NCBI RefSeq assembly: GCF_009601505.1
Contig: NZ_WITC01000059.1
Location: 1 to 64,000 of the forward strand
Direction: 5' to 3'
Source of the DNA: Sinorhizobium terangae
GTDB taxonomy: Bacteria; Pseudomonadota; Alphaproteobacteria; Rhizobiales; Rhizobiaceae
Length of the DNA stretch: 64,000 nt
Part shown: positions 1-64,000 of the stretch, piece after piece
Position numbering within the stretch: position 1 is the stretch's first letter
Layout of the letters: each line of letters starts with the position of its first letter
The notes under the pieces: generated by a model
What the model was told of the DNA's origin: nothing
The model's database searches: none
The model's input: the letters and a program-made list of their open reading frames with translations, nothing else
Made by a program: the position numbers and the translations under genes

Positions 1-474
1 CAGGCGGCGCACGAGTCTGCCAACACGCTCAACATGACGTTGCTCGCCGGCACAAACTTCGTGCTGCATGCGGCCGGTTGGCTCGAAGGTGGCCTCGTCT
101 CGTCCTACGAGAAGTTCATGATCGACCAGGACCAACTCGGCATGATGCAGAAGATGGCCGAGGGTGTGGACCTTTCCGAAAACGCCCAGGCGCTCGACGC
201 GATCCGCGAGGTCGGACCGGGCAGCCACTATCTCGGCTGCGCCCACACGCAGGCGAACTTCCAGACCGCCTTCTACCGCTCGCCGCTCGCCGACAACAAT
301 TCATTCGAGCAGTGGGAAATCGAAGGTGAGAAGCGGATCGAACAGCGCGCCAATGCGCTGGCGCGCAGCTGGCTCGAGCACTACGAGGCGCCTTACCTCG
401 ACCCGGCAATCGACGAGGCATTGAAGGACTACATCGCCAAGCGCAAGGACTCCATGCCCGACGCCTTCACCTGA
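1..474 (+). CDS. MttB-family (trimethylamine/glycine betaine) methyltransferase, C-terminal part
   Basis: The gene is open at the window start and only its last 157 codons are seen. The sequence matches the C-terminal part of the MttB superfamily, whose members move a methyl group from trimethylamine, glycine betaine or related quaternary amines to a corrinoid protein. The visible part is helical and contains motifs such as HAAGWLEGG, GSHYLGCAHT and the tail YIAKRKDSMPDAF. No UAG pyrrolysine codon lies in the visible part. Most bacterial relatives lack pyrrolysine and are thought to act on glycine betaine or similar compounds. The neighbouring bmt and betaine-type transporter support a methylated-amine role. 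The substrate cannot be set from this fragment. After the TGA stop the same frame stays open for another 36 codons. Confidence 0.85.
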   Translation, partial: QAAHESANTLNMTLLAGTNFVLHAAGWLEGGLVSSYEKFMIDQDQLGMMQKMAEGVDLSENAQALDAIREVGPGSHYLGCAHTQANFQTAFYRSPLADNNSFEQWEIEGEKRIEQRANALARSWLEHYEAPYLDPAIDEALKDYIAKRKDSMPDAFT

Positions 475-581
475 AAGGCTCCCGAGCGAGCCAGGGAGCA
501 AGGCGGCAGGGCGCAGGTGGCCGACATGATCCAGAAGGACGTCTGGCGCCCGCATTACGAACTACACGGGCCGAAACCGAA

Positions 582-1280
582 ATGACGGTTCCCTCGGCGG
601 ACGAATTGCTTGAAACGATCCGTGCGGCGCTCGCGCCGCACGGTCTTTTTTTGCGTGGCACGGTGAGTTTTGCCGATGGCGAGGAAGCTCCGATGCTGGC
701 GGACGGCAGACCCGCCGCGAGCATCGTGCTCATCGGCAATATCGGCGGCTCGCTCTGGGAGCCTTTCAGCCGCTGGCGCGATGGTGAGCCCGCTCGCGGA
801 GGAGCCGACCCGCTCGACAATTGGTCGAAGCAGGTAATCCGGCCTGTTGCGGAAGCCGCCGGAGCGATCGCCTATTTCCCTTCCGATCCGCCCTGGCAGC
901 CCTTCCAGCAGTGGGCAATGCGGGCCGAGAGGCTGAAGACTTCGCCGCTCGGGATCCTTATCCACCCGCAGTACGGCCTCTGGCACGGGTATCGGGGAGC
1001 GCTCGGCTTCGATCAGGTACTGCCGCGGACGGGCAGCATTTCGGTTGGCCATCCTTGCGACGCCTGTGTGGAAAAACCGTGCAGCTCCGCCTGTCCGGCT
1101 GATGCCTTGGCCGCCGGCACATTCGATGTCGGCCGCTGCCGCACACATCTGAGGACGCAGGCGGGGGCAGGCGGCTGTCTCGCCCATGGCTGTCTTTCGC
1201 GCGATGCCTGTCCGGTGGGGCGGGATTATCGTTATCCGGCTCAGCAACTCCGGTTCCACATGGCAGCGCTCAGTTTGTAG
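582..1280 (+). CDS. 4Fe-4S ferredoxin-like protein of unknown function
   Basis: A 232-residue protein with a cysteine cluster C159-x2-C162-x4-C167-x3-C171-P, typical of one [4Fe-4S] site, and further cysteines at about 186, 199, 204 and 210 that may hold a second cluster. The first 150 residues match no family I recognise; the C-terminal part recalls the ferredoxin domain of epoxyqueuosine reductase (QueG). The start ATG overlaps, as ATGA, the stop of the open frame that continues after the MttB gene, so the two may be co-translated. Next to a corrinoid-type methyltransferase, an iron-sulfur protein could reactivate oxidised corrinoid, but it lacks the size and domains of known RamA-type activases. 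The function is unknown; the call rests on the cysteine pattern. Confidence 0.75.
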   Translation: MTVPSADELLETIRAALAPHGLFLRGTVSFADGEEAPMLADGRPAASIVLIGNIGGSLWEPFSRWRDGEPARGGADPLDNWSKQVIRPVAEAAGAIAYFPSDPPWQPFQQWAMRAERLKTSPLGILIHPQYGLWHGYRGALGFDQVLPRTGSISVGHPCDACVEKPCSSACPADALAAGTFDVGRCRTHLRTQAGAGGCLAHGCLSRDACPVGRDYRYPAQQLRFHMAALSL

Positions 1281-1292
1281 CCGACGCGGATT

Positions 1293-1471
1293 GCCCCTCA
1301 CCCTAACCCTCTCCCCGCACGCGGGGAGAGGGGACTTAAGAGGCCGCCGCTTGCCCTTTCGTCTCCAATTCGGCTAGCTGGGCGAGGGGGCTTCGGCTAG
1401 CCGGGCGAGCGGGCGCGGCGGATCCCTTCGCCCCGCTTGCGGGGAGAAGGTGCCGGCAGGCGGATGAGGGG
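1293..1471. repeat. RIME-like element: two palindromes in inverted pair
   Basis: Two palindromic units lie about 90 bases apart. The first (1293-1333) contains CTCCCCGCACGCGGGGAG; the second (1424-1471) contains the core CCCCGCTTGCGGGG in the family of CCTTCTCCCCGC..GCGGGGAGAAGG units. The same units recur as pairs at 4952-5122 and 18572-18737 and inside cobN. Rhizobial RIME elements are described as intergenic units with two large palindromes, and this fits. The second unit overlaps the upstream region of the phosphodiester glycosidase gene. Confidence 0.8.
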
Positions 1472-1556
1472 CCTTCCGCGATGGCGAACGCACGCTGCAA
1501 TTTTCGCCGCAATCCGTGCGATGCTACGCCTCACGATCCGCTTCGAGTCGCGAACC

Positions 1557-2324
1557 ATGCCGCTGTTTCCGAAAGCCTTCCTCGTCGGCGCCGCCATCCT
1601 CACCGCCGGCTTTGCCAAGCCCTCGCCAGCCGACGCGGCAGACACCGCCTGCCGGAGCGTTAGCCACCTGGGCGAGGACTATGTCGTCTGTTCCTTCGAT
1701 CCGGCGGCGAGCGACATTCGCCTCTACAACAAGGGCCAGGGGGGCGTACCGTTCAAATCCTTCAAGGCGCTGTCGCTCGAACTGCGCCACCGCGACGAAT
1801 ATCTCGTCTTCGCCATGAATGGCGGCATGTACCATGAGGATCTCTCGCCCGTTGGCCTGTATGTGGAAGAGGGCGTGGAGCAGGCGTCGCTCAACACCAA
1901 TTCCGGCTGGGGCAATTTCCACCTGCTACCGAACGGCGTCTTCTACATCGGCGACGGCAAAGCCGGCGTTATGGCGGCGGAGGCCTATCGCGCCGCAGGT
2001 ATCAAGCCGCGCTTTGCGACGCAATCCGGTCCGATGCTGGTGATCGACGGGGCGCTGCATCCGCGCTTCCTGGCAAACAGCGACAGTTTGAAAACCCGAA
2101 ACGGCGTCGGCGTGACAAGCGGGGGCGAGGTGGTCTTCGCGGTGTCGAAACGGCCGGTGCGCTTTCATGATTTCGCGACGCTGTTTCGTGACGCGCTTGA
2201 TTGCCCGAACGCGCTCTTTCTCGATGGCACGATTTCGAGCCTCTATGCGCCCGAGATCAATCGCCACGATCGTCTGTTTCCGCTCGGTCCGATTATCGCC
2301 GTTGTCGCTTCGTTCCCGCGATAA
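1557..2324 (+). CDS. Exported phosphodiester glycosidase family protein (NAGPA/DUF2233 domain)
   Basis: A 255-residue protein starting at the ATG at 1557, chosen because it gives a clean signal peptide (MPLFPKAFLVGAAILTAGFA, then a likely cut near ADA). Upstream in-frame codons run into a palindromic repeat and are not credible. The mature part has the hallmarks of the NAGPA/DUF2233 fold: FAMNGGMYHEDLSPVGLYVE, TQSGPMLVIDG, NGVGVTSGG and LFLDGTISSLY. Family members cleave sugar-phosphodiester linkages, as in the mammalian uncovering enzyme; bacterial ones are probably periplasmic and their substrates mostly unknown. It seems to be a single gene between repeats and the sigma factor gene. Confidence 0.8.
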   Translation: MPLFPKAFLVGAAILTAGFAKPSPADAADTACRSVSHLGEDYVVCSFDPAASDIRLYNKGQGGVPFKSFKALSLELRHRDEYLVFAMNGGMYHEDLSPVGLYVEEGVEQASLNTNSGWGNFHLLPNGVFYIGDGKAGVMAAEAYRAAGIKPRFATQSGPMLVIDGALHPRFLANSDSLKTRNGVGVTSGGEVVFAVSKRPVRFHDFATLFRDALDCPNALFLDGTISSLYAPEINRHDRLFPLGPIIAVVASFPR

Positions 2325-2343
2325 TTTTTTCCCGAGGGCCCAA

Positions 2344-2367
2344 GGAACGGTCGGCGGCGGACGTCTA
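2344..2367 (+). promoter_or_regulatory. Possible ECF-type promoter upstream of the sigma factor gene
   Basis: GGAAC at 2344-2348 is followed 15 bases later by TCTA at 2364-2367. This resembles ECF-dependent promoters (GGAAC, about 16 bases, then a GTC/TCTA-like -10). It lies about 35 bases before the likely TTG start of the ECF gene, where an autoregulated promoter would be expected. The spacing is about one base short, so this is tentative. Confidence 0.3.
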
Positions 2368-2398
2368 ACGGGAAAACAGGTGGAAGGCGGGCACGGAC

Positions 2399-2926
2399 TT
2401 GGACGCGGAACTCGTTGAAAGGGCGGTGAGGGGCGACAGGGAGGCGTTCAGCCTTCTGGTCGAGCGCCACTATGATTTCGTCCACGCGGTTGCCTGGCGC
2501 TGGACCGGCAACGTGACCGATGCGGAGGATATCGCGCAGGATGTCTGCATTCGCCTCGGTTCCGCGATCCGCGGCTTTCGTGGCACCAGTCGTTTCCGCA
2601 CCTGGCTCTATACGCTGACGCTTAATGCCGCGCGCGACCATCGCCGCCGTCGAGTGTGTGACGAGCGCAAGATCGCAGCCTATGCGTCGGATCTAGCGGC
2701 GCAGGGCACACCGGACGGAGAGGACGAGAACCGGCAGGAAGCGCTCTGGACGGCAGTCCGGGCGCTGCCGGAGAAACAATGCGATGCCGTCCTGCTCGTC
2801 TACGCCGAAGGCTTGAGCCATGCCGCAGCGGCAGACGTGCTCGGCTGCTCCGAGGCGACCATCTCCTGGCATGTTCATGAGGCGCGCAGGCGTCTGCGGA
2901 CAATGCTCGGTAAGGAGGCTGTGTGA
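2399..2926 (+). CDS. ECF-family RNA polymerase sigma factor
   Basis: A 175-residue sigma-70 family protein with only regions 2 and 4. Region 2 spans about residues 10-80 (LVERHYDFVHAVAWRWTGN, then DAEDIAQDV). Region 4 spans about residues 115-170 (ALPEKQCDAVLLVYAEGLSH and the helix-turn-helix around CSEATISWHVHEARRRL). The start is probably the TTG at 2399, with GGAAGG about 11 bases before it. Its stop overlaps the GTG at 2923 of the next frame, and AGGAGG inside its last codons acts as ribosome site for the following VWA gene, so the two are translationally coupled. Such pairing usually means the partner controls the sigma factor. A possible autoregulated promoter lies just upstream. Confidence 0.9.
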   Translation: MDAELVERAVRGDREAFSLLVERHYDFVHAVAWRWTGNVTDAEDIAQDVCIRLGSAIRGFRGTSRFRTWLYTLTLNAARDHRRRRVCDERKIAAYASDLAAQGTPDGEDENRQEALWTAVRALPEKQCDAVLLVYAEGLSHAAAADVLGCSEATISWHVHEARRRLRTMLGKEAV

Positions 2927-2928
2927 TC

Positions 2929-4938
2929 ATGACCGACGATTTCGAAAAGCTTGCCGGAAAGCTGCCGCCGATGCCTTCGGGCGAGGCGCGGGCGCGCGCG
3001 CTCGCTGCGGCTATGGAAGCCTATGATACGGCGGAAAATTCGGGTGCCCCCCAAGGATCCGCGCCATCCCTTCGTCCAAGCTCCATCCTCAACCGGATTC
3101 GGAGCCCCATTATGAACCGGAAATTGCTTGCCGGATCGGCGCTGGCAACGCTGATCGTCGTCCCCGCCGCCATGTACCTGACACTGGAAACAGCCCGCAA
3201 TGATCGGCTGCCCGAGCAGCAAACCGAGATTGCTGCAAACACCGAATCGAAGCCGGCCGCGCCTGAAGCGCAGGGCGCCGCGTCGCTTGCTCGCTCGCAG
3301 CCGGCACAGGCCGCTGCAAAAATTGCGGAAGAAGTGGAAAGCGAAGCACCGGCGGCCGCGGAAGCCGACGCGATGGCGAGCGGAACGGCCGCCGATGCCG
3401 CCGCTCCGATGAGCACGCTCGGTGGAGCCGCCGGCTTTGCTGCGCGCGGGCGCATGGAGATCATGCCGGCGCCGACGACACCGGGCGACATTCTTCCGCC
3501 GCCGATCGAAAACCGCGAGCGTTTTGGCAACGCCGATGCCAATCCGGTGAAGGCCGTGGCGGCCGAGCCGGTCTCGACCTTCTCCGCCGATGTCGATACG
3601 GCCTCCTATTCCTTCGTCCGCCGCTCGCTGATGGCGGGTGAGATGCCCAACCCCGATGCCGTGCGGATCGAGGAGATGGTCAATTATTTCCCCTACGACT
3701 GGCCGCGCCCGGCGTCGGCCAGGGAACCCTTCAGGGCGACGGTTACCGTCACGCCCACCCCATGGAACGCGGGCACGCGCCTGATGCATGTGGCAATCAA
3801 GGGCTACGAGGTCGTGCCGGCGGAGGCGCCGAAGGCCAACCTCGTCTTCCTGATCGACGTTTCCGGTTCCATGGACGAGCCGGACAAACTGCCGCTGTTG
3901 AAGAACGCCTTCCGGCTGCTCGTCGACAAGCTGAAGCCGGAAGACACGGTGTCGATCGTCACCTATGCCGGCAACGCCGGCACGGTGCTCGAGCCGACGG
4001 CGGTCAAGGATAAGGCGAAGATCCTGGCGGCGATCGATACGCTGACGCCCGGCGGTTCGACGGCCGGCGCTGCCGGCATCGACGCGGCCTACCAGCTGGC
4101 TGAAAAGGCCCGCGTCAAGGACGGCGTCAACCGCATCCTGCTGGCGACCGACGGCGACTTCAATGTCGGCCCGTCAAGCGACGAGGAGCTCAAGCGGCTG
4201 GTCGAGGAAAAGCGCAAGAGCGGAGTCTTTCTCTCGGTGCTTGGCTTCGGCCGCGGCAACTACAACGACGCACTGATGCAGGCGATCGCCCAGAACGGCA
4301 ACGGCGTTGCAACCTATATAGACACCCTCGCCGAAGCCCAGAAAACCCTGGTCGAGGAGGCGGGCTCGTCGCTCTTCCCGATCGCCAAGGACGTCAAGCT
4401 GCAAGTGGAGTTCAATCCGGCAGCAATCGCGGAGTATCGTTTGATCGGCTACGAGACCCGGGCACTGAAACGCGAGGATTTCAACAATGACCGGGTGGAT
4501 GCCGGCGATATCGGCTCGGGCCACAGCGTCACCGCGATCTACGAAGTGACGCCGAAGGGAAGCCCGGCTGTCCTCAACGACGACCTGCGCTATGCGACGG
4601 CGGAGAAGCCGGACGCGGACGCAACGGCGCATTCGGGCGAGCTAGCCTATCTCAAGATCCGCTACAAAAAGCCGGACAGCGACAAGAGCGAGTTGATCAC
4701 CACGCCGGTCACTGAGGCGAATGCGGAGCCTTCGCTCGGCGAAGCCTCGGCAGACGTCCGATTCTCCACAGCCGTCGCCGCCTTCGGCCAGAAGCTTGCG
4801 AGAAACCCGGCGCTTGCCGGCTATTCCTATGCGGCGATCTCCGAGCTGGCGGCGGGCGCCAAGGGGGCCGATCCCTTCGGCTATCGCGGCGAGTTCGTCA
4901 ATCTGGTGCGCCTGGCGAAGGGGCTTTCTGGCGAGTGA
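2929..4938 (+). CDS. Membrane-anchored von Willebrand factor A (VWA) protein, YfbK-like, partner of the ECF sigma factor
   Basis: A protein of about 669 residues. The ATG at 2929 is taken as start since AGGAGG lies about 11 bases upstream; a GTG at 2923 is the alternative. A polar 60-residue N-terminus precedes one membrane helix (about residues 66-88). Then comes a low-complexity Ala/Glu/Pro linker to about residue 200, a VWA-N-like segment (SADVDTASYSFVRR), and the VWA domain with an intact MIDAS: D310-V-S312-G-S314, GGSTAG near 374 and ATDGD near 407. A C-terminal domain like DUF3520 follows. The body should face the periplasm. With the sigma gene directly upstream and coupled, the short cytoplasmic N-terminus may act as an unusual anti-sigma region; no recognised anti-sigma domain is visible. 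Confidence 0.85.
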   Translation: MTDDFEKLAGKLPPMPSGEARARALAAAMEAYDTAENSGAPQGSAPSLRPSSILNRIRSPIMNRKLLAGSALATLIVVPAAMYLTLETARNDRLPEQQTEIAANTESKPAAPEAQGAASLARSQPAQAAAKIAEEVESEAPAAAEADAMASGTAADAAAPMSTLGGAAGFAARGRMEIMPAPTTPGDILPPPIENRERFGNADANPVKAVAAEPVSTFSADVDTASYSFVRRSLMAGEMPNPDAVRIEEMVNYFPYDWPRPASAREPFRATVTVTPTPWNAGTRLMHVAIKGYEVVPAEAPKANLVFLIDVSGSMDEPDKLPLLKNAFRLLVDKLKPEDTVSIVTYAGNAGTVLEPTAVKDKAKILAAIDTLTPGGSTAGAAGIDAAYQLAEKARVKDGVNRILLATDGDFNVGPSSDEELKRLVEEKRKSGVFLSVLGFGRGNYNDALMQAIAQNGNGVATYIDTLAEAQKTLVEEAGSSLFPIAKDVKLQVEFNPAAIAEYRLIGYETRALKREDFNNDRVDAGDIGSGHSVTAIYEVTPKGSPAVLNDDLRYATAEKPDADATAHSGELAYLKIRYKKPDSDKSELITTPVTEANAEPSLGEASADVRFSTAVAAFGQKLARNPALAGYSYAAISELAAGAKGADPFGYRGEFVNLVRLAKGLSGE

Positions 4939-4951
4939 CTCCGCGGAACCG

Positions 4952-5122
4952 CCCCTCATCCGCCTGCCGGCACCTTCTCCCCGCGGGCGGGGAGAAGGGG
5001 CGACGCCGCGCGGGCTTCGGCAAATTCCAAGCCATTCTGTCAGGGCTGTTGAAGGGGCGAGTCACGAGCCGCGGGCGCGACTCACCCTCGCCCCGCTTGC
5101 GGGGAGAGGGCAGGGTGAGGGG
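4952..5122. repeat. RIME-like inverted pair of palindromes
   Basis: Unit one (4952-5003) contains CTTCTCCCCGCGGGCGGGGA; unit two (5081-5122) contains CTCGCCCCGCTTGCGGGGAG and continues into AGGGTGAGGGG. They flank about 75 bases and face each other. The element fills the gap between the VWA gene and the convergent small gene and may help end transcription from both sides. Confidence 0.8.
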
Positions 5123-5170
5123 CAAGGAGCGCTGCCAGTGAAGCCGGTGCCTGCTGCTGCATCGAAGTTG

Positions 5171-5518
5171 CTAGGCCTTCGGGTAAGCCCGCTGCAGGCC
5201 GCCGGAATTCGCCAGCCCAGCCCGGAACGCTTGGCAGGCCGGGTGCTGGCTGGAGCGCGCTGCTTCCATGAGGCGCATCTGAAGCCGGGCCGGGGCCTCG
5301 TTGCCAAGCCACTGTCCGAGCTTCTCCAACTTCAATGAATTCAGGAGGGGTGCCTCGGCGGCGAGTTGGAGATGTCGGTACAGGCCTTCCATGAGGTTTT
5401 CGTCCTGCTCGGGGTTTTCCATCAGCAGCTTGACGAAAGCCTGATCTGCTTCGCCGAAGCTCGAAAGCTTGGCGGCGGTCGTGTCCCTGTCCGGAAACGC
5501 GGCTGGCCCGACACTCAT
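5171..5518 (-). CDS. Hypothetical 115-residue protein
   Basis: A small soluble, helical protein with no signal peptide, membrane segment or recognised domain. It starts MSVGPAAFPDRDTTAAKLSS and has GGGAG about 9 bases before the ATG on the minus strand. Leu-rich amphipathic stretches (LYRHLQLAAEAPLLNSLKLE) suggest a helical bundle. Its codon use is like that of neighbours, which supports it being real. It is separated from bmt by about 300 bases with a terminator, so it is likely its own unit. No function can be offered. Confidence 0.6.
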   Translation of the reverse strand: MSVGPAAFPDRDTTAAKLSSFGEADQAFVKLLMENPEQDENLMEGLYRHLQLAAEAPLLNSLKLEKLGQWLGNEAPARLQMRLMEAARSSQHPACQAFRAGLANSGGLQRAYPKA

Positions 5519-5764
5519 GAATCGTCTCCCGTCGAATCGAAACGTCTCCGGGGATAGGACAGCAACCCGGCGCCTGCAAGCGTTGCCGGCAACGAGCGCC
5601 GCGGCGGTGACTGACGTGGCCTTGGGGCCGAAAAGCTATTTGCCGCTTGATATTGCCGATGTGCGCCGCCGACTGCGTCGGCCTCGGTCGCAAAATATCG
5701 CGACCGGCGCACGACGCCCGGCGCGACAGACCGCAACGTCTGATTCTTGCCGGAGAGCAAAAAT
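5519..5764. other. Non-coding stretch between bmt and the small hypothetical gene
   Basis: About 250 bases upstream of the minus-strand hypothetical gene. I see its likely promoter region and no convincing reading frame. The bmt terminator lies at the far end. Confidence 0.4.
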
Positions 5765-5792
5765 ACGCTCCGAGCACATCGCTCCGGAGCGT
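5757..5792 (-). terminator. Rho-independent terminator of bmt
   Basis: Perfect 8-base stem ACGCTCCG/CGGAGCGT (5765-5772 with 5785-5792). Read on the minus strand it is followed by ATTTTTGC. It lies about 30 bases past the bmt stop. Confidence 0.75.
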
Positions 5793-5819
5793 TTGTCGTT
5801 TCGTTCTGCGCAGTCTGTC

Positions 5820-6839
5820 TCAGGCGCGGCGGCGGCCAGCGCGTTCGCGGGTCGGTGCGGAGGCGCCTGCGTCGGCGGTCTTGTTGCGCAGCGGACCGAT
5901 TTTTTCGACGATGAGGTCGAGCGTCGGGCGTTCGCCCTTCGCGTGATTGTCGAGCGCAAGCCGCATGGCGGCAAGATGGTTGCAGGAGGTGCCGCAGCAG
6001 CCGCCTATGATCTTCGCCCCGGCATCAACCGCGAGCCGCACATATTCCGCCATCAGCGGCGGGGTGCCGGAATAATGGATCTCGGAGCCACGGAATTCCG
6101 GAATGCCGCAATTGCCCTTGACGACGACGGTCGCCTCAGGCTTCGCCGCGGTCATGTCGAGCAGCGAAGAGAGGATGTCGGAGGCGCCGACGCCGCAATT
6201 TGCGCCAACCGCGACCGGGCCTTCGCCAATATCGCCGGCGACGGTGTGAATGTCCTTCGGGTGCAGGCCCATCATCGTCTTGCCGGCGGTATCGAACGAG
6301 CCGGTATAAACGTAAGGGAGGCCCACCTTGGTTGCTGCTTCAGCCGCCGCGCGGATCTCGTCCGGCGAGGACATGGTCTCGATCCAGGCCACTTCCGCGC
6401 CCCCCGCCTTCAGGCCTTCGATCTGCTCGGCAAAGGCCGCAACGGCATCCTCATAGGAAAGCGCGCCGAGCGGGACCAGGAGTTCGCCGGTCGGGCCGAC
6501 GGAGCCAGCGGTGATGACCTTGCGCGGCGCCTTATCGGCAACGGCGCGGGCGATCTCGGCAGCGCGCTTGTTCAGCGCATGCACGCGATCTTCGGCCTGG
6601 TGCAGTTTCAGGCGATGGCGCGTGCCGCCGAAGGAATTGGTGAGGATGATGTCGGCGCCAGCATCGACGAAATCCTGATGCAGCTTGGTGATGTTCTGCG
6701 GCTTTGCCTCGTTCCAGAGCTCCGGCGCTTCGCCGGCTTCGAGCCCCATGGCAAAGAGCGACGTCCCGGTCGCGCCATCGGCAAGCAGAACGCCCTTCTG
6801 GGCAAGGAGATCGGAAAGGGCATTGGCGGAAGCAGACAT
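5820..6839 (-). CDS. bmt: Homocysteine S-methyltransferase, betaine-homocysteine methyltransferase type (Bmt)
   Basis: A 339-residue zinc-dependent homocysteine S-methyltransferase. The N-terminal motif LLADGATGTSLFAMGLEAGE and the three zinc ligands C215 (GANCGVG) and C281-C282 (GGCCGTS) are intact, as in the BHMT/MetH homocysteine-binding barrel. In Sinorhizobium the close relative Bmt takes a methyl from glycine betaine to make methionine; this is family knowledge, not shown here. Start ATG at 6839, chosen because residues further upstream are not conserved-looking and a 16-base palindrome lies between them. The gene stands alone with its own terminator. The nearby MttB-type methyltransferase and betaine-type ABC transporter suggest a shared methyl-group pathway. 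Confidence 0.88.
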   Translation of the reverse strand: MSASANALSDLLAQKGVLLADGATGTSLFAMGLEAGEAPELWNEAKPQNITKLHQDFVDAGADIILTNSFGGTRHRLKLHQAEDRVHALNKRAAEIARAVADKAPRKVITAGSVGPTGELLVPLGALSYEDAVAAFAEQIEGLKAGGAEVAWIETMSSPDEIRAAAEAATKVGLPYVYTGSFDTAGKTMMGLHPKDIHTVAGDIGEGPVAVGANCGVGASDILSSLLDMTAAKPEATVVVKGNCGIPEFRGSEIHYSGTPPLMAEYVRLAVDAGAKIIGGCCGTSCNHLAAMRLALDNHAKGERPTLDLIVEKIGPLRNKTADAGASAPTRERAGRRRA

Positions 6840-6874
6840 CGGTTTTTCCCGGCTGAAAGAGATTGCAACAAGAT

Positions 6875-6890
6875 ATAAAGATATCTTTAT
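6875..6890. promoter_or_regulatory. Perfect 16-base palindromic operator upstream of bmt (SahR-like candidate)
   Basis: ATAAAGATATCTTTAT is a perfect inverted repeat, 35 bases upstream of the bmt start codon. It looks like the ArsR-family type of operator. In Alphaproteobacteria the SahR regulator of methionine and S-adenosylhomocysteine genes binds AT-rich palindromes around a central GATATC; assignment to SahR is inference. Confidence 0.55.
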
Positions 6891-6945
6891 GTGAATGCAA
6901 CCGCCTTTGCTGTTGCGCGCCGGAAAAGTCGGAAAGCCGATATGC

Positions 6946-7815
6946 CTACGCCTGCGTCCGGATGGCGCTGGAAGGCAAGTCGTCCGCGAGCAGAGCGGCA
7001 AGATCCGTCACGGCCTTGTCCGCATGGGCACGCAAACGCAGGCTGAATTCGGCTGCGGGCAGGGGCGGCAGGTCGAGATGCGTCGGAGCGCGCTCGATCC
7101 CTGGCCCCCGGAACCGTGCCGTGCGAGTCGTGACGGCGATGCCGCTCATGACGGCGGCGCGCAGACCCGACAGGCTCGGACTCGTCGCCGCGATCCGGAA
7201 GGGGCGGCCTGCCGCTTCGAGCGCCAAGATCGCCGCGGCCCGGAACCCGCAGGGCGGATCGAGCACGGCCAGCGGCACTTCGGCGTCGATCGTTGCCAGA
7301 CCTTTGTCGGCGCAAAGCCAGATCATCTCTTCTTTCAGCATAAGCACCTCATCTGCCGCAGGCGCCTGTCGCATCGTCAGGAGAATGTCGACCTGGCCCT
7401 GATCGAATGCCGTCGTCAGTTCCTTTGATCTGCCAATCCTGAGATCGAGGCGAACCCGCGGATGGGTGCGAGCGAAGCGGCGCAGGAGGTCGGGCAGCGT
7501 CGTATCTGCAAAATCCTGCGTGCTGCCGAGCGAGATTCGTCCGTCGGCGCGTGCGCCCCGGAGGCTGAGCCAGGCATCGCGATGTGCGTCGAGGATGCGG
7601 CGGGCGTGGTCCACAAGTTCCTCGCCGATCGGAGTCAGTGTGCGCCCGCGCCCGGCCGGCGCCAGCAGCGGTTCTCCGATCAGAGCTTCGAGGCGCTGCA
7701 TTTGCGCCGTCACGGCGGAGGGCGACCGATTGACTGCCGCTGCGGCGTGCGCAAGCGAGCCCCCTTCAGCGAAGGCAAGAAATGTACGCAGAAGATCGGG
7801 ATCGATGAAATTCAT
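6946..7815 (-). CDS. LysR-family transcriptional regulator
   Basis: A 289-residue LysR-type regulator. The N-terminal helix-turn-helix is clear (DLLRTFLAFAEGGSLAHAAA, then NRSPSAVTAQMQRLEALIG at about residues 30-50) and is followed by a ligand-binding region resembling periplasmic binding folds. The start is the ATG at 7815; frames upstream lack the family N-terminus. It is divergent from the tautomerase gene at 7921, with about 105 bases between, the usual arrangement for a LysR protein that controls its neighbour. The co-inducer is unknown. Confidence 0.9.
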   Translation of the reverse strand: MNFIDPDLLRTFLAFAEGGSLAHAAAAVNRSPSAVTAQMQRLEALIGEPLLAPAGRGRTLTPIGEELVDHARRILDAHRDAWLSLRGARADGRISLGSTQDFADTTLPDLLRRFARTHPRVRLDLRIGRSKELTTAFDQGQVDILLTMRQAPAADEVLMLKEEMIWLCADKGLATIDAEVPLAVLDPPCGFRAAAILALEAAGRPFRIAATSPSLSGLRAAVMSGIAVTTRTARFRGPGIERAPTHLDLPPLPAAEFSLRLRAHADKAVTDLAALLADDLPSSAIRTQA

Positions 7816-7819
7816 GCTT

Positions 7820-7865
7820 CGATGATATCGAACTATTGATGCAAGACAATTTGATTTTATTGATG
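7820..7865. promoter_or_regulatory. Divergent LysR/tautomerase control region
   Basis: This AT-rich stretch holds two dyads: ATC-N8-GAT near 7826-7839 and CAAT-N8-ATTG near 7848-7863. LysR proteins bind T-N11-A dyads, which both can be read as. It is a plausible operator for both genes; neither dyad is decisive. Confidence 0.35.
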
Positions 7866-7920
7866 TGTCTGTGGTGGCAAGCTGAACCTGAAGAACAACT
7901 GCAGTCGAAAGGAGCTGGCT

Positions 7921-8340
7921 ATGCCCATCATCAATGTCACCGTCACCGGGCGCCCGGACCCGGACCTGTCCGCGAGGATCGCTGCAGAAGTCAGCGACCT
8001 GACGCAAGCGTACCTGCGCAAGGATCCGACCGTCACCGCCGTTGCGGTGGGTTATGTCGATCCACAGCACTGGTTTGCTGGCGGAAAGTCGATCGCGTCG
8101 CAGGAGACCAACAGCTTCTGGCTCGATATCAAGGTCGTGGACGGCACCAACACCAAACAGGAAATGGCCGCTTACATCGAAGCGATCTACGGCGCCTTCG
8201 GGAAGCTACTCGGAAAGGTCCATCCGGAGAGTTATGTGCTCGTTCACGAAGTCTCCGCAGCAGCCTATGGTTATGGCGGCAAGACGCAGGAGTTCCGCTT
8301 CATCAGCGGCAAGCTCCAGTCGGCTGTGTCGCGGGTCTAG
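7921..8340 (+). CDS. Tautomerase-superfamily protein (4-oxalocrotonate tautomerase-like)
   Basis: A 139-residue protein starting MPIINVTVTG; after Met removal the N-terminal proline is the general base of the tautomerase superfamily. It is about twice the length of a 4-oxalocrotonate tautomerase subunit, so it may be a fused two-unit form. GAAAGGAG 8 bases before the ATG is a good ribosome site. It is divergent from the LysR gene and probably controlled by it. Substrates of such enzymes vary widely (keto-enol tautomers, halo acids), so none is named. A dispersed repeat follows directly. Confidence 0.8.
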   Translation: MPIINVTVTGRPDPDLSARIAAEVSDLTQAYLRKDPTVTAVAVGYVDPQHWFAGGKSIASQETNSFWLDIKVVDGTNTKQEMAAYIEAIYGAFGKLLGKVHPESYVLVHEVSAAAYGYGGKTQEFRFISGKLQSAVSRV

Positions 8341-8445
8341 CGCATCGGCCCGAAAATCGGACCCGATTTTCGGAAAGCACAATGCGCGGAATCAAAGAGT
8401 TACAGCGTCCTTTGTGCGTCCTAAAGGCCGCACGGCGCTGTAACG
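8341..8445. repeat. Dispersed rhizobial repeat
   Basis: It contains an inverted repeat CGAAAATCGG/CCGATTTTCG at 8351-8372 and, at 8400-8443, TTACAGCG .. CGCTGTAA with GTGCG/CGCAC inside. The unit CAGCGTCC-TTTG-GCGTC is shared with copies at 12293-12394 and 39690-39767. It lies between convergent genes. Confidence 0.65.
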
Positions 8446-8510
8446 AGCCGCGTAGGAAAAGGGCGCCGTCTGGGCGCCCTTCGTCTGTGCGGTGAGAATG
8501 CCGTGGCTGC

Positions 8511-9557
8511 CTATGCCGCCTGGCGGTCGGCGTGGCTCGTCGGCGTCACCATGGCGGCGATGATCGTCTGCAGGTCGATCGCGCCGATCGGCCGGCCGTT
8601 CTCATCGACGACGTGGGCCGTGGCGACATGCGCGCCGGTCATCGTGCGGGCGGCCGCTTCGAGAACCGTGCCGGCCAAAAGCGGCACGCCCTCTGGATTG
8701 CCGGAGAGCGGCCGCATGATCGTCTCGACGTGCACGACGCGGCCACGGTTCACTTCCTTGACGAAGGCGGTGATGTAGTCGTCGGCCGGCGACAGCACGA
8801 TCTGCTGGCCGGTGCCCTGCTGTACGACGCGGCCGTCACGCAGGATCGCGATCCTGTCGCCCAACCTCAGCGCTTCGTCGAGGTCGTGGGTGATGAAGAC
8901 CACAGTCTTTTTCAGTTCCTTCTGCAGGTCGAGCAGCACCGTCTGCATGTCCATGCGGATCAGCGGATCGAGCGCCGAATAGGCCTCGTCCATCAGCAGG
9001 ATGTCGGCGTCGTTGGTGAGCGCCCGGGCAAGGCCGACGCGCTGCTGCATGCCGCCCGAAAGTTGGTTCGGATAGTGGTTCTCGAACCCCTTGAGGCCGA
9101 CGCGCTCGATCCAGCCGCGCGCCCGCTTTTCGCTTTCGCGCCGCTCGATGCCCTGGATCTCGAGGCCGTATATCGTGTTCTCGAGAACGGTGCGGTGCGG
9201 CAGCAGCGCGAACTTCTGAAACACCATTGCCGTCTTGTTGCGACGGAATTGGCGAAGGTCGTTTTCGTTCATCTTGCAGACGTCGGTGCCGTCATAGAGC
9301 ACCTCGCCGGCGGTCGGGTCGATCAGCCGGTTGATGTGACGGATCAGCGTCGACTTGCCGGAACCGGACAGACCCATGACCACCGTGATGCAGCCGCCGG
9401 GCATCAGGATATTGATGTCCTGCAAGCCGAGCACGTGACCATGCTTCTCGTTGAGCTCGGCCTTGCCCATGCCCTTCTTGACGACGTCGACGTAGTCTTC
9501 GCCGCGGGGGCCGAAGATCTTGTAGAGGTTCTTTACCTCGATTGCGTGACTAGCCAT
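8511..9557 (-). CDS. Glycine betaine/choline-type ABC transporter ATP-binding protein (ProV/OpuAA/ChoV-like)
   Basis: A 348-residue ATPase of the quaternary-amine transporter class. It has Walker A GLSGSGKST (residues 62-70), the signature LSGGMQQRVGLARAL, Walker B ILLMDEAYSALDP and a conserved switch HDLDEA. The last 60-70 residues form one CBS-like segment, and the N-terminal extension before Walker A is typical of ProV/OpuAA. Its ATG at 9557 overlaps the permease stop by 8 bases, with GGAGG upstream inside the permease end, so the two are coupled. It probably powers uptake of glycine betaine, proline betaine or choline across the inner membrane. It is the last gene of the operon. Confidence 0.9.
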   Translation of the reverse strand: MASHAIEVKNLYKIFGPRGEDYVDVVKKGMGKAELNEKHGHVLGLQDINILMPGGCITVVMGLSGSGKSTLIRHINRLIDPTAGEVLYDGTDVCKMNENDLRQFRRNKTAMVFQKFALLPHRTVLENTIYGLEIQGIERRESEKRARGWIERVGLKGFENHYPNQLSGGMQQRVGLARALTNDADILLMDEAYSALDPLIRMDMQTVLLDLQKELKKTVVFITHDLDEALRLGDRIAILRDGRVVQQGTGQQIVLSPADDYITAFVKEVNRGRVVHVETIMRPLSGNPEGVPLLAGTVLEAAARTMTGAHVATAHVVDENGRPIGAIDLQTIIAAMVTPTSHADRQAA

Positions 9558-10458
9558 GAATAACCTCCGAGTGCTTTTGCAGCCGCCTTCCGAAGGCCTG
9601 GCTGGTACGATCGAAAATGATAGCGATGCCGACGAGGGCAAAGCCGTTGAGGAAACCGACGGTGAAGAACTGGTTGGCGATCGCCTGGAGCACGTTCTTG
9701 CCGAGCCCGCCGACGCCGATCATCGAGGCGACGACGACCATTGCCAGCGACATCATGATCGTCTGGTTGATGCCGGCCATGATGGTCGGCAGGGCCAGTG
9801 GCATCTGCACGTTCTTCAGTTTCTGCCAGGCGGAGGAGCCGAAGGCGTCGGCAGCCTCCAACACTTCCTTGTCGACGAGCCGGATACCGAGATTGGTGAG
9901 TCGGATCATCGGCGGCACGGCGTAGATGACGACGGCGATCAGGCCCGGCACCTTGCCGATGCCGAAGATCATGACCACCGGAATGAGATAGACGAAGCTC
10001 GGCATCGTCTGCATGACGTCGAGGATCGGATTGACGAAGGCCTGCACGCGGTCGGAGCGGGCCATCAGAATGCCGATCGGGATGCCGATCACGATCGAGA
10101 TCAACGTGCAGACGGTGACCATGGCGAGCGTGACCATGGTGTCGTTCCAAAGCCCGACGAGCCCGATCGCCAGCATCGACAGCGCCGTGCCGATGGTGAT
10201 CTTTACGTGACGGCTGCCAACATAAACGATGGCGATCATGATGATCAGCACTAAGATCCAGGGCGAACTGACGAACGCCCGTTCCAGGTAGTTCAGGAAC
10301 CATTGCAATGGCTGGACCACTGCATCGATCGCATCACCGTAGCTGCGCACGAATCCCTTGAATCCGTCGTCGACGCTCTTGCGCGCCATGCGAATGGTGC
10401 CATCGTCAATGGCCGGGAACTTGCAAAGCAGTTCCGGCAAGAAACTGCAGATAGCCAT
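9550..10458 (-). CDS. Glycine betaine/choline-type ABC transporter permease (ProW/OpuAB/ChoW-like)
   Basis: A 302-residue integral membrane protein with about six or seven helices. The typical permease loop EAADAFGSSAWQKLKNVQMP sits at about residues 200-220, followed by LALPTIMAGINQT as in the ProW family. AAGGGGA lies 6 bases before the ATG. The gene is downstream of the binding-protein gene across about 250 bases that contain a hairpin, and overlaps the ATPase gene. It forms the membrane channel of the transporter. Confidence 0.9.
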   Translation of the reverse strand: MAICSFLPELLCKFPAIDDGTIRMARKSVDDGFKGFVRSYGDAIDAVVQPLQWFLNYLERAFVSSPWILVLIIMIAIVYVGSRHVKITIGTALSMLAIGLVGLWNDTMVTLAMVTVCTLISIVIGIPIGILMARSDRVQAFVNPILDVMQTMPSFVYLIPVVMIFGIGKVPGLIAVVIYAVPPMIRLTNLGIRLVDKEVLEAADAFGSSAWQKLKNVQMPLALPTIMAGINQTIMMSLAMVVVASMIGVGGLGKNVLQAIANQFFTVGFLNGFALVGIAIIFDRTSQAFGRRLQKHSEVIHG

Positions 10459-10508
10459 ATTTTTCCCCTTCCGGCCGGAAGTCCTGTGCCGCCGGCTGCG
10501 TCTTTGGT

Positions 10509-10526
10509 ACGGCCGCGTGCGGCCGT
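10509..10526 (-). other. Intra-operon hairpin between binding-protein and permease genes
   Basis: ACGGCCG-CGTG-CGGCCGT is a perfect 7-base stem with a 4-base loop, without a T-run. Stems of this kind after binding-protein genes often protect the upstream message or damp downstream expression; that role is inferred. Confidence 0.5.
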
Positions 10527-10710
10527 CCTGCGCAGACTTGCTCGTGACCTCTTACGTGTCCCGGCGCGAGAATGTGACAGCGGAACAACGTTCGCGCTTT
10601 ACTGTTTGCGACGTCAGCGAAGCACTTCACCGCTATGGGCCCAGTCAGGCGGCAATTGTTTGCCCAGGCGCGGCGGCCCGGTCCGGCTGCGTCCACCGCG
10701 ACGCCTGTTG

Positions 10711-11709
10711 TCAGAGGGCTGCCTTGACCTTCTCGGCCACCTCGGGACTGACCCATTGGGTCCACATCTCGGGAAACTCTTGGAGAAAGTGTTTGGCCGC
10801 GTCCTCGTTGGTGCCCTGGTTCTGGTCCATCCAGGCCAGGACCTTGTTGACGGTGCCGTTATCCCACTTGCGCACCTTGATGTAATCCATGGCGACGCCG
10901 GCCTTTTCCGCGAAGGACTTCGTCACGACGGTGTAGACATCCGAGACCGGATAGGAATTGACCTTGGGGTTCGGGCAATCGGGAACGGCGGAGCAGGCGT
11001 CCCACTCCTTCTTGTCATGGTCGACGCCGAAGGAGAGGCGGGTCATTTCATACTTGCCGAGGATCGCGGTCGGGGCCCAGTAATAGCCGAGCCAGCCGGT
11101 TTTCTTCTCGAAAGCGTTGGCAATGGAGCCGTCGAGGCCGGCGGCCGAGCCTGTATCGACCAGTTCGAAGCCGGCTTTTTCGGCGTCAAGCGCCTTGAAC
11201 AGATTGGCGGTCGAGACCTGGCAGTTCCATCCGGAGGGGCAGTTGTGGATCGCGCCTTTTGACGCATCTTCCGGCGCAGGGAATAGGTCCGGATGTTTCA
11301 GAGCGTCCTGCACGGTCTTGATTTCCGGGTGTGCATCGGCGAGGAACTTCGGTATCCACCAGCCCTCGACGCCGCCCTCGCTTAAGAGTGGCGCGGCCTG
11401 GATAAGACGTCCTTCCTTGATGGCTGCGTCGAGCGGCGTGCGCACCGCGTTGACCCAGAGTTCGGGTGCCATGTCGGGCTGCGCTTTCTCGTTCATCGAG
11501 GCGAAGGTCGGCATCGTGTCCCCGGTGACGAGCTCGACGGTGCAACCATATCCGTTTTCAAGAATGAATTTGTCGACATGGGCGGCGACGCCCGCCGAGG
11601 CCCAGTTCATTTCGGCAATGCTGACTTCGCCGCATTCCGCGGCTTGCGCCGCGCCCGCCACGGCGTAAAGGCCCACGGCGAGAAAGGTGGACGCGAGGAG
11701 CTTCTTCAT
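10711..11709 (-). CDS. Glycine betaine/proline-type ABC transporter substrate-binding protein (ProX-like)
   Basis: A 332-residue periplasmic binding protein. The ATG at 11709, with GGGAGGT about 10 bases upstream, gives a signal peptide MKKLLASTFLAVGLYAVAGA cut near AQA-AEC. Aromatic-rich motifs such as EGWWIPKF and LGYYWAPTAI fit the aromatic boxes used to bind quaternary ammonium groups in the ProX/OpuAC class. It is the first gene of the three-gene minus-strand operon. The exact ligand (glycine betaine, proline betaine, choline or similar) is not decided by sequence alone. The nearby bmt makes betaines likely. Confidence 0.85.
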   Translation of the reverse strand: MKKLLASTFLAVGLYAVAGAAQAAECGEVSIAEMNWASAGVAAHVDKFILENGYGCTVELVTGDTMPTFASMNEKAQPDMAPELWVNAVRTPLDAAIKEGRLIQAAPLLSEGGVEGWWIPKFLADAHPEIKTVQDALKHPDLFPAPEDASKGAIHNCPSGWNCQVSTANLFKALDAEKAGFELVDTGSAAGLDGSIANAFEKKTGWLGYYWAPTAILGKYEMTRLSFGVDHDKKEWDACSAVPDCPNPKVNSYPVSDVYTVVTKSFAEKAGVAMDYIKVRKWDNGTVNKVLAWMDQNQGTNEDAAKHFLQEFPEMWTQWVSPEVAEKVKAAL

Positions 11710-12243
11710 GTTTGCAAGACCTCCCAGTCTTTGTGCAGCCAACGATCGCGAGTGCCGTGCGGGTTACCGCTGTCCCGACGCCCGATTATTCAGTGCAGCC
11801 TGAGGTTCGACATCGGAAGGCCAAAATCATGCCCCCGCTGCTGCAGTGTGGGAGTTCTATCCTATCCTGGCCGCGGAACCCTGTCGCCGGCCGGATCTCC
11901 TCTTCACCGCTGTGGCAAGCCTAAGTATTCCCAAAGAGAAATCAACCTCTTCAATTGGATTGCCGCGTCGAACGGCACCGTCGTCATGCGTGCGATTTCT
12001 GGCTTTCCGGCCGCAAATTTGAGCATTTACGACAAAATTGCCGCAAAATGGGGCTCTGGGAAACTGCGGCACCTCAGGGCCTGTTTCAATCGGGACGTTT
12101 CCTGTCGCGATTGCGCCCGCGCATCCATCCGAAGATGTCACGAAAAAAATCAAAAAAAATCGCAATTCACCATTGCTTAAGCGATCAATAACCATCCGGT
12201 AACGATGTCAGGCTAATTGTTTGCATGCGGCGGGCGACTGTCG
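11710..12243. other. Intergenic region upstream of the betaine transporter
   Basis: It holds the promoter side of the minus-strand transporter operon. Around 12135-12185 is a stretch much richer in A/T than its surroundings (AAAAAAATCAAAAAAAATCG). I find no credible reading frame or known RNA here. Confidence 0.4.
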
Positions 12244-12394
12244 CAGGTCCGGATCAGGTGTTGCGTACCGGACCTGGAACATCCCGCGCCCTATTGCATC
12301 TTTCCTCAAATCCTATCCGATTTGAGGAAAGATGCAGCAATTCGAGGTGCTGCAGCGTCCCTTTGCGCGTCTGATAAGACGCGCGGCGCTGTAG
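12244..12394. repeat. Dispersed repeat with very long perfect hairpins
   Basis: It begins with a 9-base perfect stem CAGGTCCGG/CCGGACCTG (12244-12276). Next is an 18-base perfect stem starting TGCATCTTTCCTCAAATC (12295-12336). A GCGCGTCT/AGACGCGC stem (12365-12384) follows. The 12293-12386 part matches 39690-39767 in reverse orientation. Confidence 0.65.
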
Positions 12395-12399
12395 GACGG

Positions 12400-12507
12400 C
12401 GGGGCGCTCTGACCTCGAAGAGCGCCGCGATCTCCGGTGTATTCTGCCGGAGAGACCATGCGTTACTAGCGGCCGCATCCCCTCGCAGGAGGTCGGGTGC
12501 GGTTTTC
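12400..12507 (+). ncRNA. Candidate small structured RNA with its own terminator
   Basis: Three stems follow each other: GGCGCTCT/AGAGCGCC (12403-12426), TCTCCGG/CCGGAGA (12431-12453), and CCGCATCC/GGGTGCGG (12473-12502). The last is followed by TTTTC, as in a rho-independent terminator on the plus strand. No plus-strand gene precedes it, so a short non-coding transcript is the simplest reading. No promoter or family match could be shown. Confidence 0.4.
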
Positions 12508-12537
12508 GCATTGTGGTCTACTCAACCAGCAAACGGC

Positions 12538-12568
12538 AACAAAAAAGCCGCCCCGAAAGGAGCGGCTT
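12538..12568 (-). terminator. Rho-independent terminator of the 47-residue gene
   Basis: A ten-base stem (AAGCCGCTCC/GGGGCGGCTT with one T-G pair) and a TTTC loop on the minus strand, followed by TTTTTTG. It starts 20 bases after the small gene's stop. Confidence 0.85.
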
Positions 12569-12587
12569 GAAGCGGGAACGCGCCTGA

Positions 12588-12731
12588 TCATCCAATGTTG
12601 GAAGTGCGGATGAAACCGAGCGGGCCACGAGGCGCATCCATCTCGATATTGCGCACGCGGGACTGGCTCGACGGCGCCTTGGAGTTCCAGGCGATCTGAA
12701 CGAAATTGGGTTTGCTGAAGACGAACAGCAT
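12588..12731 (-). CDS. Small 47-residue protein of unknown function
   Basis: The frame encodes MLFVFSKPNFVQIAWNSKAP and ends PLGFIRTSNIG. AAGGTAG lies about 9 bases before the ATG, a hairpin lies in the leader, and a strong terminator starts 20 bases after the stop, so the unit looks like a complete small gene. It has no membrane helix and no motif I recognise; it is basic and probably cytoplasmic. It is too short for automated length cut-offs. Being a coding gene rather than an sRNA is an inference from its ribosome site and clean frame. Confidence 0.55.
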   Translation of the reverse strand: MLFVFSKPNFVQIAWNSKAPSSQSRVRNIEMDAPRGPLGFIRTSNIG

Positions 12732-12979
12732 GGCTTTTCTACCTTGGGAGTCCGGGGCTTCGCCCGGGGTTGTTTCGATGCCGTCGATATAAGCGCGAAC
12801 GGGTGGAACTCAAATGCCAATGTCGCCATCGCATGTCGCAATTCCGCCAGTCCTGTCGCTATTTAGAACAAGCTTCATGAGCGTCCGAAACGGGCCGTGA
12901 TCACGCACGGCAAAATCACGCTGAACCGCGTCGAAAACAGGCCTTTGCCGGTGCTGGTTTCGATGTTACGGGAGGTCGC

Positions 12980-14452
12980 ATGACAAAGAAGATCATGCTG
13001 CAGGGAACCGGCTCGGATGTCGGAAAATCGGTATTGGTGGCCGGGCTCTGCCGGCTCGCCTCCAATCGTGGATTGAAGATCAGGCCGTTCAAGCCGCAGA
13101 ACATGTCCAACAACGCCGCCGTTTCCGATGACGGCGGCGAGATTGGCCGGGCGCAATGGCTGCAGTCGGTGGCCGCGCGTGTGCCGTCCTCTGTCCACAT
13201 GAATCCGGTGCTTCTGAAGCCGCAATCGGACGTTGGGAGCCAGATCATCCTGCAGGGCAAGGTGGCAGGCCAGGCGAAGGGCAGGGATTATCAGGCGCTG
13301 AAGCCGAAGCTGCTGGGCGCCGTGATGGAAAGTTTCGAACGTGTCTGCGCCGGTGCCGATCTCGTCATTGTCGAAGGTGCGGGGTCGCCGGCGGAAATCA
13401 ATTTGAGGGCCGGCGATATCGCCAACATGGGCTTTGCCACGCGCGCCGGCGCGCCCGTGGTGCTTGTCGGCGATATCGACCGCGGCGGCGTCATCGCCTC
13501 GCTTGTTGGCACGCACGCGATCTTGCCCGAAGAGGATCGGCGCATGGTGAGCGGCTATCTCATCAACAAATTCCGTGGTGACGTGACGCTCTTCGACGAG
13601 GGGATTGCGGCGATTCACCGGTTCACCGGCTGGCCTTGCTTCGGCGTGGTGCCGTGGCTGAAGAGTGCCGCACGGCTGCCTGCGGAGGATTCGGTCGTGC
13701 TGGAAAAGCTCGCCCGCGGCGACGGCAAGGCGCTCAAGGTCGCGGTGCCGGTCCTGTCGCGGATCGCGAATTTCGACGATCTCGATCCGCTGATGGCCGA
13801 GCCGGAGGTCGATCTCGTCTTCGTGCGGCCGGGCACGCCGGTTCCCGACGATGCCGGCCTCGTCGTCATTCCCGGCTCGAAATCGACGATTGCCGACCTC
13901 AAGGATTTTCGCGCCGAGGGCTGGGACCGGGACCTCGAGCGCCACCTGCGCCGTGGCGGGCGAGTGATCGGAATTTGCGGCGGCTACCAGATGCTCGGCG
14001 CGCGGGTCACCGATCCGCTCGGCATCGAAGGCAGCGAACGCGAAATCGCGGGCCTCGGCCTGCTTGCCGTCGAAACGGAAATGGCGCCGGAGAAGACAGT
14101 GCGTAACAGCCGCGCCTGGTCGCTGGAACATGACGTGCCGCTCGACGGCTATGAGATCCACCTCGGTAAGACCACCGGCACCGATTGCGACCGCGCGCCG
14201 GTCTCGATCGACGGTCGCCGTGACGGGGCGATGTCGGCCGACGGCAAGGTGATGGGCACCTATCTGCACGGGCTTTTCGGCAGCGACCCCTATCGGGCCG
14301 CGCTGCTCAAGAGCTTTGGCATTGAGGCTGGCGGCGGCAACTATCGTCAATCGGTCGATGCGGCACTCGATGATATCGCCGGCGAGCTCGAGGCCGTGCT
14401 CGACCCTGCCTGGCTCGACCGGCTGTTCTGCGGCGAGTGCAAGATGGCGTGA
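12980..14452 (+). CDS. cobQ: Cobyric acid synthase CobQ
   Basis: A 490-residue enzyme that amidates adenosyl-cobyrinate a,c-diamide at positions b, d, e and g, using glutamine and ATP. The N-terminal ATP-binding domain opens with the P-loop QGTGSDVGKS (residues 8-17), and PFKPQNMSNN is a CobQ signature. The C-terminal class I glutamine amidotransferase has its nucleophile in GICGGYQMLG (Cys at about 333) and a catalytic His in YLHGLFG (about 430). The length is standard. GGGAGGT 5 bases before the ATG is a strong ribosome site. It is separated from cobP by a cyclase gene and the riboswitch; no B12 box is seen before cobQ itself. Confidence 0.96.
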   Translation: MTKKIMLQGTGSDVGKSVLVAGLCRLASNRGLKIRPFKPQNMSNNAAVSDDGGEIGRAQWLQSVAARVPSSVHMNPVLLKPQSDVGSQIILQGKVAGQAKGRDYQALKPKLLGAVMESFERVCAGADLVIVEGAGSPAEINLRAGDIANMGFATRAGAPVVLVGDIDRGGVIASLVGTHAILPEEDRRMVSGYLINKFRGDVTLFDEGIAAIHRFTGWPCFGVVPWLKSAARLPAEDSVVLEKLARGDGKALKVAVPVLSRIANFDDLDPLMAEPEVDLVFVRPGTPVPDDAGLVVIPGSKSTIADLKDFRAEGWDRDLERHLRRGGRVIGICGGYQMLGARVTDPLGIEGSEREIAGLGLLAVETEMAPEKTVRNSRAWSLEHDVPLDGYEIHLGKTTGTDCDRAPVSIDGRRDGAMSADGKVMGTYLHGLFGSDPYRAALLKSFGIEAGGGNYRQSVDAALDDIAGELEAVLDPAWLDRLFCGECKMA

Positions 14453-14570
14453 AGCCGCGGCGAGCGCCGAAGGGTCGGGCCGCCTGGCACCATTTTGTTG
14501 CTTCTCCGGCTTCTGTATTTAAGCTACGGTTGAAATGTCCTGACTGTACGCCGCAGGAGCGGCTGTCCTC

Positions 14571-16328
14571 GTGGAACGGAAGCTCGCAGTGATCCTTGCC
14601 GCTGACGTTGCTGGTTACAGCCGGCTTGTCGCTGCCGACGAGGAAGGCGCGCTTCAGACGCTTGGCACCTACAGCGCGGCGATCGGCGACCTCGTTGCCG
14701 AACATGGCGGGCGCATATTTGGTTCGGCCGGCGACAGCGTCGTCGCGGAGTTCCACAGCGCCGTGCAGGCTGTGCGGGCCGCGGTCGCCATCCAGCGTGT
14801 GCTTTATCGCCGCAACGCCGACCTTCCCCCCGACCACCGAATGGAGTTTCGCATCGGCCTCAACCTTGGTGATGTCGTCGTCGAAGGCGACAATCTTCTC
14901 GGTGACGGCGTCAACGTGGCTGCCCGGCTGCAAGAAGTCGCGCAGCCGGGAGGAATCTGTATTTCGGGTGCGCTCCACGACCAGATCGAGGGCAAGCTCG
15001 ATTTTCCGCTGGTTCACCTTGGCGACCGCAACCTCAAGAACATTCCGCGTCCCGTGCCGGTGCACAGGGTCGACTGGCGTCGCGAGGACCCGGTCGAGGC
15101 CGGGGTGCTCGGCGGCCCACTCGTCCTTCCGGACAAGCCCTCGATCGTCGTCCTTCCCTTCGTCAACATGTCGGGCGACCCGGAACAGGAGTATTTTGCC
15201 GACGGGCTAACCGAGGACATCATCACCGCGCTTTCGCTCTACCGCTGGTTCTTCGTCATCGCCCGCAACTCTTCCTTCGCCTATAAGGGGCGTGCCGTCG
15301 ACGTGAAGCAGGTCGGCCGCGATCTTGGCGTGCGCTATATCGTCGAGGGGAGTGTGCGCCGGGCCGGGACGCGTCTGCGCGTGACCGGACAGCTCATCGA
15401 AGCCGAGACCGGCGTCCATCTCTGGGCCCAGCGCTACGACCGCGAACTTGCGGATATCTTCGCCATCCAGGACGAACTCACGCAGAACGTCGTCGGCGCG
15501 ATCGAACCGGAAATCCTCATCGGGGAGAGCCGGCGTGCCCAGTTCAGCCTTACCAACAACCTCGATGCCTATGAATGTCACATGCGCGGCACCTGGCTGC
15601 ACAATGCGCAGGACACCGCCGAGCACTTTAAGGAAGCAATCATGTGGCATCGGAGGGCGATCGCTCTTGATCCCGATTTCGGCCGCGCGCACATGATGCT
15701 TGCTCGCACGCTCTACGCACGTTGCTTCCACGGCTTCAGCGACGATGTCGACCGCGACAGTGCCGAACTCTATGCGGCGGCCGAGCGCGCTGTCGCGCTG
15801 GAAGAGCGCGACCCCTATTCGCACTACGCGATGTGCCTTGCCCATTTCGTGGCGCACCGTGCGCCCGCGGCCGTGGAAGAGGCGCAGCGGGCGATTGACC
15901 TCAACCCCAACCTGGCGCTTGCGCACATGGGCCTCGGCTGGGCCCGGATCTTCGCGGGACATTTCGCCGAGGCGCTTGACCCGCTCCACATGGCCCTGAG
16001 GCTCAGTCCGCATGACCCGATGACCTACCTGTTCCTCAACCACATCGCGCTTGCCCACTATCATCTCGGCAATTACGAGGAGGCGCTGCACTATTCGGAG
16101 CGCGGCATTTCACTCCGCCGGGCCTACTTTAATCGGGTGGTGCTTCTCGCGAGCCTGGGACAGCTTGGCCACGACCAGGAGGCGCGCGAGCTCATACCGG
16201 AAATCATGGCTCACGTGCCGGCAGACATTAGCCATTACTGGAAGATCCTCACGCCCTACGTCGATCCCAACCACTATGCGCATCTCATTGACGGGCTGCG
16301 CAAGGCGGGGTTCCCGCTCATCGAATAA
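14571..16328 (+). CDS. Class III adenylate/guanylate cyclase with TolB-like and TPR domains
   Basis: A 585-residue protein from a GTG start (CAGGAG 12 bases upstream). Residues 1-170 are a class III nucleotide cyclase: the first metal Asp in LAADVAGYSRL, the second in GDSVVAEF, and transition-state residues in GVNVAARLQ are all present, so it may be active. Residues about 195-310 resemble the TolB-like segment found in rhizobial cyclases (SIVVLPFVNMSGDPEQEYFA). The rest is a TPR array (e.g. RAIALDPDFGRAHMMLA, AIDLNPNLALAHMGLGWA). No membrane helix is seen, so it is cytosolic. Rhizobia carry many such cyclases with unknown inputs. Its place between cobQ and the cobalamin riboswitch suggests chance insertion rather than a shared role. 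Confidence 0.88.
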   Translation: MERKLAVILAADVAGYSRLVAADEEGALQTLGTYSAAIGDLVAEHGGRIFGSAGDSVVAEFHSAVQAVRAAVAIQRVLYRRNADLPPDHRMEFRIGLNLGDVVVEGDNLLGDGVNVAARLQEVAQPGGICISGALHDQIEGKLDFPLVHLGDRNLKNIPRPVPVHRVDWRREDPVEAGVLGGPLVLPDKPSIVVLPFVNMSGDPEQEYFADGLTEDIITALSLYRWFFVIARNSSFAYKGRAVDVKQVGRDLGVRYIVEGSVRRAGTRLRVTGQLIEAETGVHLWAQRYDRELADIFAIQDELTQNVVGAIEPEILIGESRRAQFSLTNNLDAYECHMRGTWLHNAQDTAEHFKEAIMWHRRAIALDPDFGRAHMMLARTLYARCFHGFSDDVDRDSAELYAAAERAVALEERDPYSHYAMCLAHFVAHRAPAAVEEAQRAIDLNPNLALAHMGLGWARIFAGHFAEALDPLHMALRLSPHDPMTYLFLNHIALAHYHLGNYEEALHYSERGISLRRAYFNRVVLLASLGQLGHDQEARELIPEIMAHVPADISHYWKILTPYVDPNHYAHLIDGLRKAGFPLIE

Positions 16329-16430
16329 AGTGACGCCAGGAAAAGCGCGTAGCGGTTTTCCGCTTTCAGCGCTGCCCATGTCGCAGGCCGTCGATTGACT
16401 TTGCCAGTGCCGCTTCATAATTAACGTCAA

Positions 16431-16805
16431 TGGATGGTTCCCCCGCGCCGGAGCGGAGCGGGGGAGTAAATGGGAATGTGACGGGGCGGACCCACACCGG
16501 GCGCCCTTATCACAGCCGACCCCGCGACTGTAGAACGGTCAGGGTTCGCCATCGGGCTTGTCGCCGCTTTCAGACGGACCGCATGGGGCGGTTCCGCAGG
16601 AGGAGGGGGCGGCAGGCCGGAAAAGCCACTGGCATGGCATTGTGATCAGCCGGGCTGGACGCCTCTTCTTCTACGAATCGTCCGCCTTTCACGATGTCGA
16701 ATGTGCCGGGAAGGCGAGGCGGGCCCGTTCAGCTTTGGTGGCTTGTGTTCGCTTGAACGCTGGCTGTCTGTAGCCGTGACGCCGTGAGCCAGGAGACCTG
16801 CCATC
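16431..16805 (+). promoter_or_regulatory. Cobalamin riboswitch upstream of cobP
   Basis: The conserved elements occur in order: GGTTCCCCC .. AAATGGGAATGTG (16436 onward), GACCCCGCGACTGTA (16518-16532), GCCACTGGCAT (about 16626), GCCGGGAAGGCG (about 16707), and the B12 box GAGCCAGGAGACCTGCC (16786-16802). Together they identify an adenosylcobalamin riboswitch. The span of about 375 bases is long, owing to extended arms between the CTGTA core and the B12 box. It should lower cobP-cobW-cobN-cobO expression when cobalamin is plentiful. Confidence 0.92.
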
Positions 16806-16834
16806 CGTCAGGGCATTCCGCCCGAAGGGGAGTC

Positions 16835-16855
16835 AATCCCCAACGCCAGCACGGA
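16835..16855 (+). promoter_or_regulatory. Hairpin in the riboswitch expression platform
   Basis: GGGGA-GTCAA-TCCCC forms a short stem between the B12 box and cobP. It lies just before GGAGGTTGTC and could switch access to that ribosome site. The role is inferred from position. Confidence 0.35.
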
Positions 16856-16862
16856 GGTTGTC

Positions 16863-16940
16863 GTGGCTCACGAATTGTCTTTTGAACGCGCGACAGGCGT
16901 GTTGTCCGCCTATTTCCGGTCGAAGCCGTCAGTGAACTGA
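16863..16940 (+). CDS. Possible 25-residue leader peptide before cobP
   Basis: A GTG-started frame encoding [20 protein letters not shown] and ending PSVN. GGAGGTTGTC lies directly before it, a better ribosome site than that of cobP, and its stop is 11 bases before the cobP ATG. Translational coupling from this leader to cobP is therefore possible, with the riboswitch controlling the leader's ribosome site. It may also be chance. Confidence 0.35.
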
Positions 16941-16950
16941 GGCCGGCCGC

Positions 16951-17478
16951 ATGTCCAATTCCAGTGCCGGGCCGATTCTCGTGCTTGGCGGCGCCCGCTC
17001 CGGCAAATCCTCTTTCGCTGAAAAACTCGTCGAGGCCTCCGGGCTGCCGATGCATTACGTCGCCACAGGGCGAGCCTGGGACGACGAGATGCGCGATCGC
17101 ATCCGCCACCACCAGGACACGCGGCGCGGCAAGGGCTGGATCACCCATGAGGAGCCTCTCGATCTCGTTGCCTTGCTTCGCCGGATCGACGATCCGGCAC
17201 GCGCGATCCTCGTCGATTGCCTGACGCTCTGGGTCACCAACCTGATGATGGAAGAGCGCGACATGGCGGCCGAATTCGCGGCGCTCGCGGCCTTCCTGCC
17301 CGAGGCGAGGGCGCGCCTCATCTTCGTTTCCAATGAGGTTGGCCTTGGCATCGTGCCGGAAAACCGCATGGCGCGCGACTTTCGCGACCATGCCGGCCGC
17401 CTCCACCAGATGGTCGCGGAGAAATCCGCCGAAGTTTACTTTGTCGCGGCCGGATTGCCGCTGAAAATGAAGGGTTGA
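16951..17478 (+). CDS. cobP: CobP: adenosylcobinamide kinase / adenosylcobinamide-phosphate guanylyltransferase
   Basis: A 175-residue bifunctional enzyme (CobU in enterics). It phosphorylates adenosylcobinamide and transfers GMP to it, preparing the nucleotide-loop attachment. The P-loop [12 protein letters not shown] lies at residues about 13-24, and [16 protein letters not shown] and [18 protein letters not shown] are family signatures. Length is standard. It is the first enzyme gene after the cobalamin riboswitch and runs 3 bases into the cobW gene region, so cobP-cobW-cobN-cobO form one riboswitch-controlled transcript. Confidence 0.95.
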
Positions 17479-17481
17479 TCC

Positions 17482-18546
17482 ATGACACTCGCAAAGGCTC
17501 AGCAGGGCAAGATCCCGGCCACAGTCATCACCGGCTTCCTCGGCGCCGGCAAGACGACGATGATCCGCAATCTTTTGCAGAACGCCGACGGCAAGCGCAT
17601 CGCGCTAATCATCAACGAGTTCGGCGATCTCGGAGTCGACGGCGATGTCCTGAAGGGCTGCGGCGCGGACGCCTGCTCCGAGGACGATATCATCGAACTC
17701 ACCAATGGCTGCATCTGCTGCACGGTCGCCGATGACTTCATCCCGACCATGACGAAGCTGCTCGAACGCGAGAACCGTCCGGACCACATTGTCATCGAGA
17801 CCTCGGGTCTCGCCCTGCCGCAGCCGCTGGTCGCCGCCTTCAACTGGCCGGACATCCGCAGCGAAGTGACCGTCGACGGCGTCGTGACCGTCGTCGACAG
17901 CGCCGCGGTTGCCGCCGGCCGCTTTGCCGACGACCACGACAAGGTCGATGCGTTGCGCGTCAATGACGACAATCTCGACCATGAAAGCCCGCTCGAAGAG
18001 CTCTTCGAGGATCAGTTGACCGCCGCCGACCTCATCGTTCTCAACAAGACCGACCTGATCGATGCATCCGGCCTGAAGTCGGTGCGCGATGAGGTGGCTT
18101 CCCGCATCAGCCGCAAGCCGACGATGATCGAGGCGAAGAACGGCGAGGTGGCTGCCGCCATCCTGCTCGGCCTTGGCGTTGGCACCGAGGGCGAGATCGC
18201 CAACCGCAAGTCCCATCACGAGATGGAGCATGAGGCCGGCGAAGAGCACGATCACGACGAATTCGACAGTTTTGTCGTCGAACTCGGCGCGATCAGCGAT
18301 CCCGCCGCCTTCATCGATCGGCTGAAGGGCGTGATCGCGGAGCACGACGTTCTGCGCCTCAAAGGCTTCGCCGACGTCCCCGGCAAGCCGATGCGCCTCC
18401 TGATCCAGGCGGTCGGCAGCCGCATCGACCAGTATTACGACCGGGCCTGGGCGGCCGGCGAGGCACGCGGCACGCGCCTCGTCGTCATCGGCCTGCACGA
18501 CATGGACGAAGCGGCAGTGCGCGCGGCCATTGCGGCGCTGGTGTGA
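17482..18546 (+). CDS. cobW: CobW, GTPase of the COG0523 metallochaperone family
   Basis: A 354-residue G3E GTPase with P-loop GFLGAGKTT (residues about 19-27), the metal motif GCICCTV near residue 77-82, and NKTD for guanine recognition. A histidine/acid-rich loop HHEMEHEAGEEHDHDEF at about 240-256 is a typical metal-binding insert. CobW is thought to deliver cobalt to the cobaltochelatase CobNST. It starts 3 bases after the cobP stop and is followed by a RIME-like repeat and then cobN, consistent with that role. Confidence 0.95.
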   Translation: MTLAKAQQGKIPATVITGFLGAGKTTMIRNLLQNADGKRIALIINEFGDLGVDGDVLKGCGADACSEDDIIELTNGCICCTVADDFIPTMTKLLERENRPDHIVIETSGLALPQPLVAAFNWPDIRSEVTVDGVVTVVDSAAVAAGRFADDHDKVDALRVNDDNLDHESPLEELFEDQLTAADLIVLNKTDLIDASGLKSVRDEVASRISRKPTMIEAKNGEVAAAILLGLGVGTEGEIANRKSHHEMEHEAGEEHDHDEFDSFVVELGAISDPAAFIDRLKGVIAEHDVLRLKGFADVPGKPMRLLIQAVGSRIDQYYDRAWAAGEARGTRLVVIGLHDMDEAAVRAAIAALV

Positions 18547-18571
18547 GGTGGTCTTGAACGGGCGCGAGAAT

Positions 18572-18737
18572 TTCCCCTCCCCAAACCCTCCCCACAAGGG
18601 GGAGGGGCTTGGCCGGTCCCACCGTCTTTGCGTCCGTCCTAGACGGTTCAGCCAGACGCAAACGCTGAATACGGGCAGGTGGGCGCCGCAGGCGCTTAGC
18701 CCCTCCCCCTTGTGGGGAGGGGTTGGGGAGGGGCGCT
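18572..18737. repeat. RIME-like inverted pair between cobW and cobN
   Basis: Left arm (18572-18609) contains CCTCCCCACAAGGGGGAGGGG; right arm (18697-18737) is its inverse with CCCCTCCCCCTTGTGGGGAGG. They flank about 90 bases. The element lies inside the cob transcript and ends 26 bases before the cobN start. Confidence 0.85.
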
Positions 18738-18762
18738 TCCTTGCGACGTTGGAGGAGATCCC

Positions 18763-21700
18763 ATGCATCTCCTCCTAGCCCAGAAAGGCACGATCGCCGA
18801 TGGCAACGAGGCGATCGATCTCGGGCAAAGCCCGGCCGACATCCTGTTCCTCTCCGCCGCCGACACGGAACTCGCCTCGATCGCCGCGGCCTACGGGCGG
18901 CGGACGGGGGCAAGGACACTGCGCATCGCCAGTCTGATGAACCTGATGCACCCGATGTCGGTCGACACTTATGTCGAGCGCACGGCACGGCATGCGAGGC
19001 TGATCGTCGTTCGCCCGCTCGGGGGCGCCAGCTATTTCCGTTATGTGCTCGAGGCGCTCTATGCGGCGGCGATTGCGAATAAATTCCAGATCGCGGTGCT
19101 CCCCGGCGACGACAAGCCGGATCCGGGTCTCGATCCGTTCTCTACGGTGTCCGCCAATGACCGCGAGCGCCTCTGGGCCTATTTCACCGAGGGCGGCGCC
19201 GACAATGCGGGGCTCTTCCTCGACTATGCCGACGCGCTGATTGATGGAGGCGAGAAGCCGCAGCCGGCGCGGCCGCTCTTGAAGGCGGGTATTTGGTGGC
19301 CGAGCGAGGGTGTGATCGGCGTTGAGCGATGGCGCGCGATTGCGGGTCTGCCGGGAACAGCCCCCTCTGTCCTGCCGGACATCTCCCCCACAAGGGGGGA
19401 GAACGGGGGTGCAACGCTTCGCCCATCTGGTTCTGCCGAGTTCGAGGCCAAGCCTGCCTCGGCGAGCAAGCCTGTGCGTGACGATCATGCAAATCGACGG
19501 TCTGAAACTTGGGAATCGAGCGGTAGCGGCGCGCTGATCTCCCCCCTTGTGGGGGAAATGTCCGACAGGACAGAGGGGGGTAATGCCGCGCAGAGTTCGG
19601 AGGAGAAGAAGGAAGCCGAACCCACGGTCGCCATCTGCTTCTACCGCGCGCTCGTCCAAAGCGGCGAAACGAGACCCGTCGAAGCCTTGATCGGGGCGCT
19701 TGCGACTGAAGGCATGCGGGCGCTCCCGGTCTTCGTTTCGAGCCTGAAGGATCGGGTCTCGATCGGTACGCTGCAGGCGATCTTCGCTGAAGCCGCACCG
19801 GACGTGGTGATGAACGCCACCGGCTTTGCGGTTTCCGCGCCCGGTGCCGACCGTCAGCCGACCGTGCTCGAATCGACCGGCGCGCCGGTGTTGCAGGTGA
19901 TCTTTTCCGGCTCCTCGCGCGCCGCCTGGGCGGCGTCGCCGCAAGGGCTGATGGCGCGTGATCTCGGCATGAACGTTGCGCTGCCGGAGGTAGACGGCCG
20001 CATTCTCTCCCGCGCCGTCTCGTTCAAGGCGGCGTCCGTCTACGATCCGGCGGTAGAAGCCAACATCGTCGGGCACGAACCGCTCTTGGACCGCGTCCGC
20101 TTTGCCGCACGGCTTGCTGCCAACTGGGCGCGACTGCGCCGGGCGAGGCCGGAGGCACGCCGCGTTGCCATCGTCATGGCCAATTATCCCAACCGCGATG
20201 GGCGCCTCGGCAACGGCGTTGGCCTCGACACGCCGGCCGGCACCATCGAGGTGCTGAAGGCGATGGCCGCGGAAGGCTATCCCATCGGTGACCTTCCCGA
20301 GGACGGCGACGCGCTTATGCGCTTCCTGATGGCCGGTCCGACCAATGCGGCGAGCCATGACCGCGAAATCCGCGAGTTCATTTCGCTCGATCGATATAAG
20401 GATTTCCTCGCCTCTCTTCCGCGGCAGATCCAGGACGAGGTGACGGCGCGCTGGGGCGATCCCGAAGCCGATCCCTTCTTCTTGGACGGAGCCTTCGCGC
20501 TACCGCTCGCGCGCTTCGGCGAGGTCCTCGTCGGCATCCAGCCTGCGCGCGGCTACAACATCGATCCAAAGGAAACCTATCACGCGCCGGACCTCGTTCC
20601 GCCGCACGGCTATCTCGCCTTCTATGCTTTCCTGCGGCAGGTCTTCAAAGCTGACGCGATCATCCACATGGGCAAGCATGGCAATCTCGAATGGCTGCCT
20701 GGCAAGGCGCTGGCACTTTCGGAGAATTGTTATCCCGAGGCGGTCTTCGGCCCGACACCGCATCTTTACCCCTTCATCGTCAACGATCCGGGCGAAGGCA
20801 CGCAGGCCAAGCGCCGCACCAGCGCCGTCATTATCGACCATCTGACGCCGCCCTTGACGCGGGCGGAATCCTACGGGCCGCTCAAGGATCTGGAGGCGCT
20901 GGTCGACGAGTATTACGAGGCGGCGGGCGGCGACCCGCGCCGGCTCAGGCTCCTGAGCCGGCAGATCCTCGACCTCGTCCGCGACATCGGCCTCGATCAT
21001 GATGCCGGGATCGAAAAGGCCGACAGTGACGACAAGGCGCTGGAAAAGCTCGACGCCTATCTCTGCGACCTGAAGGAGATGCAGATCCGCGACGGGCTGC
21101 ATATCTTCGGCGTCGCGCCGGAAGGGCGTTTGCTGACCGACCTCACCGTGGCACTGGCGCGGGTGCCGCGTGGCTTGGGCGAGGGCGGCGACCAGAGCTT
21201 GCAGCGGGCCATTGCGTCGGACTTGGGGCTAGGCGGGTCGGCGCAAGTACCCCCCTCTGTCCTGCCGGACATCTCCCCCACAAGGGGGGAGATCAGGGAG
21301 GAGAGCTCTCATGCTTCCACGGCGCCCCAACATGAGGCGGGCCCACCGGCTCGAGGACGTGATGCAAGTCTCATGGCCCGGCCACGCCAGGCGGGTCTGA
21401 CGGCAGAAGGTGCAATTGTTAGCGGTAGCGTCGACCCGAGTATCGGCGGCGGCGCCGGGGAACCGAGCAGTCGCCACCTGCCAATCTCCCCCCTTGTGGG
21501 GGAGATGCCCGGCAGGGCAGAGGGGGGTACGCCTCAGCAGCCGCAACCTTTCGACCCGCTCGACTGCGTCATGTCCGCACCCTGGACCGGCCCGGTACCC
21601 GCGCCTCTCGCTTCTCTCTCGGATGCACCCTGGCGCACCGCCGGCGATACCGTCGAGCGTATCGAACTCCTCGCGGCGAAGCTGGTCTCCGGCGAGATCG

Positions 21701-23100
21701 CCTGCCCCGAGAACTGGGCCGCGACACGCGCTGTCCTTGACGAGATCGACGATCGACTGAAGCCCTCGATCGAAGGCTCGGGCGACGCGGAAATCAAAGG
21801 CCTGCTCACCGGGCTCGACGGCCGCTTCGTGGCACCCGGGCCGTCCGGTGCGCCGACGCGTGGGCGGCCGGACGTGCTGCCGACCGGCCGCAATTTCTAT
21901 TCCGTCGACAGCCGCGCCGTGCCGACGCCGGCGGCCTATGAGCTCGGCAAGAAATCGGCCGAATTGCTCATCCGCCGCTATCTGCAGGACCATGGCGAAT
22001 GGCCGTCCTCCTTCGGGCTCACCGCATGGGGGACCTCCAACATGCGCACCGGCGGCGACGATATCGCCCAGGCGCTGGCGTTGATCGGCGCCAAGCCGGT
22101 CTGGGACATGGCCTCGCGCCGCGTGACCGGCTACGAGATCGTGCCGCTGGCGATGCTCGGGCGGCCGCGCGTCGATGTCACGCTCCGCATTTCCGGTTTC
22201 TTCCGTGACGCATTTCCGGAGCAAATCGCTTTGTTCGACAAGGCGATCCGCGCCGTCGGGGCGTTGGAAGAGGACGACGCCGACAACATGATCGCCGCGC
22301 GCATGCGTGCCGAGACGAAGCGGCTTGAGGAGAAGGGTGTCGAAGCGAAGGAAGCGGCGCGGCGTGCCTCCTACCGCGTCTTCGGTGCCAAGCCGGGTGC
22401 CTACGGGGCCGGCCTGCAGGCGCTGATCGACGAGAAGGGCTGGGACAAGCGCAGCGATCTCGCTGATGCCTATCTCACCTGGGGCGGCTATGCCTATGGC
22501 GCCGGCGAGGACGGCAAGGCCGAGCGCGGTATTTTCGAAGAACGGCTGCGGTCGATCGAGGCTGTCGTCCAGAATCAGGACAATCGCGAACACGACCTGC
22601 TCGACAGTGACGACTATTACCAATTCGAGGGCGGCATGAGTGCTGCGGTGGAGCACCTCGGCGGCCAGCGCCCGGCGATCTATCACAACGACCATTCGCG
22701 CCCGGAAAAGCCGGTGATCCGCTCGCTGGAAGAGGAAATCGGCCGCGTCGTGCGCGCCCGCGTCGTCAACCCGAAATGGATCGATGGCGTCATGCGCCAT
22801 GGTTACAAGGGCGCCTTCGAGATTGCCGCGACGGTCGACTACATGTTCGCCTTTGCCGCGACCAGCGGGGCCGTGCGCGACCATCATTTCGAGGCCGCCT
22901 ACCGCGCCTTCATCAGCGACGAAAAGGTCCTCGACTTCCTGCGCGACAGGAACCCGGCGGCGCTCGCCGAAATGTCGGAACGCTTCCTGGAGGCAATCGA
23001 TCGCGGCCTCTGGAATCCGCGCTCCAACTCGGCGCGTTTTGAACTGACCAGTCTGTCCGGCAATGCGGCCGCTCCTCGGCTGCGTACCGGAAACCAATAG
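18763..23100 (+). CDS. cobN: CobN, large subunit of aerobic cobaltochelatase, with two repeat-derived insertions
   Basis: The ATP-dependent cobaltochelatase subunit that holds hydrogenobyrinate a,c-diamide. The ATG at 18763 has GGAGGAG upstream. The signature HMGKHGNLEWLPGKALALSE occurs at about residues 637-656, followed by PHLYPFIVNDPGEGTQAKRR. At 1445 residues it is about 170 longer than usual CobN (about 1275). The excess is two in-frame segments, residues about 200-274 and 830-922, both built from paired palindromic repeats and both opening PSVLPDISPTRGE and closing SPLVGEM.R.EGG. The frame stays open throughout, so the protein is probably made and the inserts sit in tolerant loops. cobS and cobT are not in this window. 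Confidence 0.95.
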   Translation: MHLLLAQKGTIADGNEAIDLGQSPADILFLSAADTELASIAAAYGRRTGARTLRIASLMNLMHPMSVDTYVERTARHARLIVVRPLGGASYFRYVLEALYAAAIANKFQIAVLPGDDKPDPGLDPFSTVSANDRERLWAYFTEGGADNAGLFLDYADALIDGGEKPQPARPLLKAGIWWPSEGVIGVERWRAIAGLPGTAPSVLPDISPTRGENGGATLRPSGSAEFEAKPASASKPVRDDHANRRSETWESSGSGALISPLVGEMSDRTEGGNAAQSSEEKKEAEPTVAICFYRALVQSGETRPVEALIGALATEGMRALPVFVSSLKDRVSIGTLQAIFAEAAPDVVMNATGFAVSAPGADRQPTVLESTGAPVLQVIFSGSSRAAWAASPQGLMARDLGMNVALPEVDGRILSRAVSFKAASVYDPAVEANIVGHEPLLDRVRFAARLAANWARLRRARPEARRVAIVMANYPNRDGRLGNGVGLDTPAGTIEVLKAMAAEGYPIGDLPEDGDALMRFLMAGPTNAASHDREIREFISLDRYKDFLASLPRQIQDEVTARWGDPEADPFFLDGAFALPLARFGEVLVGIQPARGYNIDPKETYHAPDLVPPHGYLAFYAFLRQVFKADAIIHMGKHGNLEWLPGKALALSENCYPEAVFGPTPHLYPFIVNDPGEGTQAKRRTSAVIIDHLTPPLTRAESYGPLKDLEALVDEYYEAAGGDPRRLRLLSRQILDLVRDIGLDHDAGIEKADSDDKALEKLDAYLCDLKEMQIRDGLHIFGVAPEGRLLTDLTVALARVPRGLGEGGDQSLQRAIASDLGLGGSAQVPPSVLPDISPTRGEIREESSHASTAPQHEAGPPARGRDASLMARPRQAGLTAEGAIVSGSVDPSIGGGAGEPSSRHLPISPLVGEMPGRAEGGTPQQPQPFDPLDCVMSAPWTGPVPAPLASLSDAPWRTAGDTVERIELLAAKLVSGEIACPENWAATRAVLDEIDDRLKPSIEGSGDAEIKGLLTGLDGRFVAPGPSGAPTRGRPDVLPTGRNFYSVDSRAVPTPAAYELGKKSAELLIRRYLQDHGEWPSSFGLTAWGTSNMRTGGDDIAQALALIGAKPVWDMASRRVTGYEIVPLAMLGRPRVDVTLRISGFFRDAFPEQIALFDKAIRAVGALEEDDADNMIAARMRAETKRLEEKGVEAKEAARRASYRVFGAKPGAYGAGLQALIDEKGWDKRSDLADAYLTWGGYAYGAGEDGKAERGIFEERLRSIEAVVQNQDNREHDLLDSDDYYQFEGGMSAAVEHLGGQRPAIYHNDHSRPEKPVIRSLEEEIGRVVRARVVNPKWIDGVMRHGYKGAFEIAATVDYMFAFAATSGAVRDHHFEAAYRAFISDEKVLDFLRDRNPAALAEMSERFLEAIDRGLWNPRSNSARFELTSLSGNAAAPRLRTGNQ
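19361..19582. repeat. Palindromic composite element inserted in frame in cobN (first)
   Basis: The left unit (19361-19410) holds TCTCCCCCACAAGGGGGGAGA, with CTGTCCTGCCGGACAT before it. The right unit (19536-19582) is its inverse. The 222-base span (74 codons) is open in the cobN frame. It corresponds closely to the second element at 21250-21529, in the same orientation. Confidence 0.85.
21250..21529. repeat. Palindromic composite element inserted in frame in cobN (second)
   Basis: The left unit (21250-21292) is nearly identical to the first element's left unit, including CCCCCTCTGTCCTGCCGGAC. The right unit (21483-21529) is the inverse. The middle differs in sequence and length. The element adds about 93 residues to CobN. 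Confidence 0.85.
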
Positions 23101-23110
23101 GGAGATCACC

Positions 23111-23755
23111 ATGAGCGACGAAACGGTAAAGAGCGGCGAAGCCGCTCCGGAAAAGGACGAAGCCCGCCACGCCATGAAGATGGCGAAGAAGAAGACCGCG
23201 CGCGAAAAGATCATGGCGACGAAGACGGACGAAAAAGGCCTGATCATCGTCCACACCGGCAAGGGCAAGGGCAAGTCGACTGCCGGCTTCGGCATGATCT
23301 TCCGCCACATCGCACACGGCATGCCCTGTGCCGTCGTGCAGTTCATCAAGGGCGCCATGCAGACCGGCGAGCGCGACCTGATCGAGAAGCATTTCGGCGA
23401 CCTCTGCCAGTTTTACACACTTGGTGAAGGTTTCACCTGGGAAACGCAGGACCGCGCCCGCGACGTGGCGACGGCCGAAAAAGCCTGGGAAAAGGCCAAG
23501 GAACTGATCCGCGACGAGCGCAACTCCATGGTGCTGCTTGACGAGATCAACATCGCGTTGCGTTACGACTACATCGATATCGGCGAGGTCGTGCGCTTCC
23601 TGAAAGAGGAAAAGCCGCACATGACCCATGTGGTTCTGACCGGCCGCAACGCCAAGGAAGATCTGATCGAGATCGCCGATCTGGTGACCGAGATGGAACT
23701 CGTCAAGCATCCGTTCCGGTCCGGTATCAAGGGGCAGAAGGGCGTCGAATTCTGA
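23111..23755 (+). CDS. cobO: CobO: cob(I)yrinic acid a,c-diamide adenosyltransferase
   Basis: A 214-residue CobA/CobO/BtuR-type enzyme that adds the adenosyl ligand from ATP to reduced corrinoid. The P-loop HTGKGKGKST spans residues 48-57, with further signatures GAMQTGERDLIEKH and LLDEINIAL. The N-terminal 35 residues are lysine-rich, as in other rhizobial CobO. GGAGATCACC before the ATG is the ribosome site. It closes the cobP-W-N-O run; a palindromic stem without a T-run follows the stop. Confidence 0.96.
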   Translation: MSDETVKSGEAAPEKDEARHAMKMAKKKTAREKIMATKTDEKGLIIVHTGKGKGKSTAGFGMIFRHIAHGMPCAVVQFIKGAMQTGERDLIEKHFGDLCQFYTLGEGFTWETQDRARDVATAEKAWEKAKELIRDERNSMVLLDEINIALRYDYIDIGEVVRFLKEEKPHMTHVVLTGRNAKEDLIEIADLVTEMELVKHPFRSGIKGQKGVEF

Positions 23756-23775
23756 TGGTTCAAAGCTGGCAGCTA

Positions 23776-23802
23776 TGCGGCGCCGCGCTGCTCGGCGCCG
23801 CA
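23776..23802. terminator. Stem between convergent cobO and TSUP genes
   Basis: TGCGGCGCCG-loop-CGGCGCCGCA is a perfect 10-base stem in the 53-base gap between converging genes. There is no clear T-run on either side, so it is a probable rather than proven bidirectional terminator. Confidence 0.55.
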
Positions 23803-23808
23803 GAACCG

Positions 23809-24594
23809 TCACATACCAAGCCAGATCCGCAGCGGATGCGTCGGGTCGGCCAGCAGTCGGACCGCCAACGCGATTGAGACAACGACGAGCAGCGGCTTGA
23901 TGATCTTCGCGCCCTTCGCCATCGCGAAGCGCGAGCCGACCTGCGCGCCGAGGAACTGACCCGCGCCCATTGTCAGACCGACCTTCCAGAGCACCACGCC
24001 ATAGGCAAGAAAGATGAGGAAGGCGCCGAGATTGGAGCCGAAATTCAGGAACTTCGTGTGCGCCGTCGCCTTGATGATGCCGAAGCCGCCGAGGGTGACG
24101 AAGCCCAGCATGAAGAAGGACCCGGTACCGGGTCCGAAGACGCCGTCATAGAAGCCGATGAGCGGCACGAAGGTGAGCGTGAAGACGAGCTTCGAGATGC
24201 GGTGATGTCTTTCAACGTCGCCGATGTTGGGCTTGCAACCGAAATAGACGGCGATTGCGATCAGCAGGAAGGGCAGAACGGCCTTGAGCGCATCGGCTGG
24301 AACGACCGTTGCGAGCAGGGCGCCGAAGATGGAGCCAAGCGCCGCCATGGCCGCCATCGGCAGTTGCTCCTTTAGGCTCACATGGCCGTACCGCGCGTAG
24401 GCGAGGCTCGCGGAGCCGGAGCCAAAGAGCGATTGCAGCTTGTTGGTGCCGAGCGTTTCGAGCGGCGGAATGCCCGCGATCAGCATGGCAGGAATGGTGA
24501 TCATTCCCCCGCCGCCGGCGATCGAATCAATGAACCCGGCAATGAAGGCGGCGGCGAAGAGGAAGAGCAGGATGTGGAGGGCGAGGTCGTGCAC
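23809..24594 (-). CDS. TSUP-family (TauE/SafE-like) membrane permease
   Basis: A membrane protein of about 261 residues with seven or eight hydrophobic helices. The N-terminal motif GFIDSIAGGGGMITIPA and the inner repeat GFYDGVFGPGTGSFFML are the two halves of the TauE/SafE (TSUP) fold. Members move sulfite, sulfonates and other small anions across the inner membrane. The GTG at 24594 is the first start that gives the family N-terminus, but no good ribosome site is visible, so the start is uncertain. It lies on the opposite strand between two cobalamin gene runs. A link to cobalt or sulfur supply for this pathway is only a guess. Confidence 0.8.
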   Translation of the reverse strand: MHDLALHILLFLFAAAFIAGFIDSIAGGGGMITIPAMLIAGIPPLETLGTNKLQSLFGSGSASLAYARYGHVSLKEQLPMAAMAALGSIFGALLATVVPADALKAVLPFLLIAIAVYFGCKPNIGDVERHHRISKLVFTLTFVPLIGFYDGVFGPGTGSFFMLGFVTLGGFGIIKATAHTKFLNFGSNLGAFLIFLAYGVVLWKVGLTMGAGQFLGAQVGSRFAMAKGAKIIKPLLVVVSIALAVRLLADPTHPLRIWLGM

Positions 24595-25083
24595 AGGAGG
24601 CTCAGCAGGCGGAGTGGCAGCGTAATTGTTTCCGCCTTGTGTCAGAGCCCGCGTGAAAATGCAAAGGGGCAATTCGCGAACTAGGCTCTCGTTCGCCAGG
24701 AAACGCCCTTCATCCGGCCTGTCGGCCATCCTCTCTCCGCGAGCGGGAAGAGGATGGTGCGGGGGCAAACATGGCCTGCGCAGATTGCGACACGTCGATG
24801 GCGCAATCCGGTTTGACCGGCCAGAGGGCCTCCGGTAGAAATGACAAACATGCGACGGCGTCTGCTTCGAGCGGACTGTAAGAGCGTCCGGTGCGGCCGA
24901 CCCATGCAGGGGGCCTGATCCGGTGCTGTCCAGACCGGTACGGCAATCTGCCAGGCCGGCGCTTCGTATGGAACGCCGACCGCTGCGCGTATCCGGAGGC
25001 TTCCGGAAGCTGTGCAGCAAATCACAGAGCAGCTTTGCGTATCGAGGCGGATGCGCGGAGCTGCAGGGGGAGCCGCGCAGCAG
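24595..25083. other. Intergenic region between the TSUP gene and cobE
   Basis: Nearly 490 bases. It contains a degenerate palindromic unit (24708-24768) and the promoter side of both genes. I looked for a second cobalamin riboswitch before cobE; the B12 box is absent. Frames exist on both strands but none looks coding. Confidence 0.4.
24708..24768. repeat. Single degenerate palindromic unit of the RIME-like family
   Basis: The unit CCATCCTCTCTCCGCGAGCG is followed by GGGAAGAGGATGG, an imperfect version of the CTTCTCCCCGC..GCGGGGAGAAG palindromes. It is the only unpaired copy recognised in the window. Confidence 0.6.
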
Positions 25084-25539
25084 ATGCCTTCGGTCAATGG
25101 ACCAACTGTCACCATGCTTGTACTCGGCCTCGGTTGCGAGCGAAACACCGCGCCCGAGGAAGTGATCGAACTTGCAGAGCAGGCGCTTGTCGAGGCTGGC
25201 TTAGACCGGGGTGATGTCGACTTCGTTGCCTCGCTTGATGCCCGTGCGGAAGAGCCGGCGATTCATGCCGCCGCGCGCCATTTTTCCGTGCCGGTGCGCT
25301 TCTTTGACGCCCCGACGCTGGAGGCGGAAACCGCCCGCCTGCAGAACCCTTCAGAGATGGTCTTTGCCCATACCGGCTGCCACGGCGTGGCGGAAGGTGC
25401 GGCGCTCGCTGGCGCAGGCCCGGATGCAGTGCTGATCGTGCCCAGAATCCGTTCGGCTCGGGTGACAGCGGCAATCGCCGGTCCCTTGGCTGTGACCGAA
25501 GGGGCCGGCATCAAGGCAAAGCGCGCGGGGACCGGATAA
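25084..25539 (+). CDS. cobE: CobE, cobalamin biosynthesis protein (CbiG C-terminal domain family)
   Basis: About 151 residues from the ATG at 25084 (AGGGGGA 12 bases upstream); the ATG at 25114 giving MLVLGLGCERNTAPEEV is an equally likely start. The GLGCERNT and VFAHTGCHGVAEGAAL motifs mark the CobE/CbiG-C family. CobE is needed for aerobic cobalamin synthesis, around the precorrin ring-contraction and methylation steps; its exact reaction is not firmly established. It leads the cobE-cobA-cobB-cobC-cobD run. Confidence 0.85.
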   Translation: MPSVNGPTVTMLVLGLGCERNTAPEEVIELAEQALVEAGLDRGDVDFVASLDARAEEPAIHAAARHFSVPVRFFDAPTLEAETARLQNPSEMVFAHTGCHGVAEGAALAGAGPDAVLIVPRIRSARVTAAIAGPLAVTEGAGIKAKRAGTG

Positions 25540-25675
25540 TGGCTGCGCCCTTTCGTATTCCTGCGCCGGTTAAAGAGCAGATTCAATGCTCTGTCGCCAA
25601 TTTCTATGAAAGCAAATCACCTGCCTCACAGGTTGAATCAGGTCTGCGGTCCAGCGAGACCTCAAGGATTATGCC

Positions 25676-26518
25676 ATGACGGATGCAATTTTCGCCGGCC
25701 TACCCGAACTCGAACCCGGTTCCGTCTGGCTGGTCGGCGCCGGGCCGGGCGACCCCGGGCTTTTGACTCTGCACGCCGCCAATGCGCTGCGGCAAGCCGA
25801 TGTCATCGTTCATGATGCGCTGGTGAACAGCGATTGCCTGAAGCTCGCAAAGCCGGGCGCCGCCCTCGAATATGCCGGCAAGCGCGGCGGAAAACCTTCG
25901 CCGAAACAGCGCGACATCTCGCTGCGCCTCGTCGAACTGGCGCGCGCCGGGAACCGCGTGCTCCGCCTCAAGGGCGGCGATCCCTTCGTCTTCGGCCGGG
26001 GCGGCGAGGAAGCCCTGACGCTCGTCGAGCATCACATTCCGTTCCGCATCGTGCCCGGCATCACCGCCGGCATCGGCGGGCTTGCCTATGCCGGAATTCC
26101 GGTGACGCACCGCGAGGTCAACCATGCCGTCACATTCCTGACCGGTCACGATTCCTCGGGCGTCGTGCCGGACCGGATCAACTGGGAAGGCATTGCCAAG
26201 GGCTCGCCGGTGATCGTCATGTACATGGCGATGAAGCATATCGGCCAGATTACCGCCAATCTCATTGCCGGCGGCCGCTCGCCGGAGGAGCCGGTCGCCT
26301 TCGTCTGCAATGCCGCGACGCCAGAGCAGGCGGTGCTGGAGACGACCCTTTTGCGCGCCGAAGCCGATGTCGCGGCCTCCGGCCTCGAGCCGCCGGCAAT
26401 CGTGGTCGTCGGCGAGGTCGTGCGCTTGCGCGCCGCTCTCGACTGGCTCGGGGCTCGCGATGGCCGCGTGCTGGCGGCGGATCCCTTTGCAAACCGTGTT
26501 CTCCGGGATCGCGCATGA
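25676..26518 (+). CDS. cobA: CobA: uroporphyrinogen-III C-methyltransferase (SUMT)
   Basis: A 280-residue SAM-dependent enzyme that methylates uroporphyrinogen III at C2 and C7 to give precorrin-2, the entry into the cobalamin branch. Family motifs are VGAGPGDPGLLTLHA (residues about 20-34), GGDPFVFGRGGEE (about 100-112) and PGITAGIGG. Length and domains match the single-function SUMT, with no CysG dehydrogenase/ferrochelatase part. The ATG of cobB overlaps its stop (ATGA), so cobA-cobB are co-translated. Confidence 0.95.
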   Translation: MTDAIFAGLPELEPGSVWLVGAGPGDPGLLTLHAANALRQADVIVHDALVNSDCLKLAKPGAALEYAGKRGGKPSPKQRDISLRLVELARAGNRVLRLKGGDPFVFGRGGEEALTLVEHHIPFRIVPGITAGIGGLAYAGIPVTHREVNHAVTFLTGHDSSGVVPDRINWEGIAKGSPVIVMYMAMKHIGQITANLIAGGRSPEEPVAFVCNAATPEQAVLETTLLRAEADVAASGLEPPAIVVVGEVVRLRAALDWLGARDGRVLAADPFANRVLRDRA

Positions 26519-27819
26519 GCGGTCTTCTGATTGCTGCCCCGAGTTCCGGCTCGGGCAAGACCACGGTGACGCTCGGACTGATGCGGGCGCTGAGGAGGCG
26601 TGACGTTGCCATTGCACCCGGCAAGGCCGGGCCTGACTATATCGATCCCGCCTTCCACACCGCTGCAAGCGGCGAACCTTGCTTTAACTTCGACCCCTGG
26701 GCGATGCGCTCCGAATTGCTCATCGACAACGCCGGGCGGGCGGTGGCCGGCGGTCGGACGCTGGTCGTCGAGGCGATGATGGGACTCTACGACGGTGCCG
26801 CCGACGGCACGGGCGCGCCGGCGGATCTCGCAGCGACGCTAGGGCTCGCCGTGGTTCTCGTCGTCGATTGTGCCCGCCTGTCCCATTCGGTGGCGGCGCT
26901 GGTGCGCGGTTACGCCGATTACCGCGACGAGATCCGCGTCGCCGGCGTCATCCTCAACAAAGTGGGCAGCGACCGACATGAGATGATGCTGCGCGATGCG
27001 CTCGACAGGGCAGGTGTGACGATTTTCGGCGTCCTCCGGCAAGATAGCTCGTTGAAGCTGCCGGAGCGGCACCTGGGCCTTGTGCAGGCCGGCGAGCACG
27101 GAGGACTGGAACCGTTTATCGAGCACGCGGCGGATCTTGTCGAGGCAAATTGCGATCTCGATGCGATGCTGGCTGCCGCAACACCCCCACCACCGCAGAC
27201 GGCCAAGTCCGAAATCGCCACTCTGAAGCCGCTCGGCCAGCGAATCGCCATCGCCCGCGACGTCGCCTTCGCCTTCTGCTATGCGCACCTTATTGCCGGT
27301 TGGCGCGGGCAGGGTGCGGAAATTTCCTTCTTCTCGCCGCTAGACGACGAAGCGCCCGAAAGGGGCGTTGACGCGATTTATCTCCCCGGCGGCTATCCCG
27401 AGCTGCACGCCGAAAAACTGGCCGGGGCGACGCAGTTCCGCAAGGGCTTGCAAAGCGCCGTGGAGGCGGGCGTGCGTATCTTCGGCGAGTGCGGCGGCTA
27501 CATGACGCTCGGCGAAGGGCTTGTCGGGGCGGATGGCAGGCGTTACGAAATGCTTGGCCTTTTGCCGCTGGTGACCAGTTTTGCCGAGCGCAAGCGGCAT
27601 CTCGGCTACCGGCGCGTCGCGCCGCTCGACAACGCATTTTTCGATGGACCGATGACGGCGCACGAGTTCCACTACGCGACCATTGTATCCGAAGGGGCGG
27701 CCGAACCGCTCTTTACGGTTCATGACGCGGCGGGCAACGATCTCGGCCAGGCCGGCCTCAGGCGCGGGAATGTCGCCGGCTCCTTCATGCACCTTATCGA
27801 TCTCTCGGGCAGACAATGA
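26515..27819 (+). CDS. cobB: CobB: hydrogenobyrinic acid a,c-diamide synthase
   Basis: A 434-residue glutamine-dependent amidase that converts hydrogenobyrinate to its a,c-diamide. The N-terminal ATP domain has APSSGSGKTTVTLG (residues 8-21), and the C-terminal glutamine amidotransferase has FGECGGYMTLGEG with the nucleophile Cys. The start at 26515 overlaps the cobA stop; a much longer upstream extension of the same frame lies antisense-like over cobA and is rejected. It overlaps cobC by ATGA. Confidence 0.95.
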   Translation: MSGLLIAAPSSGSGKTTVTLGLMRALRRRDVAIAPGKAGPDYIDPAFHTAASGEPCFNFDPWAMRSELLIDNAGRAVAGGRTLVVEAMMGLYDGAADGTGAPADLAATLGLAVVLVVDCARLSHSVAALVRGYADYRDEIRVAGVILNKVGSDRHEMMLRDALDRAGVTIFGVLRQDSSLKLPERHLGLVQAGEHGGLEPFIEHAADLVEANCDLDAMLAAATPPPPQTAKSEIATLKPLGQRIAIARDVAFAFCYAHLIAGWRGQGAEISFFSPLDDEAPERGVDAIYLPGGYPELHAEKLAGATQFRKGLQSAVEAGVRIFGECGGYMTLGEGLVGADGRRYEMLGLLPLVTSFAERKRHLGYRRVAPLDNAFFDGPMTAHEFHYATIVSEGAAEPLFTVHDAAGNDLGQAGLRRGNVAGSFMHLIDLSGRQ

Positions 27820-28817
27820 CCGCTCCCATCCTTCATGGCGGCGGCGTCACCGAGGCCGCCGCGCGTTTCGGCGGTACCCCGGCCGAGTGGCTCGACCTTT
27901 CGACAGGGATCAACCCGTGCCCGGTTTCATTGCCGGAGATCGATCTGAGCGTCTGGCACCGCCTTCCGGACCGGCATGCCGAGGAGGCGGCACGTCTTGC
28001 CGCGAGCCGCTACTATGGAACCGGTGACGCCATGCCCCTGCCGGTGCCCGGCACCCAGGCCGCGATCCAGTTGCTGCCGCGGCTCGTCGACGCCGGGCGA
28101 CGCGCCGCCGTCTTCGCGCCGACCTATGGCGAATACGCCCGCGTGCTTTCCGCTGCGGGCTTCACGATTGATCCCGTCCGGCACGTCGACGATCTTGCCG
28201 CCGCGCACGGTCTCGCCGTGGTCGTCAATCCCAACAACCCGACCGGTCGGCTTTTTCCGCCCGAGGAAATCCTTGCCATGGCGGTGGCCATGAAAGCCCA
28301 TGGCGGCTTCTTGGTGGTCGACGAGGCCTTCGGCGATCTCGAGCCGGATGCGAGCGTCGCCCGCTATGCAGCAACCTCTGACAATCTCATCGTCTTCCGC
28401 TCCTTCGGCAAGTTCTTCGGCCTCGCGGGCCTGAGGCTCGGCTTCGTTATCGCTCGCGCCTCTGTGCTCGCGGCGTTCCGCGAGTGGCTCGGTCCCTGGG
28501 CCGTTTCCGGCCCGGCGCTCGCCATTTCGACGAAACTCATGGAAGGCGACACTGAGGTGATCGCGAGGGGCATTCTCGCGCGCAAGGCCGGTCTCGATAC
28601 GGTACTCAGTGCGGCCGGCCTGAAGATCGCGGGCGGCACGGGCCTTTTCACACTGGTCGATAACGATCGGGCATGCGAAGTTCATGCCGCGCTTTGCGAA
28701 GCGCACATCCTGACGCGCAAGTTCGACTACAATCCGCACTGGCTCAGGATCGGACTCACCCCGGACGAAAACGGCGATCGGCGCCTTGCCGAAGCTTTGC
28801 AGCGGACAGGTGTGTAA
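27816..28817 (+). CDS. cobC: CobC: PLP-dependent threonine-phosphate decarboxylase-like enzyme
   Basis: A 333-residue class I/II aminotransferase-fold enzyme. The PLP lysine is in FRSFGKFFGLAGLRLGFV (about residues 195-212), and VVVNPNNPTGR is the usual PLP-binding motif. In the aerobic pathway CobC is tied, with CobD, to making and attaching the aminopropanol arm; relatives such as CobD of Salmonella decarboxylate L-threonine phosphate. The assignment rests on family and position. Starts in an ATGA overlap with cobB and ends directly before cobD. Confidence 0.92.
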   Translation: MTAPILHGGGVTEAAARFGGTPAEWLDLSTGINPCPVSLPEIDLSVWHRLPDRHAEEAARLAASRYYGTGDAMPLPVPGTQAAIQLLPRLVDAGRRAAVFAPTYGEYARVLSAAGFTIDPVRHVDDLAAAHGLAVVVNPNNPTGRLFPPEEILAMAVAMKAHGGFLVVDEAFGDLEPDASVARYAATSDNLIVFRSFGKFFGLAGLRLGFVIARASVLAAFREWLGPWAVSGPALAISTKLMEGDTEVIARGILARKAGLDTVLSAAGLKIAGGTGLFTLVDNDRACEVHAALCEAHILTRKFDYNPHWLRIGLTPDENGDRRLAEALQRTGV

Positions 28818-29801
28818 TTGACTTTTGAAATTTTCCTCATCCTCGTTGTCGCACTGGTCATCGACCGCCTGGTCGGCGATCCCGACTGGCTCTGGGAGCG
28901 CGTGACCCATCCGGTCGTCTTTTTTGGCAAGGGGATCGGACTTTTGGATGAGGCGCTCAATCGCGCCAGCGCGGGAGCGGCAGCCCTGAAGATGAGGGGG
29001 CTGGCGGCGATCCTCCTCCTGCTCGCAGCAAGCATATTGGTCGGCGTCGTCTTTCATCGCTTGTTCGACGTGCTCGGTGCCATTGGCTTCCTGCTGGAAG
29101 CCATCGTGGTTGCCGTCTTTCTTGCGCAGAAGAGCCTCGCGGTTCACGTGATACGCGTGGCGGAGGCCCTGCGTCAAAACGGGCTTGAAGGCGGCAGGGC
29201 GGCCGTGTCGATGATCGTCGGCCGCGATCCGAAGACGCTCGACGAGCCCGGCGTCTGCCGGGCCGCGATCGAAAGCCTTGCGGAAAATTTCTCCGATGGC
29301 GTCGTCGCACCTGCCCTCTGGTACGCCATCGCCGGGCTTCCGGGCCTGTTCGCCTACAAGATGCTGAATACGGCGGATTCGATGATCGGCCACAAGAGCC
29401 CGAAATACCTGCATTTCGGCTGGGCCTCGGCGCGGCTGGATGACCTCGCCAACTGGCCCGCTGCGCGCCTTTCGATCCTGCTGGTAGCCGCCGGCGCCCA
29501 TTTCAAGCGGGGTGCAGAGGAAGCGAGAACTGCACTCGAAGTGGCACGCCGCGACCACGGCCTCCATCGATCGCCGAATTCCGGCTGGCCGGAGGCGGCG
29601 ATGGCTGGGGCCCTGAACATCCAGCTTGCCGGGCCGCGGACCTATGGCGGCGTGAAGGTCGACGAGCCGATGATCAACGAGCCCGGCCGATCGATCGTGA
29701 CGCCGGAGGATATCGACGCCGCCGTTTCCGTCTTTTATGGCGCCTGCTCGGCGATGACGCTGGCCTTTGCCGTCGCCGCTCTGATCGCGTCGCTGTTTTA
29801 A
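28818..29801 (+). CDS. cobD: CobD: adenosylcobinamide-phosphate synthase (CbiB-type membrane protein)
   Basis: A 327-residue integral membrane protein with about four or five helices, needed to join the aminopropanol arm to adenosylcobyric acid. Signatures are DRLVGDPDWLWERVTHPVVF near the N-terminus, ESLAENFSDGVVAPALWYA and NTADSMIGHKSPKYLHFGWA. The start is a TTG directly after the cobC stop TAA; no ATG lies close, and the family N-terminus begins here. It ends the cobE-A-B-C-D run. Product placement in the inner membrane fits the usual late-step complex. Confidence 0.93.
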   Translation: MTFEIFLILVVALVIDRLVGDPDWLWERVTHPVVFFGKGIGLLDEALNRASAGAAALKMRGLAAILLLLAASILVGVVFHRLFDVLGAIGFLLEAIVVAVFLAQKSLAVHVIRVAEALRQNGLEGGRAAVSMIVGRDPKTLDEPGVCRAAIESLAENFSDGVVAPALWYAIAGLPGLFAYKMLNTADSMIGHKSPKYLHFGWASARLDDLANWPAARLSILLVAAGAHFKRGAEEARTALEVARRDHGLHRSPNSGWPEAAMAGALNIQLAGPRTYGGVKVDEPMINEPGRSIVTPEDIDAAVSVFYGACSAMTLAFAVAALIASLF

Positions 29802-29825
29802 TTTTCTTCTATTTCTCCATTCCGT

Positions 29826-30590
29826 TTGTCGCGGGTAGTGACTGCATTGTGGAATGAGACATCGAAACGCAGGCCGCTCATCATCGCCCATCGCGCTGGC
29901 GCGGCTCTTGCTGCGGAGAATACTATCGGCGCCCTCAATGCGGCAGCGGCGGCCGGCGCCGATGCCATCGAGACCGATGTTCGCAGGGCAAGGGATGGAG
30001 CCCTTGTCTGCATGCACGACGCGGATCTTCGGCGACTATGCGGCGACACGCGTACGGTTGCAGAGTTTCATCTGGCGACACTGCGGAGCTTGTTGCCGGC
30101 GGTAATGACATTAAGAGACGCCCTTGCTGCTTCACATCCGCTGGGCATTCTGCTCGACGTCAAGCTCATGGAAGAACGGCATCTTCCTCAGATTATCGGC
30201 GAAATCGTGCTCATGGATGCGGCCGAGCGGACGCTGCTTGGTTTGCGTGACATCGGGCTCATCGGCGCCGCGCAAGATATCACGGCGGGTATCGCTGTTC
30301 TCGCTTTCCTGGAGGAGCCAGACTCTGCTCCAGAGGCGCGGCGAGCAGGAGCCAACTGGTTCAGGCTGTGGCAGGGTGATGCGACGTCTGAACGCGCTGC
30401 TGCCGTGCGTGACGCGGGCATGTGTCTCGCTGTGATGGTTGGTCAACCGCGGACGATCCCTCGTGCGGAGTACCCGCCGTTTCCTGTCGGTCAGGTCGAT
30501 CGGGAAGGGCTTGATAGGCTGCGAACGATAGCGCCGGACGCAATTCTTCTCGATGATCCGCGTTTGGCTACGGCAGGCGTCTACAGATAG
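29826..30590 (+). CDS. Glycerophosphodiester phosphodiesterase family protein (GDPD)
   Basis: About 254 residues from a TTG at 29826; a GTG at 29838 is the other likely start, and neither has a strong ribosome site. The N-terminal half has the GDPD catalytic pattern: IIAHRAGAALAAENTIGA with the essential His and Glu, ADAIETDVRRARDGALVCMHD with the metal ligands and second His, and LLDVKL. Members hydrolyse glycerophosphodiesters to glycerol-3-phosphate and an alcohol. No signal peptide, so it is cytosolic. It follows cobD by 24 bases and may share its transcript, without obvious link in function. Confidence 0.85.
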   Translation: MSRVVTALWNETSKRRPLIIAHRAGAALAAENTIGALNAAAAAGADAIETDVRRARDGALVCMHDADLRRLCGDTRTVAEFHLATLRSLLPAVMTLRDALAASHPLGILLDVKLMEERHLPQIIGEIVLMDAAERTLLGLRDIGLIGAAQDITAGIAVLAFLEEPDSAPEARRAGANWFRLWQGDATSERAAAVRDAGMCLAVMVGQPRTIPRAEYPPFPVGQVDREGLDRLRTIAPDAILLDDPRLATAGVYR

Positions 30591-30624
30591 AGGGCTGACT
30601 ACGACGCAACGCGGTGCTTTTGCG

Positions 30625-31362
30625 TCAATCAATGCCGGCGAAGCGCATCAGACGGCCGATGTCGGGGACAATGACGCGACGGCTGTTTTCGACACGGATT
30701 ACGCCGTCCTTGCGCAGCTTGGTGACCTGGCGGCTCACGGTTTCGATGGTGAGGCCGAGATAGTCGGCGATGTCGGCGCGAGACAGCGGCAGGTCGAATT
30801 CTGTGGCGGTGCCGTGCTCCGGGTCGATGTGGGTGGCGATGAGGTAGAGGAAGCTCGCGACCTTTTCCTGGGCGGTCTTGCGGCCGAGCGTCAGCATCCA
30901 GTCGCGTGCCTCGTCAAGTTCTTTCAGAGCTTGTTCGTGCAGCCGGTGCTCAAGGCCAGGCGCTTCCGTGACAAGCCGCTCGACGACCGCACGCGGGAAA
31001 GCGCAGATGTCGATGCCGGTTGCGGCCTCGGCGCTCAGCGCGCTTTCGCGGGTAAAGGGTCGACCCATGAAGTCGGGCGCGAACTGCAGGCCGACGATCT
31101 GCTGGCGGCCGTCGGAGAGCATCTTGCTGAGCTTCACGACACCGCGAATGATGTTGGCGTAATTGCTGGTCGTTTCGCCCTGGCCGACCATCTCGCTGCC
31201 GGGATCGACCCGCCGGCGCGTCGAATGACGGCTGAGCTCAGTCAACTGGCTTGGCGTGAGGGTGCCGCAGACTCCGCCGTGGCGTGCCTCGCAGGCGAGG
31301 CAGACGACTGGAATGTCTGAATTATGGATGTCCTTGCGGCTTTGTTCGCTCACGATTTGCAT
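30625..31362 (-). CDS. fnrN: FNR-type oxygen-responsive transcriptional regulator (FnrN/FixK family)
   Basis: A 245-residue Crp/Fnr regulator. Cysteines C21-x2-C24-x7-C32 with C120 give the FNR pattern for an oxygen-labile [4Fe-4S] cluster, which the cluster-free FixK proteins lack. A cAMP-receptor-like beta-roll, dimer helix and HTH follow, and the recognition helix ETVSRQVTKL carries the E-SR residues that read TTGAT. Start ATG at 31362 with GAGGCAG upstream. It is divergent from hemN with an FNR box (31505-31518) between, so both genes are probably FNR-regulated. FNR boxes also precede fixN and fixG. Confidence 0.9.
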   Translation of the reverse strand: MQIVSEQSRKDIHNSDIPVVCLACEARHGGVCGTLTPSQLTELSRHSTRRRVDPGSEMVGQGETTSNYANIIRGVVKLSKMLSDGRQQIVGLQFAPDFMGRPFTRESALSAEAATGIDICAFPRAVVERLVTEAPGLEHRLHEQALKELDEARDWMLTLGRKTAQEKVASFLYLIATHIDPEHGTATEFDLPLSRADIADYLGLTIETVSRQVTKLRKDGVIRVENSRRVIVPDIGRLMRFAGID

Positions 31363-31504
31363 CTTTCTGCCTCGCCGTTTGTCCAGACCAAAGAGGAACG
31401 TCGCTGCCAAATCAAGAGTTGGCCCGGGTAAATCCGCAAAGCGCGAAACAATGTCTCAGCCGGACTTAACGAATGTCAATTTAGCTCGCTCCGTAAGCGG
31501 GCAT

Positions 31505-31518
31505 TTGATCAAGATCAA
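31505..31518. promoter_or_regulatory. FNR/FixK box (anaerobox) between fnrN and hemN
   Basis: TTGATCAAGATCAA matches the consensus TTGAT-N4-ATCAA exactly. It lies about 140 bases from both divergent genes. Confidence 0.9.
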
Positions 31519-31649
31519 AAAAAGCTTGTCCGCGGCAATTTATTCTCGCGTCCACAATGGTCCCCGGCGCCGGCGCCATGGCGGGCCAAGAACCGTCGGC
31601 GATCGGCTCCGGCGATAGCAATAAACGACGTGTCAGAGTGGAGATTAGG

Positions 31650-32999
31650 ATGGAAGATGCACTCGTCTTGAAGCATGCGGCGCCGGTGCCGCGCTACACC
31701 AGCTATCCGACCGCGCCGCATTTTTCGGACGCAATCGGCAACGCGGAATACGAGAGCTGGCTTGGCGCGATCGGCGACGGCGAGAGCCTGTCGCTTTACG
31801 CACATATTCCCTATTGCGATCGTCTTTGCTGGTTCTGCGCCTGCCATACGAAGCAGACGCTTCGCTATGATCCAGTGGCCGACTATTTGGCGGGCTTGCA
31901 GCGCGAGATCGAGGCGATCGGCAAACGGGTGAATGGCGGCGCGCGCGTCACTGCCTTGCACCTCGGCGGCGGCTCGCCGACTCTCGTCCGGCCCGACGAT
32001 CTCGTCGCGCTCAAGAGCCAATTCTCGCGGCATTTCACCTTTGGCCAGGATTGCGAGATCAGCGTCGAGATGGATCCGAACGACCTCGACGAGGCGCGCC
32101 ATGATGCGCTGGCGGCGATCGGCATGACCAGGGCGAGTTTCGGCATCCAGGATTTCGATCCGGTCGTGCAGCAAGCGATCAACCGTATCCAGACCTATGA
32201 GCAGACGCGCGACGCGATCGAGGCGTCGCGAGCGCGCGGCGTGCGTTCCGTCAATTGCGATGTGCTCTACGGACTGCCGCACCAAACGATGACGACACTT
32301 GAGCGGACCATCGATGCGGTACTGTCGCTTAGGCCCGATCGGGTCGCGCTGTTCGGCTACGCCCATGTGCCTTGGATGAAGAAGCATCAGCAGATGATCC
32401 CGGAGGAGAGCTTGCCAGACGTCCTCGCGCGCTACGCGCAGATGTCGCGGGCGGCGGAAATGCTCGTCGCCGCCGGTTACGAGGCGATTGGCATCGACCA
32501 TTTCGCTCGGCCTGCGGACACGCTCGCCGTTGCCAGCCGGGAAGGGCGGTTGCGGCGGAATTTCCAGGGTTACACCGACGACACGGCCGAAACGCTGATT
32601 GGTCTCGGCGCGTCGTCGATCGGCCAGTTCCGCGAGGGCTATGTGCAGAACATGCCGGCGACCGGAGAGTATCTGCGCCGGGCGGAGCAGGGCGGTCTTG
32701 CCGCCGTTCGCGGTTATGCGCTCACCCCGGAGGACCGGCTGCGGGCACGGGTGATCTCGCTCGTCATGTGCGAGTTCGGCTTTTCCTTCGCGCGCATCGA
32801 AGCGGAGTTCCCGGCGCTCGCCGCATCGATCATCGAGGAGGCCCGGCTTTTCCGCGCGCGCGATGCCGACGGCCTTTCGACGATCGAGGCTGGCGTCTTC
32901 AAGCTGACGGCGCGCGGACGGCCCTTCGCCCGCTCGGTTGCAGCCGCATTCGACGCTCATCTTTCCGGCGGGCCCGGCCGCCATTCGGTCGCTGTTTAG
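31650..32999 (+). CDS. hemN: Oxygen-independent coproporphyrinogen III oxidase HemN
   Basis: A 449-residue radical-SAM enzyme that makes protoporphyrinogen IX from coproporphyrinogen III without oxygen, by two decarboxylations. The cluster motif C56-x3-C60-x2-C63 (YCDRLCWFCAC), the SAM-binding GGGSP and the substrate-binding N-terminus PRYTSYPTAPHF are present, as in true HemN. ATG at 31650 with GGAG 7 bases upstream; a longer upstream frame lacks family likeness. Heme supply under low oxygen supports the cbb3 oxidase genes downstream, and an FNR box precedes it. A strong terminator follows. Confidence 0.95.
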   Translation: MEDALVLKHAAPVPRYTSYPTAPHFSDAIGNAEYESWLGAIGDGESLSLYAHIPYCDRLCWFCACHTKQTLRYDPVADYLAGLQREIEAIGKRVNGGARVTALHLGGGSPTLVRPDDLVALKSQFSRHFTFGQDCEISVEMDPNDLDEARHDALAAIGMTRASFGIQDFDPVVQQAINRIQTYEQTRDAIEASRARGVRSVNCDVLYGLPHQTMTTLERTIDAVLSLRPDRVALFGYAHVPWMKKHQQMIPEESLPDVLARYAQMSRAAEMLVAAGYEAIGIDHFARPADTLAVASREGRLRRNFQGYTDDTAETLIGLGASSIGQFREGYVQNMPATGEYLRRAEQGGLAAVRGYALTPEDRLRARVISLVMCEFGFSFARIEAEFPALAASIIEEARLFRARDADGLSTIEAGVFKLTARGRPFARSVAAAFDAHLSGGPGRHSVAV

Positions 33000-33031
33000 C
33001 AACACCGCATTTTTAATCGCTAAAGCAATCG

Positions 33032-33075
33032 GCACGGCAAAAGCCAAGAGGCATTGGCTTTTGCCGTGCATTTTT
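33032..33075 (+). terminator. Rho-independent terminator after hemN
   Basis: A perfect 16-base stem (GCACGGCAAAAGCCAA with TTGGCTTTTGCCGTGC), 6-base loop, then ATTTTT. Confidence 0.92.
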
Positions 33076-33116
33076 CTATAGGGATCGCCAAGACTCGATT
33101 TTCATGAGGTATGCGC

Positions 33117-33395
33117 GTGACAGCAACATTCGACAAGGTCGCCGATATTATTGCGGAAACCAGCGAGATCGATCGCGAGACGATCAAGCCGGAAAGCCAC
33201 ACGATCGATGATCTCGGCATTGACAGCCTGGACTTCCTCGACATCGTTTTTGCGATCGACAAGGAATTCGGGATCAAGATCCCGCTCGAGCAGTGGACTC
33301 AGGAAGTCAACGAAGGCAAGGTGTCGACCGAGGAATACTTCGTGCTGAAGAATCTTTGTGCGAAGATCGACGAACTTCGGGCCGCTAAAGCCTGA
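33117..33395 (+). CDS. acpXL: AcpXL, acyl carrier protein for very-long-chain lipid A fatty acid
   Basis: A 92-residue acyl carrier protein. The GTG at 33117 is used because GAGGT is 8 bases upstream and it gives [15 protein letters not shown], the known AcpXL N-terminus; the ATG two codons earlier is too near the ribosome site. The phosphopantetheine serine is S37 in [18 protein letters not shown]. AcpXL carries 27-hydroxyoctacosanoate made for rhizobial lipid A. It leads the cluster acpXL-fabZ-fabF-fabF-adh-lpxXL, though a hairpin with T-run separates it from the next gene, allowing higher expression of the carrier. Confidence 0.95.
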
Positions 33396-33427
33396 CCCTT
33401 CCGCTGACGCGGTTCGACCCGTTTCAC

Positions 33428-33475
33428 GATGCCGCCTGTCGCGTACCGCGCTTGACAGGCGGCATCGGCGTTTTT
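33428..33475 (+). terminator. Hairpin terminator or attenuator after acpXL
   Basis: GATGCCGCCTGTC pairs perfectly with GACAGGCGGCATC (33454-33466), followed by GGCGTTTTT. Partial termination here would give more acpXL than downstream message. Confidence 0.8.
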
Positions 33476-33509
33476 ACTTGAGCCCGAAACCAAACGGGGA
33501 TCAGCCTTC

Positions 33510-33986
33510 ATGCTCCTTGAATACTTCCAGATGATCGACCGCGTCGAAACGGTGGATCTTGCGGTGGGCCGCCTGACGGCGCGGTCCGTCGTTCCGGAAA
33601 AGAGCCCCGTCTTCGAGGGGCATTTTCCGGGTTATCCCTTGGTTCCGGGCGTACTCCTGATCGAGACCATGGCGCAGGCCTCGGGTTTCCTCGTGCTCGC
33701 CGCGACGAAATTTGCAACGATGCCCTTCCTGATGTCGGTCGACGGCGCCAAGATGCGCACCTTCGTGGAGCCTTCCACCGAGCTTGAGATCGAGGCGCTG
33801 CTGGAGCATGAAGGATCCGGCTTTGCCGTAACCAAGGCCAAGATCACCTCGGGCGGCAAGAAGATATGCGATGCCCAGCTGAAGCTGAGAACGATGCCGT
33901 TCGACCAGGTGCCGCTCGGCGATATAGTTCGCAAGCGCGCCGAGGAGCTCGGATTGATGGCCGCGACGGCCGGTTCGGAGAAGTGA
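33510..33986 (+). CDS. fabZ: FabZ-like 3-hydroxyacyl-ACP dehydratase of the very-long-chain fatty acid cluster
   Basis: A 158-residue hot-dog-fold dehydratase. The catalytic His38 is in GHFPGYPLVPGVLLIE and Glu52 follows in IETMAQ, at the spacing of FabZ. It removes water from 3-hydroxyacyl-ACP during chain extension, presumably on AcpXL. ATG at 33510; family length is normal (about 150). It overlaps nothing, and the first ketosynthase gene starts 3 bases after its stop. Confidence 0.9.
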   Translation: MLLEYFQMIDRVETVDLAVGRLTARSVVPEKSPVFEGHFPGYPLVPGVLLIETMAQASGFLVLAATKFATMPFLMSVDGAKMRTFVEPSTELEIEALLEHEGSGFAVTKAKITSGGKKICDAQLKLRTMPFDQVPLGDIVRKRAEELGLMAATAGSEK

Positions 33987-33988
33987 AT

Positions 33989-35191
33989 ATGAGGAAATCC
34001 GCAAACGACGTGGTGATCACTGGCGTCGGCATCGTGACGAGCCAGGGCGTCGGCGTCGAGCCGCATGTGGCGTTGTTGAGCGCTGCTGAACCGCCGAAAG
34101 TGCGCATCGAAACCGAACGTTTCGCTCCCTATCCGGTCCATCCGCTGCCGGAAATCGACTGGTCCCACCAGATCGCCAAGCGTGGCGACCAGCGGCAGAT
34201 GGAAAACTGGCAGCGCCTCGGCGTCTTTGCCGCCGGCTTGGCCCTGGATGACGCCGGGCTCAAGGACAATCTCGAAGCCTGCGGCAGCATGGACATGATT
34301 GTGGCCGCCGGCGGCGGCGAGCGTGACATCAACGTCGACTCGCTGATCGTGGACGAGGGTCTGAAGCGCAACGATCGCGAGCAACTCCTGAACGAGAAGC
34401 TGACCACGGAATTGCGCCCGACGCTCTTTCTTGCACAGCTCTCCAACCTGCTCGCCGGCAATATTTCCATCGTCCACAAGGTTACGGGCTCTTCGCGCAC
34501 CTTCATGGGCGAGGAGGCCGCGGGCATTTCGGCCTTCGAAACCGCCTTCGCCCGCATCAAGGCCGGCCAGTCGACCCATACGCTAGTCGGCGGTGCGTTT
34601 TCGGCCGAGCGCATCGACATCATCCTGCTGATCGAAGCCATCCAGGGCTGCGCGGTTGGCGACTGGCATCCGATCTGGTCGCGTAAGCCGGAGGACGGCG
34701 GCGGTCTCATCCTCGGTTCGGTCGGCGCCTTCCTCGTGCTCGAATCGCGCCAATATGCCGAGGCGCGCGGCGCCCGCATCTATGCCTCGATCGAGGCGGT
34801 CGGCGGCGATCGCGGCAGCCGCCAGGATGGGCGGCTTGAGGCACGTCTTGCCGATCTCGCGGCACCGGCGGCCGCGTTCGAGCCGCAGTCGACCGTCGTC
34901 TTTTCGGGAACCACCGGCTTCCACGATCTCGCTCGCCGCGAGAAGGCTTTTCTCGAAACTGAACTCGCTGGTCGGCCTGTCCGCGCCTATGGCGGTCTCG
35001 TCGGGCATGGCATCGAGGCACAGTTTCCCGTGGGCCTGGCGCTCGCGGCACTTTCGCTCGGCCACGCCGCCAAGGTACCGCCCTTCGATGCCGATGCTGA
35101 AGCCGTGATGACGGCACCGGCCAAGACGGCGGTCGTCACGACGATCGGCCACGCCCGCGGCGAAGGTGTCGCCGTGCTTTCTGCGGAATAA
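33989..35191 (+). CDS. Ketosynthase-like protein without the active-site cysteine (FabF-like, fabF2XL type)
   Basis: A 400-residue thiolase-fold protein like beta-ketoacyl-ACP synthase II. The usual nucleophile motif (A-C-A-S/T-G) is replaced here by VTGSSRTFMGEEAAG, and the first catalytic histidine motif HGTSTP by SGTTGFHD, while GLVGHGIEA still recalls the second (GHT). It is thus probably inactive alone and works as a partner of the following active ketosynthase, like chain-length factors of type II polyketide systems. It starts 3 bases after fabZ. In rhizobia the pair of fabF genes is needed for the 27-hydroxyoctacosanoate chain. Confidence 0.88.
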   Translation: MRKSANDVVITGVGIVTSQGVGVEPHVALLSAAEPPKVRIETERFAPYPVHPLPEIDWSHQIAKRGDQRQMENWQRLGVFAAGLALDDAGLKDNLEACGSMDMIVAAGGGERDINVDSLIVDEGLKRNDREQLLNEKLTTELRPTLFLAQLSNLLAGNISIVHKVTGSSRTFMGEEAAGISAFETAFARIKAGQSTHTLVGGAFSAERIDIILLIEAIQGCAVGDWHPIWSRKPEDGGGLILGSVGAFLVLESRQYAEARGARIYASIEAVGGDRGSRQDGRLEARLADLAAPAAAFEPQSTVVFSGTTGFHDLARREKAFLETELAGRPVRAYGGLVGHGIEAQFPVGLALAALSLGHAAKVPPFDADAEAVMTAPAKTAVVTTIGHARGEGVAVLSAE

Positions 35192-35204
35192 GGGGGCTCG
35201 AACC

Positions 35205-36488
35205 ATGAGCAAGGCATATACGGATCATCTCGGCCGCCCGATCGTCGCCGTTACCGGCATGGGCGTCATCACCTCGCTCGGCCAGGGTCTCGAAGACAAC
35301 TGGGCGGCGCTTTCCGGCGGCGTCTCCGGTATTCACAAGATCACCCGCTTTCCGACCGAGGGGCTTTCGACCCGCATCAGCGGCACGGTCGATTTCATCG
35401 AACTGCCGGCCGAAAACGCGGTCGAGCGCTCCTACGCGATGGCGCGCGAAACGACGCTGGAAGCCTTGGCGCAGGCCGGCCTTTCCGGGGATTTCAATGG
35501 TCCGCTGTTTCTCGCTGCCCCGCCGATAGAGCCGGAATGGAGCGCACGCTTCGAGCTTGCCGACCGTTCGCCGCCGTCCGAGCGGCCGGGTGACGCCTAT
35601 AACCGTTTCCTTGCCGCCATGCGGCAGAAGCCGGATCCGGTATTCCACGAGGCCGTGCTCTTCGGCTCGATCTCGGAGCGGCTTGCCGATCGTTTCGGCA
35701 CGCGCGGCCTGCCGGTGACGCTTTCGACGGCTTGCGCTTCCGGTGCGACCGCGATCCAGCTCGGTGTCGAGGCGATCCGCCAGGGACGCACCGATCGCGC
35801 CTTGACGGTCGCAACCGACGGCTCGGTCAGCGCCGAGGCATTGATCCGCTTCTCGCTGCTTTCCGCGCTCTCGACCCAGAACGATCCGCCGGAGAAGGCA
35901 TCGAAGCCCTTCACCAAGGACCGCGACGGTTTCGTCATTGCGGAAGGTGCCGCGACGCTGGTGCTTGAGTCGCTGGAAGCGGCGATTGCCCGCGGCGCTC
36001 GCATCTACGGCATCCTCAAGGGGTGTGGCGAGAAGGCTGACCTCTTCCATCGCACGCGTTCGTCTCCGGATGGCGGCCCGGCGATCGCGACGATCCGCGC
36101 CGCACTCGAGGACGCCGGCATCGACGAGAGCGGCATCGGCTATATCAATGCCCACGGCACTTCGACGCCGGAAAACGACAAGATGGAGTATCTGTCGATG
36201 TCGTCCGTCTTCGGCGAGCGCCTGCCGACGATCCCGGTTTCGTCGAACAAGTCGATGATCGGCCATACGCTGACGGCCGCCGGCGCGGTCGAGGCGGTTT
36301 TCTCGCTCCAGACGATGCTGACCGGCACACTGCCGCCGACCATCAACTACCAGAATCCCGACCCGGCGATCGTTCTCGATGTCGTGCCGAACGTGAAACG
36401 CAGCCAGCAGGTCACTGCCGTGCTGTCGAACTCCTTTGGCTTCGGCGGCCAGAACGCCAGTTTGGTCATGACCGCCGAGCCGGCTTGA
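35205..36488 (+). CDS. fabF: Beta-ketoacyl-ACP synthase II (FabF-like, fabF1XL type)
   Basis: A 427-residue ketosynthase that condenses malonyl-ACP with the growing chain. The full triad is present: C177 in STACASGATAIQ, H317 in AHGTSTPEND and H354 in MIGHTLTAAGAVE. AGGGGG lies about 13 bases before the ATG at 35205. It follows the Cys-less ketosynthase by 13 bases and may form a heterodimer with it for very long chains on AcpXL. A 120-base gap precedes adhXL. Confidence 0.92.
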   Translation: MSKAYTDHLGRPIVAVTGMGVITSLGQGLEDNWAALSGGVSGIHKITRFPTEGLSTRISGTVDFIELPAENAVERSYAMARETTLEALAQAGLSGDFNGPLFLAAPPIEPEWSARFELADRSPPSERPGDAYNRFLAAMRQKPDPVFHEAVLFGSISERLADRFGTRGLPVTLSTACASGATAIQLGVEAIRQGRTDRALTVATDGSVSAEALIRFSLLSALSTQNDPPEKASKPFTKDRDGFVIAEGAATLVLESLEAAIARGARIYGILKGCGEKADLFHRTRSSPDGGPAIATIRAALEDAGIDESGIGYINAHGTSTPENDKMEYLSMSSVFGERLPTIPVSSNKSMIGHTLTAAGAVEAVFSLQTMLTGTLPPTINYQNPDPAIVLDVVPNVKRSQQVTAVLSNSFGFGGQNASLVMTAEPA

Positions 36489-36609
36489 GGATGGTGCAAG
36501 CGGTACAGCGCCGCTTTCCGCAGCATAGCGACACGTTCACGACACGTGTATATGCCGTGGGAGTCGGCACGACCGGCCCTTCGACGACGTAATACTCAAA
36601 GGAAACACC

Positions 36610-37638
36610 ATGCGCGCCCTGCAACTGCTCGATGACCGCAAGCTTGAAATCACCGACCTTCCGGAACCGGAAACGCCGGGTCCCGGTGAAGTCACCCTGC
36701 GCGTCAAGGCGGTCGCGCTCAACCATATCGACGTCTGGGGCTGGCGCGGCATGGCCTTCGCCAAGCGCAAGATGCCGTTGGTGATCGGCGCGGAAGCGTC
36801 CGGCGTGGTCGAGAGCATCGGTCCGGGCGTCGCCAATGTGCTGCCCGGCCAGCTCGTCTCGATCTACGGCGCGCGCACCTGCGGCCTCTGCCGCCCCTGC
36901 CGCGAGGGTCGCGACAATCTCTGCGAACATGTAGGCGGCGTGCACGGCTTCCACCTCGACGGTTTCGCGCAGGAACTGGTAAACCTCCCGGCGCGCCTGC
37001 TCGTTCCGGCGCCTCCGGGCGTCGATGCCGTCGGTGCTGCGCTGGCGCCCGTCACCTTCGGCACGGTCGAGCACATGCTCTTCGACAACGCCAAGCTCGA
37101 ACCCGGCGAAACGATCCTCGTCCATGCAGGCGGTTCCGGCATCGGCACGGCGGCGATCCAGCTTGCCAAGAAGATCGGCTGCACCGTGATCACGACGGTC
37201 GGTTCGGACGACAAGATCGAGAGGGCAAAGGCGCTCGGCGCGGATCATGTCATCAACTACCGCACCGACCGCTTCGAGGGCGTGGTGCGTAAGCTTACCA
37301 AAAAGAAGGGCGTGGACGTCGTCTTCGAACATGTCGGCAAGGACACCTGGGCGGGCTCCATGTTGTCGATGAAGCGGGGCGGGCGTCTCGTCACCTGCGG
37401 CTCTACCTCCGGCGTTTCGACCGATATGAACCTGATGATGCTCTTTCAGCAGCAGTTGAAGCTGCTCGGCTCCTTCGGCTGCCGAAAGGAAAATATGGCG
37501 AACGCCATGCAGAAGATGGGCCGCGGCCTTGTGCACCCGGTGATCGATACGGAAGTTGGCTTCAACGATATCGATCGCGCGCTTGAGCGCATGGAATCGC
37601 GTCAGGTCTTCGGCAAGATCATCCTTCGGATGGACTGA
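36610..37638 (+). CDS. adhXL: AdhXL, zinc-binding alcohol dehydrogenase family protein
   Basis: A 342-residue medium-chain dehydrogenase. The structural-zinc cysteines C91-x2-C94-x2-C97-x7-C105 are present, and the NAD(P) motif is HAGGSGIGTAAIQLAKKIGC at about residues 174-193. The catalytic-zinc Cys of classical ADH is replaced (LNHIDVWGWRG), as in the quinone-reductase branch. Position between the ketosynthases and lpxXL is the known AdhXL position. It may oxidise or reduce the omega-1 hydroxyl region of the chain, or act as an enoyl reductase; the reaction is not settled. Confidence 0.88.
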   Translation: MRALQLLDDRKLEITDLPEPETPGPGEVTLRVKAVALNHIDVWGWRGMAFAKRKMPLVIGAEASGVVESIGPGVANVLPGQLVSIYGARTCGLCRPCREGRDNLCEHVGGVHGFHLDGFAQELVNLPARLLVPAPPGVDAVGAALAPVTFGTVEHMLFDNAKLEPGETILVHAGGSGIGTAAIQLAKKIGCTVITTVGSDDKIERAKALGADHVINYRTDRFEGVVRKLTKKKGVDVVFEHVGKDTWAGSMLSMKRGGRLVTCGSTSGVSTDMNLMMLFQQQLKLLGSFGCRKENMANAMQKMGRGLVHPVIDTEVGFNDIDRALERMESRQVFGKIILRMD

Positions 37639-37643
37639 ACATC

Positions 37644-38573
37644 GTGCGCATGCTGATCACGCGGCTGGTGCTGGCCGCCAACCATTTTCGGCAATGGCTG
37701 ATTGCGCAATTCGTGTTCCTGCTGCTGACCGTTCTGAAGCTCTTCCCGGCTGACACGGCGATTAACTTCATGGACCGCGTCGCCCGCTGGATCGGCCCGA
37801 AGACCGGGCGTTACAAGCTGACGCTCACCAATCTGCGCAACGCCTTTCCGGAAAAGAGCGAGGCGGAGCTTCAGGAGATTGCGCTCGAAAGTTGGGGCAA
37901 CATGGGGCGAATGGCGGCGGAATACGTCTTCCTCGACCAGCTTTTCGATTTCGATCCATACAAGTCGGAGCCGGGCAGGGTGGAGGTCTCCGGCATCCCG
38001 CTGTTCCTTGACCTGCGCGACAATCCGCGGCCGTTCATTGTCTTTACCGCCCATAGCGGCAATTTCGAGATGCTGCCCGTTGCGGGCTCGGCCTTCGGAC
38101 TGGAGGTTACCGTCCTCTTCCGCCCGCCGAACAACCCGTACATGGCCGACAAGGTCTTCGAGTTCCGCAAGGCGCGGATGGGCAATCTTGTGCCCTCGCA
38201 TGCCGGTTCCTCCTTCGCGCTCGCCCGTCAGCTCGAGCGCGGTGGTGGTGTCGGCGTTCTGGTCGACCAGAAATTCCGCAAGGGGTTGAAGACGAAGTTC
38301 TTCGGCCGGGACGTGCAGACCAATCCGCTGCTTGCCAAGCTCGTGCGTCAGTTCAATTGCGAGGTCTATCCCGCCCGTTGCATCCGTCTGCCCGGTGGGC
38401 GGTTCCGGCTGGAGCTCGAACCGGCGATTGCGATCCCGCGCCGGGCGGATGGCAGCGTCGACGTCAATGCGACCGCGCAGATGCTGAACGACAAGGTCGA
38501 GAGCTGGGTTCGTGAATATCCGGGTCAATGGCTCTGGTATCACGACCGCTGGAACATCAAGCGCAGTCTGTAA
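37644..38573 (+). CDS. lpxXL: LpxXL, lipid A very-long-chain acyltransferase (LpxL/HtrB family)
   Basis: A 309-residue inner-membrane acyltransferase that moves the long chain from AcpXL to lipid A. It has one N-terminal membrane helix (about residues 16-36) and the catalytic HX4E motif in FTAHSGNFEMLP, then RPPNNPYMADKV and VLVDQKFRKG typical of the LpxL family. Start is GTG at 37644, 6 bases after the adhXL stop; the ATG at 37650 is possible. It ends the cluster. Confidence 0.93.
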   Translation: MRMLITRLVLAANHFRQWLIAQFVFLLLTVLKLFPADTAINFMDRVARWIGPKTGRYKLTLTNLRNAFPEKSEAELQEIALESWGNMGRMAAEYVFLDQLFDFDPYKSEPGRVEVSGIPLFLDLRDNPRPFIVFTAHSGNFEMLPVAGSAFGLEVTVLFRPPNNPYMADKVFEFRKARMGNLVPSHAGSSFALARQLERGGGVGVLVDQKFRKGLKTKFFGRDVQTNPLLAKLVRQFNCEVYPARCIRLPGGRFRLELEPAIAIPRRADGSVDVNATAQMLNDKVESWVREYPGQWLWYHDRWNIKRSL

Positions 38574-38916
38574 AGGCGTTCCGCTGTCTATCCAAAGCGT
38601 CGCCTTGCTTCGCACCCCGGCGGCATTGCTCACGACTGTGTGCGTCAGGCCGAAGAGGCCGCATTTCTTGATGAGGCGCATATAGGTGTCGCGGGGGGCG
38701 CGGGCTTAGGCTTCGACTTTCTCCTGTTGAACGATGCCGCAATGGGTGTAAACTCATCGTTGTGGTTTGGGGCAACTGCAAGCGCTTTGGATGACAAGCG
38801 CAAACGCAGTTATGCGTGGCATTGAGGGGCAATCATCAAAATCCGAATTTGTCTGCAACACCGTCTGTCTTGAAGTGCATCGACACGGCTTTGCCGTGGG
38901 GGAATGGGGATTCGAA
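38574..38916. other. Intergenic region after lpxXL
   Basis: About 340 bases with biased composition, including GCGTCAGGCCGAAGAGGCC, but no convincing frame or terminator. A longer form of the following PAS protein, from the ATG at 38812, would use part of it. Confidence 0.4.
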
Positions 38917-39627
38917 TTGAAGGCGCTGATTGAGCTGTTCTGGTTCAAGTATTCGCAGTTGCAGCATGCCGTGAAAATGGCGGACGAACATTTGATTGGG
39001 ATTCTGGATCGTGAGCTCGATCCTATTCTGAAGGCAGTTTACGACCAGAAGGCCGTGAGCGTCGAGGACGCGCGTCTGCAGTTCCACTTCCTGATCGATA
39101 TACTGCGTGCCGAGGCGGCAGACATGGCCTGCGTGCTGCGCCATTCGAAGTTGCTTCAATCGCTGATCGATCGTTATTTCGCGGCGACCGGATTGGCGGA
39201 TCTCACCGGTCTCGACCTCGAGCGCCCGGCGAGATTGCCCAGCAAGGGGCTTGCCGACGAAGGGCTGCTCAACGAGGCGATTCTCGACTGTCTTACCGAC
39301 CGGATCGCCGTGATCACTCCGGATTACCGCTACCTCTACACCAACCCGGCGAATGCGAGTCATCTGGAAAGCAGGCCGATGGATCTCATCGGCCGGCACA
39401 TCGTGGAGTTCATCGGCCTCCAACGCTTCGAGCAGCGTGTGAAGGCCTATCTCGACCGTTGCTTCGGCGGCGAAGTCGTCGAGTACACTTTTGCCAAGAC
39501 CGTCGATGCACGCACGGTGGTCGTTCGCTGCCGCATGACGCCGTGCCTCTCGTGCAACGGCAAGCTGATCGGCGCGATCCTGGTCATTCAGGAACATGCG
39601 GATCGGCGCAGGGCGATTGCGGCCTGA
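38917..39627 (+). CDS. PAS-domain protein of unknown role
   Basis: About 236 residues from a TTG at 38917; an ATG at 38812 would add 35 residues that look non-coding. The first 110 residues are helical (LIELFWFKYSQLQHAVKMAD) and resemble a sensor linker. Residues about 125-225 are a PAS fold (CLTDRIAVITPDYRYLYTNP, then GLQRFEQRVKAYLDRCFGG). There is no output domain, so it may pass a signal by protein contact. It lies upstream of a hemerythrin-like gene and fixN, which suggests a redox or oxygen link, but nothing shows it. Confidence 0.7.
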   Translation: MKALIELFWFKYSQLQHAVKMADEHLIGILDRELDPILKAVYDQKAVSVEDARLQFHFLIDILRAEAADMACVLRHSKLLQSLIDRYFAATGLADLTGLDLERPARLPSKGLADEGLLNEAILDCLTDRIAVITPDYRYLYTNPANASHLESRPMDLIGRHIVEFIGLQRFEQRVKAYLDRCFGGEVVEYTFAKTVDARTVVVRCRMTPCLSCNGKLIGAILVIQEHADRRRAIAA

Positions 39628-39664
39628 CGGCTGGAGTAGGTGAGGCGCACTCGTTGCCTCCGCG

Positions 39665-39773
39665 TTTCCCGCTTTACTGCACGACGCGCAAAGGACGCTG
39701 TAGCACTCTGAAGTGCTGCATGTTTTATCCTTGAATCGGATAGGATTTAAGGAGACATGCAGTAGCGTCTCTT
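39665..39773. repeat. Dispersed repeat, second copy
   Basis: From 39690 it carries GACGCGCAAAGGACGCTGTAG and then GTGCTGCATGTTTTATCC with an imperfect hairpin ending GGAGACATGC. It matches the reverse complement of 12293-12386 over about 80 bases with few differences. It lies between convergent genes. Confidence 0.75.
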
Positions 39774-39781
39774 CAGTGGGA

Positions 39782-40297
39782 TTAGGCCGGCTTGCCACCG
39801 AGGTGTTGGACGAGGATCCCCCGCAAGCACTCCTTCTCGAAGCTGATGTGCCGTCGCACGCTGGTGAAGAAGCCGCGCAACATGTAGCCGGCGGTCTCGG
39901 CATTGACGGTCCTGTCGGCTGCGCCCAGGCGATCGAGCATTTCGGTCAGTTCCTCGGCGAAACACTCGTCTTCGCAGTGCTCGTATTTCAGGCGCTCCAG
40001 CAGGGCATGCACGGAAGCGTCGTCTGCAAAGCGGTGCTCGATCCAGGCAAAAACCCGCTGTTCCTCGCCGGCATGGAGATCGCGCATCATCGGTCCGATC
40101 ACCTTTGCCGCGTAGGCACAGGTCTCGCGGTTGATCTCTCCCGGGAGGCTGTCTGCAATCGCTTCCAGACTGTCGCAGAGCGCCAACTGGTCATGATGAG
40201 CGCCGGCCAGCCAGGCCAGCGGTTCGACCGGCGGCTCACGTGATGCAGTAGGCCGCGCTCCGTTCGATAGCGTTCGGCCGTTGATCTTTACTCTCAT
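39782..40297 (-). CDS. Hemerythrin-like domain protein
   Basis: A helical protein of 171 residues (ATG at 40297; an ATG at 40327 is possible). Paired metal-ligand-like motifs occur in order: WLAGAHHDQLALCDSLE, DLHAGEEQRVFAWIEHRF, LKYEHCEDECFAEEL and RRHISFEKECLRG, which fit a four-helix hemerythrin/DNRLRE-like bundle that binds two irons. Such proteins sense or carry oxygen, or handle nitric oxide. It is divergent from fixN, and the FNR box at 40376-40389 lies between both, so it may be made under low oxygen too. Confidence 0.7.
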   Translation of the reverse strand: MRVKINGRTLSNGARPTASREPPVEPLAWLAGAHHDQLALCDSLEAIADSLPGEINRETCAYAAKVIGPMMRDLHAGEEQRVFAWIEHRFADDASVHALLERLKYEHCEDECFAEELTEMLDRLGAADRTVNAETAGYMLRGFFTSVRRHISFEKECLRGILVQHLGGKPA

Positions 40298-40375
40298 GCG
40301 CTCCGACCCTTCCCACCATCGCCTCACGTGCAGCCCTCCATGGCTACAGAATGCGTCAGAGCGCCAGGGCCAGCC

Positions 40376-40389
40376 TTGATCTGGATCAA
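40376..40389. promoter_or_regulatory. FNR/FixK box upstream of fixN
   Basis: TTGATCTGGATCAA fits TTGAT-N4-ATCAA exactly. It is 100 bases before the fixN start and 79 bases from the divergent hemerythrin-like gene. Confidence 0.92.
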
Positions 40390-40489
40390 GGTTGACGATG
40401 AGCGATTCTGACAGATCAGGGCAGGTTGCGGCGGCATGCGTCGTTCAGTGCGCCGTCGTCAACGAGTTGAGAAAGTTGGGGACCCAACC

Positions 40490-42109
40490 ATGAAATATAC
40501 ATTCGAGATGATCGTGCTCGGGGTCGGCGCCTTCCTGGCGCTGGTTGGGGCCGGCTTCGCTCAGGACCGCCTGTTTGGCGCACATATGTGGGTGCTGTTC
40601 TTCGCGTTGCTCGGCGGCACGATCGTGCTCCTACGGCGGATCGACTTCCGCCCGGCTATCGCAGGAGCGGCGCCCCCGCAGTCGGAATATTTCGACGAGG
40701 TCGTGAAATACGGTGTTGTCGCCACGGTTTTCTGGGGCGTCGTCGGCTTCCTGGTCGGCGTCATCGTGGCGCTGCAGCTCGCCTTCCCGGACCTCAATAT
40801 CGAGCCGTGGTTCAATTTCGGACGCATGCGGCCGCTCCACACCTCGGCCGTCATCTTCGCCTTCGGCGGCAACGCGTTGATCGCGACGTCCTTCTATGTC
40901 GTCCAGCGCACCAGCCGTGCGCGCCTCTTCGGCGGCAATCTCGGCTGGTTCGTATTCTGGGGCTATCAGCTTTTCATCGTGATGGCGGCGACCGGCTACC
41001 TGCTCGGCATCACCCAGAGCCGCGAATACGCCGAGCCTGAATGGTATGTCGATCTCTTGCTCACGATCGTCTGGGTTGCCTATCTCATCGCCTTCCTCGG
41101 CACGATCCTCGTGCGCAAGGAGCCGCATATCTATGTGGCAAACTGGTTCTATCTCGCCTTCATCGTCACCATCGCCATGCTGCACATCGTCAACAATCTG
41201 GCGGTGCCGGTTTCCTTCCTCGGTTCGAAGAGCTATTCGGCCTTCTCAGGCGTTCAGGATGCGCTGACGCAATGGTGGTACGGGCACAACGCCGTCGGCT
41301 TCTTCCTGACGGCCGGCTTCCTGGCGATGATGTACTACTTCATCCCCAAGCAGGTGAACCGGCCCATCTATTCCTACCGGCTGTCGATCATCCACTTCTG
41401 GGCGCTGATCTTCATGTACATCTGGGCGGGGCCGCACCACCTCCACTATACCGCGCTGCCCGACTGGGCGCAGACGCTCGGCATGGTCTTCTCCGTTATG
41501 CTCTGGATGCCCTCCTGGGGCGGCATGATCAACGGCCTGATGACGCTTTCCGGCGCATGGGACAAGGTCCGCACCGACCCCATCGTGCGCATGCTGATCA
41601 TGGCCGTCGCTTTCTACGGCATGGCGACCTTCGAGGGGCCGATGATGTCGATCAAGACGGTCAACTCGCTCAGCCACTACACCGACTGGACCATCGGCCA
41701 CGTCCATTCCGGCGCGCTCGGCTGGAACGGGCTCATCACCTTCGGCGCGATCTATTATCTCGTTCCGAAGCTCTGGAACCGCGAGCGGCTCTATAGCGTG
41801 CGCATGGTCAACTGGCACTTCTGGCTCGCCACCCTCGGCATCGTCGTCTACGCCGCCGTCATGTGGGTCGCCGGCATCCAGCAGGGCTTGATGTGGCGCG
41901 AATACGACGACCAGGGCTTCCTCGTCTATTCCTTCGCGGAATCGGTCGCGGCCATGTTCCCGTACTACGTGCTGCGTGCCGTCGGCGGCGGCCTGTTCCT
42001 CACGGGAGCGCTGCTCATGGCCTTCAACGTAACAATGACGATCCTCGGACGCGTGCGGGACGAAGCCCCGATCCTCGGTGCGACGCCGGTACCGCAGCCT
42101 GCGGAATAG
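40490..42109 (+). CDS. fixN: FixN (CcoN), cbb3-type cytochrome c oxidase subunit I
   Basis: The 539-residue catalytic subunit of the high-affinity cbb3 oxidase, with about twelve to fourteen membrane helices. Heme b, heme b3 and CuB ligands are in [45 protein letters not shown] and [11 protein letters not shown]. Start ATG at 40490, GGGGA upstream. It reduces oxygen at very low concentration, for microaerobic growth and nitrogen-fixing bacteroids. FNR box 100 bases upstream; fixOQP follow in one operon. Confidence 0.97.
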
Positions 42110-42121
42110 GAGGACAGATCC

Positions 42122-42853
42122 ATGTCCATTCTCGACAAACACACCATACTCGAACGCAACGCCACACTCCTCCTGGTCAGTTCGCTGCTCGTCGTCTCGA
42201 TCGGCGGAATCGTGGAAATCGCGCCGCTCTTCTATCTCGAGAACACCATCGAGAAGGTCGAAGGCATGCGGCCCTATTCGCCGCTGGAGCTTGCCGGACG
42301 CGACATCTATGTGCGCGAAGGCTGCTATGTCTGCCACAGCCAGATGATCCGGCCGTTCCGCGACGAGGTCGAACGCTACGGGCATTACTCGCTCGCCGCG
42401 GAGTCGATGTACGACCACCCGTTCCAGTGGGGTTCGAAGCGCACCGGGCCGGACCTCGCCCGCGTCGGCGACCGCTACTCCAACGAATGGCACGTCCAGC
42501 ACATGACCGAGCCGCGCTCGGTGGTGCCGGAATCGGTCATGCCGAGCTACGCCTTCCTGAAGGAAACGCCGCTCGAGGTGACGAACGTCGCCATGAACCT
42601 CAAGGCCAACAGGGCGGTCGGCGTCCCCTACACGGACGAGATGATCGACAACGCGGCCGCAGACCTCAAGGCGCAGGCCGATCCCAATGCCGACACGTCC
42701 GGCATCGAGGCGCGCTACCCGAAGGCCAAGCTCGGCGATTTCGACGGTGACGCGCAGAGGCTGACGGAGATGGATGCGCTCATCGCCTATCTCCAGATGC
42801 TCGGCACGCTCGTCGACTTCTCCACCTACGACGACACCACTGGCTATCGTTGA
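42122..42853 (+). CDS. fixO: FixO (CcoO), cbb3 oxidase mono-heme cytochrome c subunit
   Basis: A 243-residue subunit with an N-terminal membrane anchor (about residues 13-37) and one heme c site C68-x2-C71-H72 ([10 protein letters not shown]). A distal Met is likely in [11 protein letters not shown]. It passes electrons to FixN. GGAGGAC upstream overlaps the fixN stop region; the intergenic gap is 12 bases. Confidence 0.96.
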
Positions 42854-42866
42854 GGAGGGAACCGAC

Positions 42867-43100
42867 ATGGAAACCTACACGCTCATGCGTCACTTCGCCG
42901 ACAGCTGGGGCCTCCTTGCCATGATGCTCTTCTTCCTCGGCGTCGTCGCTTTTATCTTCCTGCCCGGCGCCAAGAAGGCCGCCGAGCGGGCCGCTTCCAT
43001 CCCCTTCGATCACGATGTGATCGGCTCTGAGAAGTCAGAGCGGCACCCGGGCGGAAAACCGCTGCACACTTTTCCTCATGCCGCTCGAAAGGAGGATTGA
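42867..43100 (+). CDS. fixQ: FixQ (CcoQ), small cbb3 oxidase subunit
   Basis: A 77-residue subunit with one membrane helix (about 12-33: SWGLLAMMLFFLGVVAFIFL) and a polar tail. CcoQ stabilises the cbb3 complex. It is somewhat longer than the usual 50-60 residues, the extra part being a His/Lys-rich C-terminus (HPGGKPLHTFPHAARKED). GAGGAGG lies 8 bases before the ATG at 42867. It precedes fixP by 3 bases. Confidence 0.92.
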   Translation: METYTLMRHFADSWGLLAMMLFFLGVVAFIFLPGAKKAAERAASIPFDHDVIGSEKSERHPGGKPLHTFPHAARKED

Positions 43101-43103
43101 TCC

Positions 43104-43967
43104 ATGGCGGACAAGCACATTGACGAGATCAGCGGCGTCGAAACCACCGGTCACGAGTGGGACGGCATTCGCGAGCTCAACAACCCAATGCCGCGCTGGT
43201 GGGTCTATAGCTTCTATGCGACGATCATCTGGGCAATCGGCTACGCAATCGCGTACCCTTCATGGCCGATGCTGACCGAAGCCACGCGGGGCGTGCTCGG
43301 CTATTCGAGCCGCTCCGAGTTCAGCGTCGAGCTCGCCAATGCCAAGGCGGCACAGGCCGGCAACCTGGAGCGGATCGCGTCGAGGTCGCTCGACGAAATC
43401 ATTGCCGATCCGCAATTGCAGCAGTTCGCCGTTTCGGCCGGCGCTTCCGCCTTCAAGGTGAACTGTGCGCAGTGCCATGGCTCGGGTGCCGCCGGTGGGC
43501 AGGGCTTCCCCAACCTCAACGACGACGACTGGCTTTGGGGCGGGAAGCCGGCTGAGATCTACCAGACGATCGCGCACGGTATTCGTCATTCCGCCGACGG
43601 CGAGACGCGGGTCTCGGAGATGCCGTCCTTTGCGGAAATGCTCGACCCCGAGCAGATGAAGCAGACGGCGGCCTATGTCGCGAGCCTCACCGGCACGCCG
43701 TCGAACCGGGAACTGGTCGAGCCGGGCAAGCAGCTCTTCGCCGATAATTGCGCTTCGTGCCACGGCGCCGACGCGAAAGGCAGCCGCGAGATGGGCGCAC
43801 CCAATCTTGCCGACGCCATCTGGCTGAAAGGCGAGGGCGAGCAGGCGATCATCAATCAGATGAAGGCACCGAAGCACGGTGTCATGCCCGCCTGGCTGCC
43901 TCGCATCGGCGATACGACAGTCAAGCAACTCGCGGTCTTTGTTCACTCGCTTGGCGGCGGGGAATAG
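43104..43967 (+). CDS. fixP: FixP (CcoP), cbb3 oxidase di-heme cytochrome c subunit
   Basis: A 287-residue subunit with an N-terminal membrane anchor (about residues 33-52) and two heme c sites, C121-x2-C124-H125 (CAQCH) and C216-x2-C219-H220 (CASCH). It takes electrons from cytochrome c and gives them to FixO/FixN. Family length is normal (about 290). The ribosome site GGAGG lies in the end of fixQ. The operon's hairpin follows the stop. Confidence 0.96.
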   Translation: MADKHIDEISGVETTGHEWDGIRELNNPMPRWWVYSFYATIIWAIGYAIAYPSWPMLTEATRGVLGYSSRSEFSVELANAKAAQAGNLERIASRSLDEIIADPQLQQFAVSAGASAFKVNCAQCHGSGAAGGQGFPNLNDDDWLWGGKPAEIYQTIAHGIRHSADGETRVSEMPSFAEMLDPEQMKQTAAYVASLTGTPSNRELVEPGKQLFADNCASCHGADAKGSREMGAPNLADAIWLKGEGEQAIINQMKAPKHGVMPAWLPRIGDTTVKQLAVFVHSLGGGE

Positions 43968-43973
43968 CGGGGG

Positions 43974-44001
43974 GCCCTCTTTTGGGAGAAGAGGGGCAAG
44001 A
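43974..44001 (+). terminator. Stem after fixP
   Basis: CCCTCTT-TTGGGA-GAAGAGGG (about 43976-43996) forms a 7-base stem, without a clear T-run. It probably limits, but need not stop, transcription into the small membrane peptide gene. Confidence 0.45.
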
Positions 44002-44173
44002 GGCCTCGCGTCTTAAACGGGCGCGGGGCCGCTTGCCGTCAAGGTCACCCGGAGGTTGGACTCGCTATTGTTGCGGCTTCGGTTCATCATCATTGGGAAC
44101 CTCGCTGGGGCTGGGCGTTCTGACCATGCGCCGGAAGGCGGTACCTTAGTGATGCTCGAGAGGAGAAATCGAG

Positions 44174-44260
44174 ATGTCACCGGAGTGGCCAATGTTCATT
44201 CTACAGTGCATCGTCGTCTTCGGCCTCGTCGGCGCGCTGTTCATCCGGTTCGGCGAGTAG
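44174..44260 (+). CDS. 28-residue single-helix membrane peptide downstream of fixP
   Basis: The frame encodes MSPEWPMFILQCIVVFGLVG then ALFIRFGE. Residues about 7-24 form one membrane helix with charged ends. GAGGAG sits 8 bases before the ATG, a strong ribosome site. It lies in the same direction about 205 bases after fixP. Tiny single-helix subunits (for example CcoM in some Pseudomonas cbb3 oxidases) are known, so a cbb3-linked role is possible but only by position. It does not overlap the opposing VOC gene, which ends at 44270. Confidence 0.55.
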   Translation: MSPEWPMFILQCIVVFGLVGALFIRFGE

Positions 44261-44269
44261 CCGCCACTC

Positions 44270-44623
44270 TTACTGGGCCGACCAGACCGCGAGCTCGTAT
44301 CCGTCCGGGTCGGCGAAATGGAAGCGGCGGCCGCCGGGGAAGGAGTAGATCGGCTTGACGATCTTGCCGCCGGCCGCCTCGACCCTTCGCACCGTGTCCT
44401 CAAGATCGTTGGCGTAGAGGATGACGAGCGGCCCGCCGCTTCGGACGGGACCAAGTATCGTGAACCCGCCCGTCAGGCGACCGTCGGCGAATTCGCAATA
44501 TTCCGGGCCGAAGTCTGTGAAGGTCCAGCCGAAGGCGCCGCCGTAAAAGGCCTTGCTCGCTTCGATGCTTGCCACGTTGAACTCGATATAGTCGATACGG
44601 CGATCGTTGTCCTTGTTGCTCAT
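44270..44623 (-). CDS. VOC-family (glyoxalase-like) protein
   Basis: A 117-residue protein with the paired beta-alpha-beta-beta-beta layout of the vicinal oxygen chelate fold: IDYIEFNVASIEASKAFYGG at the start, ADPDGYELAVW at the end, with potential metal ligands Glu/His. Relatives are dioxygenases, glyoxalases and resistance proteins, so activity cannot be named. Its ATG overlaps the stop of the SRPBCC gene, so the two are co-translated. Confidence 0.82.
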   Translation of the reverse strand: MSNKDNDRRIDYIEFNVASIEASKAFYGGAFGWTFTDFGPEYCEFADGRLTGGFTILGPVRSGGPLVILYANDLEDTVRRVEAAGGKIVKPIYSFPGGRRFHFADPDGYELAVWSAQ

Positions 44624-45060
44624 TTGTGTGCCGTTCTTTCTGTGGGTTGCCTGGGTTCCTGGTGGGATTCCATGATGGACTTGAGCGCTGCGAGGTCCTT
44701 TTCGACCCATGCCGCATCGTCGGCGAATTGCTCGTCGCTCATGCCCGGCTGCCGGAGCAGGGTGAACATGACCTCCGCGCCGTCGCCGTTCGGCACGACG
44801 CGTAGAGCGTTGTGCACCGTGAGCCCGCTTTCGAGCGTCACCAGATGATCGACGACGCCGAAATCATTGTCCGGCGCAAAGCGCACGCGTGCGTTGCCAA
44901 GCGGACCGGGCGCGATCCAGTCGTCGCCGTCGCGGGAGAGCCCGGATGAAAGCCCTGAGGCCCAAAGCGGCATCTTCTCGTGATCGGCCATGAAGGCATA
45001 GACCTCGCGCCAGTCGCGCGCGATCGACGTGTGTATGATCCTGGTGGCCATGGTTGCCAT
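44620..45060 (-). CDS. SRPBCC-family (polyketide cyclase/START-like) protein
   Basis: A 146-residue protein with the START/Bet v1-like pattern: TRIIHTSIARDWREVYAFMA, then a hydrophobic ligand pocket and a long C-terminal helix (DDAAWVEKDLAALKSIMES). GGGAGC lies 6 bases before the ATG. Family members bind hydrophobic ligands; the ligand is unknown. The overlap with the VOC gene is ATGA, and the AraC-type regulator upstream on the same strand may control both. Confidence 0.8.
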   Translation of the reverse strand: MATMATRIIHTSIARDWREVYAFMADHEKMPLWASGLSSGLSRDGDDWIAPGPLGNARVRFAPDNDFGVVDHLVTLESGLTVHNALRVVPNGDGAEVMFTLLRQPGMSDEQFADDAAWVEKDLAALKSIMESHQEPRQPTERTAHK

Positions 45061-45167
45061 GCGTTGCTCCCTTTGACGCTATCGCTACCACGCCCCGGCG
45101 CTGCCGTCTTGAACGAAACGGCCAACGCCGGTCGGATGCGCGGCTGCTCTGAGCGCGGCTAGAGGAT

Positions 45168-46007
45168 CTACCATTCCTGATAAATGGGTTGCGTGCTCTT
45201 TCTAAAGTCCTGCATCACGTCCGCGAGCTGCTGCTGGATATCGCCGGGGGTCAACGACGTCAGTTGCTTCGCCTCACGGTTGAGGTGCGCCTGATCGGCA
45301 TAACCTGCATCGAGTGCGAGCGTCGCCAATGTGGATTGCGGCGAGGCGCGACAGGCGACGAGAAAGCGCTGCAGCCGGAGGATGCGGTCAAGCGTCTTGG
45401 CGCCGTAGCCGAAATGCTCGCGGCAGCGACGACGCAGCGTCCGCTCGCTGGTTCCGGTTTCTTCCACGAGCGCGCGGATCGGCTCGACTGAGTTCATCCT
45501 TTCGTTTTCGAGAAGCGAGACACAGGCGGCGATCTCGGGCGATGGCGGTTTCACCGTAGGGAGCCGATTTTGCAGGGCCGCCCGGAGAACGGCAATCCGG
45601 GTCTCGGCATCTGCCGCTTCTGCAATCTGCGCCTCCAGCACGCGCGCCACGCGCCCCCAGAAAGCATCGAGCGCAACGGTCTTCCCGGTGATCGCGTCGA
45701 GCGGCGTGCGCAGCCAGGAGGCGGCCGCACCGATGCGGAAGCGAGCGCCGACGACGGTTTCACCGGCGACGAGTTGGGGAAAGGCCGCCACCTTGTCCGG
45801 CCCGACAACCGCAAGACCGCCGGAAATCCAGATTATGTCGACGCAGCCATCCGGCACCACCGCGACGCGCGCTGGCTCGGGCAGGTGGTGCGTCCAGAAG
45901 CACTTGACGTCGCCCGCCAGCGCGCCGGATGACGCTTGCTCGCGATAGATGCCCCGGCTTTGGGCAAGGCTGGGACAGTCGGACTGGTCTTGCGTGATTC
46001 CCTTCAT
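45168..46007 (-). CDS. AraC-family transcriptional regulator
   Basis: A 279-residue regulator. Residues about 1-150 form a sensor domain (PDGCVDIIWISGGLAVVGP is a motif of the DUF6597-type N-terminus). The C-terminal 100 residues carry two HTH motifs of AraC type: VEETGTSERTLRRRCREHFG, then ATLALDAGYADQAHLNREAKQLTSLTPG. The ATG at 46007 is used because the extra residues upstream lack likeness. It is next to the SRPBCC-VOC pair on the same strand and is their probable regulator. Ligand unknown. Confidence 0.85.
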   Translation of the reverse strand: MKGITQDQSDCPSLAQSRGIYREQASSGALAGDVKCFWTHHLPEPARVAVVPDGCVDIIWISGGLAVVGPDKVAAFPQLVAGETVVGARFRIGAAASWLRTPLDAITGKTVALDAFWGRVARVLEAQIAEAADAETRIAVLRAALQNRLPTVKPPSPEIAACVSLLENERMNSVEPIRALVEETGTSERTLRRRCREHFGYGAKTLDRILRLQRFLVACRASPQSTLATLALDAGYADQAHLNREAKQLTSLTPGDIQQQLADVMQDFRKSTQPIYQEW

Positions 46008-46136
46008 GCGAAGCGATCCGTCGTGCAAGGCTCCTCCAATCTTACACCGGAAATCGGGCACAAAGCGTGCAGGCAAGCTGCGATGGGTGCGCGGATTTGG
46101 ACGTTTCGACGCACCGTGTGGCAATAGGGCGCAAAC

Positions 46137-46150
46137 TTGACGCAGATCAA
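46137..46150. promoter_or_regulatory. FNR/FixK-like box upstream of fixG
   Basis: TTGACGCAGATCAA differs from TTGAT-N4-ATCAA by one base in the left half. It sits 60 bases before the fixG start, a normal activator distance. Confidence 0.75.
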
Positions 46151-46209
46151 GGCTCGGCCCCTACAGATCCGGCAAAAGCGGCTGGAATAGCAATTTCGGA
46201 TCCCCATCA

Positions 46210-47784
46210 ATGCGTCCCCAGCCCGTCACCACAGCTGCGTCCGTCGAACGGCTCCAGGCCGAACCGGTCAACGCCGCGCATATGCGCAAGCCGCTTTACG
46301 AGAAGCGCCGCAAGATCTTTCCGAAGAGAGCCGAAGGCCGCTTCCGCCGCTTCAAGTGGCTGGTGATGCTGGTCACGCTAAGTATCTACTATCTGACGCC
46401 GTGGATCCGTTGGGATCGGGGTGCGCATGCGCCGGACCAAGCCGTGCTCGTCGATCTTGCCGCCCGTCGCTTCTACTTCTTCTTCATCGAGATCTGGCCG
46501 CAGGAGTTCTTCTTCGTCGCCGGTTTGCTCGTCATGGCTGGCTTCGGCCTCTTCCTCGTCACCACCGCCGTCGGGCGTGCCTGGTGCGGCTACACCTGCC
46601 CGCAGACGGTCTGGGTCGATCTTTTCCTTGTGATCGAGCGCTTCATCGAGGGCGACCGCAATGCGCGCATGCGCCTCGACGCGGGACCGTGGACACTCGA
46701 CAAGATCTGGAAACGCGTCGTCAAGCACGCGGCATGGCTGCTGATCGGCATCGCCACCGGTGGCGCGTGGATCTTCTATTTCGCCGACGCGCCCTCGCTG
46801 CTGAAGAGCTTCGTCATGCTGGAAGCGCCACCGGTCGCCTACATCACGGTCGCGATCCTGACGGCGACGACCTACGTGTTCGGAGGTCTGATGCGCGAGC
46901 AGGTCTGCACCTACATGTGCCCATGGCCGCGCATCCAGGCGGCGATGCTGGATGAGAGTTCACTCGTCGTCACCTATAACGACTGGCGCGGCGAACCGCG
47001 CTCGCGCCATGCCAAGAAGGCGGCAGCAGCGGGTGAGGTGGTTGGCGATTGCGTCGATTGCAACGCCTGCGTCGCGGTCTGCCCGATGGGCATCGACATT
47101 CGCGATGGCCAGCAGCTTGAATGCATCACCTGCGCGCTCTGCATCGACGCCTGCGACGGCGTGATGGACAAGCTCGGGCGCGAACGCGGCCTGATCGCCT
47201 ACGCAACGCTCAGCGACTACGCGTCGAACATGGCGCTCGCCACAAACAACGGTACGACGGCGATCGACCCGACCCGCGTGCGTGACGCGACCGGCGCCTT
47301 CGTCGACAAGGTGCGCCACTTCAACTGGCGCATCATCTTCCGGCCGCGCGTTCTTCTCTATTTCGGCGTCTGGGCGCTGGTCGGCATCGGCCTCGTCTAC
47401 GCGCTGGTGTCGCGTGACCGACTGGAGCTTAACGTGCTGCACGACCGCAATCCGCAATTCGTAGTCGAGTCGGACGGCTCCGTGCGAAACGGCTACATGG
47501 TCAAGCTTCTCAACATGATACCGGAACAGCGCACGATCACTCTGACGCTCGATGGCATGCCGTCGGCAACGATGCGGATCGCCGGACAGGCGCCGGGCGA
47601 TGGTCGCCGTTTCGCTGTTGGCGTCGATCCGGACAAGGTCACGGCCCTCAAGGTTTTCGTCACGCTGCCGCTGGAAAAACTCCCCGAGGCCGAAGAGGGC
47701 TTCATGCTGACAGCCGAAGACCCGTCCAGTCATGAACGCGATGTCTATGAGGCCAATTTCAACCGTCCTGGAGTAGCAAGATGA
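46210..47784 (+). CDS. fixG: FixG (CcoG), membrane ferredoxin-like protein for cbb3 assembly
   Basis: A 524-residue membrane protein with about five helices. It has cysteine motifs near helices (WCGYTCPQTVWVD and EQVCTYMCPWPR) and a two-cluster ferredoxin domain CVDCNACVAVCPMGI / CITCALCIDACD. CcoG is thought to reduce copper(II) for delivery to the cbb3 oxidase. FNR-like box 60 bases upstream. It starts the fixGHIS operon and overlaps fixH by ATGA. Confidence 0.96.
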   Translation: MRPQPVTTAASVERLQAEPVNAAHMRKPLYEKRRKIFPKRAEGRFRRFKWLVMLVTLSIYYLTPWIRWDRGAHAPDQAVLVDLAARRFYFFFIEIWPQEFFFVAGLLVMAGFGLFLVTTAVGRAWCGYTCPQTVWVDLFLVIERFIEGDRNARMRLDAGPWTLDKIWKRVVKHAAWLLIGIATGGAWIFYFADAPSLLKSFVMLEAPPVAYITVAILTATTYVFGGLMREQVCTYMCPWPRIQAAMLDESSLVVTYNDWRGEPRSRHAKKAAAAGEVVGDCVDCNACVAVCPMGIDIRDGQQLECITCALCIDACDGVMDKLGRERGLIAYATLSDYASNMALATNNGTTAIDPTRVRDATGAFVDKVRHFNWRIIFRPRVLLYFGVWALVGIGLVYALVSRDRLELNVLHDRNPQFVVESDGSVRNGYMVKLLNMIPEQRTITLTLDGMPSATMRIAGQAPGDGRRFAVGVDPDKVTALKVFVTLPLEKLPEAEEGFMLTAEDPSSHERDVYEANFNRPGVAR

Positions 47785-48275
47785 CTAGGGAACAGCGGGT
47801 TCCGCGGGGATTTACCGGTTGGCACATGCTGGGTGTGATGGGGCTTTTCTTCGGCACCATCATTTCCATCAACCTGATCATGGCCTGGAACGCCAGCCGC
47901 AGCTGGAGCGGCCTTGTCGTCGAGAACACCTATATCGCCAGCCAGCAGTTCAACGGCAAGGTGGCGAAGACGCGGGCTTTCGCGGCAAGCGGTATAGAAG
48001 GTACGCTCGCCGCCGAACCGAGGTCGATCCGCTATGCCTTGGCCCGCAACGGCGAAGCGGAACGGACGGCCGACAGGGTCGTCGCGGTATTCAAACGTCC
48101 GGTCGAAGAACATGAGGACGTGCGTGTCGAACTCGGTCGTGAGGCTCCCGGCGCCTTTGTCGCCGTACGGACGCTCAAGCCCGGCCAGTGGATCGCCGAC
48201 GTGACGGCAATGGCGGGCGAGGAAATCGTCTATCGCCAGGCCATTCGCTTCATGGTGCCGGGAGAGCGCAAATGA
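47781..48275 (+). CDS. fixH: FixH (CcoH), cbb3 oxidase assembly protein
   Basis: A 164-residue protein with one N-terminal membrane helix (about residues 15-37) and a beta-rich periplasmic domain (WNASRSWSGLVVENTYIASQ is the family motif). FixH is needed for late assembly and stability of the cbb3 oxidase. The starts and stops overlap with fixG and fixI (ATGA at 48272). Confidence 0.93.
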   Translation: MTREQRVPRGFTGWHMLGVMGLFFGTIISINLIMAWNASRSWSGLVVENTYIASQQFNGKVAKTRAFAASGIEGTLAAEPRSIRYALARNGEAERTADRVVAVFKRPVEEHEDVRVELGREAPGAFVAVRTLKPGQWIADVTAMAGEEIVYRQAIRFMVPGERK

Positions 48276-50554
48276 GCTGCTGTGCCGCGGGCGTCGAAGG
48301 CGCACTGGACATCGATCGGCCCGGGCAGGGGCTACCTCCATCCGAAGAGCTGTGGCTTGCGAGCCACGCGCTCGGAGACGGCCTGCGCCAGACCGAACTC
48401 AGCGCCCCGGGCGTTCACTGCGGTGCCTGTATCACGACTATCGAAGGGGCCCTTCGCAAGAGGCCAGACGTCGAGAGGGCGCGCGTCAATCTTTCGTCGC
48501 GGCGTGTCTCTGTCGTCTGGAAAGAAGAGGTCGCCGGCCGGCGCAGCGACCCGCGCGAGATCGCGCGCGCCATCCGGGATTGCGGCTACGAAGCGCATCT
48601 CTTCGCCGCCGGCGTAGAGGAGGGCGACGTCTTGCTCAAGCAGCTAATCCGTGCCGTCGCCGTTGCCGGCTTCGCGGCGACCAACATCATGCTGCTGTCG
48701 GTTTCCGTCTGGTCGGGTGCTGATGCGGCGACCCGCGACCTGTTTCACTGGATCTCGGCGATGATAGCGGCGCCGGCAATGATCTATTCGGGACGTTTCT
48801 TCTACCAGTCGGCCTGGAATGCGCTTCGCCATGGCCACACCAATATGGATGTGCCGATCGCGCTCGCTGTGACGCTTTCCTACGGCATGTCGCTCCACGA
48901 GACGATCGGCCATGGCGAGCACGCCTGGTTCGACGCCTCGGTGACGCTGCTCTTCTTCCTGCTGATTGGCCGCACGCTCGATCACATGATGCGCGGGCGC
49001 GCTAGATCGGCGATCAGCGGCCTTGCGCGCCTCTCGCCGCGCGGCGCGACGGTCGTCAACCCTGACGGCTCGCGCGACTATCGTCCGGTCGATGAGATCA
49101 AGCCCGGCGAGCGCCTGCTCGTTGCCGCCGGCGAGCGCATCCCGGTCGACGGGCGCGTGCTTTCCGGCGCGAGCGATCTCGATCGCTCGGTCGTCAACGG
49201 CGAAAGCGCGCCGGTCGCGGTGAGCACTGGCGACACCGTGCAGGCCGGCACGCTCAATCTCACCGGCCCGCTGACGCTCGAGGCGACGGCGGCGGCGCGC
49301 GATTCTTTCCTCGCCGAGATCATGGGATTGATGGAGGCGGCCGAAGGGGGCAGGGCGCGTTATCGACGAATTGCGGATCGTGCGGCGCGCTATTATTCGC
49401 CGGCCGTCCACCTGTTGGCGCTGCTTTCCTTCATCGGCTGGATGCTGATCGAGGGCGATGTTCGCCATGCGATGCTGATCGCGGTTGCGGTTCTCATCAT
49501 CACTTGCCCCTGCGCACTCGGCCTTGCGGTGCCGGTGGTTCAGGTCGTTGCCGCGGGCCGGCTCTTCCAGGGCGGCGTCATGGTCAAGGACGGATCGGCA
49601 ATGGAGCGCCTTTCCGAAATCGACACCGTGCTGCTCGACAAGACCGGCACGCTCACCATGGGCGAGCCGCGACTCGTCAATGCGGGCGAGGTCGATCCGG
49701 GCGCGCTCGCGACTGCCGCCGCAATCGCTCTCCATTCGCGCCATCCGATTGCGACAGCGCTGCACGAGGCGACGGCAGCGGTGCAGCCGCTCGTGGGCGA
49801 GATCCGCGAAATACCGGGTGCGGGCATCGAGGCGGGGACAAGCGACGGCGTCTATCGGCTCGGCAGTCGCGCCTTTGCCTGCGGCGACGCGGGTGCGGCG
49901 AACGGCCAATCGGAAGCGATCCTGTCGCTCGATGGCCGCGAGCTAGCCTGCTTCCGCTTCGAGGATCGGCTGCGTCCTGCCGCTCGCGAAAGCGCCGACG
50001 CCCTCTTTCGCCTGGGGCTTACGAACGGCATCCTTTCCGGCGACCGCGAGCCGGTCGTCGCCGCACTTGCCCGCAGGCTTGGCATCGCGAAATGGCGCGC
50101 CGAGCTTTCGCCGCGCGGCAAGGTCGAGGCCTGCGCCGCTGCCGCCGAAGGGGGGCATAGGGTCCTGATGGTCGGCGACGGTATCAACGATGCGCCGGCC
50201 CTGCGGGCGGCCCACGTCTCGATGGCGCCCGCGACCGCGGCCGATGTCGGCCGGCAGGCGGCGGATTTCGTCTTCATGCATCAGGGCCTCGACGCCGTTC
50301 CCTTCGCCATCGAGACCTCGCGTCGCGCCGGTCGGCTTATCCGCCAAAATTTCGCGCTGGCGATCGGTTACAACGTCATCGCCGTGCCGGTTGCGATCTT
50401 CGGCTATGCGACGCCGCTTGTTGCCGCCGTCGCCATGTCGACCTCATCGCTGATCGTGGTTTTCAATGCGTTGCGGCTGAAGGGGCTTGGAACGGCCACG
50501 GCTCCGGCAGCGCCGCATGGGGCAGGGCTGCGGCCGGTCAGGAGCGTGCCATGA
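48272..50554 (+). CDS. fixI: FixI (CcoI), copper-transporting P1B-type ATPase
   Basis: A 760-residue P-type ATPase that exports copper to the periplasm for cbb3 assembly. It has an N-terminal heavy-metal-binding domain with CGAC (GVHCGACITTIEG), CPC in the transport helix (ITCPCALGLAVP), the phosphorylated Asp in LLDKTGTLTMG, and MVGDGINDAPAL. Eight helices are expected. It starts in an ATGA overlap with fixH and ends in an ATGA overlap with fixS, showing tight coupling of all four genes. Confidence 0.96.
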   Translation: MSCCAAGVEGALDIDRPGQGLPPSEELWLASHALGDGLRQTELSAPGVHCGACITTIEGALRKRPDVERARVNLSSRRVSVVWKEEVAGRRSDPREIARAIRDCGYEAHLFAAGVEEGDVLLKQLIRAVAVAGFAATNIMLLSVSVWSGADAATRDLFHWISAMIAAPAMIYSGRFFYQSAWNALRHGHTNMDVPIALAVTLSYGMSLHETIGHGEHAWFDASVTLLFFLLIGRTLDHMMRGRARSAISGLARLSPRGATVVNPDGSRDYRPVDEIKPGERLLVAAGERIPVDGRVLSGASDLDRSVVNGESAPVAVSTGDTVQAGTLNLTGPLTLEATAAARDSFLAEIMGLMEAAEGGRARYRRIADRAARYYSPAVHLLALLSFIGWMLIEGDVRHAMLIAVAVLIITCPCALGLAVPVVQVVAAGRLFQGGVMVKDGSAMERLSEIDTVLLDKTGTLTMGEPRLVNAGEVDPGALATAAAIALHSRHPIATALHEATAAVQPLVGEIREIPGAGIEAGTSDGVYRLGSRAFACGDAGAANGQSEAILSLDGRELACFRFEDRLRPAARESADALFRLGLTNGILSGDREPVVAALARRLGIAKWRAELSPRGKVEACAAAAEGGHRVLMVGDGINDAPALRAAHVSMAPATAADVGRQAADFVFMHQGLDAVPFAIETSRRAGRLIRQNFALAIGYNVIAVPVAIFGYATPLVAAVAMSTSSLIVVFNALRLKGLGTATAPAAPHGAGLRPVRSVP

Positions 50555-50709
50555 ACACACTCATCTATCTCATTCCGATCGCACTCTTCCTCGGAGGGCT
50601 GGGCCTTGCAGCGTTTCTCTGGGCGCTGAAGAGCGGGCAATACGAGGACCTGGACGGAGCCTCCTGGCGTGTCCTCGACGATGGCGACGGCAGGCCTGAA
50701 AAGGATTGA
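50551..50709 (+). CDS. fixS: FixS (CcoS), small cbb3 oxidase maturation protein
   Basis: The 52-residue frame starts MNTLIYLIPIALFLGGLGLA. One membrane helix (about residues 4-25) and the tail motif FLWALKSGQYEDLDG are the CcoS signature. FixS is required for cofactor insertion into cbb3. It begins inside the fixI stop. It is the last gene of the operon. Confidence 0.95.
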   Translation: MNTLIYLIPIALFLGGLGLAAFLWALKSGQYEDLDGASWRVLDDGDGRPEKD

Positions 50710-50888
50710 TTTTCGCAGGAGTGGCTTGTCGTAAATCGATTTGAGTGCCAAAAGAACCTCCGCCGCCGCATGTCCCCAGCCGCCCATCCACTTCCGGAGC
50801 GGACCGAACATGCGCAGATCAATATCGAGGGGCTATCCCGCGTGTCTGTTCGGATCGCGGTGGCTCTTCTTCCAACGGAGGCAATCAC

Positions 50889-52319
50889 GTGTCACAGGCG
50901 GAAATCGGGCTTATCGGCCTCGGCGTCATGGGGTCGAACCTCGCGCTCAACATCGCTGAAAAGGGCAACAAGGTCGCGGTCTTCAACCGCACGGTCGAGG
51001 CGACGCGCAAGTTCTATGCCGAGGCCGGTGCGCTCAAGGAGCAGATCGTTCCCTGCGAGACGATCGAAGAGTTTGTTGCCGCGATCCGCCCACCACGGCC
51101 GATCATCATCATGATCAAGGCCGGCGACCCGGTCGATCAGCAGATGGAGATCCTGAAGCCCTATCTTGCCAAGGGCGACATCATGATCGACGCCGGCAAC
51201 GCCAATTTCCGCGACACGATGCGCCGCTTCGAGGCGCTGAAGGATTCCGGCCTCACCTTCATCGGCATGGGCGTCTCCGGCGGCGAGGAGGGCGCGCGTC
51301 ATGGTCCGTCGATCATGGTCGGCGGCACGGAGGACTCCTACCGCCGCGTCGAGAAGGTGCTGACCTCGATCGCCGCTAAATACGAGAACGACCCTTGCGT
51401 CGCCTGGCTCGGTGAAAACGGCGCCGGCCACTTCGTCAAGACGATCCACAACGGCATCGAATATGCCGACATGCAGATGATCGCCGAAATCTACGGCATC
51501 CTGCGCGACGGGCTGAAGATGAGCGCCGCCGAGATCGGCGAGGTCTTCGGCGCCTGGAACAAGGGCCGGCTGAACTCCTATCTGATCGAAATCACCGAAA
51601 AGGTGCTGAAAGCCGCCGACCCGCTGACCGGCAAGCCGATCGTCGACATGATCCTCGACAAGGCCGGCCAGAAGGGCACCGGCAAATGGTCGGTGATCGA
51701 GGCGCAGAACATGGGCATTCCGGCGACCGGCATCGAGGCAGCCGTCGCCGCCCGCAGCATTTCCTCGATGAAGGAAGAGCGTGAAGCAGCCGAGAAGATT
51801 CTCGGCCTGCCGCGGGTCGGCGACTTCACGGTGGCCGATAAGGCGGCCTTCCTCAAGGATCTTGAAAACGCACTGCTTGCCGCCAAGATCGGGGCCTATG
51901 CGCAGGGCTTCGCGGTGATGTCGGCCGCCTCGAAGGAGTTCGGCTGGAACCTGCCGATGCCGACGATCGCAAAAATCTGGCGCGCCGGCTGCATCATTCG
52001 CTCGCAGTTCCTCGACGAGATCACCACGGCCTTTACCAAGGCGCCGGATGCCGCGAACCTGATCGTGACCCCGGCCTTTGCGGCGATGGTCAAGGAGACG
52101 GACGGAGCGCTGCGCCGCGTGGTTTCCGCCGCCGTGCTCGGCGGTCTGCCGGTACCGGCGCTCGCCTCCGCGCTCGGCTATTTCGACAGCTACCGCCGCG
52201 GCCGCGGCACGGCCAACGTCATCCAGGCGCAGCGCGACTTCTTCGGCGCCCACGGCTTCGACCGCGTCGATGGCGCCGATAGCCACCACGGTCCGTGGGG
52301 CAGTGGGCTGAACGCATAG
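50889..52319 (+). CDS. gnd: 6-phosphogluconate dehydrogenase (decarboxylating)
   Basis: A 476-residue enzyme that turns 6-phosphogluconate into ribulose-5-phosphate, CO2 and NADPH. GTG start at 50889 (GGAGG 7 bases before). The N-terminal nucleotide motif is GLGVMGSNLALNIAEKG, the substrate motif GVSGGEEGARHGPSIMVGG, and KTIHNGIEYADMQ carries the catalytic Lys and Asn. Length matches the short-tailed 6PGDH family. It is probably its own transcript, running in the same direction as the fix genes 180 bases away. Confidence 0.96.
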   Translation: MSQAEIGLIGLGVMGSNLALNIAEKGNKVAVFNRTVEATRKFYAEAGALKEQIVPCETIEEFVAAIRPPRPIIIMIKAGDPVDQQMEILKPYLAKGDIMIDAGNANFRDTMRRFEALKDSGLTFIGMGVSGGEEGARHGPSIMVGGTEDSYRRVEKVLTSIAAKYENDPCVAWLGENGAGHFVKTIHNGIEYADMQMIAEIYGILRDGLKMSAAEIGEVFGAWNKGRLNSYLIEITEKVLKAADPLTGKPIVDMILDKAGQKGTGKWSVIEAQNMGIPATGIEAAVAARSISSMKEEREAAEKILGLPRVGDFTVADKAAFLKDLENALLAAKIGAYAQGFAVMSAASKEFGWNLPMPTIAKIWRAGCIIRSQFLDEITTAFTKAPDAANLIVTPAFAAMVKETDGALRRVVSAAVLGGLPVPALASALGYFDSYRRGRGTANVIQAQRDFFGAHGFDRVDGADSHHGPWGSGLNA

Positions 52320-52441
52320 GGCCGGATCGGAATTCGCTCAAATAGAGGGGCGGCGCTCGCCGCCACCTCCAATCTTTGCAACTACGCAATTCCGGATTGA
52401 ATTTCTCCAGAGTTCCAACCAGAAAATCATCGAATACCAGC

Positions 52442-52708
52442 ATGAAGTTCAGAGTGATCGACGGCGGCAAAGTCAATGAAGCCATGTCCGCCGATAGCCC
52501 AACCATCCGCGCGGAAGCGGATCGACGGATAAAGGCAACCGGCTACGAGCAATGGCGGGTTCGCAGTCTCGCAACCGGCTCGCCGATCCCGAAGTCTATC
52601 CAATTTTCGAAGATGCAGATCGAATTCGTCGCCGAGAAACTCGAGCAGCTTAATCCCATTCCCGGCGATTTCACGGACGACAGGTACTGGCCAACTATCG
52701 GAGCGTGA
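52442..52708 (+). CDS. Hypothetical 88-residue protein
   Basis: A small soluble protein starting MKFRVIDGGKVNEAMSADSP. No signal peptide, membrane helix or known motif; the second half is amphipathic (QIEFVAEKLEQLNPIPG). No clear ribosome site is visible before the ATG, and a start at 52376 is possible. It follows gnd by 120 bases. It is retained because the frame is long for the region and has normal codon use; function is unknown. Confidence 0.5.
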   Translation: MKFRVIDGGKVNEAMSADSPTIRAEADRRIKATGYEQWRVRSLATGSPIPKSIQFSKMQIEFVAEKLEQLNPIPGDFTDDRYWPTIGA

Positions 52709-52812
52709 AGTCGGCGCCTCCCGCGACCTCCCGGCGCGACAGGCGAAGACTGCAAATGAAACCGGTCCGGCGACAGCACGGGCAAATAGATCTGCTCAGT
52801 GCGCCTTCGTCG

Positions 52813-53118
52813 CTATTTGGTCGGCGCGCTCTCGTAGATTGCCTCACCGGAAACCGCGTCCGTGACATCTGAGCCCTCTCCCTGCGCCTCGAGGGAGTGG
52901 CGGAACTTGTCGAGATTGCTGATCATTTTGGGCCGCGCTGCAACGATATGATCGAAACTCTCCCATTCGCCGATCGAGCAGTAGGAACGTTCGCCGGTCT
53001 TGATGAGCGCCATTTTCCGTAATCCCTCAAAATCGCGACGGAGTTTACGGAACCATTCCTCGAATTCATCCTCCGAGCCCGGCTTCGTACGGAAACGAAC
53101 GACGTTGTATGCCGTCAT
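52813..53118 (-). CDS. Small antibiotic-biosynthesis-monooxygenase-like (ABM fold) protein
   Basis: A 101-residue protein starting MTAYNVVRFRTKPGSEDEFE, a pattern of the dimeric alpha/beta barrel (ABM/NIPSNAP) families; GERSYCSIGEWESFDHIVAA continues it. GGGGGTGC lies about 6 bases before the ATG. Family members act on small ligands or as heme-related enzymes; no active residues can be named. It stands alone and faces the LacI gene. Confidence 0.6.
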   Translation of the reverse strand: MTAYNVVRFRTKPGSEDEFEEWFRKLRRDFEGLRKMALIKTGERSYCSIGEWESFDHIVAARPKMISNLDKFRHSLEAQGEGSDVTDAVSGEAIYESAPTK

Positions 53119-53262
53119 GATGCACCCCCGTATACAGCTTTTAGGCTCAATAATACCATTAATGGTAGAGGTTGTCCCAGTGCTCAATTTAACCGACGGC
53201 GGCGGCATGCCGCTTCCGAGGCAGTGAGGCGCCGCGCGGAAGCATTAGCTCGGACGTCTCCG

Positions 53263-54333
53263 CTATACCTTCCGCGCCTTTGACATGGGCCGCTGGAATT
53301 CCGGCTGACTGAGACTTTGCAGCGTCTCGGGTGGCTTTCCTTCGATGTGGCCGATTACGGCCTTGGCGAGCTCGCGCCCGGCAAGGCGGATGTCCTCGTA
53401 CATGGTCATGACTTCGGGGCGCAGCCAGCGCAGGAAGTCGCTGGGTACCTTGGTGACCATGTCGACATCCGGGCCGACCTTCTTTCCGGCTGATTCGATT
53501 GCCGCGACCAGGGCGACAGCGCCGGAGCCGCTGCCGGAAACGATACCGTCCGGGGCATCGACCGAGCGCATCAGTTGTTCGAAGGCGTCGCGGATGGCGA
53601 CAAGGCTGTGGTCGATGTTGACATGGTGGAAGCTCACCGCCTCCGCACCAAAATCCTTAAGCCCGCGCTCGAAGCCGGTGCGCATGTGGGAATGGAAGGT
53701 GAGGTTCGGCGGCGGCTCCAACAGCACCAGCCGGCGTCTGCCGCGCTCGGTGAGCCGGCGCACCGCCTCATAGGCGAAACGTTCGTTGTCGAAGTCATGG
53801 AACGGGTGGACGATCCCCATTTCCGTGCGGCCGTGGGTGACAAAGGGCAGGCGGCGCTCGGTCATCAGCGTCACGCGCGCATCGTGCGGCTCCGTCCGCG
53901 ATATGATGACGCCGTCTGCGGCGCCCGTGTCGAGGATATAGCGGATTGGCCCCAGCGGATCCTTTGTGGAGCTGTAAGGCGTTACCACCAGATGATATTG
54001 CGTGCCCGCGAGGATTTCGGTGATGCCAACGACCATGGGGCTGGTGATGCCCATGATCTCTTCCTCCAACGTCAGCACGAGGCTGATGACATTGGTCTTG
54101 CCGGTCCTGAGGCGCACGCCGGCACGGTTCGGCTGGTAGCCGATCTGCTTGGCGACGAGGCGCACCCTTTCCTTGGTCTCGGCGCCGATGTCGGGCGCAT
54201 CCTTCAACGCTCGGGAAACCGTGGTGATCCCAAGACCGGTCATGAAGGCGATCGTCTTCAGCGTCGGCCTACCGCCGTCCGGTGGCGGCGCTGCCGCCGC
54301 CCTGTTTTTCGTCTTGCCGTCCATTCCCGTCAC
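53263..54333 (-). CDS. LacI-family transcriptional repressor
   Basis: A 356-residue regulator starting at a GTG (54333), with ATG 54324 as alternative. The HTH is PTLKTIAFMTGLGITTVSRA with the hinge helix IGYQPNRAGVRLRTGKT. The rest is a periplasmic-binding-fold sugar sensor. It is divergent from a sugar ABC transporter operon with beta-mannosidase, so it very likely represses it and responds to a mannoside or its product. Candidate operators lie in the 514-base gap. It is slightly longer than average because of a Pro/Ala-rich N-terminus. Confidence 0.9.
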   Translation of the reverse strand: MTGMDGKTKNRAAAAPPPDGGRPTLKTIAFMTGLGITTVSRALKDAPDIGAETKERVRLVAKQIGYQPNRAGVRLRTGKTNVISLVLTLEEEIMGITSPMVVGITEILAGTQYHLVVTPYSSTKDPLGPIRYILDTGAADGVIISRTEPHDARVTLMTERRLPFVTHGRTEMGIVHPFHDFDNERFAYEAVRRLTERGRRRLVLLEPPPNLTFHSHMRTGFERGLKDFGAEAVSFHHVNIDHSLVAIRDAFEQLMRSVDAPDGIVSGSGSGAVALVAAIESAGKKVGPDVDMVTKVPSDFLRWLRPEVMTMYEDIRLAGRELAKAVIGHIEGKPPETLQSLSQPEFQRPMSKARKV

Positions 54334-54847
54334 CAGCCCCGTCCCCTTATGAGACCTTCGTGCGAACCGCCACGATCAAGCACCCCGCTTTGCCCCGCAG
54401 CTTCGTTGCGAACACGCCCGATCCGTCTCGGTTCCCGCCTTATATACGAATTGTGACCGGTGGCCAGATTTCCCAGAGCTGTGTCGCGGAACAAAATCTG
54501 TAACGATACAGTAGCGATGTCGAGCATTTTTGTTGCTGCACTGCGAAGAACATAACCATCTGGTTGAATCCTGCACTTGCGAAGCGAGATATTGCATGTG
54601 CGAAGCTCCACCCAGGTGCCTAGCGATTGGTTTCGACCAAAAATTCCTTTGAAACAATGCGGTACAGCAGGAATTTGGAGCCTCGCATCGCTGCGCCGAA
54701 GCCGATGTTGTCTCCTTTGAGGTTGGGCCATGTACAATCATAAGCTGTATTAGAAATTATATCCCGAATTATTCGTTGTGGGTGTTGCGTCGGAAAATCG
54801 TTTGAACTAAGTTTTTACGGCAACGTTACAGTGAGGGAGGAGAACTC
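54334..54847. other. Control region between the LacI gene and the sugar operon
   Basis: About 514 bases without a credible gene. It holds divergent promoters and two TGTAACG motifs listed separately. Base composition is more A/T-rich between 54480 and 54840. Confidence 0.5.
54498..54511. promoter_or_regulatory. Candidate LacI-type operator
   Basis: CTGTA-ACGA-TACAG is an inverted repeat with a central CG, as expected for LacI-family operators. A half-related site GGCAACGTTACA (54819-54830) lies next to the operon's ribosome site. No binding data support either. Confidence 0.4.
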
Positions 54848-56083
54848 ATGAAATTGCGTTCCATGGCCGCCGCTTTGGCCGCAACCGTCGCCCTGCCATT
54901 CGGCCTGGCCAATGCCACCGATCTGGAGGTTACGCATTGGTGGACTTCCGGCGGTGAAGCCGCGGCGGTCGCCGAACTGGCCAAGGCTTTCGATGCGACC
55001 GGCAACAAGTGGGTCGACGGTGCAATCGCCGGCTCGGGCGGGACCGCGCGTCCGATCATGATCAGCCGCATCACCGGCGGCGATCCGATGGGTGCAACCC
55101 AGTTCAACCACGGCCGACAGGCGGAAGAACTCGTACAAGCGGGCCTGATGCGCGACCTGACGGATCTCGCCACCCGCGAAAACTGGAAGGAGATCATCAA
55201 GCCGGCAAGCCTGCTGGAGTCCTGCACCATCGAGGGCAAGATCTATTGCGCGCCCGTCAACATCCATTCGTGGCAGTGGCTCTGGCTTTCGAATGCCGCT
55301 TTCAAGCAGGCCGGCGTCCCGGTCCCGAAGAACTGGGATGAATTCGTCGCGGCAGCACCGGCACTGGAAAAAGCCGGCATCGTGCCGCTCGCCGTCGGCG
55401 GTCAGCCGTGGCAGGCAGCAGGTGCCTTCGACGTGCTGATGGTGGCGATCGCCGGAAAAGACACGTTCGAGAAGGTCTTCGCCCAGAAGGACGAGGAAGT
55501 GGCTGCAGGTCCGGAGATCGCCAAGGTCTTCAAGGCTGCCGACGATGCGCGCCGCATGTCGAAGGGCAGCAATGTTCAAGACTGGAACCAGGCAACCAAC
55601 CTCGTCATCACCGGCAAGGCCGGCGGCCAGATCATGGGTGACTGGGCCCAGGGTGAGTTCCAGCTTGCAGGCCAGAAGGCCGGTGTCGACTACACCTGCC
55701 TTCCGGGGCTCGGCGTCAACGAAGTGATCTCGACCGGCGGTGACGCATTCTACTTCCCGCTGCTGGACGATGAGGAAAAGTCGAAGGCGCAGGAAGCGTT
55801 GGCATCGACCCTGCTGAAGCCGGAGACGCAGGTTGCGTTCAACCTGAAGAAGGGCTCGCTGCCGGTGCGCGGCGACGTGGACCTCGCAGCCGCCAATGAT
55901 TGCATGAAGAAGGGGCTCGATATCCTTGCCAAGGGCAATGTGATCAAGGGCACCGACCAGCTTCTGTCCGCCGACAGCCAGAAGCAGAAGGAGGACCTCT
56001 TCTCCGAGTTCTTCGCAAACGCGTCGATGACGCCGGAGGATGCGCAAAAGCGCTTCGCCGAAATCATCGCGGCGGCGGACTGA
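54848..56083 (+). CDS. Sugar ABC transporter substrate-binding protein
   Basis: A 411-residue extracellular solute-binding protein family 1 member. Signal peptide MKLRSMAAALAATVALPFGL, cut near ANA-TDL. The motifs WWTSGGEAAAVAELAKAFD and GGDAFYFP are typical of this group of sugar binders. GGGAGGAG before the ATG is a strong ribosome site. It is the first gene of the operon; the neighbouring mannosidase suggests a mannoside or manno-oligosaccharide ligand. A 22-base perfect palindrome follows its stop. Confidence 0.9.
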   Translation: MKLRSMAAALAATVALPFGLANATDLEVTHWWTSGGEAAAVAELAKAFDATGNKWVDGAIAGSGGTARPIMISRITGGDPMGATQFNHGRQAEELVQAGLMRDLTDLATRENWKEIIKPASLLESCTIEGKIYCAPVNIHSWQWLWLSNAAFKQAGVPVPKNWDEFVAAAPALEKAGIVPLAVGGQPWQAAGAFDVLMVAIAGKDTFEKVFAQKDEEVAAGPEIAKVFKAADDARRMSKGSNVQDWNQATNLVITGKAGGQIMGDWAQGEFQLAGQKAGVDYTCLPGLGVNEVISTGGDAFYFPLLDDEEKSKAQEALASTLLKPETQVAFNLKKGSLPVRGDVDLAAANDCMKKGLDILAKGNVIKGTDQLLSADSQKQKEDLFSEFFANASMTPEDAQKRFAEIIAAAD

Positions 56084-56099
56084 TTACAGCCGCTTGAAG

Positions 56100-56121
56100 G
56101 GCCCCGCGCATGCGCGGGGCC
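56100..56121 (+). other. Perfect palindrome after the sugar-binding-protein gene
   Basis: GGCCCCGCGCA with TGCGCGGGGCC forms a 22-base perfect palindrome 17 bases past the stop. There is no T-run, so it more likely protects the binding-protein message than stops transcription; the role is inferred. Confidence 0.6.
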
Positions 56122-56301
56122 GCCCTCATGCCCCATTCGGCACGACGTGTTCGCGCCAGGCCTCCGTGCCGACGTCTGCTGGTGTCGGTACAAGAGATGT
56201 GCCGGGCAGGGGCCATTACGATGGTGAGGCGGCCGGGGAGCGGTGGCGTTTTTCGCCGCGAGTACCGCCCATCGAAACATTGCAGTTCCGGAGGAGCAAA
56301 C

Positions 56302-57210
56302 ATGACAGGCCAAACACGCGGCTCGGCTCGCCCGAATCAGTGGTTGCGGAACCTGAATGCGAAGATCGCCTCTATTCCGATGATCCTGACAGCCGTGGTC
56401 ATCTTCGTCGGCGGCACCGCCTGGACGGTTCTCTATTCCTTCACCAACTCGAAGCTGCTGCCACGGCTTTCGTTCGTCGGCCTCGACCAATATGAGCGGC
56501 TATGGGCGGCACCGCGTTGGCTCATCTCGATCGAGAATCTTGCCATCTACGGATTTTTCTCGCTGATTTTCAGCCTCGTGATCGGTTTTGTGCTGGCGGC
56601 ACTGATGGATCAGAAGATCCGGTTCGAAAATACGTTTCGAACGATCATGCTCTATCCATTCGCCCTGTCGTTCATCGTCACGGGCCTGGTCTGGCAATGG
56701 CTGCTCAATCCGCAATACGGAATACAGTCGATCGTGCGGTCGCTTGGCTGGACGAACTTCAACTTCGACCCGCTCTATAATTCCGACATCGTCATCTACG
56801 GCATTCTGATCGCAGCGCTCTGGCAGGGCACCGGCCTCGTCATGTGCCTGATGCTCGCCGGGTTGCGCGGCATCGACGAAGATATCTGGAAGGCTGCGCG
56901 GGTAGACGGCATCCCGATGTGGAAGACGTATGTGCTGGTCATCATCCCGATGATGCGCGGCGTCTTCATCACGACGCTCGTCATCATCGCGAGCGGCATC
57001 GTCAAGGTTTACGATCTCGTCGTGGCGCAGACGAGCGGCGGTCCCGGCATCGCCTCCGAAGTGCCCGCCAAATACGTCTACGATTACATGTTCCAGGCCC
57101 AGAACCTGGGCCAGGGCTTTGCCGCCTCCACCATGATGCTCGTGACGGTCGCAATCATCATCGTGCCGTGGGCGTATCTGGAATTCGGAGGAGGTCGCAA
57201 GCGTGCTTAA
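56302..57210 (+). CDS. Sugar ABC transporter permease (first)
   Basis: A 302-residue membrane protein with six helices. The EAA-type loop reads DIWKAARVDGIPMWKTYVLVIIP at about residues 195-217. ATG at 56302, GAGGAG 6 bases before. It is MalF-like by size and position, without the long periplasmic insert. Its end overlaps the next permease by 8 bases. Confidence 0.9.
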   Translation: MTGQTRGSARPNQWLRNLNAKIASIPMILTAVVIFVGGTAWTVLYSFTNSKLLPRLSFVGLDQYERLWAAPRWLISIENLAIYGFFSLIFSLVIGFVLAALMDQKIRFENTFRTIMLYPFALSFIVTGLVWQWLLNPQYGIQSIVRSLGWTNFNFDPLYNSDIVIYGILIAALWQGTGLVMCLMLAGLRGIDEDIWKAARVDGIPMWKTYVLVIIPMMRGVFITTLVIIASGIVKVYDLVVAQTSGGPGIASEVPAKYVYDYMFQAQNLGQGFAASTMMLVTVAIIIVPWAYLEFGGGRKRA

Positions 57211-58147
57211 TCTCGTCGCCAACAACAGCACCGTTATCGAGTATGAAGCGGTTCCCGGCAGGATCACGTCCGGCCCGCGCGGCGCCAAGCCGCGCAGAAC
57301 GCTCTCGCGCCGCAACATCGTCGTTTACGGCACGTTGTTCGTAGTCGCTCTCTACTATCTGCTGCCGCTCTACGTGATGATCATGACGTCGCTCAAGGGC
57401 ATGCCGGAGATTCGCATCGGCAACATCTTTGCGCCTCCGATCGAAATCACCTTCGAGCCCTGGGTGAAGGCCTGGGCCCAGGCTTGCACCGGCCTAAATT
57501 GCGACGGGCTTTCGCGCGGCTTCTGGAATTCGGTGCGCATCACCGTTCCTTCGGTGATCATCTCGATCGCGGTCGCCTCGGTGAACGGCTACGCGCTGGC
57601 GAACTGGCGCTTCAAAGGGGCCGATCTGTTTTTCACCATCCTCATTATCGGCGCCTTCATTCCCTATCAGGTGATGATCTATCCGATTGTGATCGTGCTG
57701 AGGGAAATGGGTGTCTACGGGACGCTGACAGGCCTCATCATCGTCCATACGATCTTCGGCATGCCGATCCTGACCCTCCTGTTCCGCAACTATTTCGCCG
57801 GCTTGCCCGAGGAGTTGTTCAAGGCGGCGCGTGTCGATGGCGCCGGGTTCTGGACGATCTACTTCAAGATCATGCTGCCGATGTCGCTGCCGATCTTCGT
57901 CGTTGCAATGATCCTCCAGGTGACCGGCATCTGGAACGACTTCCTGTTCGGCGTGGTTTTCACGCGGCCGGAGTACTACCCGATGACCGTGCAGCTCAAC
58001 AACATCGTCAACTCGGTGCAGGGCGTGAAGGAATACAACGTCAACATGGCGGCAACGCTGCTGACCGGCCTCGTGCCGCTGACGATCTACTTCATCTCCG
58101 GCCGGCTGTTCGTGCGCGGCATCGCCGCCGGCGCAGTGAAAGGATAA
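57203..58147 (+). CDS. Sugar ABC transporter permease (second, MalG-like)
   Basis: A 314-residue membrane protein with six helices, starting at a GTG with GGAGGAGG upstream inside the previous gene. A 30-residue polar N-terminus precedes the first helix. The EAA loop is EELFKAARVDGAGFWTIYFK. The pattern LPLYVMIMTSLKGMPEI is usual for MalG-type permeases. It forms the channel with the first permease. Confidence 0.9.
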   Translation: MLNLVANNSTVIEYEAVPGRITSGPRGAKPRRTLSRRNIVVYGTLFVVALYYLLPLYVMIMTSLKGMPEIRIGNIFAPPIEITFEPWVKAWAQACTGLNCDGLSRGFWNSVRITVPSVIISIAVASVNGYALANWRFKGADLFFTILIIGAFIPYQVMIYPIVIVLREMGVYGTLTGLIIVHTIFGMPILTLLFRNYFAGLPEELFKAARVDGAGFWTIYFKIMLPMSLPIFVVAMILQVTGIWNDFLFGVVFTRPEYYPMTVQLNNIVNSVQGVKEYNVNMAATLLTGLVPLTIYFISGRLFVRGIAAGAVKG

Positions 58148-58153
58148 GCAAGC

Positions 58154-59239
58154 ATGACCAGTGTTTCAGTCAGGGACCTGTCGCTGAACTTCGGCGCCGT
58201 CACCGTTCTCGACAGGCTCAATCTCGACATCAATCATGGCGAGTTCCTTGTCCTGCTCGGCTCGTCCGGATGCGGCAAGTCCACGCTCTTGAACTGCATC
58301 GCCGGCCTGCTTGACGTTTCGGAAGGGCAGATCTTCATCAAGGACCGCAATGTCACATGGGAGGAGCCGAAGGACCGGGGCATCGGCATGGTGTTCCAGT
58401 CTTACGCGCTCTACCCGCAGATGTCGGTCGAGAAGAACCTTTCCTTCGGGCTCCAGGTTGCCAGGGTGCCGCAGGCGGAAATCGACAAGCGTGTCGCACG
58501 CGCTGCGGAAATCCTGCAGATCCAGCCGCTTCTGAAGCGCAAGCCCGCCGAGCTTTCCGGCGGCCAGCGCCAGCGCGTGGCGATCGGGCGCGCACTTGTG
58601 CGTGACGTCGACGTTTTCCTCTTCGACGAGCCCCTGTCGAACCTTGACGCCAAGCTGCGTTCGGAACTGCGCGTCGAAATCAAGCGACTGCACCAGTCTC
58701 TCAAGAACACGATGATCTATGTCACCCACGACCAGATTGAGGCGCTAACCTTGGCCGACCGCATCGCCGTCATGAAGGGTGGCGTCATCCAGCAGCTTGC
58801 CGATCCGATGACGATCTATAACGCGCCGGAGAACCTCTTCGTCGCCGGCTTTATCGGTTCGCCATCGATGAACTTCTTCCGTGGCGAGGTCGCCGCCAGG
58901 GACGGCGGCACCTTCGTGCAGGTCGATGGCGTGGCCTTCGATGTCACCGCCTATCCGGCGCGCGCAGGATTGCAGCCGGGGCAGAAGGTCGTGCTCGGGC
59001 TCCGGCCGGAGCACGTCAAGGTCGATGAGGCTGCGGCAGGAGATGCAGCGCATCAGGCTGTCGTCGACATCGAAGAGCCGATGGGCGCCGACAACCTTTT
59101 GTGGCTGACCTTGGCCGGCCAATCGATGTCCGTGCGCATCGCCGGCCAGCGGCGCTACAAGCCTGGCACCAACGTGCGCCTTTCCTTCGACATGGGGGTC
59201 GCCTCGATTTTCGACGCTGCCAGCGAAAACCGTATTTGA
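58154..59239 (+). CDS. Sugar ABC transporter ATP-binding protein (UgpC/MsmK-like)
   Basis: A 361-residue ATPase of the MalK group. Walker A LGSSGCGKST, signature LSGGQRQRVAIGRAL, Walker B VFLFDEPLSNLD and the switch His in VTHDQIEAL are all present. The last 120 residues are an OB-type regulatory domain. It powers the two permeases upstream. Confidence 0.93.
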   Translation: MTSVSVRDLSLNFGAVTVLDRLNLDINHGEFLVLLGSSGCGKSTLLNCIAGLLDVSEGQIFIKDRNVTWEEPKDRGIGMVFQSYALYPQMSVEKNLSFGLQVARVPQAEIDKRVARAAEILQIQPLLKRKPAELSGGQRQRVAIGRALVRDVDVFLFDEPLSNLDAKLRSELRVEIKRLHQSLKNTMIYVTHDQIEALTLADRIAVMKGGVIQQLADPMTIYNAPENLFVAGFIGSPSMNFFRGEVAARDGGTFVQVDGVAFDVTAYPARAGLQPGQKVVLGLRPEHVKVDEAAAGDAAHQAVVDIEEPMGADNLLWLTLAGQSMSVRIAGQRRYKPGTNVRLSFDMGVASIFDAASENRI

Positions 59240-59281
59240 GAGAAGCAATATTTAGCCCGGGCGACGCTGTCCGGGCTCGCA

Positions 59282-61810
59282 ATGAACAAGAATGACGTCG
59301 GCCTCGATCGCCGGCCAGTGAATGGATTTGAGGAAATGCCCTCCGAAACCTTGAACCGCGACGCCATCCGCATCGACTTGTCCGGTGACTGGCTGCTTGC
59401 ATCGACCGACAACAGCCACGCGCTCACCATTGCGCTTCCGGGCGATGTGCACAGCGCGTTGCAGCAGGCGGGCATCATTGCAGATCCCTATGCCGGCCGG
59501 AACGAGGCCGAAGTGCAATGGGTCGCGCACAAGGACTGGGTTCTGGAGCGCACGGTCGTCGTCGATGCGGACGATCTCGACGGGTGCTGGTATCTCGATT
59601 TCGAAAGCATCGACACGATCGCTTCGGTCTTCGTCAACGATCGATTGGTTCTGCAAGCGGAAAACTGCTTTCGCCGCTATCGCCCCGACGTGTCGAGTGC
59701 GCTCGTCGTCGGCGAGAACCGCATCCGCGTCGTGCTGCATTCCTCGATTGCCGAGGGCGCGCGCCGGCAGGCGGCGCAGCCGTTTTACGTGCCGTATCAT
59801 GATGGGAATTCGCCGATCGCCAACGGCAACATGCTGCGCAAGCCCCAGTGCCACTTCGGCTGGGACTGGAATATCGCCGTCGCGCCGCTCGGCATCTATG
59901 GCTCGCTGGCGCTTCGCCGGCTCGAGACGGCGCGCATCGAGCACGTCACCACACGTCAGCTCTGGCTTGCCGACGGATCGGTCGACCTGCAGGTGACCGT
60001 CACCCTTTTTGCCCGCGATCCCGGCATCGTACCCATCTATTTCGAGCTCGATGGCGTGCGGGAGCGCCTGGACTGCGCGGTCGCCGCCGGCGAGACGCGG
60101 ATCACCCACGTCTTCACGGTCGCAAATCCGAGATTGTGGTGGCCGGCAGGCAGCGGCGAGCAGGCGCTTTCCGTGCTTAACGTCGAGCTGCCGGACGAGA
60201 GCGTGACGCGCCAGATCGGTTTCCGCACGATCGATCTCGTCACTGACAAGGACGAGGCGGGGAGCCGTTTTGCCTTCCGCATCAACGGCCGCGAAATCTT
60301 CTGCCGCGGAGCGAACTGGATCCCGGCGGATGCGCTGGTGTCGCGCGTGACACCGAAAGGAGTCGAGGACCTCCTGCAATCCGCCGTCGACGCCAATATG
60401 AACATGATCCGCGTCTGGGGCGGTGGCTTCTACGAGCCCGACTGGTTCTACGATCTCTGCGACCGGCTGGGACTGCTCGTCTGGCAGGACTTCATGTTCG
60501 CCTGCAACCTTTATCCGTCGACGCCGGATTTCCTCGACAATGTCGCGGCCGAGGTGGACTTTCAGGTCAAGCGCCTGTCGTCCCACCCGTCGATCGCGCT
60601 TTGGTGCGGCGACAACGAACTTGTCGGCGCGCTCACCTGGTTCGAAGAAAGCCGCAAGGACCGCGACCGTTATCTCGTCTCCTATGACCGCCTGAACCGC
60701 ACGGTCGAGAAAGCGATGAAGGAGGCTTGCCCGGAGGCGATCTGGTGGCCTTCGAGCCCGTCCGTCGGCTACCTCAATTTTGGTGATGCCTGGCACGCGG
60801 ACGGTGCGGGCGACATGCACTACTGGTCCGTCTGGCACGAGAACAAGTCCTTCGACAATTATCGCACCGTGCGCCCGCGCTTCTGCTCGGAATTCGGTTT
60901 TCAGTCCTACACCTCGATGCCGATCGTCCGGCAATTTGCCGAGGCGCGTGACCTCAACATCGCCTCGCCGGTGATGGAGGCGCACCAGAAGAATGCCGGC
61001 GGCAATGAGCGGATTGCGGGGACCATGTTCCGCTATTTTCGCTTTCCGAAGGATTTCCCGAGCTTCGTCTATCTGAGCCAGATCCAGCAGGGGCTCGCGA
61101 TCCGCACTGCCGTCGACTACTGGCGGTCGCTGAAGCCGCACTGCATGGGGACGCTTTATTGGCAGCTCAACGACACCTGGCCCGTCGCTTCCTGGTCGAG
61201 TCTGGACTACGGCGGCCACTGGAAGGCCATGCACTACATGGCCCGCCGCTTCTTCCAGCCGGTTGCGGTTGCCGCCATTCCTTCCGCGGACGGCAATGAA
61301 ATCACCTTCTCGATGGTGAACGACACCGCCGAGATGGTGACGGTCGAACTCGAAACCTTCCTCGTTTCACTCGACGGCGAGCGTCGCCCGCTGGCAGCGG
61401 CCGCGGGTTCCTGCGCACCGGACCGCGCCGCCACGCTCGTCACCATCGCAAGCGCCGACGTACCGGAGGGAACGTTGCTCTTCTGGTCGTTCGAAGCCTC
61501 CAACGGCATGAGCGGCGAGGGGCATCATGTCCAGGGTACCTACAAGGCGCTCGATCTCTCACCGTCCGGCCTGACGCTGGAGACCGTGCCGCGATTGGAC
61601 GGCGCCTTCGACGTTATTGTCGAGGCGAGCGGTCTCGCGCTGCACGTGATGGTCGAAGGCGATGTCGAAGGGCGGTATTCCGACAACGCCTTCGATCTGA
61701 CGGCCGGCGAGACGAAGGTGATCCGCTTCACGCCGAAGGCGCCGCCCGCCGAAGGCATCGTCCCAAGCTTCAGCGCCTACGACCTCGAATCCTGCCAGGG
61801 AAAAGGGTGA
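59282..61810 (+). CDS. Beta-mannosidase-type glycoside hydrolase family 2 protein
   Basis: An 842-residue GH2 enzyme; an ATG at 59338 would remove 19 residues. The N-terminal sugar-binding domain begins LSGDWLLASTDNSHA. The catalytic barrel has the acid/base Glu446 in WCGDNELVGAL and the nucleophile Glu537 in FCSEFGFQSY, the pattern of beta-mannosidases rather than galactosidases. No signal peptide is seen, so it is cytosolic and cleaves imported mannosides. The neighbouring isomerase genes would process the released mannose. Confidence 0.92.
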   Translation: MNKNDVGLDRRPVNGFEEMPSETLNRDAIRIDLSGDWLLASTDNSHALTIALPGDVHSALQQAGIIADPYAGRNEAEVQWVAHKDWVLERTVVVDADDLDGCWYLDFESIDTIASVFVNDRLVLQAENCFRRYRPDVSSALVVGENRIRVVLHSSIAEGARRQAAQPFYVPYHDGNSPIANGNMLRKPQCHFGWDWNIAVAPLGIYGSLALRRLETARIEHVTTRQLWLADGSVDLQVTVTLFARDPGIVPIYFELDGVRERLDCAVAAGETRITHVFTVANPRLWWPAGSGEQALSVLNVELPDESVTRQIGFRTIDLVTDKDEAGSRFAFRINGREIFCRGANWIPADALVSRVTPKGVEDLLQSAVDANMNMIRVWGGGFYEPDWFYDLCDRLGLLVWQDFMFACNLYPSTPDFLDNVAAEVDFQVKRLSSHPSIALWCGDNELVGALTWFEESRKDRDRYLVSYDRLNRTVEKAMKEACPEAIWWPSSPSVGYLNFGDAWHADGAGDMHYWSVWHENKSFDNYRTVRPRFCSEFGFQSYTSMPIVRQFAEARDLNIASPVMEAHQKNAGGNERIAGTMFRYFRFPKDFPSFVYLSQIQQGLAIRTAVDYWRSLKPHCMGTLYWQLNDTWPVASWSSLDYGGHWKAMHYMARRFFQPVAVAAIPSADGNEITFSMVNDTAEMVTVELETFLVSLDGERRPLAAAAGSCAPDRAATLVTIASADVPEGTLLFWSFEASNGMSGEGHHVQGTYKALDLSPSGLTLETVPRLDGAFDVIVEASGLALHVMVEGDVEGRYSDNAFDLTAGETKVIRFTPKAPPAEGIVPSFSAYDLESCQGKG

Positions 61811-61815
61811 GCCGG

Positions 61816-62514
61816 ATGAAACGTAGCCACGTCAACGAGATCATCCGCAAAAGTGACGACTTCATGCGCGGCCACGGCTTCGTGCTGCCCCCCTTTGCCT
61901 ACTGGTCGCCGGAGGAATTGAAGGCGCGCGTCGCGTCCGACAGTCCGACGATCCTGGAGGCGCGGCTCGGTTGGGACATCACCGATTACGGCAAGGGCCG
62001 TTTCGATGAATTCGGTCTCGTCCTTTTCACCTTGAGGAACGGTGCCGCAGCCAATCTCGGCACCGGTAAAGGTATGGTCTATGCCGAGAAGCTGATGATT
62101 ACACGCGCCGGCCAGATCAATCCGCTGCACCGTCATGCGGTGAAGACGGAGGACATCATCAATCGTGGCGGCGGCGCGCTGGTGCTTGAGATGTACAACT
62201 CGCTGCCGGACGGCTCGGTCGACGAGGAAAGCGACGTCGAAGTGGCGTGCGATGCACGCCTGCGCCGGCAGAAGGCAGGCGGACTCCTGAAGCTCCAACC
62301 GGGCGAGAGCGTCACATTGCTGCCCGGAAACTGGCATGCCTTCTGGGCTGAGGGAGGCGACGTGTTGATGGGCGAGGTCTCGACCGTCAATGACGACCTC
62401 ACCGACAATTATTTCCGCGAGTCGGTAGGCCGCTTCTCCGCGATCGAGGAGGACGAGCATCCACTCCATCTGCTCGTGTCGGACTACGACAGCTGGCTGA
62501 AGCCAACAGGCTGA
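61816..62514 (+). CDS. D-lyxose/D-mannose isomerase-like cupin enzyme
   Basis: A 232-residue cupin protein of the D-lyxose ketol-isomerase family (COG3822, DUF1498). The metal-binding cupin motif is NPLHRHAVKTEDIINRGGG, and GNWHAFWAEGGDVLMGE is a further signature. These enzymes turn lyxose into xylulose and often mannose into fructose. Start ATG at 61816. In an operon with beta-mannosidase, isomerising mannose is the likely job. It lies 5 bases after the mannosidase stop. Confidence 0.87.
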   Translation: MKRSHVNEIIRKSDDFMRGHGFVLPPFAYWSPEELKARVASDSPTILEARLGWDITDYGKGRFDEFGLVLFTLRNGAAANLGTGKGMVYAEKLMITRAGQINPLHRHAVKTEDIINRGGGALVLEMYNSLPDGSVDEESDVEVACDARLRRQKAGGLLKLQPGESVTLLPGNWHAFWAEGGDVLMGEVSTVNDDLTDNYFRESVGRFSAIEEDEHPLHLLVSDYDSWLKPTG

Positions 62515-62572
62515 AACGCCCGAACCTGCTTCCACCAATCCATACCTGCGCACTTAACGAGGAGAATTTTTG

Positions 62573-63334
62573 ATGAAAGACGTCAGCTTCCAACTCTACA
62601 GCGCCCGCAATTTTCCGCCGCTCGCCGACGTGCTCGCCGCCGTCGGCAAGGCTGGCTATACTCAGGTCGAGGGCTACGGCGCGCTTTACGCGTCGCTGAC
62701 CGACGAAGAGGTCGCTGACTTCAAGCGCGGTCTCGAACGCAGCGGCGTCACCATGCCGACGGCGCATTTCGGCATCGACATGCTGGAGCAGGAGCCGGCG
62801 AGGGTGCAGCGGATCGCCGATGCGCTTGGCATCCGGGCGATCTACTGCCCTTACCTGATGCCGGACCAGCGCCCGAGCGATGCGGCCGGCTGGCGCGCCT
62901 TCGGTGCACGCCTGCAAGCGGCGGGCAAACCTTTCCGGGATGCGGGTCTCGACTTCGGCTGGCATAACCACGACTTCGAATTCCATGCCCTCGCGGATGG
63001 CTCCACACCACTGGACCACATCTTCTCCGGCGGCCCGGATCTTTCCTGGGAGGCCGATATCGCCTGGATCGTGCGTGGCGGCGCCGATCCCTTCGCCTGG
63101 ATCGCGAAATACGGCAGCCGTATCACTGCGGTCCACGTCAAGGATATCGCGCCGAGGGGCGAGAAGGTTGATGAGGACGGCTGGGCCGATGTCGGCCATG
63201 GCACGATCGACTGGAAGGGGCTCGTAAAGGCGCTCTCCGCAACCTCGGTGAAATATTTCATCGCCGAACACGACAACCCCAGCGACTTCCGGCGCTTTGC
63301 TGAACGTTCGCTGGCTTCCATCCAATCCTATTGA
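62573..63334 (+). CDS. Sugar phosphate isomerase/epimerase (xylose isomerase-like TIM barrel)
   Basis: A 253-residue TIM-barrel protein of the AP-endonuclease-2/xylose isomerase group. Metal ligands are suggested by ExxxH-type positions in WHNHDFEF, and DIAWIVRGG, HVKDIAPRGEK and IAEHDNPSDF. ATG at 62573 with GAGGAG about 8 bases upstream. In this operon it may epimerise or isomerise a keto sugar that the downstream dehydrogenase makes. Substrate not determined. Confidence 0.85.
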   Translation: MKDVSFQLYSARNFPPLADVLAAVGKAGYTQVEGYGALYASLTDEEVADFKRGLERSGVTMPTAHFGIDMLEQEPARVQRIADALGIRAIYCPYLMPDQRPSDAAGWRAFGARLQAAGKPFRDAGLDFGWHNHDFEFHALADGSTPLDHIFSGGPDLSWEADIAWIVRGGADPFAWIAKYGSRITAVHVKDIAPRGEKVDEDGWADVGHGTIDWKGLVKALSATSVKYFIAEHDNPSDFRRFAERSLASIQSY

Positions 63335-63349
63335 GTGACGGAAAAAAAC

Positions 63350-64000
63350 ATGAAGACGAAGGAACTTGGCGTCGGCATCATTGGATGCGGCAACATCTCC
63401 ACCACCTATTTCAAGCTCGCGCCGCTCTTCAAGGGCATCAGGATGGTCGCGTGCGCCGACATCAACCCGGCAGCGGCCGAGGCACGGGGCGCGGAATATG
63501 ACGTGACGGCGCAGAGCATCGAAGCGCTGCTGGCCAATCCGGAAGTGGACATCATCGTCAATCTCACGATCCCGGACGCGCATTTTCCCGTTTCGAAGGC
63601 GATCCTCGAAGCCGGAAAACATGTCTACTCCGAAAAGCCCCTGGTCCTGACACTGGAGCAGGGCGAGGAACTCAGGGCTGTCGCCAAGGCGAAGGGCCTT
63701 ACGGTCGGCTGCGCACCGGATACCTTCCTCGGCGGTGCGCACCAACTCGCCCGCGACTACATCGACGCCGGCAAGATCGGCCGCATTACATCGGGAACCT
63801 GCCACGTCATGGGCCCCGGCATGGAGATGTGGCATCCGAATCCGGATTTCTTCTTCCTGCCAGGCGGTGGTCCGGTGCTCGATCTCGGACCTTACTACAT
63901 CGCCAACCTCATCAACCTGATCGGCCCCGTGAAGCGCGTCGCTGCGCTCTCGTCTATGGCCAACGAGACGCGGACGATCACCAGCGCACCGCGCAATGGT
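63350..64000 (+). CDS. Gfo/Idh/MocA-family dehydrogenase, N-terminal part (cut by window end)
   Basis: The first 217 codons of an NAD(P)-dependent sugar or polyol dehydrogenase. The Rossmann motif is GVGIIGCGNISTTYF, the conserved EKP motif is in YSEKPLVLT, and GGGPVLDLGPYYI carries the catalytic Asp region. No signal peptide. It is 15 bases after the isomerase gene. The product of its reaction cannot be told from this part. The gene probably continues about 150 codons past the window. Confidence 0.88.
   Translation, partial: MKTKELGVGIIGCGNISTTYFKLAPLFKGIRMVACADINPAAAEARGAEYDVTAQSIEALLANPEVDIIVNLTIPDAHFPVSKAILEAGKHVYSEKPLVLTLEQGEELRAVAKAKGLTVGCAPDTFLGGAHQLARDYIDAGKIGRITSGTCHVMGPGMEMWHPNPDFFFLPGGGPVLDLGPYYIANLINLIGPVKRVAALSSMANETRTITSAPRNG

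Follow-up and report, generated by a model that had tools for sequence, protein, structure and literature searches.

Two in-frame palindromic blocks in cobN of Sinorhizobium terangae are copies of a dispersed two-hairpin element

Palindromic inserts that keep the reading frame of their host gene are best known from Rickettsia, whose palindromic elements (RPE) were reportedly described by Ogata, Claverie and colleagues; in rhizobia, the Rhizobium-specific intergenic mosaic elements (RIME) are said to go back to Osteras 1995. RPE are presented, in the excerpts of PMC10969869 and PMC3733652 used here, as palindromic repeats of about 150 bp, located between genes as well as in frame in unrelated genes. 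The excerpt of PMC3733652 (2013) also reports GTAG- and CGTC-tagged REPs inside the ORFs of many bacteria, mostly accounting for 20-30 and at most 82 amino acids, and notes that recB of two Xanthomonas species has differing REPs at roughly one position. RIME and the A/B/C palindromes of rhizobia are described as intergenic, with function unassigned, in an excerpt of PMC2573895, the original RIME paper being cited in excerpts of PMC3687685 and PMC1273637; within the portion of the open-licence literature covered, nothing was found that describes palindromes translated within genes of rhizobia.

The locus considered here lies in a window of 64,000 nucleotides (the whole stretch of S. terangae DNA that was analysed), in which cobW, cobN and a cobO-type gene follow one another on the + strand, and in which two copies of a palindromic element, named F1, lie in frame within cobN:

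17482-18546, + strand: cobW, upstream neighbour of cobN
18574-18733, no strand assigned: two-arm palindrome of family F2, different from F1, in the cobW-cobN gap
18763-23100, + strand: cobN, cobaltochelatase subunit CobN, 1445 aa, with two in-frame palindromic inserts (ORF; TIGR02257 cobalto_cobN, 1781 bits; PF02514)
19361-19402, + strand: site 1 left arm of the palindromic element, reads PSVLPDISPTRGE (inverted-repeat and arm comparison)
19403-19537, + strand: site 1 variable middle
19538-19582, - strand: site 1 right arm, reads ISPLVGEMSDRTEGG
21247-21293, + strand: site 2 left arm
21294-21483, + strand: site 2 variable middle
21484-21530, - strand: site 2 right arm, reads ISPLVGEMPGRAEGG
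23063-23755, + strand: cobO-type ATP:corrinoid adenosyltransferase ORF, downstream of cobN, start provisional

The length of 1445 residues predicted for CobN in the initial annotation is borne out by a frame open over 1445 codons and matching the CobN models; the excess reported there stands, its size being corrected from about 170 to about 180 residues when set against the shortest CobN of the genus (1264 aa) and the solved CobN (1263 aa). The peptides read as had been claimed, the blocks beginning PSVLPDISPTRGE and ending SPLVGEM.R.EGG, and the inverted, near-identical arms said to bound them are found at 19361-19582 and 21247-21530, each block consisting of a pair of inverted arms of about 46 nt flanking a variable middle. 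Arm complementarity at site 2 is 96%; comparing site 1 with site 2, similarity is 96% for the left arms (48 nt) and 82% for the right ends (72 nt). The further claim that both blocks share one orientation can rest on the middles only, because the element is inverted-symmetric at its arms, and the middles have in common just a 13-nt match (92%, E 0.035). The core arm pattern, at no more than three mismatches, matches four times in the 64-kb window against 0.00 expected, and a scan of the window for inverted repeats of at least 22 nt with arms within 400 nt gave six, the top three by size being the two cobN pairs and the pair between cobW and cobN.

An assembly artefact was ruled out, since the blocks turn up in many members of the set formed by the 33 genus assemblies and the best 80 of 538 named records, and a known structured RNA was discarded as their identity, since an Rfam scan of the window returned no family at gathering score. 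As side observations, the F2 palindrome at 18574-18733 lets the cobN frame run upstream to a GTG at 18712, and a 709-aa ORF antisense to cobN (21229-23358, - strand), apparently a by-product of GC-rich codon use, stays open through the site 2 element.

Both cobN blocks belong to a palindromic element with two hairpins, of which many copies are scattered over the genome. With the site 2 block as query, BLAST gives 108 matches in the genome of the window (G000) and 98 in G032, a conspecific complete genome, and a typed composite query gives 115 in the genome G022, each element yielding several matches. Grouping the G032 matches resulted in 28 places; the 26 loci taken besides the two in cobN, together with cobN as read from G000, comprise 23 two-arm copies of 172-306 nt overall. 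Their structure consists of convergent arms of about 46 nt, typically YACCCCCCTCTG..CATCTCCCCC-ACAA-GGGGGGAGAT, with ends that are typically YACCCCCC and GGGGGGTR, apart from some exceptions, around a middle that varies; the outer ends of the S. terangae copies are often TA or CA on one side and TA or TG on the other, again with exceptions. Being short, dispersed and equipped with terminal inverted repeats of about 46 nt at an overall length of up to about 300 nt, F1 resembles a bacterial MITE, although one to which no transposase could be linked: no arm pair at the spacing of a transposase gene was seen by eye in the match lists of G000, G032 and G022, and no clean target-site duplication emerged from the copy ends or from the comparison of filled with short sites. 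Its mobility is thus inferred from its distribution. F1 is comparable to RIME and to the other S. meliloti palindromes as a dispersed palindromic element of rhizobia, from which, described as intergenic, it differs in being found also inside genes, the comparison being one of descriptions.

The suggestion that the same unit might be sought in other genes proved fruitful: at least 7 of the 23 two-arm copies of S. terangae are in frame in genes, a class assigned by open frame, domain matches and conserved N-termini rather than by full gene calling, because coding-potential scores are weak on short N-terminal flanks. The host genes of S. terangae are the following:

cobN: two in-frame copies
ftsY: two copies and one further single arm (TIGR00064)
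pbpC, penicillin-binding protein 1C: one copy, in the N-terminal tail (TIGR02073)
mltB-like gene, MltB-type lytic transglycosylase: a copy just before the hydrophobic part of the signal peptide (TIGR02283)
di-haem oxidoreductase (DHOR): a copy between the signal-like N-terminus and the domain (PF06537)

G022 has 38 two-arm copies, of which at least 6 fall within genes, namely cobN (twice), ftsY, pbpC, the mltB-like gene and the same di-haem oxidoreductase. By pattern, the N-terminal region of FtsY, whose gene is expected to be essential, has at least one arm in 25 of 30 loci of the genus (33 genomes), compared with none of 29 loci of the wider order sample (115 of 121 genomes matched), one of the latter (L268) having by eye a different palindrome-like peptide. 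The acidic FtsY N-terminal region of Sinorhizobium (L176-L205) contains repeated palindromic units whose middles are rich in D/E, S. terangae (L148:1862-3760) having two and a half of them, and in G026 (L179) a long run of TE dipeptide repeats stands between units. Both arms are found by pattern in 14 of 30 PbpC loci, the N-terminal tail being absent altogether in several species, and the PBP1C tail may have grown by element insertion in other species; of 30 loci for the mltB-like gene, at least 10 show the insert, several of the remaining ones being unscored owing to the wrong ORF having been picked. A special coding frame of the element was ruled out, as two left-arm frames are used within CobN and a third in the mltB-like and DHOR genes. 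The openness of the arm in six frames is hardly extraordinary either, being equalled by 328 of 5000 shuffles and by 496 of the 2781 46-mers of the window; the mean number of open frames out of six is about the same for in-gene (2.86) and other copies (2.88), and 2.21 for random stretches of the window.

The likeness to Rickettsia palindromic elements proposed in the initial annotation is supported by location and in-frame state, the comparison being one of features: as RPE do, F1 occurs both outside and inside the genes of one genome (S. terangae, G022), and is in frame and stop-free in unrelated conserved genes (cobN, ftsY, pbpC, mltB-like, DHOR). Unlike RPE, it is a GC-rich two-hairpin unit of Hyphomicrobiales that uses more than one reading frame, and two sites of a single gene are home to several palindrome families and have changed state dozens of times. 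With the GTAG- and CGTC-tagged REPs it has in common the presence of palindromes in ORFs and, as in Xanthomonas recB, of different palindromes at one site, but its ends (typically YACCCCCC and GGGGGGTR) lack the GTAG or CGTC tag and its in-gene copies in S. terangae span 58-102 codons, against the 20-30 and at most 82 amino acids given for REPs.

Within the genus, CobN ranges from 1264 to 1445 aa, and in the alignment of the 33 proteins gap runs of at least five columns occur only at the two block sites and at the C-terminus. The gene is free of internal stops in 33 of 33 genomes and, with TIGR02257 and PF02514 matched, can be considered neither split nor interrupted, an eventuality contemplated at the outset. 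Counting G032 out as a near-identical copy and taking less than 110 nt in the site region as short, one finds each of the two sites filled in 15 and short in 17 of the 32 rows, with 12 rows short at both; on the tree, this requires at least 9 changes between filled and short at site 1 and at least 10 at site 2. Short sites may retain arm remnants, recognized by pattern at site 1 of G002 and G008 and at site 2 of G002, G003 and G004, and by eye at site 2 of G012 and G020. The site 2 scar of G002 (L120) is short and has two 16-nt arms which are fully complementary, a change from the consensus being present on both sides, as if the arms had been corrected against each other.

A wider sample was obtained by adding to the 33 genus genomes the best 80 of 538 named relatives, a ranking by similarity which may favour inserts like those of the query. 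Of these 113 CobN, 55 have a strong inverted repeat at site 1 and 88 have one at site 2, strong meaning a score of no less than 14 that also exceeds those of 10 shuffles; the corresponding figures for the genus are 16 and 18 of 33. In the 101 Hyphomicrobiales CobN retained from them for the tree, the two sites hold at least three distinct palindrome families: among the best 80 of 538 named relatives F2 (CCCCTCCCCAACCCCTCCCCACAAGGGGGAGGGG), F3 (CTTCTCCCCAGCGGGGAGAAG), F1 with its arms in divergent order, and long inserts devoid of a family label also fill the sites, and F2 arms are located inside cobN site 2 in several Rhizobium. Since the families have a C-run/G-run hairpin core in common, a remote common origin of F1, F2 and F3 is possible. 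The tree (FastTree, one gene, insert columns removed; 12 rows dropped, that is, six named duplicates of genus genomes, G032 and five of no more than 1200 residues) requires at least 33 changes of state at site 1 and at least 31 at site 2, counts to which transfer of cobN between species may contribute, and in which families are set by sequence patterns, partial F1 matches in long inserts being scored as F1. The sequences show that across Hyphomicrobiales the two sites have by turns been occupied, vacated and reoccupied, with distinct palindrome families involved, in a recurrent process rather than one event. The initial annotation had regarded the case as unusual; beyond what could be seen from a single sequence, such inserts are common in the group, belong to several families at the two sites and are recurrent.

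As for the protein, the solved CobN (PDB 9uk9, 1263 aa) aligns to residues 1-186, 284-824 and 929-1433 of the query, and its chain spans the first block place with a linker of just 10 residues and the second with a single residue. An AlphaFold2 model covering residues 1-1190 was built from 31 sequences (mean pLDDT 63.7, pTM 0.60); in it, residues 197-283 and 826-926 have pLDDT under 50, with block means of 24-32 and no secondary structure, and much of the core is at 80-90; the model offers weak evidence that the blocks may be disordered, because its quality is moderate and conserved stretches of the core are equally low, for instance at residues 1031-1050 (block means 25 and 22). Pairwise dN/dS (Nei-Gojobori, NG86, on 11 of the 33 genus genomes, the pairs being non-independent and the inserts short) is 0.58-2.55 and mostly 0.7-1.2 for the inserts, against 0.07-0.12 for the rest of CobN, the frame being preserved and the insert peptide not. 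For the closest insert pairs it amounts to 1.07 (G010/G027, site 2), 1.2 (G000/G018, site 2) and 0.96 (G010/G018, site 1); many other pairs have pN and pS near 0.4, their middles being possibly non-homologous, which by itself leads to a dN/dS near 1 and makes the ratio uninformative. Some inserts are young, exchanged or constrained, as the G010/G027 site 2 middles differ by 7% only, less than the synonymous sites of CobN (pS 0.29).

Taken together, the blocks are very probably a rhizobial counterpart of RPE as judged by features, parked in dispensable linkers of CobN and turning over there. Elements of this kind would move or be copied by a MITE-like or recombination process, and most landings in genes would be lost; the survivors would be those that hit a tolerant linker, preserved a multiple of three and brought in no stop, after which selection would preserve the frame only, the middle being free to drift, to be replaced, possibly to invert, or to shrink by deletion to a short scar. 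The predicted product is a working CobN with two disordered loops.

An alternative is that each site received one ancient insertion, which was inherited and then underwent divergence and decay only, with no re-insertion. The arm remnants in short sites mentioned above and the presence of the element in the same genes of two species agree with such a history; it is nevertheless unlikely, as sister rows of the tree differ in the family at site 2 (L018 F1 and L078 F2; L045 F1 and L029 F2) and the middles of the mltB-like gene differ strongly within a single species. Between G000 and G032 (L237, L236) the flanks of the latter are identical at 293 of 300 and 287 of 300 positions, that is, 96-98%, and the middle fits better inverted (57/76) than direct (44/68), both versions being open. 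Because inversion still leaves a difference of 25%, compared with 2-4% in the flanks, the middle may equally have been replaced by another copy or have flipped long ago. At cobN site 2, middles match inverted in G007/G008 (75% over 112 nt) and G024/G025 (77% over 113 nt); a flip inside the gene was dropped as a settled reading, since a similar inverted identity (0.73-0.78) is also attained between other site 2 middles in gapped control alignments. Inverted and direct pairs above threshold are 2 and 18 at cobN site 2 and 8 and 18 in the mltB-like gene, with no inverted pairs at cobN site 1 (18 direct) or at pbpC (28 direct). An old insertion with later replacement is possible.

An effect on the mRNA, in the form of slower ribosomes or adjusted message stability brought about by a strong stem at each linker, for which any palindrome family suffices, could account for the recurrence of distinct families at the same two places of cobN, for the complementarity maintained in the G002 scar through a change on both sides, and for the folding of both blocks far better than shuffles (RNA folding z-scores -10.4 and -9.4). 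Strong stems are, however, expected from the element itself, similar elements are located in N-terminal tails (pbpC, mltB-like), and at each site 17 of the 32 genus rows are short, 12 being short at both, so that this explanation appears very unlikely. That the blocks are functional segments of CobN, docking for instance CobS/CobT, is extremely unlikely: although they are in frame in every genus genome having them, dN/dS is mostly 0.7-1.2, several different peptides occupy one site, the low-confidence model gives them no secondary structure, and presence is patchy, at variance with the conserved domain that the initial annotation had thought relatives might show.

Beside the parking of tolerated elements in linkers, which remains the preferred reading, it can be speculated, though it is quite unlikely, that the two linkers are permanent docking places, at which strong palindromes bring an advantage time and again instead of just being tolerated, the mRNA stem (or the protein spacer) helping the co-translational folding or the tuning of the large CobN. 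If so, palindromic elements would be a reusable part for building linkers, a view which the units recurring in the acidic FtsY N-terminal region of Sinorhizobium also suggest. In either case, filled, decayed, empty and replaced states are found at the same two places of cobN across dozens of species, mostly soil and plant bacteria; because all these states coexist there, and ftsY, a gene expected to be essential, offers further inserts, whether tolerance alone or a benefit of the hairpin governs the growth of linkers is directly testable in this well-sampled group.
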